A DNA stretch of 32,003 nt, taken from assembly GCA_007131405.1 (NCBI GenBank), contig SLQR01000110.1, forward strand, positions 1 through 32,003, in the 5' to 3' direction. Within the stretch, counting starts at the first letter, position 1. Each line of letters opens with the position of its first letter. This DNA comes from Candidatus Izemoplasma sp. (lineage in GTDB: Bacteria > Bacillota_I > Bacilli_A > Izemoplasmatales > Izemoplasmataceae). The notes beneath the pieces were generated by a model. The model saw only the letters and a program-made list of their open reading frames with translations, did no database searches and was not told the DNA's origin. Positions 1 through 32,003 of the stretch are shown one piece after another. The position numbers and the translations under genes are program-made.

Positions 1-18
1 AAATAAACGTTCTTAATT

Positions 19-147
19 TTAGCTAAGTTTTTCTAGGGAGTATTGAGCCGCTTCAGATACTTGACTATGGGGATCTTTTGCTAAATACTTTAGGGCAGAA
101 ATACTTTTTTCTGTATTAAAATTACCGTACAAAGAATCTACAAGCGC
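19..147 (-). pseudogene. HEAT-repeat-like gene remnant
   Basis: On the reverse strand an open frame of 42 codons ends at a TAA (19-21) and is closed upstream by an in-frame stop at 148-150. Its translation is amphipathic and HEAT-like, with the stretch SALKYLAKDPHSQVSEAAQ followed by a terminal YSLEKLS, the pattern of one helix-turn-helix HEAT unit. It has no ATG and no ribosome binding site; only a TTG (130-132) could start it. I read it as the 3' end of a decayed or deleted HEAT-repeat gene. A chance open frame or a tiny uncharacterised peptide are alternatives. The family call rests on pattern alone. Confidence 0.4.
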
Positions 148-152
148 TTACA
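139..152. promoter_or_regulatory. Candidate CcpA (cre) site upstream of the glm operon
   Basis: TACAAGCGCTTACA matches the cre consensus TGNAANCGNWWNCA at all but one constrained position (A for G at position 2) and is nearly palindromic around GCGC. Its centre lies about 60 bp upstream of the start site expected from the promoter at 171-198. In Bacillus subtilis, cre sites at about this distance (ackA, pta) are used for CcpA activation. The function here is inferred; whether the organism has CcpA cannot be seen. Confidence 0.5.
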
Positions 153-170
153 AAAAAAAGTCAAAAAGGC

Positions 171-198
171 TTGATTTTCGTTTTATAAGCAGTATAAT
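171..198 (+). promoter_or_regulatory. Sigma-A promoter of the glutamate-fermentation operon
   Basis: A -35 box TTGATT (171-176) and a perfect -10 box TATAAT (193-198) are separated by 16 bp. Transcription should start near 205, giving a leader of about 210 nt before glmS that contains a small ORF and an intrinsic terminator. No other good promoter was seen between here and 9689, so this probably drives all nine genes. Confidence 0.75.
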
Positions 199-249
199 TA
201 AAATTGTGTTAGGCTACAAACTATTTCGAAAATAATCGAGGATGAAACG

Positions 250-357
250 ATGGTTCGCAGACAAAACATTTACAGAATGATGTCGTTAATCTTTGCCGCT
301 CACATTGTGAGCGACGGTTATTTTTGGTTAACTCAAAATTCGAAAATTAAAGGGTAA
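250..357 (+). CDS. Small leader ORF, 35 aa, upstream of glmS
   Basis: The ATG at 250 is preceded at 8 nt by GAGG (238-241), a proper ribosome binding site, and lies about 45 nt after the predicted start site. The peptide begins MVRRQNIYRMM, has a hydrophobic centre (SLIFAAHIV) and ends NSKIKG; it contains no Glu, Pro or Cys. The last two sense codons and the stop lie inside the 5' arm of the terminator at 349-383, and a 7-bp hairpin (CGCTCAC at 297-303 with GTGAGCG at 307-313) lies within the frame. That layout suggests a leader peptide whose translation influences attenuation of the operon. It could also be an independent small membrane-associated protein or a fortuitous frame. I do not recognise the family. 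Confidence 0.45.
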   Translation: MVRRQNIYRMMSLIFAAHIVSDGYFWLTQNSKIKG

Positions 358-383
358 TTTTTCTTATTAAAATTTCCCTTTTT
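349..383 (+). terminator. Intrinsic terminator/attenuator in the glm leader
   Basis: Arms AAAGGGTAATTTT (349-361) and AAAATTTCCCTTT (369-381) pair with one T-T mismatch around a 7-nt loop; the downstream run of five T ends at 383. It lies after the operon promoter and before glmS, so it can only attenuate the operon or cap a short leader transcript. The stop codon of the small leader ORF (355-357) lies in the 5' arm. Only three G-C pairs make it moderate in strength. Confidence 0.6.
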
Positions 384-414
384 GTCATTTTTAACCTTCA
401 GGAGGATGAAGCAT

Positions 415-819
415 ATGAAAACAGTCGTCATCGGTGTCATCGGCGCCGACGTTCATGCAGTTGGTAATAAGATTATAGACCATGTTCTTACAGAATATGG
501 ATTTAATGTTGTCAATATTGGTGTCTTAAGCTCACAAGAAGACTTTATTAACGCGGCCATTGAAACGAACGCCAAAGCAATTTTGGTTTCCTCACTTTAT
601 GGTCACGGTGAAATGGATTGCAAATACTTACGAGAAAATTGTGATGAAGCAGGACTAGGCCATGTTAAATTATATGTTGGCGGCAATATTGTTGTTGGGA
701 AACAAGATTTTAAAGAGGTTGAACAGCGCTTTAAAAAAATGGGCTTTGATCGCGTCTACCCACCCGGAACGAACATCGAAGATGCGGTTAAGGACTTAAG
801 AGAGGATCTGGGTGAATAA
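415..819 (+). CDS. glmS: Glutamate mutase sigma (B12-binding) subunit
   Basis: This is the cobalamin-binding subunit of methylaspartate mutase (EC 5.4.99.1), which with GlmE rearranges L-glutamate to (2S,3S)-3-methylaspartate. The 134-aa product has the Rossmann-like B12 fold signature: DVHAVG with D12, H14 (lower axial cobalt ligand) and G17, then S59-x-L61 and the G89-G90 pair. Clostridial homologues are about 137 aa, so it is full length. The ATG at 415 was chosen because AGGAGG (400-405) precedes it at 9 nt; the in-frame ATG at 406 sits directly against that motif. The stop overlaps the glmL start by one base. The gene is often called mutS in this pathway, unrelated to mismatch-repair MutS. 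Confidence 0.95.
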
Positions 820-2198
820 TGGGCATCCACCTTTTAGTCGACTTTGGATCAACATACACCAAACTGACAGCGGTAGATTTAGAAAAAGAAGACATAATAG
901 GTACCTCAAAAGCCATGACGACTGTCAAAACAAATGTTTTAGACGGGTTTAATTTAGCGCTTGAAAAGCTCAAGGTATCCTGTCCAGACATGCCGGAAAT
1001 TACCGGTATTTCAGCGTGTTCAAGTGCTGCAGGCGGCCTGAAAATGGCTGCGATTGGTCTGGTTGAAGAACTGACCGTTGAAGCAGCGAAGCGTGCATGT
1101 TTAGGCGCAGGTGCACTGGTTAATCTTGTGTTTAGTCACCATTTAAGCCGCAAAGAAGTTAAGCAATTAAAACAAGCCGATATCGATATTATTCTTTTAG
1201 CTGGTGGCACGGATGGCGGCAACAAAGAATGCATTATCCACAATGCCAAAAAACTACGTGATGCCGACTTAGGAGTACCGATTATTGTCGCTGGGAATAA
1301 AGACGCTGCAGATGAGATTGAAGAAATCTTTGATGCATCAAATCAAGAGTATTACATCGTGGATAATGTTATGCCAAAATTAAAAATGTTGAATGTAAAA
1401 GAAGCAAAAGAAGTTATTCGTCAAATTTTTATCACAAAAATTATTGAAGCAAAAGGGATTAAGAAAGCAGAAGAACAAACAGGTGAAATCATAATGCCAA
1501 CCCCAGAAGCCGTTTTACTTGCTGCTGAACTTTTAGCCAAAGGTTATGAAGATGAGGAAGGCTTTAACGAACTGATGGTGATTGACGTTGGTGGTGCAAC
1601 CACGGATGTGCACACCATTGGAGAAGGGTTCCCTAAACGTTCTGAAGTTATTTTAAAAGGCTTGCAAGAGCCTTTTGCTAAGCGTACGGTCGAAGGCGAC
1701 CTTGGTATGCGCTATAGTGCGAATGCCCTTTTAAGTTTGGTATCCCCTTATGAATTTAAACAGTATTATGAATACGATGAAACGGACATCGAACAATCCG
1801 CATTAAAACGTCATGAAAACGTTGAATATTTGCCAGACACAGATCAAGAACGTGCCTTCGACAACGCGTTGGCCCGAATTTGCTGCGACTATTCAATGAG
1901 TCGCCATGTTGGGCATGTCGAAGTGGTTTATACACCACTTGGAAATATGTATTATCAAACAGGAAAAGACCTTACGGATATTCAGTATGTTATCGGTACA
2001 GGTGGTGTGTTAATCAATAACGAAGACGCCAAAGAAATCCTGAAAGAAGTCAACCACAAAAGCAACAAAAAACTTGAACTTCGTCCAACCGATCCCGTCT
2101 TTTTAATTGATCGGAAGTACATTCTTGCGTCCATGGGACTACTCGGGCAAAAATACCCAAAACTCGCCCTTAAATTAATGAAAAAGTACTTAGTGTAG
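819..2198 (+). CDS. glmL: Glutamate mutase chaperone/reactivase MutL (GlmL)
   Basis: A 459-aa ASKHA-fold ATPase of the MutL/GlmL family encoded with glutamate mutase. These proteins are thought to maintain or reactivate the B12-holoenzyme, probably by exchanging damaged cofactor; the molecular role is less established than for diol dehydratase reactivases. Phosphate-1 motif DFGSTYTKLTAV lies near residues 8-19, a second phosphate/adenosine loop LLAGGTDGGNKE near 127-138, and another nucleotide-binding stretch VIDVGGATTDVHTIG near 253-267. The start overlaps the glmS stop in TAATG, typical of translational coupling. It ends in TAG, 9 nt before glmE. It is not DNA-repair MutL. Confidence 0.93.
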   Translation: MGIHLLVDFGSTYTKLTAVDLEKEDIIGTSKAMTTVKTNVLDGFNLALEKLKVSCPDMPEITGISACSSAAGGLKMAAIGLVEELTVEAAKRACLGAGALVNLVFSHHLSRKEVKQLKQADIDIILLAGGTDGGNKECIIHNAKKLRDADLGVPIIVAGNKDAADEIEEIFDASNQEYYIVDNVMPKLKMLNVKEAKEVIRQIFITKIIEAKGIKKAEEQTGEIIMPTPEAVLLAAELLAKGYEDEEGFNELMVIDVGGATTDVHTIGEGFPKRSEVILKGLQEPFAKRTVEGDLGMRYSANALLSLVSPYEFKQYYEYDETDIEQSALKRHENVEYLPDTDQERAFDNALARICCDYSMSRHVGHVEVVYTPLGNMYYQTGKDLTDIQYVIGTGGVLINNEDAKEILKEVNHKSNKKLELRPTDPVFLIDRKYILASMGLLGQKYPKLALKLMKKYLV

Positions 2199-2207
2199 GA
2201 GGCAATC

Positions 2208-3680
2208 ATGATACAAAATAAGAAAATACCTTGGGAAGATTTTTTAAAAAAACGTGAACAAATATTAACACACTGGGAAACTGGAAGTAGCCCACTTCTC
2301 GATTTAGATAAAGCCGTTGATCGCTTAAAAAATATGCCAGACCATAAAAATTTCGCTAAAAAACTGCGTAAAGCAAAAGCGGAGGGCATCACCATGATCC
2401 AACCCCGTGCAGGCGTTGCGTTGCTCGATCAACATATTGAACTTATGCAATTTTTAGAAAAACACGGCGAAGCCGATTTTCTTCCATCAACGATTGATTC
2501 CTATACCCGTCAAAACCGCTATCAAAACGCTCAAGATGGAATCAAGGAATCGGAGCGTTTAGGACGCAGTCTACTGAACGGATTTCCAGCGGTTAACTAT
2601 GGTGTTGAAGGCTGTATGAAAGTTGTTGACAACATCAATGTGCCAATTCAAGCACGCCACGGGACACCCGATGCGCGCTTATTAACGGAAATCATTCATG
2701 CCGCAGGCTGGACCTCTAACGAAGGTGGTGGCATTTCTTATAACATCCCTTATGCCAAAAACATTGGGTTAGAAGATACGCTACGTTATTGGCAATACTG
2801 TGATCGCTTAGTTGGGTATTATGCAGAACAAGGCATTGAGTTAAACCGTGAACCGTATGGGCCTTTAACGGGGACACTTGTTCCACCGTCAATTTCGCAT
2901 ACCGTTGCCATTATCGAATCGATTCTAGCGGCTGAACAAGGCGTGAAAAACATCACGGTTGGGTATGGACAAGGCGGCAATGTGGTCCAAGATATTGCTG
3001 CACTTCAAACCTTAGATGAGCTGACAAATTATTACCTCAAACTTTTTGGGTATAACGATGTGTTTGTCACGACAGTTTTCCATCAATGGATGGGAGGATT
3101 TCCTGCGGATGAAGCCAAATCGATGGGCGTAATTAGCTTAGCATCGACGGTGGCAACGTTAGGAAAAGCAACAAAAATGATTACAAAATCACCCCATGAA
3201 TCACAGGGGGTGCCAACCAAAGAAGCGAATGCAGAAGGCTTAAGAGCCTCAAAAATTATCACCCGTCTTTTGCGCGAACAAAAATTCCCATCATCAAAAG
3301 AACTTAAAGAAGAAAAAGAAATGATTAAAAAAGAAGTTAACGCACTTATATATGCGATTTTAAATGTTGGAAAAGGGGACTTAGCCCAGGGCGTTATTAA
3401 AGGCTTTGCCCGTGGACTCATCGACATACCGTTTGCGCCAAGCGAAATGAATGCAGGCAAAATATTGCCCGCGCGTGATGACCAAGGCAAAATACGCATC
3501 TTAGAATTTGGTAATCTTGCTTTTGATGAAGACATTAAAACCTTCCATCGTGAGCGTCTTGAAAAGCGCGCGAAACTCGAAAACCGTGAAGTATCTTTTC
3601 AAATGACCATCGATGATGTGTATGCGGTGTCACAAGGAACACTCGTTGGGAAACCAAGACAAAAAGGAGTTTCAGCATGA
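2208..3680 (+). CDS. glmE: Glutamate mutase epsilon (catalytic) subunit
   Basis: The 490-aa TIM-barrel subunit of methylaspartate mutase, which binds the substrate carboxylates and carries out the radical carbon-skeleton rearrangement with the 5'-deoxyadenosyl radical generated on GlmS-bound B12. Arginines at R67, R101 and R150 fall one residue after the arginine-claw positions I recall for the Clostridium cochlearium enzyme (66, 100, 149), which binds glutamate. Length matches the family (about 483-490). Ribosome binding site AGGAGG lies just before the ATG (taggaggcaatcATG). The last four bases overlap the mal start (ATGA), so the two are translationally coupled. Confidence 0.95.
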
Positions 3681-4927
3681 AAATAATTGATGCACTATGT
3701 TCAGAAGGGCTAACTGGCTTTTATTTTGATGACCAAAATGCGATAAAACAAGGCGCATTGATGGATGGTTTCATGTATAAAGGTGAGCCTGTTTCGCCAA
3801 AATTTTCCGCAATTCGTCAACCAGGTGAGTCGCTATCAATCATGTTGATTTTAGAGGATGGGTCGATTGCATACGGCGATGCCACAGCAGTTCAGTATTC
3901 CGGAGCCGGTGGACGCGATCCCCTTTTCTTAGCACGAGAAGGTAAGACCTTTTTTTACAGATACATCAAAGACCGCTTAATCGGTCTTGATGTAAGTCAA
4001 TTTCGCCAAAACGCCGAAACATTTGATCGCTTGCAAGTCAACAACCTACGCTTGCACACAGCGATGCGTTATGGGATAACAGGTGCCTTACTTGATGCGA
4101 CCGCCAAAGCAACCCGTCAAACCATGGCGGAAGTGGTAAGAAACGAATACAACCTCCCCAATCCAAGTTACGAAACCATTCCTATTTTCGCTCAAACTGG
4201 CGATGAACGTTACACCAACGTCGATAAAATGATTATTAAAGAAGTCGATGTCATGCCTCACGCTCTCATCAATAACATTGAAACGAAACTTGGGCATCAA
4301 GGGGAAATACTAAAAGAATACGTTCAATGGTTACGGAACCGAATCATCAATAAGCGTATGCGTGAAGACTATGAACCGATTTTGCATATTGATGTTTATG
4401 GTACCATTGGCATTATTTTTGATTATAACTATAAAAAAATGTTTAACTATTTAAAAGAATTATCGAATGTTGCTGCACCGTTCTTATTACGCGTTGAGGG
4501 ACCAGTGGATGAAGGCGAACGCGAAAAAACCATGATTGCTCTAAGAACATTGCGTGAAATGATTGACGCTGACCCGACTGTACACGTTGAAATTGTCGCC
4601 GATGAATGGTGCAATACCTTAGAAGATGTTCAGTATTTTACCGACCATAAAGCGGGTCACATGGTTCAAGTCAAAACCCCAGACCTTGGTGGCGTAAATA
4701 ATATTATTGAAGCACTTCGCTATTGCTTAAAACACGGCATGGGTGCTTACAGTGGTGGTTCATGTAACGAAACCAATATCAGCGCAGAGATAACCACATC
4801 CATTGCCATGGCCTGCGAAGCAAAACAAGTCCTCGCAAAACCTGGAATGGGTGCGGATGAAGGCATTATGATTGTTAAAAACCACATGGCACGAACCCTT
4901 GCCCTTATCGAGCGAAGACAATCATGA
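3677..4927 (+). CDS. mal: Methylaspartate ammonia-lyase
   Basis: The 416-aa enolase-superfamily lyase (EC 4.3.1.2) removes ammonia from 3-methylaspartate to give mesaconate, the second step of the methylaspartate route. Candidate catalytic residues are H195 in VMPHALINN and K333 in [10 protein letters not shown], matching His194 and Lys331 recalled for the Clostridium tetanomorphum enzyme. Acidic metal ligands fit the positions in HIDVYG (D239), RVEGPVDEG (E274) and ADEW (D309). Length matches (about 413). It overlaps glmE by 4 bases and citD by 4 bases (ATGA at both ends), placing it mid-operon. Confidence 0.95.
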
Positions 4928-5190
4928 AACCCATAGTCGTTGGAAGTTTAGAATCAAGCGATTGTTTGATTACACTCACACCGAGTAAAACCACCACCAT
5001 CACGATTGAAAGTATTGTTTACGATGCCTTTGGCGACGCCATCGAACAAGTGATTAAACAAACATTAAAGCACCATGGATTGCACGATGTTCATGTCTAT
5101 GTACAAGATAAAGGCGCGCTTGATTATGCGATTGAAGCCCGATTAACCTCAGCAATCAAGCGGTATAGGAGTGAGGCAGATGAGTCGTAG
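4924..5190 (+). CDS. citD: Citrate/citramalate lyase acyl carrier protein (gamma subunit)
   Basis: An 88-aa acyl carrier subunit of the citrate-lyase family. The GSLESSD motif contains the serine (S11) that by homology to CitD carries the 2'-(5''-phosphoribosyl)-3'-dephospho-CoA prosthetic group, through which the acetyl and acyl thioesters turn over. Size is normal for CitD (about 95 aa). Start overlaps the mal stop as ATGA. Because the neighbours make mesaconate rather than citrate, the complex most likely cleaves (S)-citramalate to acetate and pyruvate (citramalate lyase, EC 4.1.3.22); that substrate is inferred from context. Confidence 0.9.
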   Translation: MKPIVVGSLESSDCLITLTPSKTTTITIESIVYDAFGDAIEQVIKQTLKHHGLHDVHVYVQDKGALDYAIEARLTSAIKRYRSEADES

Positions 5191-6016
5191 TTATTTATTT
5201 ATTCCTGGTGATGTTCCGCGCATGCTTCAAAACCTTGATGTTTTTGATGCCGACAGCATCATCATCGATTTTGAAGACAGCGTTGCCATTGACCAAAAAG
5301 ATGAAGCTCGCCTCTTAACTCAGGCGTTTTTATCCAAACATCACTTTAAAGAACTCGATCTTTATATTCGCGTCAATGACGTCTCACAAAAGACCTTATT
5401 CGAAGCGGATATGCAGGCCATTAAAGCACTAAACATTCATGGGATTGTCTTGCCTAAGGTTACGCTTGAAGCGCTTGATTCTGTGGATGCTTTTTTTGAT
5501 CGCGAAAACATAACATTCCCAATCATTGGCATTATCGAAACCCCGCTTGCCGTATTAGAGGCTCAAACCATCGCGAAACATAAACGTATTCAAGGGTTAC
5601 TTTTAGGCGCAGAAGATTTAACCAAAGACCTTGGGACAACACGTACACTCGATGCGGAAGAGATCCTTTTTGCGCGTTCACAGATTGTGTTTGCGGCGAA
5701 AGCTTATCAAAAAGAAGCGATTGATACGCCGTATGTCTTTGTACGTGATGAAGCGGGCCTTGCGGTGGATGCTCAACGCGCCGCAAGGCTCGGGTTTACC
5801 GCTAAAGCAAGTATTCATCCCAATCATGTTGAAACGATCCATCACTATTTTTCCCCATCAAAAGAAGCCATCCATGAAGCCAAACGCATTGTTGCGCAAA
5901 GTAAAAAACTAAACAGCATGCGGTTTAGTCTTGATGGTAGCATGGTGGATAAACCCGTGATTGATCGAGCAAAAGCCTTGCTTAAACGCGCGGAAAAGTA
6001 TGGTGTTTTATCATGA
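5180..6016 (+). CDS. citE: Citrate/citramalate lyase beta subunit (CitE family)
   Basis: A 278-aa TIM-barrel lyase that cleaves the acyl-ACP intermediate. Characteristic motifs are RSYLFIPGDVPRM near the N-terminus, IIDFEDSV (acidic metal site), GIIETPLAV (Glu ligand) and LGAEDLTKDLG. In this pathway it would release pyruvate from citramalyl-ACP, leaving acetyl-ACP. I chose the ATG at 5180 because AGGAG at 5167 lies 8 nt upstream; a GTG at 5171 is the only other option and lies on top of that motif. It overlaps citD by 11 bases and citF by 4 bases. Confidence 0.92.
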   Translation: MSRSYLFIPGDVPRMLQNLDVFDADSIIIDFEDSVAIDQKDEARLLTQAFLSKHHFKELDLYIRVNDVSQKTLFEADMQAIKALNIHGIVLPKVTLEALDSVDAFFDRENITFPIIGIIETPLAVLEAQTIAKHKRIQGLLLGAEDLTKDLGTTRTLDAEEILFARSQIVFAAKAYQKEAIDTPYVFVRDEAGLAVDAQRAARLGFTAKASIHPNHVETIHHYFSPSKEAIHEAKRIVAQSKKLNSMRFSLDGSMVDKPVIDRAKALLKRAEKYGVLS

Positions 6017-7413
6017 AACCCATCTACTATAACCTAAACGATTTATTTAAGACATTAACCTTATTTGATGGCATGGGCATATCGTTTCATCACCATCTAA
6101 GAAACGGCGATGCCATCACCAACCTTATTACCACGGAGTTTCATCACCGTAACCTAAAAAAGTTACGGCTTTTTCCCTCGGCGATTTTTCCCTCGTACCA
6201 CGGGATTTTAACGCTTTTGAAAGCGGACCAAGTCGATACCATCACCACGAATTATTTGAATGGTCCTGTAGCTGATTATTTTGCCAAGCACGGGAAACCA
6301 AACAGCCTTAAGATGCAAACCCATGGTGGACGCGCTCGGGCGTTTATTGAAGGTGAAAACAAAGTTGATATAGCCTTCGTGACTGCGCCAACGGTTGACC
6401 GTGAAGGCCGTGCAAGTGGAGCACAAGGCAAAAGTGCTTGTGGGTCATTAGGGTATGCGATTGAAGATGTTCATTACGCAAGCACGGTCGTCTTAATCAC
6501 CGACAACCTTGTTGACGCGCTTGATCATTATCAAATTGATGGCACCACCGTTGATGCAATTTTAGTGGTTGAGTCTTTAGGCGATGCCCGCGGGATTGTT
6601 AGTGGAACGACAAGCATTACAAACGATCCAGTCGGCGTGAAAATTGCACGCAACGCCACTAACTTAATCCAAGAACTTGGGCTTATCAAACCCGGGTTCT
6701 CGTTTCAAAGTGGTGCCGGTGGCATTAGTTTGCGTGTAACCGAAAGCATAAAAACCCTATTACGTGACAAAAACATCACCGCAAGTTTCTTCTCAGGTGG
6801 CATCACAAAATACCATGTGGATATGCTTGAAGAAGGCCTTGTAAAGACACTTTACGATGTTCAATGCTTTGATTTAGATGCCATTAAATCGATTGATAAA
6901 AACCCTCAACACAAAGCCATAAGTGCTAACGATTATGCCAACCCAAATAACCCTCATCGCATTATCAAAGATCTTGATATTGTCATTTTAGGGGCAACAG
7001 AAATTGATCTCGATTTTAACGTCAATGTAACAACCGATTCCTACAATACCATTATTGGGGGATCGGGTGGGCATAGCGATACCGCAACCGATGCGTTTGT
7101 AAGTTTTATTGTAACGCCCTTAATGAAAGCGAGAACACCGATTATTAAAGAACGTGTGAATACCATCACGACACTGGGAAAACATATTGATTGCCTTATC
7201 ACTGAACGTGGCATTGCGATTAACCCTCGTCGCCATGATTTGCTTGAGCAATTAAAAGACAGTCACTTAGATATTGTATCCATCGAAACCTTAATGGCCC
7301 GTGCGCATCACTATACAGGAAGTCCCCAAAAAACCCAACCGAAAAAACAACCGATAGGCGTCGTTGAAGACCGTGATGGCACCATTATCGATACGTTATA
7401 CACGAAGGAGTGA
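6013..7413 (+). CDS. citF: Citrate/citramalate lyase alpha subunit (CitF family)
   Basis: A 466-aa CoA-transferase-type subunit that exchanges the acetyl group of acetyl-ACP for the incoming substrate, giving free acetate and the substrate-ACP thioester. Family landmarks are FHHHLRNGD, a conserved HGGRARA segment near residue 102, SGAQGKSACGSLGYA, and the C-terminal GGSGGHSDTATDAF glycine-rich loop. It is somewhat shorter than the enterobacterial protein (about 510), with no sign of internal disruption. Starts on the ATGA overlap with citE; its stop TGA lies 4 nt before the citC start, and the citC ribosome binding site is inside its last codons. Confidence 0.93.
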   Translation: MKPIYYNLNDLFKTLTLFDGMGISFHHHLRNGDAITNLITTEFHHRNLKKLRLFPSAIFPSYHGILTLLKADQVDTITTNYLNGPVADYFAKHGKPNSLKMQTHGGRARAFIEGENKVDIAFVTAPTVDREGRASGAQGKSACGSLGYAIEDVHYASTVVLITDNLVDALDHYQIDGTTVDAILVVESLGDARGIVSGTTSITNDPVGVKIARNATNLIQELGLIKPGFSFQSGAGGISLRVTESIKTLLRDKNITASFFSGGITKYHVDMLEEGLVKTLYDVQCFDLDAIKSIDKNPQHKAISANDYANPNNPHRIIKDLDIVILGATEIDLDFNVNVTTDSYNTIIGGSGGHSDTATDAFVSFIVTPLMKARTPIIKERVNTITTLGKHIDCLITERGIAINPRRHDLLEQLKDSHLDIVSIETLMARAHHYTGSPQKTQPKKQPIGVVEDRDGTIIDTLYTKE

Positions 7414-7417
7414 TTTG

Positions 7418-8431
7418 ATGCGTGTACAAGATATTGTGCTTGACGAAGAACGTCAAGACGTCATAAACTTTTTGAATCGGTTTAAGCTTGGCTACGAAGA
7501 CGATATCGATACCACCATTGCGCTTTTTGAAGACAACACCATCATCGCCACCGCCAGCAGCAGCGCAAACATCATCAAAGCCATTGCTATTCATGAAGAC
7601 TATCAAGGCAAGAACTTGCTTGCCACACTAATGACTGAAATGATTAAGCGTTTAGCGCATAAAGGGATTGATCACTATTTCGTCTACACCCTCGATGAAC
7701 AAGTGCCATTATTTAAAGCGCTTGGGTTCAAACCCGTTGTTCAAACGATGACTCTTTCTGTCTTAGAAGGTGGGCGTTTTATTCACGATGTACTCAACGC
7801 GTTAGTCGAAGACTACCACATATCTCCATACCCGAAAGCATGTGTTGTGATTAATGCCAATCCGATGACGCTTGGTCATTACTACCTCATTGAAACCGCA
7901 GCCCGAGAAAATAACGATGTTTTGGTTTTTGTGGTGAGCGAAGATCGAAGTGTCTTTCCGTTTGAGCATCGCTTTAACATTGTCAAAAAAACCTGTGAAG
8001 CTTTTGACAATGTCACTGTGTTACCCACGCGTGATTACCTCGTTTCTTACGCCACGTTTCCCAAATACTTTTTAAAAGAAGAAACCCAGATTCACGAAGA
8101 ACATGCGCTTGTTGATGTGCTGGTCTTTAAAACCCATTACATGAAACACTTTACTATAACCAAACGCTACGTCGGAGAAGAACCGCTCAGCCCGATGACA
8201 GCTATGTACAATCAAACCATGAAAAAATATTTAAACGATAAATTAATCATTGTTCCGCGCTTAAAGCACAAGCAAGAAATCATTAGTGCTTCGACGGTGA
8301 GACGATTGCTAAAAATCGAAGCACTTGAAACCGTTCAACCTTATGTTGTTCCAGCGACGTATGATTACTTACAATCCAAGGAAGGACGCGATGCTATTGC
8401 TAAACTCAAAAACCACAAAACACGCCACTAA
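7418..8431 (+). CDS. citC: Citrate lyase ligase (acetate:ACP ligase, CitC)
   Basis: A 337-aa [citrate (pro-3S)-lyase] ligase (EC 6.2.1.22) that activates the lyase by ATP-dependent acetylation of the CitD prosthetic group. An N-terminal GNAT-like region (about 1-115) precedes a cytidylyltransferase-like nucleotide-binding domain with the motif ANPMTLGH (T151-x-G153-H154). The ATG at 7418 follows AAGGAG (7405-7410); an in-frame ATG at 7364 lacks such a site and would extend 54 nt back into citF. The 3' end overlaps citXG by 41 bases. Confidence 0.92.
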   Translation: MRVQDIVLDEERQDVINFLNRFKLGYEDDIDTTIALFEDNTIIATASSSANIIKAIAIHEDYQGKNLLATLMTEMIKRLAHKGIDHYFVYTLDEQVPLFKALGFKPVVQTMTLSVLEGGRFIHDVLNALVEDYHISPYPKACVVINANPMTLGHYYLIETAARENNDVLVFVVSEDRSVFPFEHRFNIVKKTCEAFDNVTVLPTRDYLVSYATFPKYFLKEETQIHEEHALVDVLVFKTHYMKHFTITKRYVGEEPLSPMTAMYNQTMKKYLNDKLIIVPRLKHKQEIISASTVRRLLKIEALETVQPYVVPATYDYLQSKEGRDAIAKLKNHKTRH

Positions 8432-9689
8432 CGAAGCGCTACTTGAAGCACGCGACATCATGTATGCAACGCTGAAAGCCTACGCTAAACACCACAAAAA
8501 AACAACGATTCTCCTCAAATGCAACATGCCTGGTGCAACCAAAAATACGTGGTATACTGCCGTCGTTTTGCGCATTTTTGATAAACTAATCAATCAACTC
8601 TTATCCCCGTTTTCGCGTGAATATTACGACTCGTTTGCGGGTAATTACACGCTATTTTCCATCGATCAAGAAGCGCATGATGTAAAGCATTTAGCCTTAA
8701 TGCTTGAACACGAACACCCACTCGGACGTTACATCGATATTGATGTCTATGATCGTGGTAAAGCAGTAACCCGAGAGGAGTACCACTACGAACACCGACT
8801 CTGTTTCTTGTGTGATGGCGTAGCGCATGAGTGCGCTCGCAGTCAACGACACACCACCGAAGCATTAACCACGCACATCAAAGAATCTGTAAAGGCGTAT
8901 CTAAGTCAAGCCTTGACACACGTCGTGATGCATGCCATGCGAAAAGAAGTCTACTTATATCCGAAATTTGGCCTTGTCTCAAACAGAGATTCAGGGGCAC
9001 ACCACGACATGAAAATTGACCATTTTTTGGCATCAATAAAGGCCCTTGAGCCTTACTTAAAGGTTTTTCTAGAAGCGGGATTCGATGAATCCATCGACCT
9101 TGAAGGCTTGCGCAAGGTTGGTCAAGAAGCCGAAGAAGCTATGTACGAAGCGACACGACACATCAATACCCACAAAGGCGCTATTTTTATCTATGGGGCC
9201 TTTTTACCGTACTTCATTCGCGGCATTGTGCACCAAGACACATTACCAGGCATTATGGCAGTCATGGCCCAGGCAGTTGAAGAAGTTACGAAACATGATT
9301 TTGATTATTTAAAGGATAAAAAAGTGCTTACACCCGGCGAAATTATCTACCAAAAATATGGGTTAAAAGGCATTCGTTCAGAAGTGGCTAAAGGATTCCC
9401 TAGCGTCATGAACTGGTACCCAAATGCATCGTACAATGATTACCAAAAACTGTGTGCAATTATGGCTCGCCTCGACGATACAACAATCATTAAACGTCAT
9501 AACTACACGATGCTTCGCAATGTGAAAGAAGAAATGTCCGTCTTATTAAAAGAAGAACCTTTTAACTTTTCTACGTATAAAGTTTTAAGTAACCAATATA
9601 AAGCCAAAGGTATCTCACCAGGTGGCGCCGCCGATCTTTTAAGTTTGGTGTTCTTCTTAGACCAAGCGAAACATCTTTTAAACACATAA
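8391..9689 (+). CDS. citXG: CitX-CitG fusion for prosthetic-group synthesis and transfer
   Basis: A 432-aa fusion. Residues about 1-170 are CitX-like (apo-citrate lyase phosphoribosyl-dephospho-CoA transferase, EC 2.7.7.61): CNMPGATKN, PLGRYIDIDVYD and the cysteine-rich LCFLCDGVAHECARSQRH. Residues about 175-432 are CitG-like (triphosphoribosyl-dephospho-CoA synthase, EC 2.4.2.52): YPKFGLVSNRDSGAHHDM and SPGGAADLLSLVFF. Such fusions are known in some lactic acid bacteria and Haemophilus. The ATG at 8391 has GGAAGGA (8380-8386) just upstream and lies inside citC, a 41-nt overlap; an earlier in-frame ATG at 8325 would deepen the overlap without a good site. It closes the operon; a bidirectional terminator follows 5 nt later. 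Confidence 0.9.
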   Translation: MLLLNSKTTKHATNEALLEARDIMYATLKAYAKHHKKTTILLKCNMPGATKNTWYTAVVLRIFDKLINQLLSPFSREYYDSFAGNYTLFSIDQEAHDVKHLALMLEHEHPLGRYIDIDVYDRGKAVTREEYHYEHRLCFLCDGVAHECARSQRHTTEALTTHIKESVKAYLSQALTHVVMHAMRKEVYLYPKFGLVSNRDSGAHHDMKIDHFLASIKALEPYLKVFLEAGFDESIDLEGLRKVGQEAEEAMYEATRHINTHKGAIFIYGAFLPYFIRGIVHQDTLPGIMAVMAQAVEEVTKHDFDYLKDKKVLTPGEIIYQKYGLKGIRSEVAKGFPSVMNWYPNASYNDYQKLCAIMARLDDTTIIKRHNYTMLRNVKEEMSVLLKEEPFNFSTYKVLSNQYKAKGISPGGAADLLSLVFFLDQAKHLLNT

Positions 9690-9693
9690 AAAA

Positions 9694-9718
9694 ATACCGA
9701 TTTAGTCGGTATTTTTTT
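9694..9718. terminator. Bidirectional intrinsic terminator between citXG and the radical SAM gene
   Basis: ATACCGA (9694-9700) pairs with TCGGTAT (9706-9712), flanked by an A run on the left and a T run on the right, so it can end transcription from both converging genes. The reverse-strand stop codon (9702-9704) lies in the loop. Confidence 0.85.
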
Positions 9719-10649
9719 GTGCTATAGACGCAATGCCTTGATAGGTGTTACGTTTTCGCATAAGTTTATCAATTTCATTTAACACCACAAATTTTTTGGT
9801 AATCCAATCCGGTGCGAGCAATAAATCCGAGGGGCTATCACCCGTTAACCGGTGAACAATCACACTTGGGTTAAGATGTTCGAGTTGAGTGACGACGATG
9901 TCGACGTATTCTTCAAGGGTGAGGAGTTTAAACGGCTTTAACTCAAACTGATACCCAAGGGGCGTTTGTTTCATGACGTGAAGCATATGGATTTTTATCC
10001 CTTGTATATCGAGTGTATTTATATGTTTAAGAGTCTCGAGCATATCATTTTTGGTTTCAATGGGAAAACCATTGATGATGTGAACGACGACGTCAATGTT
10101 GTATTGGCGAAGCAATGTAACAGCGTCATCAAAACACTTAAGGTCATGCCCACGGTTGATGTATTTGCTGGTCTTTGGATGGATAGATTGAAGCCCAAGT
10201 TCGACTTGAAGATGCGTCACTTGATTCAAGGCTGAAAGCATCTTAACCTTCGTTTCATCAAGCGCATCACAACGCGTTGAAATGCTTAGCCCGACGATGT
10301 TTTTATCAAGCGTTAAACTTTCTTCAAATAACGTTTTAAGCGCATCGACCGGTTTATAGGTGTTGGTGTTGGCTTGAAAGTATGCAATATAAAAGGCGTC
10401 TGGCCATTTTTCATGCAACTTGTCTTTCACCGCATCAAACTGAACTTGCAGATCATCTTTTACGTTGCCTGCAAAGTCACCAGACCCTGAAGGGCTGCAA
10501 TAAATGCATCCACCGGTGCCTTTTGAACCGTCTTTGTTTGGGCAGGTAAAGTGCGCATTTAATGGCACTTTAAAAACTTTCTTTCCAAATGTGTTTCTTA
10601 AGTAGGTATTGTAAGTGTGATAGCGTTTCTCTTGATTTGTCCAATCCAT
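9702..10649 (-). CDS. Radical SAM protein, TIGR01212 (YtqA/YhcC) family
   Basis: A 315-aa radical SAM protein with an Elp3-like core. The cluster-binding cysteines are C36, C48 and C51 in the spacing C-x11-C-x2-C, the atypical long spacing seen in this family, followed by SPSGSGDFAG. The conserved ISTRCDAL and VELGLQSIH segments match the SAM-binding barrel strands. The family occurs widely in bacteria, and its reaction is not firmly established to my knowledge; a role in RNA modification is speculative. GGTGA precedes the ATG. It is the only large reverse-strand gene here, convergent with the cit genes and divergent from the DUF1189-like gene. Confidence 0.88.
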   Translation of the reverse strand: MDWTNQEKRYHTYNTYLRNTFGKKVFKVPLNAHFTCPNKDGSKGTGGCIYCSPSGSGDFAGNVKDDLQVQFDAVKDKLHEKWPDAFYIAYFQANTNTYKPVDALKTLFEESLTLDKNIVGLSISTRCDALDETKVKMLSALNQVTHLQVELGLQSIHPKTSKYINRGHDLKCFDDAVTLLRQYNIDVVVHIINGFPIETKNDMLETLKHINTLDIQGIKIHMLHVMKQTPLGYQFELKPFKLLTLEEYVDIVVTQLEHLNPSVIVHRLTGDSPSDLLLAPDWITKKFVVLNEIDKLMRKRNTYQGIASIAQKNTD

Positions 10650-10698
10650 AATATCACCATAATTATTTTATCATACCTTCATAAAAAGTGCGATAATA

Positions 10699-10707
10699 TG
10701 GTATAAT
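10699..10707 (+). promoter_or_regulatory. Extended -10 promoter of the DUF1189-like gene
   Basis: TGGTATAAT is a perfect extended -10 element (TG at 10699, TATAAT 10702-10707). A weak -35 TTCATA lies at 10678-10683 with an 18-bp spacer. The expected start near 10714 coincides with the GGTGAT ribosome binding site, so the 5' UTR would be only about 10 nt. Confidence 0.6.
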
Positions 10708-10723
10708 AACCTCGGTGATTATG

Positions 10724-11545
10724 ATGTTAAATAGAATACGTTTAGGTTTAGTAAATCCAGCAGCATTAATTGAATACCGCCGCGACCATGTGATGAAGGC
10801 AATTGGCTATATCTTTTTCTTTGCCGTTTTAATGGGGACCGCGCTTTTTTTACAGGTTTTATCGTTTCAAGGAATGGACAGTTCAACACGCCAAGCGATG
10901 CGTGAAAACTTTGTACCACTTGAAACCGAATGCGCGATTGAAAATGCGACTGTAACGTGTGATGAAACGCTGCGTCATACGTTTGTCGATTTTAACAATG
11001 CGCGCTATACCGTTGATTCACATTCAACTCTGCAAACGAGTGAGTACCAGGGGTTTACCTACCATTTTGTGATGCATGACGACATGTTGTACATGATCGT
11101 GCTTGGCAATATTGTCTCTGAAAAGCCGATAGCTGAACTTCATGAGGATGTGCATAATCTCAATTTAAATTATACCGAAGGTGATGAAAATGCGTTTTTT
11201 AATCCGTTTTTTCTTGCCCTCGATGAAGAACTTGTGAACACGCGCGCTTTTTGGGGCAGCTCGTTAATTATTTCCCAAATTGTCATGAACTTTATTTTGT
11301 TTAATCTTTTTGTGCTGCTTAATGCTTTTTTAACCCGTAGCCGAATGAAAGAAGTTTCGTTTAAACAGATGTATGTCTTAATGGCTTATGCAGCGACACT
11401 TCTCTATATAATTTTAATTTTCCACGAAATGATTACCATTGCGTATGACGTTTCATTCTTAATCTTGTTGATTATTTTGTTTGCGGCATTTAGACAAATG
11501 AATCGTATGGCGATGGCACTTCACCGCAATATTCACCAACAGTAG
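10724..11545 (+). CDS. DUF1189-like membrane protein
   Basis: A 273-aa polytopic membrane protein. A first membrane segment (about residues 22-46) is followed by an extracytoplasmic region of roughly 120 residues with two cysteines (ETECAIE and TVTCDET), then three more segments (about 174-200, 212-232, 236-256). The N-terminal NRIRLGLVNP and this topology resemble DUF1189 proteins, whose function is unknown to me; the streptococcal MalA protein belongs to that family. The ATG at 10724 has GGTGAT at 5 nt; the ATG at 10721 and a GTG at 10715 are in frame but too close to that site. It is monocistronic and runs into the leuS promoter without a visible terminator. Confidence 0.6.
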   Translation: MLNRIRLGLVNPAALIEYRRDHVMKAIGYIFFFAVLMGTALFLQVLSFQGMDSSTRQAMRENFVPLETECAIENATVTCDETLRHTFVDFNNARYTVDSHSTLQTSEYQGFTYHFVMHDDMLYMIVLGNIVSEKPIAELHEDVHNLNLNYTEGDENAFFNPFFLALDEELVNTRAFWGSSLIISQIVMNFILFNLFVLLNAFLTRSRMKEVSFKQMYVLMAYAATLLYIILIFHEMITIAYDVSFLILLIILFAAFRQMNRMAMALHRNIHQQ

Positions 11546-11548
11546 TGC

Positions 11549-11577
11549 TTGCACTCCTTATGGGGATATGCTATGAT
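11549..11577 (+). promoter_or_regulatory. Promoter of the leuS T-box transcript
   Basis: TTGCAC (11549-11554), a 17-bp spacer, and TATGAT (11572-11577) with an extended -10 TG at 11569-11570. Transcription should begin near 11584, which fits the expected 5' end of the T-box leader. Confidence 0.75.
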
Positions 11578-11583
11578 AAACAA

Positions 11584-11800
11584 AAGTAAAGGCGATAATC
11601 CGAAGTAGTAATTTGTGGGTTCTTTTAAGCGACTTAGTGGGTGGTGAAAACTAAGATGAACCGCAAGTGAACTCGTCGTGATTGCTGCACAGTATGTGCC
11701 GTATTCCTGCGTTAAAGGATTGAGTGCTAGCGTAGCTAGAATCAAGGTGGTACCGCGGACTTAGGTTCGTCCTTATTTTTAGGACGAATTTTTTTATTGA
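11584..11800 (+). promoter_or_regulatory. T-box riboswitch leader, tRNA-Leu responsive
   Basis: The invariant T-box AAGGTGGTACCGCGG lies at 11744-11758 and pairs with the acceptor end of uncharged tRNA. An AGTA motif near 11606 fits the 5' side of the specifier loop. The 3' side reads GTGAACTCGTC, giving a CUC (Leu) specifier at 11672-11674, matching the downstream leuS. The terminator has TTCGTCCT (11766-11773) paired with AGGACGAA (11781-11788), followed by seven T. Under leucyl-tRNA shortage, uncharged tRNA-Leu stabilises the antiterminator and leuS is transcribed. The specifier assignment is by eye. Confidence 0.93.
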
Positions 11801-11815
11801 TAAAGGAGTGATTTC

Positions 11816-14221
11816 ATGGAGTATAATCCAAAAGCTATTGAGAAAAAATGGCAAAAACACTGGTATGAAAACAATGTCTTTAAAGCCAACGACTTTGAAG
11901 ATAAACCGAAATACTATACATTAGTTGAGTTTCCTTACCCTTCTGGGTCAGGGATGCATGTTGGCCACATTCGTGCCTACACAAGCTTAGAAGTGATTGC
12001 AAGAAAACGCCGTATGGAAGGCTATAATGTGTTATTTCCAATTGGCTTTGATGCGTTTGGTTTACCGACGGAAAACTACGCGATTAAAGAGAAAATCCAC
12101 CCACGTATAATTACCGATCAAAACATTGAAATCTTTACCGACCAATTAAAACAGATGGGGTATTCGTTTGATTTTGATCGTACAGTGGATACCACCGATC
12201 CGGATTATTATCGTTGGACACAGTGGATTTTTCTAAAACTGTTTCAAAAAGGATTGGCGTATCGTCATAAAACATTCGTCAATTTTTGTCCGTCGTGTAA
12301 AGTGGTTCTTTCCAATGAGGAAAGCCAAGGTGGCGTATGTGACCGCTGTGATTCGCCGGTTGAACAAAAAGAAAAAGATGTGTGGTTCTTAAAAATAACC
12401 GAATACGCAGAGCGTTTACTTGAAGGCCTTAAAGACCTTGAAACATTACCTCGGATTAAACTTGAACAAGAAAACTGGATTGGAAAATCCGAAGGGGCAG
12501 AAATTGTATTTGATGTCCAAAATACGAACGCAACCTTAAATGTTTTTACGACCCGTCCAGATACCTTGTTTGGTTCGACGTTTATGGTCGTTGCACCCGA
12601 ACACCCATTGCTTATAAGTGAGCGCAGTAAGATACATAACATGGATCAAATCGAAGCGTATCAAGCACAAGCAAAACAAAAAAGCGAATTTGAGCGTACT
12701 CAACTTGTCAAAGATAAGACAGGGGTTCGTGTCATTGGGCTTAACGCAGAAAACCCATCAAATGGGAAGAAGATGCCTATTTTTGTTGCCGACTATGTCA
12801 TGATGGGTTATGGGACAGGTGCCATTATGGCTGTGCCTGGCCATGATCAACGTGACTATGAATTTGCTAAAAAATATCATTTAGACATTGTTGAGGTTAT
12901 TGAAGGCGGCGATCTAAGCAAAGAAGCTTATACCGACACCGACGAAGGGGTTATGGTCAATAGTGACTTTTTGGATGGGTTGTCCGTTTCAGAAGCCATA
13001 CGTACCATGATTGAATTTCTCGAAAAAGCGAACCGCGGAAAACGCATGATTACGTATAAAATGAAAGATTGGGCATTTAATCGTCAACGTTATTGGGGTG
13101 AACCTATTCCAATTATTCATTGTGATGCGTGTGGCATGGTTGGTGTGGATGAAAAAGACTTGCCTGTGCGTTTACCCGAAGTGGATCACTTTGAACCGAC
13201 GGATACAGGCGAAAGCCCGCTGGCAAACATTCCCGATTTTGTCAATACAACATGCCCAAAATGCCAAGGTAAAGCAAAACGAGAAACCGATACCATGCCT
13301 CAATGGGCGGGGTCTAGTTGGTATTTCTTACGCTACATTGACCCCCGAAACGATAAACAACTTGCTGATTTCGATAAACTCAAGTATTGGATGAATGTCG
13401 ATTGGTATAACGGTGGCATGGAACACGTCACTCGACACGTTATTTATTCACGCTTTTGGCATCTTTTCTTAAGTGATCTTGGGGTTGTTCCTACCGAGGA
13501 ACCGTATAAAAAACGAACAGCACAAGGGTTAATTTTAGGGCCAGACGGCGACAAAATGAGTAAATCAAAAGGCAACGTGGTTAATCCGATTGACATGATT
13601 GAAGATTTTGGTGCCGATACCTTACGTTTATACATCCTCTTTATTGGTGATTATGAACAGTCAACGCCGTGGAGTGATTCAGGGATAAAAGGCGCACGCC
13701 GTTTCCTTGATAAAGTCTGGCGTCTTTATGATAAAGTATCCGATAAGGATGACGATAAATCACTTGTGGTCTTGCTTCATAAAACCATCGATGATGTTAG
13801 TTCAGACATGGAGCAGGTTAAATTTAACACCGCAATTGCTAAATTAATGACCCTCGCTAATGAGTTTTCAAAAGCGGATCATATTTCACATACAGCCTAC
13901 AATACCTTAATCCGCTTAGTGCATCCATTTGCGCCACATATCACTGAAGAAATCAATGAACGCTTAAAAAATAAAGAAGCACTTGTATTCAGTCCTTATC
14001 CGAAAGCAGACGCACAATTGATGGTTGAAGACACGATTACGATTGTCTTAAGCATCAATGGCAAAGTACGCGACAAGCTTGATGTCGAAAAAGATCTGCC
14101 AAAAGAAACCATGGAAAAACTCGCGCTTGAATCCGAGCGTATCCAAAACTTTACAGAAGGGAAGACCATCCGTAAAGTAATTGTTGTTCCAAATAAACTT
14201 GTGAATATAGTTGTCTCCTAA
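11816..14221 (+). CDS. leuS: Leucyl-tRNA synthetase
   Basis: An 801-aa class I synthetase (EC 6.1.1.4). The HIGH motif is HVGH (residues 48-51) and the KMSKS motif is intact in DGDKMSKSKGN. The CP1 editing domain is present, including TTRPDTLFGSTF, and a cysteine pair region CPSCKV...CDRC suits the zinc-binding insertion. The C-terminal end VVPNKLVNIVV is typical of bacterial LeuRS. AAAGGAG precedes the ATG. Expression is controlled by the T-box directly upstream. It is followed at once by a terminator, so it is a single-gene unit. Confidence 0.98.
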   Translation: MEYNPKAIEKKWQKHWYENNVFKANDFEDKPKYYTLVEFPYPSGSGMHVGHIRAYTSLEVIARKRRMEGYNVLFPIGFDAFGLPTENYAIKEKIHPRIITDQNIEIFTDQLKQMGYSFDFDRTVDTTDPDYYRWTQWIFLKLFQKGLAYRHKTFVNFCPSCKVVLSNEESQGGVCDRCDSPVEQKEKDVWFLKITEYAERLLEGLKDLETLPRIKLEQENWIGKSEGAEIVFDVQNTNATLNVFTTRPDTLFGSTFMVVAPEHPLLISERSKIHNMDQIEAYQAQAKQKSEFERTQLVKDKTGVRVIGLNAENPSNGKKMPIFVADYVMMGYGTGAIMAVPGHDQRDYEFAKKYHLDIVEVIEGGDLSKEAYTDTDEGVMVNSDFLDGLSVSEAIRTMIEFLEKANRGKRMITYKMKDWAFNRQRYWGEPIPIIHCDACGMVGVDEKDLPVRLPEVDHFEPTDTGESPLANIPDFVNTTCPKCQGKAKRETDTMPQWAGSSWYFLRYIDPRNDKQLADFDKLKYWMNVDWYNGGMEHVTRHVIYSRFWHLFLSDLGVVPTEEPYKKRTAQGLILGPDGDKMSKSKGNVVNPIDMIEDFGADTLRLYILFIGDYEQSTPWSDSGIKGARRFLDKVWRLYDKVSDKDDDKSLVVLLHKTIDDVSSDMEQVKFNTAIAKLMTLANEFSKADHISHTAYNTLIRLVHPFAPHITEEINERLKNKEALVFSPYPKADAQLMVEDTITIVLSINGKVRDKLDVEKDLPKETMEKLALESERIQNFTEGKTIRKVIVVPNKLVNIVVS

Positions 14222-14247
14222 GAAGCCCCTTAAAAAGGGCTTCTTTT
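14221..14247 (+). terminator. Intrinsic terminator after leuS
   Basis: AGAAGCCC (14221-14228) pairs with GGGCTTCT (14237-14244), followed by a short T run. It begins at the last base of the leuS stop codon. Confidence 0.85.
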
Positions 14248-14317
14248 AGGGAAAACAATTATAAAAATTTGTCATACAATTAATTAAAGTGATTTTAAAA
14301 AATTCGCACAATAAACA

Positions 14318-14346
14318 TTGAAACCCCGTAAATAAAATGTTATAAT
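14318..14346 (+). promoter_or_regulatory. Promoter of the branched-chain amino acid operon
   Basis: TTGAAA (14318-14323), a 17-bp spacer and TATAAT (14341-14346) with an extended -10 TG at 14338-14339. Expected start near 14353. This is among the strongest-looking promoters in the window and probably drives seven genes, to 19842. Confidence 0.85.
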
Positions 14347-14354
14347 CATTAACG

Positions 14355-14368
14355 TAAAAACGCTTTCA
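14355..14368. promoter_or_regulatory. Candidate CcpA (cre) site at the start of the leucine operon
   Basis: TAAAAACGCTTTCA read on the other strand is TGAAAGCGTTTTTA, which matches TGNAANCGNWWNCA except at position 13. It would span about +3 to +16, where a bound CcpA represses by blocking the promoter or elongation. Its AAACGCT (14358-14364) also pairs with AGCGTTT (14375-14381), giving a hairpin near the 5' end of the mRNA that might instead be an RNA-stabilising element. Confidence 0.5.
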
Positions 14369-14420
14369 TGGGACAGCGTTTAAATTTTGAGAGATTATTA
14401 TTCTAAGGAGGATTTTTTTA

Positions 14421-15491
14421 ATGAAAAAATTTGAGTACATGGAAAAACACGGGTACGAACAACTGGTGTTTTTTCATGACGAAACCACTGGTTTAAAAGG
14501 TATTACATGTATCCACGATACATCACTCGGGCCAGCCCTTGGTGGAACAAGACTTTGGAACTACGACACCGAAGATGAAGCAACGTTAGACGTATTGCGT
14601 CTAGCACGCGGGATGACCTATAAAGCTGCTGCTGCAGGCCTTAATCTTGGTGGTGGAAAAACAGTTTTAATCGGTGACCCAGAAAAAGTAAAAAGTGAAG
14701 CATATTTCCGTGGTCTTGGACGCTATGTTCAAGCGTTAAATGGACGTTACATCACAGCTGAAGACGTAAATACGTCAACAAAAGACATGGATTTTGTGAA
14801 CATGGAAACTGATTTTGTGGTAGGTCTTAAACACAAAAGTGGAAACCCTTCTCCAATGACAGCACTTGGTGCGTTCCATGGAATTCGTTCGGCCCTTAAA
14901 GAAGTTTATGGATCGGATGAAATCGAAGGAAAAACCTTTGCCGTACAAGGCGCAGGACAAACAGGCGATTTCTTGATTGGTTACTTACTTGAAGCGAATG
15001 CAAAGAAAATTTACTTTACAGAAATTAATGATAAACACATTGAGAAAATTAACGAAAAATACCCAGATGTTGAATTCGTTAAACCTGACGATGTTTACAG
15101 CTTAGATGTTGATGTGTATGCGCCATGTGCACTTGGAGCAACCATTAACGATAAAACAATCCCGCAACTGAAGTGTAAAATCGTTGCAGGGACAGCAAAT
15201 AATGTACTTGATGATGAAGAAAAACATGGAAACATGTTGAAAGATAAAGGCATCCTTTACGCACCTGACTTCGTAATCAATGCTGGTGGACTTATTAACG
15301 TGTACCACGAACTTCGCGGATACAGCCGTGAAAACGCAGAAAACGACATTGAGAAAATCTATGACCGCTTAACGGATATTTACAAGTTGTCAAAAGAAAA
15401 CGATGTCAACACCCAAGAAGCGGCGAAACTCTTTGCAAAAGAGCGTATCAAAACGATCAGCACCGTTCGTTCAAACTTCGTTAAACGCTAA
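14421..15491 (+). CDS. Leucine dehydrogenase
   Basis: A 356-aa Glu/Leu/Phe/Val dehydrogenase-family enzyme (EC 1.4.1.9) that oxidatively deaminates leucine, valine and isoleucine to 2-oxo acids with NAD. Residues K68 (TYKAA), K80 (LGGGK) and D115 (AEDVNTS) fall at exactly the positions of the catalytic residues I recall for Bacillus leucine dehydrogenases. The nucleotide-binding loop is VQGAGQTG, with an acidic residue after the second strand (FTEIN), in keeping with NAD rather than NADP. AAGGAGGA (14405-14412) precedes the ATG at 8 nt. It is the first gene of the operon. Phenylalanine or valine preference cannot be excluded by sequence. Confidence 0.9.
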   Translation: MKKFEYMEKHGYEQLVFFHDETTGLKGITCIHDTSLGPALGGTRLWNYDTEDEATLDVLRLARGMTYKAAAAGLNLGGGKTVLIGDPEKVKSEAYFRGLGRYVQALNGRYITAEDVNTSTKDMDFVNMETDFVVGLKHKSGNPSPMTALGAFHGIRSALKEVYGSDEIEGKTFAVQGAGQTGDFLIGYLLEANAKKIYFTEINDKHIEKINEKYPDVEFVKPDDVYSLDVDVYAPCALGATINDKTIPQLKCKIVAGTANNVLDDEEKHGNMLKDKGILYAPDFVINAGGLINVYHELRGYSRENAENDIEKIYDRLTDIYKLSKENDVNTQEAAKLFAKERIKTISTVRSNFVKR

Positions 15492-16142
15492 ATGAAGCGC
15501 ATTACGATTTTAACGGGTCATTACGGTTCGGGAAAATCAGAAATTGCCATCAACTTAGCCATCCAAGATGAGCTTAACGCTTTAATCGACTTAGACATCA
15601 TTAATCCTTATTTTCGTTCACGCAGTGCACGCAAATTATTGGAAGCAAATGGCATTGAGTTGATTGAATCAACAATTGAAAATTCAGCAGGAAGCGATCT
15701 CCCTTTCATAAGCGCGAAAGGGAGTCGTCCTTTTGTTAATAGTGATCTGCGTGCGGTTTATGATCTTGGGGGCACAAAACATGGTGCGAAAGTAATGATG
15801 CAATTTCGCGATTTTATCAAAAACCGTGACGAAATAGACTTTTTGGTTGTTGTGAATATTTACCGACCAGAAACAGATCAAGCAAAAAAGATTATCCAAA
15901 TGGTTGAAGAACTAGAAGCAACCAGTCAGATTCGAGTGACTGGCTTTATCAACAACTCGAACTTAATGGAATACACCGATGAAAGTATGATTGAAGAAGG
16001 CGAACGCATTCTTAAAGAAGCAGCCGGCACGTTAAACCTTCCAATAGTCTATACCTTCATTGAAGAACATGTGAAAACAACCAAACGTTACGCAGGCGAC
16101 AATCGTGTTTTAATCCGTTACCTCGCAAAACAATGGTTATAG
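15492..16142 (+). CDS. P-loop ATPase of unknown role in the 2-oxoacid oxidoreductase operon
   Basis: A 216-aa soluble nucleotide-binding protein. The Walker A motif GHYGSGKS spans residues 9-16, and the next strand LIDLDIINPYFRSR resembles the switch region of the MinD/ParA/NifH-like ATPase group; NIYRPETDQ and GFINNSNL are further conserved-looking segments. I do not know a demonstrated function. It lies between leucine dehydrogenase and the ferredoxin-like subunit; from memory similar ATPases occur beside 2-oxoacid:ferredoxin oxidoreductase genes in other anaerobes. A role in iron-sulfur cluster or cofactor loading of the enzyme is plausible but unproven. The ATG directly follows the upstream stop (TAA-ATG) with no ribosome binding site, so translation probably depends on reinitiation. 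Confidence 0.8.
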   Translation: MKRITILTGHYGSGKSEIAINLAIQDELNALIDLDIINPYFRSRSARKLLEANGIELIESTIENSAGSDLPFISAKGSRPFVNSDLRAVYDLGGTKHGAKVMMQFRDFIKNRDEIDFLVVVNIYRPETDQAKKIIQMVEELEATSQIRVTGFINNSNLMEYTDESMIEEGERILKEAAGTLNLPIVYTFIEEHVKTTKRYAGDNRVLIRYLAKQWL

Positions 16143-16154
16143 GAGGAATTTTTT

Positions 16155-16379
16155 ATGGCTAAAGGTCGAATTATTATTGAGCAGGACTTATGCAAAGGAT
16201 GCGAATTATGTGTATATCAATGTCCTGTGCATATTTTAGAATTGGATACGTCTACAACCAACGCCAAAGGGTATACGCCGTTGATTGTCAACGATCCGGA
16301 GAAATGCATTGCATGCAGTTTTTGTGCGATGATTTGTCCTGATTCGGTGATTACTGTAGAACGTTTCGTAAAGGAGTGA
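16155..16379 (+). CDS. vorD: 2-oxoacid:ferredoxin oxidoreductase delta (ferredoxin-like) subunit
   Basis: A 74-aa protein with two [4Fe-4S] motifs: C13, C16, C19, C23 (CKGCELCVYQC) and C51, C54, C57, C61 (CIACSFCAMIC). It carries electrons out of the oxidoreductase to free ferredoxin. AGGAGG precedes the ATG. It is followed after 7 nt by the alpha subunit. The vor rather than kor or por name rests on leucine dehydrogenase and butyrate kinase being in the same operon. Confidence 0.9.
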   Translation: MAKGRIIIEQDLCKGCELCVYQCPVHILELDTSTTNAKGYTPLIVNDPEKCIACSFCAMICPDSVITVERFVKE

Positions 16380-16386
16380 AATAAAA

Positions 16387-17454
16387 ATGGCTAAAGTATT
16401 AATGAAAGGGAACGAAGCGATGGCGCTTGCAGCAATCAAAGGTGGCTGCGATGCATTTTTCGGGTATCCGATTACGCCGCAAAACGAAATCCCTGAATAT
16501 CTTTCCTATCATATGCAAGAACACGGTCGTGTTTTTGTTCAAGCGGAAAGTGAAGTGGCTGCGATTAACATGGTATACGGAGCAGCAGGGGCTGGAGCAC
16601 GTGTGTTAACGTCCTCATCAAGTCCAGGTATTGCCTTAAAACAAGAAGGGATTAGTTACATAGTTGGAAGTGAACTTCCAGCAGTGATTATCAACGTTAT
16701 GCGTGGGGGACCAGGTCTTGGTGGTATTCAGCCAAGTCAAGGCGACTACAATCAAGTAACACGCGGTGGCGGAAATGGCGATTATCATTTGCTCGCATTT
16801 GCCCCAGAAACGTTACAAGAAACGGTTGATATCGTTAAACAATCATTTGATTTAGCGGATTATTACCGTAACCCGGTTATGATTGCGGTCGATGGATTAA
16901 TCGGTCAGATGATGGAGCCTGTTGACATAGATAAAGAAGTCGAACAAAAAACACTCGAAGAAAAAACATGGGCCTCGGATGGAACAAGTGGAAAACGTGG
17001 CAGAGTTAACAAAATTGTTTCGTTGCACCTCGATCCATACGATCTTGAAAAACACAACTTGAAATTAAAAGCAAAATACGATGAAATGGTCGAAAAAGAA
17101 CAACGTTATGAAATGATTGACACCGACGATGCAGAAATCGTTATTGTTGCGTATGGTTCGATGGCACGTATTGCACGCAGTGCAGTTAAAGAACTACGTA
17201 ACGAAGGTGTTAAAGTTGGAATTATTCGTCCAATTACGATTTGGCCGTTCCCAGAGAAAGCATTTGATGAACTGCCAGAATCTGTGCATACCTTATTAAC
17301 GGTAGAAATGAGCCTTGGTCAAATGTTGCAAGATGTAAAAATTGTGAACCAAGGTCGCTACCAACTTGAATTTTACGGACGTGCCGGTGGCGTTGTGCCT
17401 GAGGCATCGGAAATTATGGACCAAGTTCGTAAACACCTTAAGGGGGCAAAATAA
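16387..17454 (+). CDS. vorB: 2-oxoacid:ferredoxin oxidoreductase alpha subunit
   Basis: A 355-aa subunit holding the pyrimidine-binding and domain II parts of a thiamine-diphosphate enzyme that turns branched-chain 2-oxo acids and CoA into acyl-CoA, CO2 and reduced ferredoxin (EC 1.2.7.7 if the substrate guess is right). GNEAMALAAIKGGC, GYPITPQNE, QAESEVAAINM (the Glu that activates the cofactor) and TSSSSPGIALKQEG are diagnostic. AAGGAG sits upstream of the ATG. The stop overlaps the beta-subunit start by one base in TAATG. 2-oxoglutarate or pyruvate specificity cannot be ruled out from sequence alone. Confidence 0.9.
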   Translation: MAKVLMKGNEAMALAAIKGGCDAFFGYPITPQNEIPEYLSYHMQEHGRVFVQAESEVAAINMVYGAAGAGARVLTSSSSPGIALKQEGISYIVGSELPAVIINVMRGGPGLGGIQPSQGDYNQVTRGGGNGDYHLLAFAPETLQETVDIVKQSFDLADYYRNPVMIAVDGLIGQMMEPVDIDKEVEQKTLEEKTWASDGTSGKRGRVNKIVSLHLDPYDLEKHNLKLKAKYDEMVEKEQRYEMIDTDDAEIVIVAYGSMARIARSAVKELRNEGVKVGIIRPITIWPFPEKAFDELPESVHTLLTVEMSLGQMLQDVKIVNQGRYQLEFYGRAGGVVPEASEIMDQVRKHLKGAK

Positions 17455-18215
17455 TGAAAACACAAACTGTGTATAAACCAACCGGTGGATTAACCGATCG
17501 ACCACTTAGTTATTGCCCTGGTTGTACTCATGGAATCATTCATAAACTCGTAGGCGAAGTTCTAGAAGAAAAAGGGTTACTTGATGAAACGGTCGCTATT
17601 GCAAGTGTTGGATGCAGTGTTATGAGCTATGAATTCTTTAACTGTGACACCCAACAAGCAGCACATGGTCGTGCACCAGCTGTGGCAACAGGGATTAAAC
17701 GTGTTCGCCCAGATGCAACCGTATTCACCTACCAAGGCGATGGAGACTTAGCGTCAATTGGGATGGCTGAAATTGTGCATGCAGCACACCGCGGTGAAAA
17801 CATAACTGTCGTGTTTGTGAACAACGCAATTTACGGAATGACTGGTGGCCAAATGGCGCCGACGACGTTGATTGGTCAAAAAACAACCACGTCACCACGT
17901 GGGCGTGACCAAGGGAACACCGGACTGCCTTTACGTATGTCTGAATTGCTTGCAACGGTACCAGGTTCAACCTATTTAGAACGCGTATCCGTGCATGATC
18001 CAAAACATATTCGTAAAGCAAAAAAAGCGCTTGAAAAAGCCTTTGATGTCCAAGAGAAAAAACAAGGATTTTCAATGATTGAATTTATCTCAACATGCCC
18101 TGTAAACTGGGGGATGACACCGAATGATTCCCTTAACTGGGCGGTGGACAATTTAATTCCTTACTATCCACTTGGTGTGTATAAAGACGCAACTAAGGGG
18201 GATGACAATGCCTAA
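17454..18215 (+). CDS. vorA: 2-oxoacid:ferredoxin oxidoreductase beta (TPP-binding) subunit
   Basis: A 253-aa thiamine-diphosphate-binding subunit. YCPGCTHG carries C21 and C24, which with another cysteine can ligate the proximal cluster. The cofactor motif begins GDGDLASIG and continues to VFVNNAIYGMTGGQ, the Mg/diphosphate-binding loop of the family. It starts one base inside vorB and its last 8 bases overlap vorC, so subunit synthesis is tightly coupled. Confidence 0.92.
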   Translation: MKTQTVYKPTGGLTDRPLSYCPGCTHGIIHKLVGEVLEEKGLLDETVAIASVGCSVMSYEFFNCDTQQAAHGRAPAVATGIKRVRPDATVFTYQGDGDLASIGMAEIVHAAHRGENITVVFVNNAIYGMTGGQMAPTTLIGQKTTTSPRGRDQGNTGLPLRMSELLATVPGSTYLERVSVHDPKHIRKAKKALEKAFDVQEKKQGFSMIEFISTCPVNWGMTPNDSLNWAVDNLIPYYPLGVYKDATKGDDNA

Positions 18216-18756
18216 AACCGAACAAGTCATTATTGCTGGATTTGGAGGGCAAGGGGTTATGCTTATTGGTCAAATTTTATCGTATGTCGCGACCAATGAA
18301 GAACTAAATACGGTTTGGATTCCTTCGTATGGTCCAGAAACACGTGGGGGAACCGCCAATTGTTCAGTTTCAATTTCTGAAGAGATGATTAATTCACCCA
18401 TTGTAACGGCCCCTGACTCAGTGATTGCAATGAATTTGCCATCACTACAAAAATTCGAGCCGAAACTTAAAAAAGATGGAATATTACTCGTAAACAACTC
18501 AGCGGTTAAAGATTATGATTACCGTAAAGACTTACGCGTTATTGAACTCGATGCAAACAAAGAAGCTCTTGAACTTGGGAACTTAAAAGTTGCAAACATG
18601 ATTCTGCTTGGTGCCTACATTGAAGTCACAAAGGTCTTCGAAAAAGATGCCATTACGAACATATTTAAAAAGATTTTTTCTGGCGACAAAGCAAAACTTA
18701 TTGACTTAAATGTTAGAGCCCTCGAACGAGGCATGGAAATCGCCAAACAACATTAA
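18208..18756 (+). CDS. vorC: 2-oxoacid:ferredoxin oxidoreductase gamma subunit
   Basis: A 182-aa domain that binds CoA in this enzyme family. The N-terminal AGFGGQGVMLIGQIL and the PSYGPETRGGTANCSV segment are its signature. The ATG at 18208 follows GGGGG at 6 nt; ATGs at 18202 and 18172 are in frame but respectively abut that site or lie deep in vorA. The order delta-alpha-beta-gamma is the usual one for VOR and KOR type enzymes. Confidence 0.92.
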   Translation: MPKTEQVIIAGFGGQGVMLIGQILSYVATNEELNTVWIPSYGPETRGGTANCSVSISEEMINSPIVTAPDSVIAMNLPSLQKFEPKLKKDGILLVNNSAVKDYDYRKDLRVIELDANKEALELGNLKVANMILLGAYIEVTKVFEKDAITNIFKKIFSGDKAKLIDLNVRALERGMEIAKQH

Positions 18757-18780
18757 CCGCAAACAAAGGAAGTGAACCCT

Positions 18781-19842
18781 ATGAAGATCTTAACGATCAA
18801 CCCAGGTTCGACGAGCACCAAGGTTGCTGTGTTTAATGGGTTAAAACGTATTGCAAAAGCTACCATCAAACATGATGATGGCGAAATGCTGACGTTTGAA
18901 ACACTCGCCGATCAAATTCCTATGCGTCAGACTGTAATCCTTGATTTCTTAAGAGAATACGATTTTCGCTTAAATGAGATTGATGGCTTTATCGGTCGCG
19001 GAGGGCTATTACGCCCGCTAAGCAGTGGCTTATACGAAGTCAATGATGCAATGATTAAGGATTTAAAAAGCAACACCTATGGTACCCACGCCTCAAATCT
19101 CGGTGGTCTTATAGCCCATCAACTGGCAAGTAGCGTAGACAAAAAAGCGTACATTGCCGATCCAGTCGTTGTTGATGAGATGGATAATGTTGCGAAAATG
19201 AGTGGCTTAAATGGCATTGAACGACGCAGTTTATTTCATGCGTTAAACCAAAAAGCTGTTGCTCGTAAATACGCAGAAAAAGTGGATATACCCTATGAAC
19301 ACTTAAACGTCATCGTGGCTCACCTTGGTGGTGGTATCAGTATTGGTTACCATAAACAAGGTCGCGTGGTTGATGTAAACAATGCCCTTGATGGGGATGG
19401 ACCGTTTTCACCAGAACGCACCGGTGGCTTACCAGTCTGTAGTGTGATTGATCTTGCCTACAGCGGCCAGCATACCAAAAAAGAACTGCAAAAACTTATT
19501 CATGGCTATGGTGGAATGTTTAGTTACTTAAACACCAAGGACGCAGAAGAAGTATCTGACATGCTTGCCTCAGGTCGTGTTGAAGCGAGCCGAGTCGTAA
19601 ACGCCATGGTGTATCAAATTGCCAAAGAAATCGGTGGACTTTATGCCGTTTCACGCGGGGCGCTTGATGCCATTATCCTAACCGGTGGCTTAGCGTATAA
19701 TCAAGACCTTATCCAACCACTGATTGAAATGATTGATCACTTAGGTGAAATTGTCATTTATCCAGGAGAAAATGAACTTGAAGCGTTAGCGTTTAATATG
19801 CATGCCTTTTTAAGCGGACGCATCAAACCAAAAGATTATTAA
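18781..19842 (+). CDS. buk: Butyrate kinase (branched-chain fatty acid kinase)
   Basis: A 353-aa acetokinase-family enzyme (EC 2.7.2.7) that converts acyl phosphate and ADP to the fatty acid and ATP. The N-terminal phosphate loop is INPGSTSTKVAVF; VAHLGGGISIGYH and DGDGPFSPERTGGLP contain the substrate and nucleotide-binding residues; a GGLAYNQ adenosine motif lies near the C-terminus. AAAGGAAG precedes the ATG at 18781; a GTG at 18772 is in frame but within that site. In this operon its natural substrates are probably isovaleryl, isobutyryl and 2-methylbutyryl phosphate. The phosphotransbutyrylase usually found beside it is absent here. Confidence 0.93.
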   Translation: MKILTINPGSTSTKVAVFNGLKRIAKATIKHDDGEMLTFETLADQIPMRQTVILDFLREYDFRLNEIDGFIGRGGLLRPLSSGLYEVNDAMIKDLKSNTYGTHASNLGGLIAHQLASSVDKKAYIADPVVVDEMDNVAKMSGLNGIERRSLFHALNQKAVARKYAEKVDIPYEHLNVIVAHLGGGISIGYHKQGRVVDVNNALDGDGPFSPERTGGLPVCSVIDLAYSGQHTKKELQKLIHGYGGMFSYLNTKDAEEVSDMLASGRVEASRVVNAMVYQIAKEIGGLYAVSRGALDAIILTGGLAYNQDLIQPLIEMIDHLGEIVIYPGENELEALAFNMHAFLSGRIKPKDY

Positions 19843-19846
19843 CAAT

Positions 19847-19876
19847 AAAACTGCATTCATCGAATGCAGTTTTTTT
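19847..19876 (+). terminator. Intrinsic terminator after buk
   Basis: AAAACTGCATTC (19847-19858) pairs fully with GAATGCAGTTTT (19862-19873) across a 3-nt loop, followed by more T. It ends the branched-chain amino acid operon. Confidence 0.9.
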
Positions 19877-19932
19877 AGTGTTTAAAGGTTTTTAAGCGAA
19901 AAAAAATGGTATGCTATAAACGAGGTGATTGT

Positions 19933-20607
19933 ATGCGTGTCATGATTATTGAAGACCATATAAAAATAAACAATCTCATTACCCTTTATTGCCAACAAGA
20001 CGGTTTTGATACGGTGTCGTTTTTTTCCGCAGAAGACGCATTAACCTACAGCAAAAACCATGCCGTTGATGTTATTATTACCGATCTTATGCTTAAAGAA
20101 ATGTCAGGTGAAACCCTGATTCAAACCTTGCGTGAAGTCAGCGATGTTTATATTATTGTCGTTTCAGCAAAAACAAGCGATGACGAGCGCATCGATGTGT
20201 TAAAACTTGGCGCCGATGATTACATTACCAAGCCCTTTTCAATTGATGAACTCATGGTGAGACTGCATAATGCATCGAAACGACTCAATCTCACACGTCC
20301 CCTTGAATACACGTTTCACGAAGGCGCGATTCGTTTAAACCCGATTGAAAAACATGTTCGCGTTAATCACACACGCATCAATTTAACACGAAACGAGTTT
20401 GAAACCTTTTTAACCCTTGTTAATCACCCATACCAAACCTTATCACGCAGTCAAATACTTGAACAAAGTAATTTATCAGAAGATGCCTTTGACCGCGTGA
20501 TCGATGTCTACATTAAAAACATTCGTAAGAAACTTGGACCACACAAAAACCTAATTAAAACCATGTATGGTGAAGGGTATCAGTTTGTAGGTGAACGCGA
20601 TGCGTAA
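19933..20607 (+). CDS. OmpR/PhoB-family response regulator
   Basis: A 224-aa DNA-binding response regulator. The receiver domain (about 1-120) has the acidic pair E7-D8, phospho-acceptor D51 in IITDLML, S78 and K100 in YITKPF. The C-terminal winged-helix domain (about 130-220) ends with the typical GEGYQF. GAGGTGAT lies just upstream of the ATG at 19933; an upstream in-frame ATG at 19906 is unlikely because it overlaps probable promoter sequence (TGCTATAAA, 19912-19920). It overlaps the histidine kinase by 8 bases. A copper or metal role is suggested only by the CueP-like gene downstream. Confidence 0.92.
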   Translation: MRVMIIEDHIKINNLITLYCQQDGFDTVSFFSAEDALTYSKNHAVDVIITDLMLKEMSGETLIQTLREVSDVYIIVVSAKTSDDERIDVLKLGADDYITKPFSIDELMVRLHNASKRLNLTRPLEYTFHEGAIRLNPIEKHVRVNHTRINLTRNEFETFLTLVNHPYQTLSRSQILEQSNLSEDAFDRVIDVYIKNIRKKLGPHKNLIKTMYGEGYQFVGERDA

Positions 20608-21838
20608 ACTTGAAACCTTTTTAAGAAAGCGTGTTATTTTAGCGTACACACTTTTTTATACACTTGTATTTATTCTCATTAATATTACCTTTGTGTGGTT
20701 AAATGTACGGTATATTGATGCAACGATTGATGATCAAAATAGCTCGCTTATAGAGATGATGGAGCATTTAATCGAAGAACGGGATGAAGCAACGGCATTG
20801 CTCTTTTTAGAACATTACGGGCATACGCATTCTGTCTATTTACGCTATGAAGGCTTAATATCCCAAGACAGTTATGAAACATACGAAGCACCAACGCAAT
20901 ACGATACGTATACCATTTATGCCCACAACACAACCTACGCCGTGCTCCATATCGATAATGTCCAATCCACGTTAATCCAAACCAATACACGCTTTATCGT
21001 CTCGTTTAATGTCATCTTTTTTGCCGTCTTTTTAACGGGACTCTTTGTGCTTCAACTTTATATTCGCCACCAAACAACCCGCATCATCGATGACATGGGC
21101 CAACTAAAAAAACACATTCAAAACCTTAAGACACGTGAAGCGTATTACTTTGATGATTTTGAAATGATTGACCAGGCTTTTGAGGAAAAAATCACCGCCA
21201 TTGAATCACTAAAAAAAGCCCACACAAAAAAAATCCGCACCCTAACCCATGACATCAAAACGCCTCTCACTATTTTAAAAACGATGCTTGAAGGCCTTGA
21301 ACAAGAGCGTCTATCTCTAAATAGCGAAACCCTTTCAAGCATGCTAGAAGAAATTGATGTGATGAATGATTTAATTCCACGCATCATTGAAACCCCAGAA
21401 CCGAAACTGATTAAAAAACACAATGCAAAAACAATGATCTCAGACTATCTCAATAAAATAACGCCGCTCTTTGAATCACGAAGTATCGCTTTCGACGTGT
21501 CATTAGAAGATGCCCATCTCGACATCGAAGCGGGTGATTTTATCCGTATTCTAGATCATTTACTGATGAATGTTTACCATCATGCAAGTGATACAAAGAC
21601 CGTGCACCTGGATTTGCGAGCTGACCCATTGACGTTCACGTTAAAAGACGAAGGACCAGCCATAAAATCACGCATTATTGAAGCGCTTAATCGTGATTTA
21701 CCTTCAAGTAAATCAAGCAAACAAGGGACGGGAATTGGACTCTTTGTGGTCCGCGATATTGTGTCTGAATATGGTGGAACCCTCACCATTGACACAACTC
21801 AACATCACAACATTATCACCATTACCTTTCCTTCATAA
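20600..21838 (+). CDS. Membrane sensor histidine kinase
   Basis: A 412-aa kinase partner of the preceding regulator. Two membrane segments (about 12-35 and 132-155) enclose an extracytoplasmic sensor of about 95 residues with the His-bearing stretch EHYGHTHS. A short linker leads to the dimerisation/phosphotransfer helix with H217 in RTLTHDIKTPL, then an ATPase domain with DHLLMN, KDEGP and GTGIGLFVVRDIV. AGGTGA at 20589 precedes the ATG at 20600. The stop codon lies inside the first unit of an 11-bp direct repeat that may be the operator of the next genes. Confidence 0.92.
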   Translation: MRKLETFLRKRVILAYTLFYTLVFILINITFVWLNVRYIDATIDDQNSSLIEMMEHLIEERDEATALLFLEHYGHTHSVYLRYEGLISQDSYETYEAPTQYDTYTIYAHNTTYAVLHIDNVQSTLIQTNTRFIVSFNVIFFAVFLTGLFVLQLYIRHQTTRIIDDMGQLKKHIQNLKTREAYYFDDFEMIDQAFEEKITAIESLKKAHTKKIRTLTHDIKTPLTILKTMLEGLEQERLSLNSETLSSMLEEIDVMNDLIPRIIETPEPKLIKKHNAKTMISDYLNKITPLFESRSIAFDVSLEDAHLDIEAGDFIRILDHLLMNVYHHASDTKTVHLDLRADPLTFTLKDEGPAIKSRIIEALNRDLPSSKSSKQGTGIGLFVVRDIVSEYGGTLTIDTTQHHNIITITFPS

Positions 21839-21863
21839 TTCCTTCATAATTTCATCGTATAGT
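21828..21863 (+). promoter_or_regulatory. Tandem 11-bp repeat and -10 box before the SHOCT gene (candidate regulator operator)
   Basis: CCTTCATAATT occurs twice head to tail at 21830-21840 and 21841-21851. The repeated hexamer TTCATA, with 5-bp spacing, fits the Pho-box style TT(A/C/T)A(C/T)A of OmpR-family regulators. A -10-like TATAGT follows at 21858-21863 with no recognisable -35, as expected of an activator-dependent promoter whose -35 region is covered by the repeats. The GAGGTGA site and ATG of the next gene follow. Confidence 0.5.
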
Positions 21864-21882
21864 AGGGTTAAGAGGTGAAATC

Positions 21883-22179
21883 ATGAAAATTATAAATTAT
21901 ATGCTACTCGGTTTAATTATTGCGGTGGCGTTGTTGTTGTTTTTTAATCCGAGCATGCTTGGGTTTGGCCGTTATTCTACTCGACACATGCACGGATTTG
22001 GCATGGCTTGGGTATGGCTTTTAGTTATATTCGGTGTGATGTTTGTGAGTTTTCCACATCCCACACACGATGAAGAAACGATTATTCGATGCCGTTACGC
22101 AAAAGGTGAAATTGATGATCATGAATATAAGCGCATCATTAAAACACTAAAAAAGGAGAATGACCATGAAGAGTATTAA
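21883..22179 (+). CDS. Small SHOCT-domain membrane protein
   Basis: A 98-aa protein with two membrane segments (about 6-21 and 41-57) joined by a His/Met-rich turn, RHMHGFGMAW, and a cytoplasmic C-terminal SHOCT-like motif (about 67-90: YAKGEIDDHEYKRIIKTL). SHOCT is a short helical module found at the ends of many small membrane proteins; its role is usually unknown. The His/Met turn could bind metal. Strong GAGGTGA ribosome site. It overlaps the next gene by 14 bases. Confidence 0.75.
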   Translation: MKIINYMLLGLIIAVALLLFFNPSMLGFGRYSTRHMHGFGMAWVWLLVIFGVMFVSFPHPTHDEETIIRCRYAKGEIDDHEYKRIIKTLKKENDHEEY

Positions 22180-22717
22180 ATTAATCATCGTACTTGCCAT
22201 TTTACTTTCCGTGGGTGTCTTTGCCTATTGGTTGAATAACCCATCCGAAGAACGATACTTACGCCGCTATGATCTTGAAGGCTTAAGCGCAGAAGAAATG
22301 GTTGAGTCTCTTGACCGTGCCACCATCGACCCAAATAAACTTATAGCCGGCATAAGTGCACATACGCTAACACTCTATTTTGAGGATGCCACATTTGCCT
22401 ATGCGATTGATGAAGAATTGTTTTATTTATCGCTAGCACCCTATATTACCTTCACCCATCCTTGTGGGACACACAGTTTAACAACCTGCCAAGGGGAGCT
22501 TGCGAATGAAACGTTCTTTGTACGCATTACCGATCTTGATGGGACGGTTTACTATGAAGGTGATTACACAGCGTATGACAACGGCTTTAAAGGATTTTGG
22601 TTGCCACGACACACCACCGTGGATATTGAGATTGAATACCAAGATTTAAGCGCAACCCAACAACTTACCACCAGTGATGATGCCGATACATGCATGACCA
22701 CATTAGAACTTAAATAA
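22166..22717 (+). CDS. cueP: CueP-family metal-binding protein, membrane anchored
   Basis: A 183-aa protein with an N-terminal hydrophobic signal or anchor (about 4-23) and an extracytoplasmic body. The C-terminal half reads like CueP: HPCGTHSLTTCQGEL, NGFKGFWLPR and DADTCMTTLEL. Cysteines C100, C108 and C176 are spaced 8 and 68 apart, the same spacing as the three functional cysteines (96, 104, 172) I recall for Salmonella CueP, a periplasmic copper-binding protein. Copper binding here is inferred. GGAG lies 7 nt before the ATG at 22166; ATG 22160 is an alternative. Co-transcription with the SHOCT protein is likely; a terminator follows. Confidence 0.8.
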   Translation: MKSIKLIIVLAILLSVGVFAYWLNNPSEERYLRRYDLEGLSAEEMVESLDRATIDPNKLIAGISAHTLTLYFEDATFAYAIDEELFYLSLAPYITFTHPCGTHSLTTCQGELANETFFVRITDLDGTVYYEGDYTAYDNGFKGFWLPRHTTVDIEIEYQDLSATQQLTTSDDADTCMTTLELK

Positions 22718-22721
22718 GGTG

Positions 22722-22752
22722 AAGACGAAGACAGAAAGTCTTTGTCTTTTTT
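22722..22752 (+). terminator. Intrinsic terminator after cueP
   Basis: AAGACGAAGAC (22722-22732) pairs with GTCTTTGTCTT (22738-22748) with one G-U pair and an AGAAA loop, followed by a T run to 22752. Confidence 0.85.
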
Positions 22753-22759
22753 CATGCCG

Positions 22760-22768
22760 TGGTATAAT
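22760..22768 (+). promoter_or_regulatory. Extended -10 promoter of the small membrane protein gene
   Basis: TGGTATAAT (TG at 22760, TATAAT 22763-22768) lies just past the cueP terminator; only a weak -35 (TTTGTC at 22741) is present. Expected start near 22775. Confidence 0.6.
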
Positions 22769-22789
22769 AATAGAAAAGGTGGTGAAGCC

Positions 22790-23044
22790 ATGAATAAAAA
22801 TATTCGAACGTTGCGTTCCATCACAAGCGTCTTAGTCCTTGTACTCGCAGGCTTGCTTTTTTTCCGTGTCTTTGACACAGCGTATTTAATTAGTTTTAAT
22901 GTCCTAGCCATTAGCGCATTGTTTATCGTCTTAACGTATGAAGCGGTTATTTTGCAAAACACCGTTCAAGCAAAACGGCTTTTAATCATCGGACTATTTT
23001 TATTTATTCTTGGATTAATTTTGCTGATTTCAGCCATTCGATAA
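22790..23044 (+). CDS. Small three-helix membrane protein of unknown function
   Basis: An 84-aa protein with three predicted membrane segments (about 10-26, 31-52, 62-82) and short basic ends, no recognisable domain and no cysteine. AAGGTGGTGA precedes the ATG. It has its own extended -10 promoter and is followed by a hairpin with a T tail, so it may be an independent unit or be co-transcribed with the zinc-ribbon gene by readthrough. Function unknown. Confidence 0.65.
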   Translation: MNKNIRTLRSITSVLVLVLAGLLFFRVFDTAYLISFNVLAISALFIVLTYEAVILQNTVQAKRLLIIGLFLFILGLILLISAIR

Positions 23045-23052
23045 AGAAAAAG

Positions 23053-23093
23053 AACACTCTACACTTACTATAGAAGTGAAAGGAGTGTTTTTT
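23053..23093 (+). terminator. Hairpin with T tail overlapping the next ribosome binding site
   Basis: AACACTC (23053-23059) pairs with GAGTGTT (23083-23089), with an inner stem CACTT (23062-23066) / AAGTG (23074-23078), and a run of six T follows directly before the ATG at 23094. The AAGGAGTG ribosome binding site of the next gene is in the 3' arm. It can act as a terminator for the upstream gene and, if read through, hide the downstream site. Confidence 0.6.
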
Positions 23094-23483
23094 ATGCCAG
23101 TATGCGATGTGTGTCAAAATTTTTATGTTCGAAGTCAAACGTTTGAGCGATTGTTGTCGTTTAAAAGACTTTGCTTAATGTGTGAGACCTATGGTCGTTA
23201 CACATTAAACCATGATGTCATCCCCATGAGTTACAACACCCTTGAAGTTTACTCTTTCGATGCTTATGAACACCCAGCATTGACCAAACGTTTCTTTGAG
23301 TGGTTAATCAACCGTCCGCAATCGTCGGTCCTCTTTTATGACCATACGTTTGGTGAACACTTAGAGGCATTGTCAATATGCAATGCTTTACTTAAGCCGT
23401 TTCGTCTTTTTAATTATCAAAAAATACCGACAAAATTTCTCGTCGCGCTTGAAGAAAAAGTTGCTTTTATGTCAGAAAAATGA
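23094..23483 (+). CDS. Zinc-ribbon protein, possibly a reduced ComFC
   Basis: A 129-aa protein with a CxxC-x19-CxxC ribbon (C4, C7, C27, C30) and a helical/beta remainder with no clear catalytic motif. The ribbon and the following segment (DAYEHPALTKRFFEWL) faintly resemble the N-terminal half of ComFC, the competence phosphoribosyltransferase-like protein, and comFC lies near hpf and secA in Bacillus. The phosphoribosyltransferase motif itself is missing and the protein is about half the size. It may therefore be a shrunken ComFC with a new role, or an unrelated ribbon protein. AAAGGAG precedes the ATG but is inside a hairpin. Confidence 0.6.
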   Translation: MPVCDVCQNFYVRSQTFERLLSFKRLCLMCETYGRYTLNHDVIPMSYNTLEVYSFDAYEHPALTKRFFEWLINRPQSSVLFYDHTFGEHLEALSICNALLKPFRLFNYQKIPTKFLVALEEKVAFMSEK

Positions 23484-23490
23484 AACGATA

Positions 23491-23521
23491 TTGACGATAA
23501 AAAATCGCTCTATGTTATAAT
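23491..23521 (+). promoter_or_regulatory. Promoter of hpf
   Basis: TTGACG (23491-23496) and an extended -10 TGTTATAAT (TATAAT 23516-23521) with a rather long 19-bp spacer. The expected start is near 23528, just upstream of the AAAAGGAG ribosome binding site. Confidence 0.7.
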
Positions 23522-23550
23522 GAATATATAAACCAAAAGGAGATGATTTT

Positions 23551-24090
23551 ATGCTCGTTGAAGTAAGAGGCAAAAATGGATTCGAAGTCACTGAGGCGAT
23601 TGAGAACTATGCGAAGGATAAACTCGGAAAAGTTGAACGCTATTTTCGAGAAGAACTGGATGCTTTCGTTGTGTGTAAGACCTACAAAGACCACCATCGT
23701 GTGGAAGTGACCATTCCAACCAAGTATTACACCATGCGTGCAGAGGTAAAGGAAGAGGACATGTACGCTGCAATTGATTCAGCCATTGATAAGTTGGAAA
23801 GCCAAATCCGCAAAAACAAAACCAAAATCACTCGAAGTCTCCAAAAAAAAGAAGGCGTCGCCGATATCTTTCAGGAGGATATCGATTTAGAGGCTCTCGA
23901 AAGAGAACTCGTTAAATCACCGGTTCGAAAGAAAGCGATTGAACTTGAAAAAATGTCAACGGATGAAGCCATCACTGCGATGGAAATGCTCGGTCATGAT
24001 TTCTTTATCTATCGCGATGATGAAACGGAACAAACTTGTGTAGTGTACTTACGAAATGATGGAAAATACGCCGTCATTGAAACTGAATAA
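23551..24090 (+). CDS. hpf: Long-form ribosome hibernation promoting factor
   Basis: A 179-aa long HPF. The N-terminal S30AE domain (about 1-100) binds the decoding centre of the 30S subunit, and the C-terminal domain (about 122-179, with DEAITAMEMLGHDFFIYRD) promotes 100S ribosome dimers in resting cells. The long form is typical of Gram-positive bacteria. Own promoter and terminator; AAAGGAGATG precedes the start. Position directly before secA is as in Bacillus. Confidence 0.95.
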   Translation: MLVEVRGKNGFEVTEAIENYAKDKLGKVERYFREELDAFVVCKTYKDHHRVEVTIPTKYYTMRAEVKEEDMYAAIDSAIDKLESQIRKNKTKITRSLQKKEGVADIFQEDIDLEALERELVKSPVRKKAIELEKMSTDEAITAMEMLGHDFFIYRDDETEQTCVVYLRNDGKYAVIETE

Positions 24091-24092
24091 AC

Positions 24093-24117
24093 AAAATGCG
24101 CCCCTAGGCGCATTTTT
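24093..24117 (+). terminator. Intrinsic terminator after hpf
   Basis: AAAATGCGCC (24093-24102) pairs with GGCGCATTTT (24107-24116) across a CCTA loop, with T following. Confidence 0.9.
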
Positions 24118-24152
24118 CTTGGAAAAAAGCGTGTTAGAAGCAGTGAAATGCT

Positions 24153-24181
24153 TTGGAAAAACAAGGGCTTTATGGTATTAT
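24153..24181 (+). promoter_or_regulatory. Promoter of secA
   Basis: TTGGAA (24153-24158), 17-bp spacer, and TATTAT (24176-24181) with an extended -10 TG at 24173-24174. The expected start near 24188 leaves a short leader before the GAGGTGG site. Confidence 0.6.
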
Positions 24182-24206
24182 AGTTATGACAAAATGAGGT
24201 GGAATT

Positions 24207-26708
24207 ATGTTTAAAAAATTATTTGATCCTTCGCGAAAAGCACTTAAACAACTCGAGGTGTTTGCCGATCAAGTGCTTGCGCTTGAAGATGAGTTTAAAT
24301 CCTTTTCTGACGAAGTTATAAAAGAAAAAACGGAGCACTATAAAGCACGTTTACAAAACGGTGAAACGATGGATGATTTAGCCGTTGAAGCCTTTGCGCT
24401 TGTTCGCGAGGCATCGACACGTGTAACGGGAATGACCCCCTTTAAAGTCCAAATCATGGGGGCAAAAGTCATTCACGAAGGCAACATCGCTGAGATGAAA
24501 ACGGGTGAGGGAAAAACCTTAACGGCCGTTATGCCAGCGTACTTAAATGCGTTAACAGGCAACGGGACCCATATCGTTACCGTCAATGAATACTTAGCAT
24601 CACGTGAAGTTGAAGGTGAAATCGGAGAAATTTTTCGTTTCTTAGGGTTAACCGTAGGGCTGAATAAACGCGACATGACAAAAGAGGAAAAACGCGATGC
24701 CTATCTTTGCGATATTCTTTATTCAACCAACAATGAATTAGGGTTTGATTACTTGCGAGACCACATGGTTATTTATAAAGAAGAAATGGTTCAACGACCA
24801 CTTAACTTTGCAATCATTGATGAGGTTGACTCGATTTTAGTTGACGAGGCCCGCACACCACTGATTATTTCCGGTGGCGCTAAATCAACCGCCAATCTTT
24901 ATTTGCAAGCGCAGGCATTTGCCCGCACACTATCAGAAGATGATTATGATATTGACATCAAAAGCAAATCTGTGACATTAGCCCCTGATGGGATTGCCAA
25001 AGCGGAACGCTATTTTTCAGTCGATAACCTTTACGATATTGATCACGTCAATCTATTGCATCACATTAACAATGCCGTTAAAGCAAACTATACGATGGAT
25101 CGCGATGTTGATTATGTGGTCCAAGACAACGCCGTTATTATCGTCGACCAGTTCACCGGACGCTTAATGCAAGGCCGTCAATTTAGTGAAGGATTGCATC
25201 AAGCACTTGAAGCAAAAGAAGGCGTGGAAATTAAAAAAGAAACGACCACCCTTGCGACGATAACCTTTCAGAACTTTTTCCGTATGTACGATAAACTTTC
25301 AGGAATGACTGGGACAGCAAAAACCGAGGAAGAAGAATTCCGTAATATTTACAACATGCTTGTTATTGAGATTCCTACGAACAAACCGATTGTTCGTGAA
25401 GATGCTAACGATGTCATCTTCTCAACCATGAAAGGAAAATACAACGCGATCGCGGATGAAATTAAAATGCGTAACGACAAAGGTCAACCAATGCTTGTTG
25501 GGACCATCTCCATTGAAAGCAGTGAACTCTTAAGTAAATTGCTAAAGCGTCGTGGCGTCAATCACGATGTACTCAATGCGAAACAACATGAACGTGAAGC
25601 GCAAATTGTTGAAGACGCTGGGAAAAAAGGGTCAGTCACCATCGCAACCAACATGGCCGGACGAGGAACAGACATTAAACTTGGCCCAGGCGTTAAAGAA
25701 GTTGGTGGACTTGCTGTCATTGGGACCGAACGTCATGAATCACGCCGTATTGACAATCAGTTGCGTGGACGTAGTGGACGACAAGGTGACCCAGGGTACA
25801 CGAAATTTTTCTTATCTGCCGAAGATGATTTATTGAAACGCTTCGGTGGCGATTCCTTTAAAAAACGTATTGATATGCTTACACAGAATAAAAAAACCAA
25901 CTCAGAAAGCCCAATAGACTATGGAATTTTTTCACGCTTTATCCGACGTGCTCAACGTCAGATTGAGGGAAACAACTTTGACCGACGCAAAACCGTTCTT
26001 CAGTACGATGAAGTGTTGCGTAAGCAACGTGAAGTTATTTATAAACAACGTCGCGACATCTTATTGCAAGAATCTGTCCGTCATATTGCTGAGGAAATTG
26101 TTTACCGCCATTTAAGACGTATGGTTGCCTTGCACACATCGCAAGAGAAAAAGCACGCTGAACTTGATGTTGGCGGATTATTCGAAGCACTTAATGGCAA
26201 ACTCTTCAATTTAGCTGTGCTCGAAAAAGACCAATTCTCAACCGACCCAGAGGCGACAATAAAGTACCTTGATGAAATGGTGCACGAAGATTTACAAAAG
26301 AAACTTAAAACCTTCGGAGAAGAAAAATACAACGAGTTCTTAAAAGCGGTATTGCTACGTGTCGTTGATACGTACTGGGTACAACACATTGATCAAATGA
26401 GCGAATTGCGTCAAAGCATTGGCTTACGTTCGTACGCTCAGCAAAATCCACTTCGAGAGTACCAAGAAGTTGGGTATGAAATGTTTGGTGACATGGTCCA
26501 TGCGATTGAAAACGACACCACACGTTATGTCTTACGTGCTGTTGTGCGTGATAATTTACAGCGTGTCCAAGTCGCAAAACCAACCGCAACCCATTCAGGC
26601 AAAGAAGAACAAGAAAAACGCAAACCACGTTCCGTAAACAAAGTCGGTCGTAATGACCCATGTCCATGCGGTAGTGGAAAAAAATACAAGAAATGCCATG
26701 GAAGATAG
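24207..26708 (+). CDS. secA: Preprotein translocase ATPase SecA
   Basis: An 833-aa motor that drives proteins through SecYEG. Walker A is KTGEGKT (around residue 100-104), the DEAD-like Walker B is [12 protein letters not shown], and motif VI region includes NMAGRGTDI and [11 protein letters not shown]. The extreme C-terminus is a SEC-C zinc finger, [18 protein letters not shown], used for SecB or lipid/ribosome contacts in other bacteria. Length is normal for Gram-positive SecA. GAGGTGG precedes the ATG. Confidence 0.98.
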
Positions 26709-26713
26709 ACAAT

Positions 26714-26738
26714 AGACTCAAGCTTGCCTTGAGTCTTT
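26714..26738 (+). terminator. Intrinsic terminator between secA and prfB
   Basis: AGACTCAAG (26714-26722) pairs with CTTGAGTCT (26728-26736), followed by only a few T, so termination is probably partial and prfB may be read through from secA. No convincing separate promoter for prfB was seen. Confidence 0.6.
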
Positions 26739-26777
26739 GTGCTATCAGGATTGACTTTCATAAAAGGATTTGATGGT

Positions 26778-27902
26778 ATGGAATTAAGTGAACTAAAAGA
26801 TATTATTGAAGCGATTGAAACAACCCTTAAAGACTTAAAGGGTCTTTTGGGCATTGATGCACTCAATGAAATGATTGCTAAAAAAGAGAAAAAAACCTAC
26901 GAAGAAGGCTTTTGGGATGATCACCAAAAAGCAAACAAAGTGATTGAAGAACTAAAACAACTGAAAAATAAAAAAGATCGCTACACCGATTTATGTGAGC
27001 GTTTAGACAACCTTAAAGTGGCGCATGAACTTTTGGAAATGGGCGAAGAAGTAGATACGGTTTCGCAGGACGTAAACCAACTTAAAAAAGCCATTGACAA
27101 GTTTGAAATCGCGCTTTATCTATCTGAATCGTATGATCAATTCAATGCGATTATTGAGATTCATCCGGGCGCTGGAGGGACAGAATCACAAGATTGGGCG
27201 ATGATGCTTTATCGGATGATCACCCGTTACGCGGAACAGCAAAACTACACATACACACTTAACGATTATCAAGAAGGCTTAGAAGCAGGAATAAAAAGCG
27301 CGACATTGACCATAAGTGGACCAAACGCTTTTGGGTATTTAAAAGCTGAATCTGGCGTGCACCGTTTGGTGCGTATTTCACCATTTGATTCCGGCGGTCG
27401 ACGCCATACCTCGTTTGCAAGCATTAATGTTATTCCCGAAATTGATGATACGATTGACATTGACTTACAAGAATCGGATTTAAAAATTGATACCTATCGC
27501 TCTAGTGGCGCAGGTGGTCAAAGCGTAAACACAACGGACTCTGCGGTTCGTATTACGCATTTACCAACGAAGTTAACCGTTACGTGTCAAAATGAACGTT
27601 CTCAGATAAAAAATCGTGCAACAGCGATGCAAATTTTGCGTGGGAAACTCTACCAACTTGAACTTGAAAAACACCAAGATGAAATTACCAGCATGCGCAA
27701 TACAAGCACAAGCAATGCGTTTGGGTCTCAAATTCGCTCGTACGTTATGCACCCATACTCGATGGTCAAAGACCACCGAACAGGGACGGAAACAGGTAAT
27801 GTGCAAAAAGTGCTTGACGGTGACATTCACGCCTTTATTTCAAGTTACTTAAAGAAACTTGCTAAAGGAGAGTTAGACCATGACACCACTCAGAACAATT
27901 AA
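26778..27902 (+). CDS. prfB: Peptide chain release factor 2, no programmed frameshift
   Basis: A 374-aa class I release factor for UAA/UGA. The stop-recognising tripeptide is SPF (in VRISPFDSGG) and the peptidyl-hydrolysis motif GGQ is in SGAGGQSVN. The ATG at 26778 is preceded by AAAAGGA; the reading frame is open from a GTG at 26739, but that start lacks a site and lies at the terminator. Most RF2 genes contain an in-frame UGA near codon 25 and need +1 frameshifting; here codons 21-26 read KGLLGI with no stop, so the gene is continuous. It overlaps yitT by 23 bases. Confidence 0.95.
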   Translation: MELSELKDIIEAIETTLKDLKGLLGIDALNEMIAKKEKKTYEEGFWDDHQKANKVIEELKQLKNKKDRYTDLCERLDNLKVAHELLEMGEEVDTVSQDVNQLKKAIDKFEIALYLSESYDQFNAIIEIHPGAGGTESQDWAMMLYRMITRYAEQQNYTYTLNDYQEGLEAGIKSATLTISGPNAFGYLKAESGVHRLVRISPFDSGGRRHTSFASINVIPEIDDTIDIDLQESDLKIDTYRSSGAGGQSVNTTDSAVRITHLPTKLTVTCQNERSQIKNRATAMQILRGKLYQLELEKHQDEITSMRNTSTSNAFGSQIRSYVMHPYSMVKDHRTGTETGNVQKVLDGDIHAFISSYLKKLAKGELDHDTTQNN

Positions 27903-28755
27903 CTTTCAGAAGCGATACACGATGATTACCTTGGGGATATTTCTCATGGTGGTTGGCTTTTATTATTTCATTGCCCCATACAATCTTGTTATTGGTGGTG
28001 TCAGTGGCGTTGGTCTTTTGTTTCATGAATTGCTCCAAGTTCCGATTTCGTTGGTGGTATTTATCCTTAACGTTGTCTTGCTGGGACTTGGGTGGTTAAT
28101 GTTAGGGTGGAAGTCTTTTTACCGAAGCATTTATGGTTCAATCATGTTTCCCTTCTTTTTATTCTTACTTGAAACCTTTTCACCACTCCTTGATTTACCC
28201 GATGATTTTATTATCTCGATTGCTTTTGGGGGATTCTTTATGGGATTAGGGTTCGGTTATGTGATTAAATACGGCGGAACAAGTGGTGGAACTGATATAC
28301 CGATTAAAATTTTAAACAAAATGTTTAAATTGCCATTAAGCGTATCGATTTATGCTGTTGATGGCATTATTATCTTAGCTGGGATGATAACTTTTTACTC
28401 GACCAATGGGATTGCAGGAGGACTTTATGCTATTTTAACCGTTGTGCTAGCCGGTAAGGTAGCGGATATGGTTGTCATTGGCGCGAACTCATTGCGTTCG
28501 GTTCAGATTATCACCAATCAACCCGAAGCGATTAAAGATCTTATCTATAAACACCTTGAACGTGGGGTAAGTTTAGTGCCAGTTAAAGGTGGCTACTCCG
28601 ACACTCCAAAAACCATGCTAGTAACCGTCATTACCCGCAACGAATACTATATTATCCGAAATATTATTGCCGAAACAGATCCAGAAGCTTTTGTTTTTGC
28701 CAATCCAGCTTCTGAAATTCACGGCGACTTTGACAGTCGAATGGAGGATGAATAA
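27880..28755 (+). CDS. YitT-family membrane protein
   Basis: A 291-aa protein with five or six membrane segments over the first 200 residues (FYYFIAPYNLVIGGVSGVG is characteristic of the YitT N-terminal domain) and a C-terminal soluble DUF2179-type domain (about 205-285). Substrate and function are unknown in general. The ribosome site AAAGGAGAG lies inside prfB and the start overlaps prfB by 23 bases, implying translational coupling. Only 1 nt separates it from the protease gene. Confidence 0.9.
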   Translation: MTPLRTINFQKRYTMITLGIFLMVVGFYYFIAPYNLVIGGVSGVGLLFHELLQVPISLVVFILNVVLLGLGWLMLGWKSFYRSIYGSIMFPFFLFLLETFSPLLDLPDDFIISIAFGGFFMGLGFGYVIKYGGTSGGTDIPIKILNKMFKLPLSVSIYAVDGIIILAGMITFYSTNGIAGGLYAILTVVLAGKVADMVVIGANSLRSVQIITNQPEAIKDLIYKHLERGVSLVPVKGGYSDTPKTMLVTVITRNEYYIIRNIIAETDPEAFVFANPASEIHGDFDSRMEDE

Positions 28756-28756
28756 G

Positions 28757-30196
28757 ATGAAACGCATGACGCTTAAATGGACACATTATGTGACTTTCTT
28801 TGGTGTAATAATCGCGGTGAGTTTAGCGTATATTATCGGGCTGTATACACCAACCCCAATGGAAGACTATCAAGACCATACGTTTGATGAAGTGTTTGGG
28901 CATTTGATTGATTACCACTACTCAAACCCAACCGAAGAACAACTGTGGGAAGGGGCTATTTTGGGCATGATTCGTGCCTTAGATGATCCGTTTACCAATT
29001 ATTTTGATGCCGAAGCCTATGAACGTTTCCGCGAAGGCCAAAGTGAAAGTTTTGTTGGCATTGGGATTACGGTTGAAAACGTCAGTGAACAAGTCGTTAT
29101 ACGTAGTGTCTTTCCATCCTCTCCAGCTGAAGAGGCAGGGTTGATGGCAGGCGATGTGATTACCCATGTTGACGGGACAGATTACCGTGAACGATCCTTT
29201 ATTGAAACCACCGCTATTTTACGTGGTGAAGCAGGAAGCACGGTTGAAGTTGGCTATAGACGTGGTGGCAACACAACCATTTACTATACCTCAATGGAAC
29301 GTCGTGTCATCGATAACCCAAGCGTTACAGCCGAACTTTTAGACAATTCAATCGCCGTGATTCATGTGCATACCTTTGGAAGCGACACCGCTGACCTTTT
29401 CAAAGACTGGCTTGAGTACTTTGAAGAGGAAATTGGCATTGAAGGCTTGATTATTGATCTGCGTGATAATGGCGGCGGTGGCTCCGACGCATTATTAGAG
29501 ATTTTAGATATATTTTTATCACGAGACACCCATGACAAACCGTTTTATACGTTTGAAACTATCAGCATTAGTGGTGTTGAGACGAATCCGGTATATGGTA
29601 GCAATTCAGACCGTAAACCGTATCCAATTGCTGTGTTGGTGAATCACTATAGCGCAAGCGCATCAGAAGTCTTTGCCACAGCTATGGATGAATACGGTGG
29701 ATACACAACCTATGGAACCACAACATACGGAAAAGGGACGTTCCAAAGTTCAATTGGTTTACGCACCAAAAGTGGCGACTATTTACACCTTACCCTTGGA
29801 CGTTGGTTAACAAGCGACGGCAATTGGGTAAATGAAGGACCCGGTTATGAACCAATTGTCACAGTCGAGCAGGACGCACTTTTTACCATGCCGCTGCTAT
29901 ATTTACGCGAGAATGAAGAATTTGTTGAAGACGAGGTCGATGATATGATTGCTCGCGCTCAAACCATTCTGAATTTGCTCGGACATACCCTTCGAACCGA
30001 TGGCTATTTTGACAAGGTGACTCAAGATATTCTTAGTGTTTACCAAGCCAGTAAAAGCTTAACCATCACAGGCACATTAAACGCGGAAACCGCGAACGCA
30101 CTTAGTCAGGAACTTCTATCGATGCGCAGTGATTTAAACAACGACCTTCAACTTCAAGCTGCATATTTGGCGTTGCGAGATGAGCTTAATGATTAA
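28757..30196 (+). CDS. S41-family C-terminal processing peptidase with peptidoglycan-binding domain
   Basis: A 479-aa membrane-anchored serine protease. One membrane segment (about 10-30) is followed by a PDZ domain (about 98-180, GIGITVENVSEQ) and the S41 core. Nucleophile S301 (HYSASASE), general base K326 and Q330 (YGKGTFQ) have the 25-residue Ser-Lys spacing seen in Prc. A C-terminal peptidoglycan-binding module (about 410-465) follows. GGAGG precedes the ATG at 28757. Substrates are unknown; by family it trims or degrades envelope proteins. Confidence 0.92.
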   Translation: MKRMTLKWTHYVTFFGVIIAVSLAYIIGLYTPTPMEDYQDHTFDEVFGHLIDYHYSNPTEEQLWEGAILGMIRALDDPFTNYFDAEAYERFREGQSESFVGIGITVENVSEQVVIRSVFPSSPAEEAGLMAGDVITHVDGTDYRERSFIETTAILRGEAGSTVEVGYRRGGNTTIYYTSMERRVIDNPSVTAELLDNSIAVIHVHTFGSDTADLFKDWLEYFEEEIGIEGLIIDLRDNGGGGSDALLEILDIFLSRDTHDKPFYTFETISISGVETNPVYGSNSDRKPYPIAVLVNHYSASASEVFATAMDEYGGYTTYGTTTYGKGTFQSSIGLRTKSGDYLHLTLGRWLTSDGNWVNEGPGYEPIVTVEQDALFTMPLLYLRENEEFVEDEVDDMIARAQTILNLLGHTLRTDGYFDKVTQDILSVYQASKSLTITGTLNAETANALSQELLSMRSDLNNDLQLQAAYLALRDELND

Positions 30197-30974
30197 GATT
30201 AAATCCCTTAAACCAAAAACCAAAACCACTTTTCAACTCACCGTCGACAAACCTGGAGAGTCCGACCATATCGTGCATCAAGAAACGGTCATTGCCTATC
30301 AATTATTTACCCGCCAATCGCTTGATGAAAAGACCTATAAAGCGCTGCTTAAAGACGATCAGTTTTATCATGCCTATGCTTTAGCATTAACCAAACTTGC
30401 GCGCAGAAACTACACCCGTAAACGCCTAAAAGAAGCGCTTAAAAAAGATGGAGTTCCTCAGGGGATTATCCACCAAGTCCTTGATCGTTTAGAAAAAGAT
30501 AACTATGTCGATGAAGCAAAAACGTTAGCCATGATGCTTGAGGACTTTTTCACCTTTGAGCTTAAAGGCCGTTACCACTTGCGCAAGAAACTTGAAGAAG
30601 AGGGTTTTGACGAAGAAAGCATTGCGCAATCGCTTGAAGCATTCTCCTCGAAATGTGAGACAGAAAAATGCCAAGCCCTGATTGAAAAAACCACTAAATC
30701 ACAGAAACCACAACCGCAAGAAAAACTCAAGATTAAACTTCAAACAAAGTGTTACCAAAGCGGCTTCTCCCAATCACTATTTCAGCCATTGATCGAAGCT
30801 TATGTCAAGGAAATTGAAGCGACCATCGATGAAGGAGCGTTGCTCGATTTAGCGATTCAAAAAGTGAAGAAACAGTATGATGTTTTAGACCACCGTGAGC
30901 GACAAAAACTTATACAAAAGTTAATGCGACAAGGCTTTCGTTATGAGATGATTCAAAAAAAATTGAATTCGTGA
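30189..30974 (+). CDS. recX: Regulatory protein RecX
   Basis: A 261-aa RecX-family protein made of repeated three-helix units, which binds RecA and modulates its filament. Segments such as LTKLARRNYTRKRLKEALKK, LEKDNYVDEA and KLEEEGFDEESI are typical of the family, and three to four such units can be seen. The start is uncertain: ATG at 30189 or 30180, neither with a strong ribosome site; both overlap the end of the protease gene, so translation is probably coupled. Length fits the longer Firmicutes RecX. Confidence 0.88.
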   Translation: MIKIKSLKPKTKTTFQLTVDKPGESDHIVHQETVIAYQLFTRQSLDEKTYKALLKDDQFYHAYALALTKLARRNYTRKRLKEALKKDGVPQGIIHQVLDRLEKDNYVDEAKTLAMMLEDFFTFELKGRYHLRKKLEEEGFDEESIAQSLEAFSSKCETEKCQALIEKTTKSQKPQPQEKLKIKLQTKCYQSGFSQSLFQPLIEAYVKEIEATIDEGALLDLAIQKVKKQYDVLDHRERQKLIQKLMRQGFRYEMIQKKLNS

Positions 30975-30981
30975 GGTGCTT

Positions 30982-32003
30982 ATGAAACCATTTGATCCTG
31001 AAACACTTTATTATTTCAATCATGGCGATTTAACAGATGCATATCGTCACTTTGGTGCGCATCTAATCCGCAATGACCAAGGGGAGATTGAACGAACCTG
31101 CTTTACAGTTTACGCGCCCCATGCCAAAGCGGTTAGTGTGGTTGGCGAGTTTAACAACTATGAAGCTTGGGTCCATCAGATGACACGCATCGACCCAAGT
31201 GGAATATGGCGCATTGAAGTGCCAAAAGATCTTGAGTGGAGCGCGTACAAATATCAGATTGAGACACATGATGGACGCACGCTTTATAAAAGTGATCCCT
31301 ATGCTTTCTTTAGTGCAGAACGCCCAGACACCGTGTCGAAAGTTTATGACATTGAAGGTTATGCATGGCTTGATCAAGCCTACATGGAAAACCGTAAACG
31401 CCCTTACAATAAACCGATGACGATCTATGAAGTGCATCTTGGAACGTGGATGCGTAAGCCGGATGGGTCAAGGCATTCTTTTGCCGAACTCGTGGACCTT
31501 TTAATCCCGTATGTGAAGGAAAATAATTATACCCATCTCGAACTTTTACCCGTTATCGAACACCCACTTGATGAATCGTGGGGTTATCAAGGCACTGGGT
31601 ATTACAGTGTCACCTCACGCTACGGTGTACCAAAAGATTTCATGTATTTTGTCGATCGCTGTCACCAAGAAGGCATTGGCGTAATCATGGACTGGGTACC
31701 CGGTCATATTTGTAAAGATGCGCATGGTCTTTATATGTTTGATGGGCAGCCACTGTATGAGTATCGCGACCCAGAAATTCGTGAAAACGAAGAATGGGGA
31801 ACCGCAAACCTTGACTTAGGACGCACAGAAACCCAAAGTTTTCTTATCTCAAATGCGCTCTTTTTCATGCGTTATTTTCATATTGATGGGTTCCGTGTTG
31901 ATGCGGTATCGAACATCATCTATTATTTAGGTGATGCACAGCGTGGTGTCAATGAAGGCGGCGTAGCCTTTTTACGAAAACTTTCAAAGCATGTCTTTGC
32001 TGA
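30982..32003 (+). CDS. glgB: 1,4-alpha-glucan branching enzyme, 3' end cut by the window
   Basis: The first 340 residues of a GH13 glycogen branching enzyme (EC 2.4.1.18). A CBM48 domain (about 18-115; TCFTVYAPHAKAVSVVGEFN) precedes the catalytic barrel, where YEVHLGTW, LLPVIEHP, WGYQGTGYY and GVIMDWVPGH are diagnostic; the catalytic nucleophile is D307 in GFRVDAVS. The acid/base Glu and C-terminal domain are beyond the window. GTGAGGTG precedes the ATG. It implies glycogen storage; further glg genes would be expected downstream. Confidence 0.95.
   Translation, partial: MKPFDPETLYYFNHGDLTDAYRHFGAHLIRNDQGEIERTCFTVYAPHAKAVSVVGEFNNYEAWVHQMTRIDPSGIWRIEVPKDLEWSAYKYQIETHDGRTLYKSDPYAFFSAERPDTVSKVYDIEGYAWLDQAYMENRKRPYNKPMTIYEVHLGTWMRKPDGSRHSFAELVDLLIPYVKENNYTHLELLPVIEHPLDESWGYQGTGYYSVTSRYGVPKDFMYFVDRCHQEGIGVIMDWVPGHICKDAHGLYMFDGQPLYEYRDPEIRENEEWGTANLDLGRTETQSFLISNALFFMRYFHIDGFRVDAVSNIIYYLGDAQRGVNEGGVAFLRKLSKHVFA

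Follow-up and report, generated by a model that had tools for sequence, protein, structure and literature searches.

The majority of the leader-peptide attenuators described so far rely on specific codons or on arrest peptides. In the Escherichia coli pyrBI operon, a leader ORF of about 44 codons reaches the attenuator, and the paused polymerase lets the coupled ribosome prevent termination. The pyrBI leader senses UTP and controls a pyrimidine biosynthesis operon in a strongly coupled organism. Coupling of transcription and translation ranges from E. coli and Mycoplasma (coupled expressomes) to Bacillus subtilis (runaway transcription). Izemoplasma is a wall-less relative of the mollicutes.

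The coupling in pyrBI is regulated by pause sites, and in E. coli, termination fell from about 90% to less than 10% when the stop codon was shifted to 5 bp upstream of a terminator (PMC4824070). The B. subtilis tlrB (yxjB) leader uses a pause to allow time for initiation, and the terminator is blocked, with no antiterminator, by a ribosome close to the stop codon; the direct occlusion of the terminator by the ribosome is a proposal (PMC6851288). The B. subtilis vmlR leader contains a uORF, a pause hairpin with TTATTT and an intrinsic terminator (PMC9226507). In B. subtilis pausing, N81 and T82 of NusG read the TTNTTT motif, and the pause hairpins stand 11–12 nt from the RNA 3' end (PMC12288461).

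By its anatomy, the leader of the glutamate mutase (glm) operon described here appears to belong to the pyrBI/tlrB type of attenuation. As in pyrBI, the leader ORF extends to the terminator. The leader resembles that of tlrB in having a leader peptide, a pause-like hairpin with a putative T-rich NusG contact, a terminator and no antiterminator. In tlrB, tylosin stalls the ribosome at the RYR motif of a 9-residue peptide, whereas the glm leader peptides have 28–58 residues and are unconserved. The pause hairpin of tlrB is the apex of the terminator, whereas the pause-like element of the glm leader is separate and located upstream. Unlike tlrB, the glm operon is catabolic. The vmlR leader shares the uORF, the hairpin with TTATTT and the intrinsic terminator, but its uORF has three codons, its signal is antibiotic stalling and it forms an antiterminator structure. 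The trp/his-type attenuators share the translated leader, the pause-like hairpin and the terminator. Unlike them, the glm leader has no codon run and no antiterminator (except in one genus, g17), and its ORF extends as far as the terminator arm. New features are the apparent independence of the peptide, the conserved spacing, the glutamate-fermentation operon and the lineage.

Leader and operon in the window

The window, that is, the whole stretch of 32,003 nt analysed, forms one end of a contig of an uncultured Izemoplasma-type bacterium. The genome has 1.46 Mb in 118 contigs. The features of the leader and of the operon are listed in Table 1. According to the original prediction, a promoter, a ribosome binding site, a 35-codon ORF, a 7-bp hairpin and a terminator containing the stop codon are located ahead of glmS, and all of these elements were found where it placed them. 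Transcription is expected to start near position 205. The terminator has 12 of 13 possible pairs with a predicted energy of −8.4 kcal/mol, and the UAA of the leader ORF lies inside its 5' arm. A pattern scan for terminators did not list this hairpin, probably because of the mismatch and the A/T-rich ends. The distance from the terminator end to glmS is 33 nt, which leaves no space for a second promoter. The Shine–Dalgarno (SD) sequence of glmS is AGGAGG at 400–405.

Table 1. Features of the glm leader and operon in the window.
Feature	Position	Strand	Basis
cre-like palindrome (around AAGCGCTTACA), upstream of the promoter	139–152	+	sequence
Sigma-70-type promoter, TTGATT (171–176), 16 nt, TATAAT (193–198), 10/12 matches	171–198	+	sequence; kept in the family leaders
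Segment AAAATAATCG and SD of the leader ORF, GAGG (238–241)	229–241	+	AAAATAATCG able to pair with 315–324 (fold)
Leader ORF, 35 codons, MVRRQNIYRMMSLIFAAHIVSDGYFWLTQNSKIKG, ATG 250–252, UAA 355–357	250–357	+	sequence, frame statistics
GCC-stem-GAC hairpin, 7-bp core 297–303/307–313, proposed pause hairpin	295–315	+	covariation, pairing
T-rich tract TTATTTTT, TTNTTT at +68 from the ATG, proposed NusG contact	318–325	+	T frequency
Intrinsic terminator, arms 349–361/369–381, T run 379–383	349–383	+	sequence, fold, alignment
glmS (mutS), glutamate mutase subunit S, first controlled gene	415–819	+	NF002612, TIGR01501 above cut-off
glmL	819–2198	+	NF040745
glmE (mutE), glutamate mutase subunit E	2208–3680	+	TIGR01503
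Methylaspartate ammonia-lyase	3677–4927	+	TIGR01502
citD-like gene (4924–5190), then citE/citF/citC/citXG-like genes in the same gene run	4924–9689	+	citD-like gene from position and size

The genes from 415 to 9689 encode the methylaspartate route from glutamate, presumably to citramalate and its cleavage by citramalate lyase; the citD-like gene was assigned from position and size alone. Our literature search found no paper linking glutamate mutase to leader attenuation. For the fermentation of glutamate through methylaspartate in Izemoplasma, the leader would be a first control element.

A site of the AAGCGCTTACA type is located close to the promoter in nearly all leaders of the family. It lies 5' of the promoter in the genus of the window and in many others, and just 3' of the −10 element in the genera g14, g16, g2, g12 and g9. 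The same operon has the cre-like site on opposite sides of the promoter depending on the genus.

Conservation of the frame and the terminator

The upstream DNA of glmS was collected from the family Izemoplasmataceae, and 43 leaders were long enough. A translatable ORF reaching the terminator is present in 42 of them. The exception, L021 of genus g9, has the promoter and the cre-like site and lacks both the leader ORF and the terminator; it is a natural control for the attenuator. In the 42 leaders, a terminator hairpin is always found (mean −12.2 kcal/mol), its arm begins 90–103 nt past the ATG, and its end is separated from glmS by 19–39 nt. This gap is too short for a promoter, so that the downstream genes depend on read-through, and the order of promoter, terminator and gene likewise indicates that glm expression requires it. 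The terminator in the window is among the weakest of the 42. Thus, partial constitutive read-through is possible there.

The original prediction had named conservation in relatives as its own test, and its observation is confirmed: the leader ORF, the terminator and their overlap are kept across the family. The more specific claim that the stop codon lies inside the 5' arm holds in part. In 32 of the 42 leaders, the stop codon is located at −13 to +10 from the start of the terminator hairpin, which puts it within the arm, at its edge or shortly ahead of it. In the other ten, the ORF continues further into or through the hairpin, and several of these ORFs end at the start of glmS. Therefore, the constant feature is that translation reaches the terminator, not that the stop codon lies inside the arm. 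The leader ORFs of L005, L037, L119 and L013 cross the terminator and overlap the glmS start codon (as ATGA in L005, for example), so that their translation could be coupled to that of glmS.

In 41 leaders, the ATG frame contains 14 stop codons, each of which is that of the ORF itself and lies in the last 17 nt or so before the terminator arm, compared with 131 and 58 stop codons in the other two frames. The frame is open to the terminator in all 41 leaders, and in 42 of 42 when L051 is added. For 11 pairs of relatives, the joint probability that the frame would remain open under the observed number of substitutions is 1.5e-4. In ten pairs of relatives, the substitutions at the three codon positions are 52/53/59 in the leader ORF and 56/33/483 in glmS. 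Between L055 and L126, the RNA is nearly identical, and cancelling +1/−1 indels give KSCKICRRFYT in one and KVVKSVAVFVT in the other. Frame-restoring indels are likewise found between L043 and L070, and the last third of the ORF in L003 and L009 is read in a different frame from that in L001 and L005. These results indicate that translation of the segment is selected, and not the peptide: the peptide lacks conservation, and the open frame is under selection.

Order-level relatives (family f3) do not have the arrangement, and at the glmS loci outside the family, no comparable terminator lies a short way upstream. A genome search with the model R1 detected one such leader per genome, at glm. A wider regulon was considered and rejected: an extra match in G050 is a second copy of the glm leader at a contig end, and a weak match in G055 falls in an unrelated acetyltransferase-like gene. 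Across about 750 kb scanned in two relatives, no further leader ORF of this type was found.

Hairpin, T-rich tract and NusG

The original prediction missed that the hairpin and the U-tract together look like a synchronizing pause, and that their distance to the start codon is constant. Counted from the ATG, the hairpin is located at about +45 to +66, the T-rich tract at about +66 to +74, and the terminator arm begins at +90 to +103. In the alignment, 89.8% of the hairpin cells are paired, against 38–67% in slid controls. The covariation is 0.282, against 0.133 in shuffles (0/500), and both-side changes are found in three pairs. The frequency of T is about 0.66 at +67 to +71 and 0.29 overall in the 42 leaders. 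The mean folding profile shows two minima, which lie at the same places in divergent genera. A global RNAalifold structure contains only the hairpin and the terminator.

In the window, the hairpin ends at 315, TTATTT occupies 318–323, and the implied RNA 3' end of the pause would be near 328, at a distance of about 12 nt from the hairpin. The order and spacing of hairpin and TTNTTT are those of a NusG-dependent pause site. The NusG of the same genome has VRNTPG, whose Asn-Thr is aligned to the motif-reading N81-T82 of the 177-residue solved NusG, as counted from the printed alignment. Thus the element resembles a NusG-dependent pause signal; in B. subtilis, only a small fraction of TTNTTT motifs pause.

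The flanks of the hairpin, GCCG and CGAC, are invariant including a conserved C-A mismatch, and they exceed the needs of a pause hairpin. They would suit an RNA-binding protein or a ligand that binds the GCC-hairpin-GAC element and decides termination, with the ORF held open for a secondary reason. The larger folded domain given by the SD pairing in many genera (see below) also fits such a binder. This explanation leaves the selection of an open frame across frameshifts unaccounted for. In addition, the genera g14 and g16 have lost the GCC/GAC letters of the flanks while the folding minima and the T tract stay at unchanged distances. In Rfam, nothing reached the gathering threshold or came near it, the best sub-threshold matches being unrelated sRNAs, and a known riboswitch or T-box at the glm leader was rejected. 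We regard control by a protein or ligand as unlikely, though it is the strongest of the alternatives.

Pairings of the leader RNA

The SD region can pair with the segment just past the hairpin. In the whole set, this pairing is stronger in the own sequences than in swapped ones (−9.6 and −8.5 kcal/mol, p = 0.004). In L001, it amounts to −10.1 kcal/mol, and 0.3% of shuffles are as good. The pairing is strong in the window and in many genera and absent in L004, L009 and L011; it is thus statistically supported, but not universal.

A conserved RNA antiterminator was not found family-wide (own −4.6, swapped −4.7 kcal/mol, p = 0.68). Genus g17 alone has perfect complementarity between the segment past the hairpin and the terminator arm (CCUUUAUUU/AAAUAAAGG). 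This pairing is what a Trp-type attenuator of the opposite sign would use, in which the translating ribosome prevents the antiterminator, so that good translation leads to termination and stalling to read-through. Its absence elsewhere in the family, and a stop codon that lies within or beside the terminator arm and not upstream of an antiterminator, make this opposite sign rather improbable. Leaders of the trp or TnaC type were tested against their known features and rejected: neither a codon run for a controlled amino acid (trp/his-type), nor an antiterminator, nor conserved critical residues as in a TnaC-like arrest leader were found.

Proposed mechanism

We lean, by a small degree, towards a ribosome-mediated transcription attenuator in which translation switches the genes on. 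A short ORF, predicted to be translated, is kept open between promoter and terminator in all 42 leaders, its end is placed so that a ribosome would cover the terminator stem, and the genes beyond depend on read-through. From the match to a pause signal, the NusG residues, the tlrB precedent and the lack of an antiterminator, we infer pausing, ribosome loading, coupled advance, occlusion and read-through as follows. RNA polymerase would start near 205, transcribe the start of the leader ORF and pause shortly past the hairpin and TTNTTT. During the pause, a ribosome would load on the exposed SD and then trail the polymerase. When the polymerase reaches the end of the terminator (about 383–390), a close ribosome at or near the stop codon would cover the 5' arm. 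The terminator hairpin would then be blocked, and transcription would continue into glmS and the remaining genes of the glutamate-to-citramalate operon. If no ribosome has loaded in time, or if it lags, the terminator would form and transcription would stop. In many members, the SD may later pair with the segment past the hairpin and so close the loading window after the polymerase has moved on.

The peptide is scrambled, but reading frame and spacing persist, so the leader is probably a sensor of whether the ribosome keeps up with RNA polymerase. The signal would be the amino-acid supply or the energy state, relayed by the speed of translation or the length of the pause. A response in this direction would suit a catabolic operon: glutamate would be burned when translation is well supplied, or when nucleotides are low if it is the pause length that varies.

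A further and more tentative reading is that the attenuator is independent of the peptide and reads the ribosome–polymerase timing itself, the spacing of start codon, pause and terminator serving as the ruler. If so, slower translation of the leader or a shorter pause would shut off glutamate fermentation, and the leader would be a general gauge of translation capacity or energy where transcription otherwise outruns translation. Since the peptide is scrambled and the frame, hairpin and spacing are kept, the family offers a natural test of the control of transcription by translation timing alone.

Coupling in the family genomes

In two genomes of the family (L134–L173; 147 and 87 genes), the median distances from stop codon to terminator hairpin are 2 and 5 nt. 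Short distances of this kind are taken as a sign of polymerase outrunning the ribosomes in B. subtilis (PMC7858274). Because such distances are usual in the family genomes, a stop codon touching a terminator is not special in itself. What is special at glm is that the terminator stands between the sole promoter and glmS. The short distances resemble those of runaway transcription, which suggests that a ribosome at a stop codon is usually no obstacle to a terminator in these genomes. Thus, unlike the organism of pyrBI, the genomes with the glm leader look uncoupled. An unsynchronized ribosome would arrive too late, and the proposed attenuator therefore needs a pause-like element that restores coupling. 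Evidence against the model is that the full TTNTTT is absent in about a third of the leaders and that the SD pairing is absent in several members. The leader bears on where coupling exists between the extremes of E. coli or Mycoplasma and B. subtilis.

Weaker explanations

The weak terminator in the window and the cre-like sites in nearly all members would also fit a leaky terminator that sets only the basal level, the control itself being exerted on the promoter by way of the cre-like site. A passive terminator does not need the family-wide spacing of ATG, hairpin, T tract and terminator, and although the leader is dispensable in L021, it was lost only once in 43. We consider this explanation very unlikely.

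The original prediction had noted that the peptide contains no Glu codon. This is not general, since only 12 of the 42 leaders are free of Glu in the first 31 residues, and the Glu-free leader was rejected as a signal; yet none of the amino acids is strongly enriched relative to shuffled leaders either. Attenuation specific to one amino acid, triggered by starvation for a residue that the leader encodes, would be consistent with a translated leader ahead of a terminator, but this lack of enrichment, and peptides that differ and are frameshifted between relatives, make it scarcely probable.

Of the two sensors that had been suggested, one of translation status is favoured over one of the nascent peptide, which is without codon-level conservation and tolerates frameshifts. 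Arrest by a TnaC-like nascent peptide, or a functional small protein, is about equally improbable: a local similarity (AV....NDLCLYLTK) exists within several genera, but it is a similarity of nucleotides with even changes over the codon positions, and the residues are replaced by frameshifts in L003/L009 relative to L001/L005 and between L055 and L126. On these grounds, a small protein or arrest peptide was rejected.

Other features of the window

On the minus strand at 13–143, the C-terminal end of a HEAT-repeat-like protein (ALVDSLYGNFNTEKSISALKYLAKDPHSQVSEAAQYSLEKLS*) is preceded by an in-frame stop codon and shows a weak match to HEAT_2; it is a decayed fragment or a short gene. More amino-acid fermentation genes are present at 14320–17454 (Leu/Trp-dehydrogenase-like and a VorB-type 2-oxoacid oxidoreductase), with a cre-like site past the promoter near 14361 and without an attenuator leader. 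A T-box leader at 11586–11777 (RF00230, 102 bits) is located upstream of the leucyl-tRNA synthetase gene at 11816–14221.

Follow-up and report, generated by a model that had tools for sequence, protein, structure and literature searches.

In Salmonella, CueP is a periplasmic protein whose gene answers to both CueR and Cpx and contributes to copper resistance in the absence of CueO; ScsB and ScsC hand Cu(I) to it, according to the accessible text of PMC13201067. A 2012 survey of gammaproteobacteria, in the part available, recorded CueP in six genera from three families (PMC3548706). In the Gram-positive Corynebacterium crenatum, loss of CopR cut cueP and copS mRNA by 78–98%, as given in the accessible sections of PMC11124244; those sections are worded inconsistently as to which way copper acts. 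The accessible text of the 2013 paper on SHOCT leaves its function open and does not mention copper (PMC3581485), and our literature search found no paper joining CueP with SHOCT or CueP with Tenericutes. Izemoplasma are described, in the available part of PMC8397711, as wall-less, free-living bacteria. With neither wall nor outer membrane there is no closed periplasm, which raises the question of how copper is held outside the cytoplasm.

The DNA analysed here (32,003 nucleotides, hereafter the window) constitutes contig C48 in a Candidatus Izemoplasma genome of 1.46 Mb in 118 contigs that is 86% complete. By ORF positions and Pfam matches, we confirmed four + strand genes at 19933–22717, named in a first-pass annotation, whose products are a regulator of the OmpR type, a sensor kinase, a 98-residue SHOCT-like protein and CueP (Table 1). 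From the sequence evidence set out below, this locus is very probably the core of a regulon directed against copper, and probably silver too, outside the cytoplasm.

CueP and its SHOCT-like partner

Terminator-like hairpins flank the four-gene unit on both sides. Its last gene encodes a genuine CueP, which scored above the cut-offs of both Pfam PF21172 (148.2 bits; cut-off 27) and the NCBIfam CueP family NF038094 (145.3 bits; cut-off 60), and below that of the Salmonella-type periplasmic CueP model NF038095 (148.2 bits; cut-off 195). The whole exported part aligned to Salmonella CueP (4gqz) with an E-value of 1e-30, and the structural model (pLDDT 94.3) matched 4gqz with a TM score of 0.91 (by target length) and an rmsd of 1.6 Å. 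The CueP-type cysteine spacing of 8 and 68 that the annotation had pointed out was borne out by C100, C108 and C176; it is identical in 4gqz and was found in 69 of the 94 CueP ORFs counted. These three cysteines, together with H98 and H103, are invariant across 14 CueP proteins.

Table 1. Features of the cueP locus (positions in the window)
Feature	Position	Strand	Evidence
Terminator-like hairpin closing the upstream gene	19847–19873	+	12-pair stem, then T run
OmpR-type response regulator	19933–20607	+	Pfam Response_reg 1.8e-24, Trans_reg_C 7.8e-18
Sensor histidine kinase, two membrane helices	20600–21838	+	Pfam HATPase_c 7e-12, HisKA 3.6e-7
Kinase H56 codon	20765–20767	+	Invariant in outside part of 28 CueP-linked kinases
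Kinase EHYGHTH motif (E71–H77), sensor part	20810–20830	+	H72, Y73 and H75 invariant
Predicted regulator site: TTCATAATTCC TTCATAATTTC direct repeat, 11-bp pitch; -10 TATAGT at 21858–21863	21832–21863	+	
98-aa SHOCT-like protein: helix, His/Met loop (HMHGFGM), helix, SHOCT-like end	21883–22179	+	
CueP with N-terminal membrane helix	22166–22717	+	Pfam PF21172 1.5e-43
CueP metal motif H98-P-C100-G-T-H103 ... C108	22457–22489	+	Invariant in 14 CueP proteins
CueP third cysteine, C176	22691–22693	+	
Terminator hairpin 3' of cueP	~22721–22749	+	12-pair stem, -15 kcal/mol, z -3.7, 0 of 200 shuffles as good

The earlier description of this CueP as membrane-anchored is likely right in view of its N-terminal helix (residues 2–24), and is weakened by the absence of a lipobox and by a possible cleavage after VFA. 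Three relatives have lipobox-like CueP starts (LAAC in L025, LSGC in L026 and LSAC in L027) where the window protein has a hydrophobic helix, so membrane attachment of CueP seemingly differs between members of the group.

The 98-residue protein by itself matched Pfam SHOCT (PF09851) weakly (E 0.14, 12.4 bits, below the cut-off of 27), and we assigned it through its orthologues at other cueP loci, which scored 19.5–27.2 bits against the same model. The family alignment retains the RYAKGEIDDHEYKRIIKTLK end, in which G75, I77 and Y82 are invariant. The HMH turn noted in the first pass is real: His and Met together make up 19.0% of the interhelix loop in 14 family proteins, versus 5.7% in the larger ORFs of the window.

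Neighbourhoods of cueP and the linked sensor kinases

A profile search of named contigs for CueP gave 588 relatives, of which the best 80 loci, favouring close relatives, were analysed. Gene calls were mechanical ORFs, and neighbours were identified by profiles, each made from 2–16 seeds; the seed loci match by construction. By record title, these best 80 of 588 loci comprised 28 from Tenericutes/Bacillota (including L075, titled "bacterium", counted with Tenericutes), 15 from Actinobacteria, 11 from Anaerolineae and 26 from Proteobacteria. Among the 28 Tenericutes/Bacillota loci, 23 had a kinase and regulator no more than 3.5 kb from cueP, SHOCT was found at 24, HMA at 16 and a His/acidic exported protein at 13, and CopA or CsoR lay within 6 kb in 14. 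Locus L029, from the cultured relative Peloplasma aerotolerans M4Ah, combines CueP with SHOCT, HMA, kinase and regulator. The 11 Anaerolineae loci carried kinase and regulator in eight cases, SHOCT in nine and CopA or CsoR within 6 kb in four, with HMA and the His/acidic exported protein at 0/11 each. Corresponding counts for the 15 Actinobacteria were three for kinase and regulator, two for SHOCT and six for CopA or CsoR within 6 kb, with 0/15 for both HMA and the exported protein. The partner genes of Bacillota cueP loci were present at none of the 26 proteobacterial loci. These neighbour counts indicate that CueP occurs without such partners in proteobacteria, but in Bacillota and Chloroflexota forms part of a recurring module, and the SHOCT-like His/Met protein accompanies it across both groups. 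Because the same gene set recurs at many loci, a chance neighbourhood of the four genes was ruled out.

By these sequence counts, CueP is common in Gram-positives and not a Gram-negative speciality; with 28 Tenericutes/Bacillota and 15 Actinobacteria loci among the best 80 of 588, its presence in a Gram-positive-like host, which the annotation had called notable, is not unusual. The annotation had also held that homologues tied to another stress would count against its extracytoplasmic copper or silver reading. Run as this neighbourhood survey, the check pointed to copper, through HMA, CopA and CsoR; the reading is supported by these neighbours and by the box described below, which is found at such genes elsewhere.

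Several observations count against this reading: no HMA, CopA or CsoR gene adjoins the window's own unit, and two of the four same-genus relatives are among the genomes that lack CueP; so do the heavy-metal family scores, the limited spread of the invariant sensor histidines and the box matches at other genes that are given below. CopA and CsoR are encoded next to each other on contig C104 of the source genome, and C24 carries a second ATPase, which is His-rich. CueP scored above the cut-off in 22 of 392 genomes of a phylum-wide sample; it was found in 14 of 41 genomes (the source genome and 40 relatives) and absent from 27, several of the 41 being just 51–90% complete. In relative G009, CueP may lie off the contig, because the contig stops within the His/acidic gene.

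We aligned 28 CueP-linked kinases, the 27 others being 22–36% identical to that of the window. In the outside part (35–132, about 98 residues), where His accounts for 4.9% of residues, only H56, H72, Y73 and H75 are invariant, and we predict that these four form a metal site; H77 recurs in 22 of the 28 kinases. The other fully invariant positions are N28 and, in the kinase part, H217, T221, P222, L223 and N324. In the structural model (mean pLDDT 83.6), H56 lies close to where the first long helix (2–60) ends, and H72 and H75 are one turn apart within the next (63–77). A DNA-level search for the exact EHYxHTH pattern found it at the cueP locus of 7 of 41 genomes and nowhere else; allowing one mismatch gave 19 rows versus 7 in the reversed control, with 8 rows outside cueP or CopA loci. 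CueP-linked kinases of Anaerolineae and Actinobacteria have short outside loops without the invariant histidines, which marks the signature as that of a Tenericutes/Bacillota sensor type.

Comparison of the sensor part with PDB sequences revealed no relative (eight matches, all with E 0.59 or worse), and in a structure search with the kinase model the matches listed were kinase cores, none informative on the sensor part. Membership in the known CopRS/CusRS families was rejected on scores far under the cut-offs, both for the regulator (CopR/SilR/CztR model TIGR01387, 103.5 bits versus 279.2) and for the kinase (CopS/SilS/CztS model TIGR01386, 45.8 bits versus 292.55). The regulator ORF has an in-frame alternative start at 19906.

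A predicted regulator box at scattered genes

The predicted box spans the end of the kinase gene and the 44-base gap upstream of the SHOCT gene. It reads TTCATAATTCC TTCATAATTTC ATCG TATAGT, two 11-bp repeats followed at offset 27 by a -10 box, and TTCAYANNNNNTTCAYA has one match in the window versus 0.07 expected. In PhoB-type activation, a direct repeat stands in for the -35 box. The window box resembles this layout, and its fixed spacing to the -10 suggests that here too the repeat replaces the -35 box. A scan with a sigma-70 pattern gave no excess (9 found versus 10.3 expected).

At cueP loci of relatives, the box lies upstream of SHOCT, and in most of them a -10-like hexamer follows it at an identical offset. 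We built a matrix from 17 relatives' sites, chosen by the pattern first noticed in the window and one relative, and left out the sites of the window, C94, G005 and G017. The window box scored 27.2 bits, and 249 kb of shuffled sequence gave no match of 11 bits or more. Among the best 80 of 588 loci, the box preceded SHOCT in 22 of the 24 SHOCT-bearing Tenericutes/Bacillota loci, and in a 23rd (L046) it sits inside an over-long ORF call; at loci outside the matrix training it was present in 13 of 14, L084 being the miss. A strict pattern search of 23 genomes detected 17 sites versus 2 with the reversed control. Of the 17, cueP loci and HMA, His-rich or CopA genes account for 12, C72 for 2 and other genes for 3. 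A matrix match of 21.2 bits, similar to the 22.4 bits of the C94 site, was found before an unrelated small membrane protein at G000:C19.

In the source genome, the strict pattern occurs at four places: 21832 in the window, C94:7041, C72:946 and C72:1756. The C94 box (TTCATATTTCC TTCACAATTAC CTTA TATAGT) is followed by genes for a 110-residue exported protein bearing stretches of His, Met and acidic residues and for an HMA protein. Against profiles of cueP-linked genes, the exported protein scored 26.5 bits and the HMA protein 82.8 bits, the latter versus 34.6 and 28.0 bits for the genome's two other single HMA proteins. This pair corresponds to genes that lie inside the cueP operon in relatives and are missing from the window unit. 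In relative G005, the cueP locus likewise lacks the exported protein and HMA, and the same split unit is found at G005:C23 with its own box (18.4 bits). That the window unit is incomplete for want of HMA was rejected because of these split units at G000:C94 and G005:C23. G017 lacks a CueP match, yet has a box of 39 bits ahead of a 79-residue exported peptide that carries three HHH runs and is divergent from CopA.

Of the two remaining sites, C72:946 (25.9 bits) lies before a TMEM164-like membrane protein, and C72:1756 (13.9 bits) before genes for Lgt, for a DsbD-like protein and for a CxxC-containing protein of the AhpC/TSA fold. The last carries MCQACW and exceeds the AhpC-TSA cut-off (57.7 bits versus 26); the DsbD-like protein matches DsbD_TM weakly (E 0.0023, 17.7 bits, under the cut-off of 27.1). 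Its gene was found in 1 of 26 genomes, the source genome alone, and in none of 25 relatives, which weakens the idea of a thiol relay.

Proposed copper regulon, alternatives and known systems

We infer the identity of the metal, its binding, the direction of signalling and the buffering function as follows. The kinase would read copper at its outside histidine site (H56, H72 and H75) and phosphorylate the regulator, which would bind the 11-bp direct repeat in place of a -35 box and turn on at least two units in the source genome, one encoding the SHOCT-like protein and CueP and the other the exported His/acidic protein and HMA. The Lgt/DsbD-like/CxxC-redoxin operon is possibly a third, and is the boldest and least certain part of the proposal. 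Anchored in the membrane or exported across it, the products would hold copper there, CueP by C100, C108 and C176 with H98 and H103, and the SHOCT-like protein by its His/Met loop. The HMA protein would pass cytoplasmic Cu(I) to a P-type ATPase, and cytoplasmic copper would be handled by a separate CsoR–CopA unit.

A further reading is tentative and, in our estimate, somewhat improbable as a whole. It takes the kinases as a distinct class of copper sensor (H-x15-HYxH outside) that, in Izemoplasma-like, probably wall-less bacteria, might govern an envelope regulon with its own CueP-reducing thiol relay. The regulon would consist of membrane-held buffers (SHOCT-like His/Met protein, CueP and His/acidic protein) and an HMA chaperone, and the relay of Lgt, the DsbD-like protein and the CxxC redoxin, which would keep CueP reduced.

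Alternatively, the pair could sense another metal (zinc, cadmium or mercury) or several soft metals, with CueP as a broad sink. Histidine sites can bind zinc besides copper, and HMA domains, CsoR-type repressors and P-type ATPases are found in various metal pathways. An island of Curtobacterium that carries CueP has been tied to cadmium too, in the accessible text of PMC12889094. We nevertheless consider this explanation unlikely: ATPases scored above the cut-off of the copper model TIGR01511 in 37 of 41 genomes, the source genome included, and the CueP experiments in the available parts of PMC11124244 and PMC13201067 concern copper.

CueP might also act as a chaperone loading a cuproenzyme such as Cu,Zn superoxide dismutase, and not as a buffer, a role proposed for Salmonella SodCII (PMC13201067, accessible text); no cuproenzyme was recognised adjoining cueP in the loci examined, however, and we give this little credence. 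Equally doubtful is that the repeat at 21832 belongs to another, PhoB-like regulator of the cell. The window's regulator is one of three OmpR-type regulators in the source genome, which leaves two further candidates, and similar TTCATAAAATATTCATAA sites exist in relatives without CueP. By contrast, strict sites were present in 9 of 11 genomes with CueP versus 1 of 12 without, and among the best 80 of 588 loci the box was found at none of the four Tenericutes/Bacillota cueP loci without SHOCT, named Bacillota loci that also lack the kinase/regulator pair. A CpxAR-like sensor of general envelope or thiol stress might instead control cueP incidentally, as in Salmonella, where the gene responds to Cpx besides CueR (PMC13201067, accessible text). 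This would fit the box upstream of the Lgt/DsbD-like/redoxin operon but is very unlikely, as histidines make up most of the invariant sensor residues and, in three genomes, the remaining box-linked genes encode HMA and His-rich proteins.

What the copper reading adds is a recurrent SHOCT–CueP unit, a three-histidine sensor type and a box tying scattered copper genes together, and not CueP outside Gram-negatives. It offers concrete pieces: the predicted sensor site, a box that predicts further regulon members, and the small SHOCT-like His/Met protein. Window CueP shares its fold, cysteine spacing and THPCxxHSLxxC motif with Salmonella CueP (4gqz), but differs in the membrane helix in front, the two-component pair of its own upstream and the SHOCT-like partner. 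C. crenatum CopRS is alike in that a Gram-positive cueP depends on a response regulator (PMC11124244, accessible text), whereas actinobacterial CueP-linked kinases, unlike that of the window, have a short outside loop without HYxH, and their loci rarely carry SHOCT near CueP (just 2/15 among the best 80 of 588). Synechocystis CopMRS similarly encodes a copper-binding protein with its two-component pair, as the available text of PMC4335983 describes. CopM, however, is not a CueP, and the paired export system is an RND pump. Salmonella ScsB is DsbD-like, and ScsB/ScsC and the C72 operon both join a DsbD-type membrane protein to a thioredoxin-like protein in a copper-linked set; unlike ScsB/ScsC, the C72 operon is tied to CueP by the shared predicted box alone, and its DsbD match is weak. 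The thiol-relay reading would parallel Salmonella ScsBC–CueP, assembled from other parts.

Genes around cueP

Upstream of the cueP unit in the window, the apparent butyrate/acetate-type kinase matched Pfam Acetate_kinase (3.8e-16), and the gene content of this region fits an anaerobe. The small cysteine protein encoded beside CueP in two relatives looks BFD-like by eye.

Features near and away from cueP (bits, score of the predicted regulator box)
Location	Feature	Remark
Window 15492-19842	2-oxoacid:ferredoxin oxidoreductase-like set (by eye); butyrate/acetate-type kinase	upstream genes
L025:2545-2721; L027:146-322	small CCCH...CPPC protein	adjoins CueP; two relatives
L142:2071-2310 (G017:C84)	79-aa exported peptide, three HHH runs	39-bit box ahead of gene
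G000:C19 (L189:1927)	85-aa membrane protein	21-bit box ahead; minus strand
G000:C72 (L190:407-3719)	TMEM164-like protein, Lgt, DsbD-like protein, CxxC redoxin	consecutive genes

Predicted boxes away from cueP

The HHH-run peptide gene is divergent from that of the copper P-type ATPase CopA, in a genome (G017) that gave no CueP match. Within the window's own genome (G000), the C72 gene row carries two predicted regulator-type boxes, at L190:447 and 1257; no counterpart of its DsbD-like gene was found among 25 relatives.

Other cueP layouts

Anaerolineae loci (L033, L039, L045, L047, L057, L060, L064, L081 and L098) have a tandem pair of SHOCT-like genes between kinase and CueP; their aligned kinases have a short loop, with a FERHM-type His/Met motif in some. 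A second layout runs in two opposite directions, CsoR-CueP-CopA one way and SHOCT-His/acidic the other (L069, L079, L087, L089, L095, L104, L110, L111 and L114), and the latter arm includes the regulator and kinase where the locus extends far enough.
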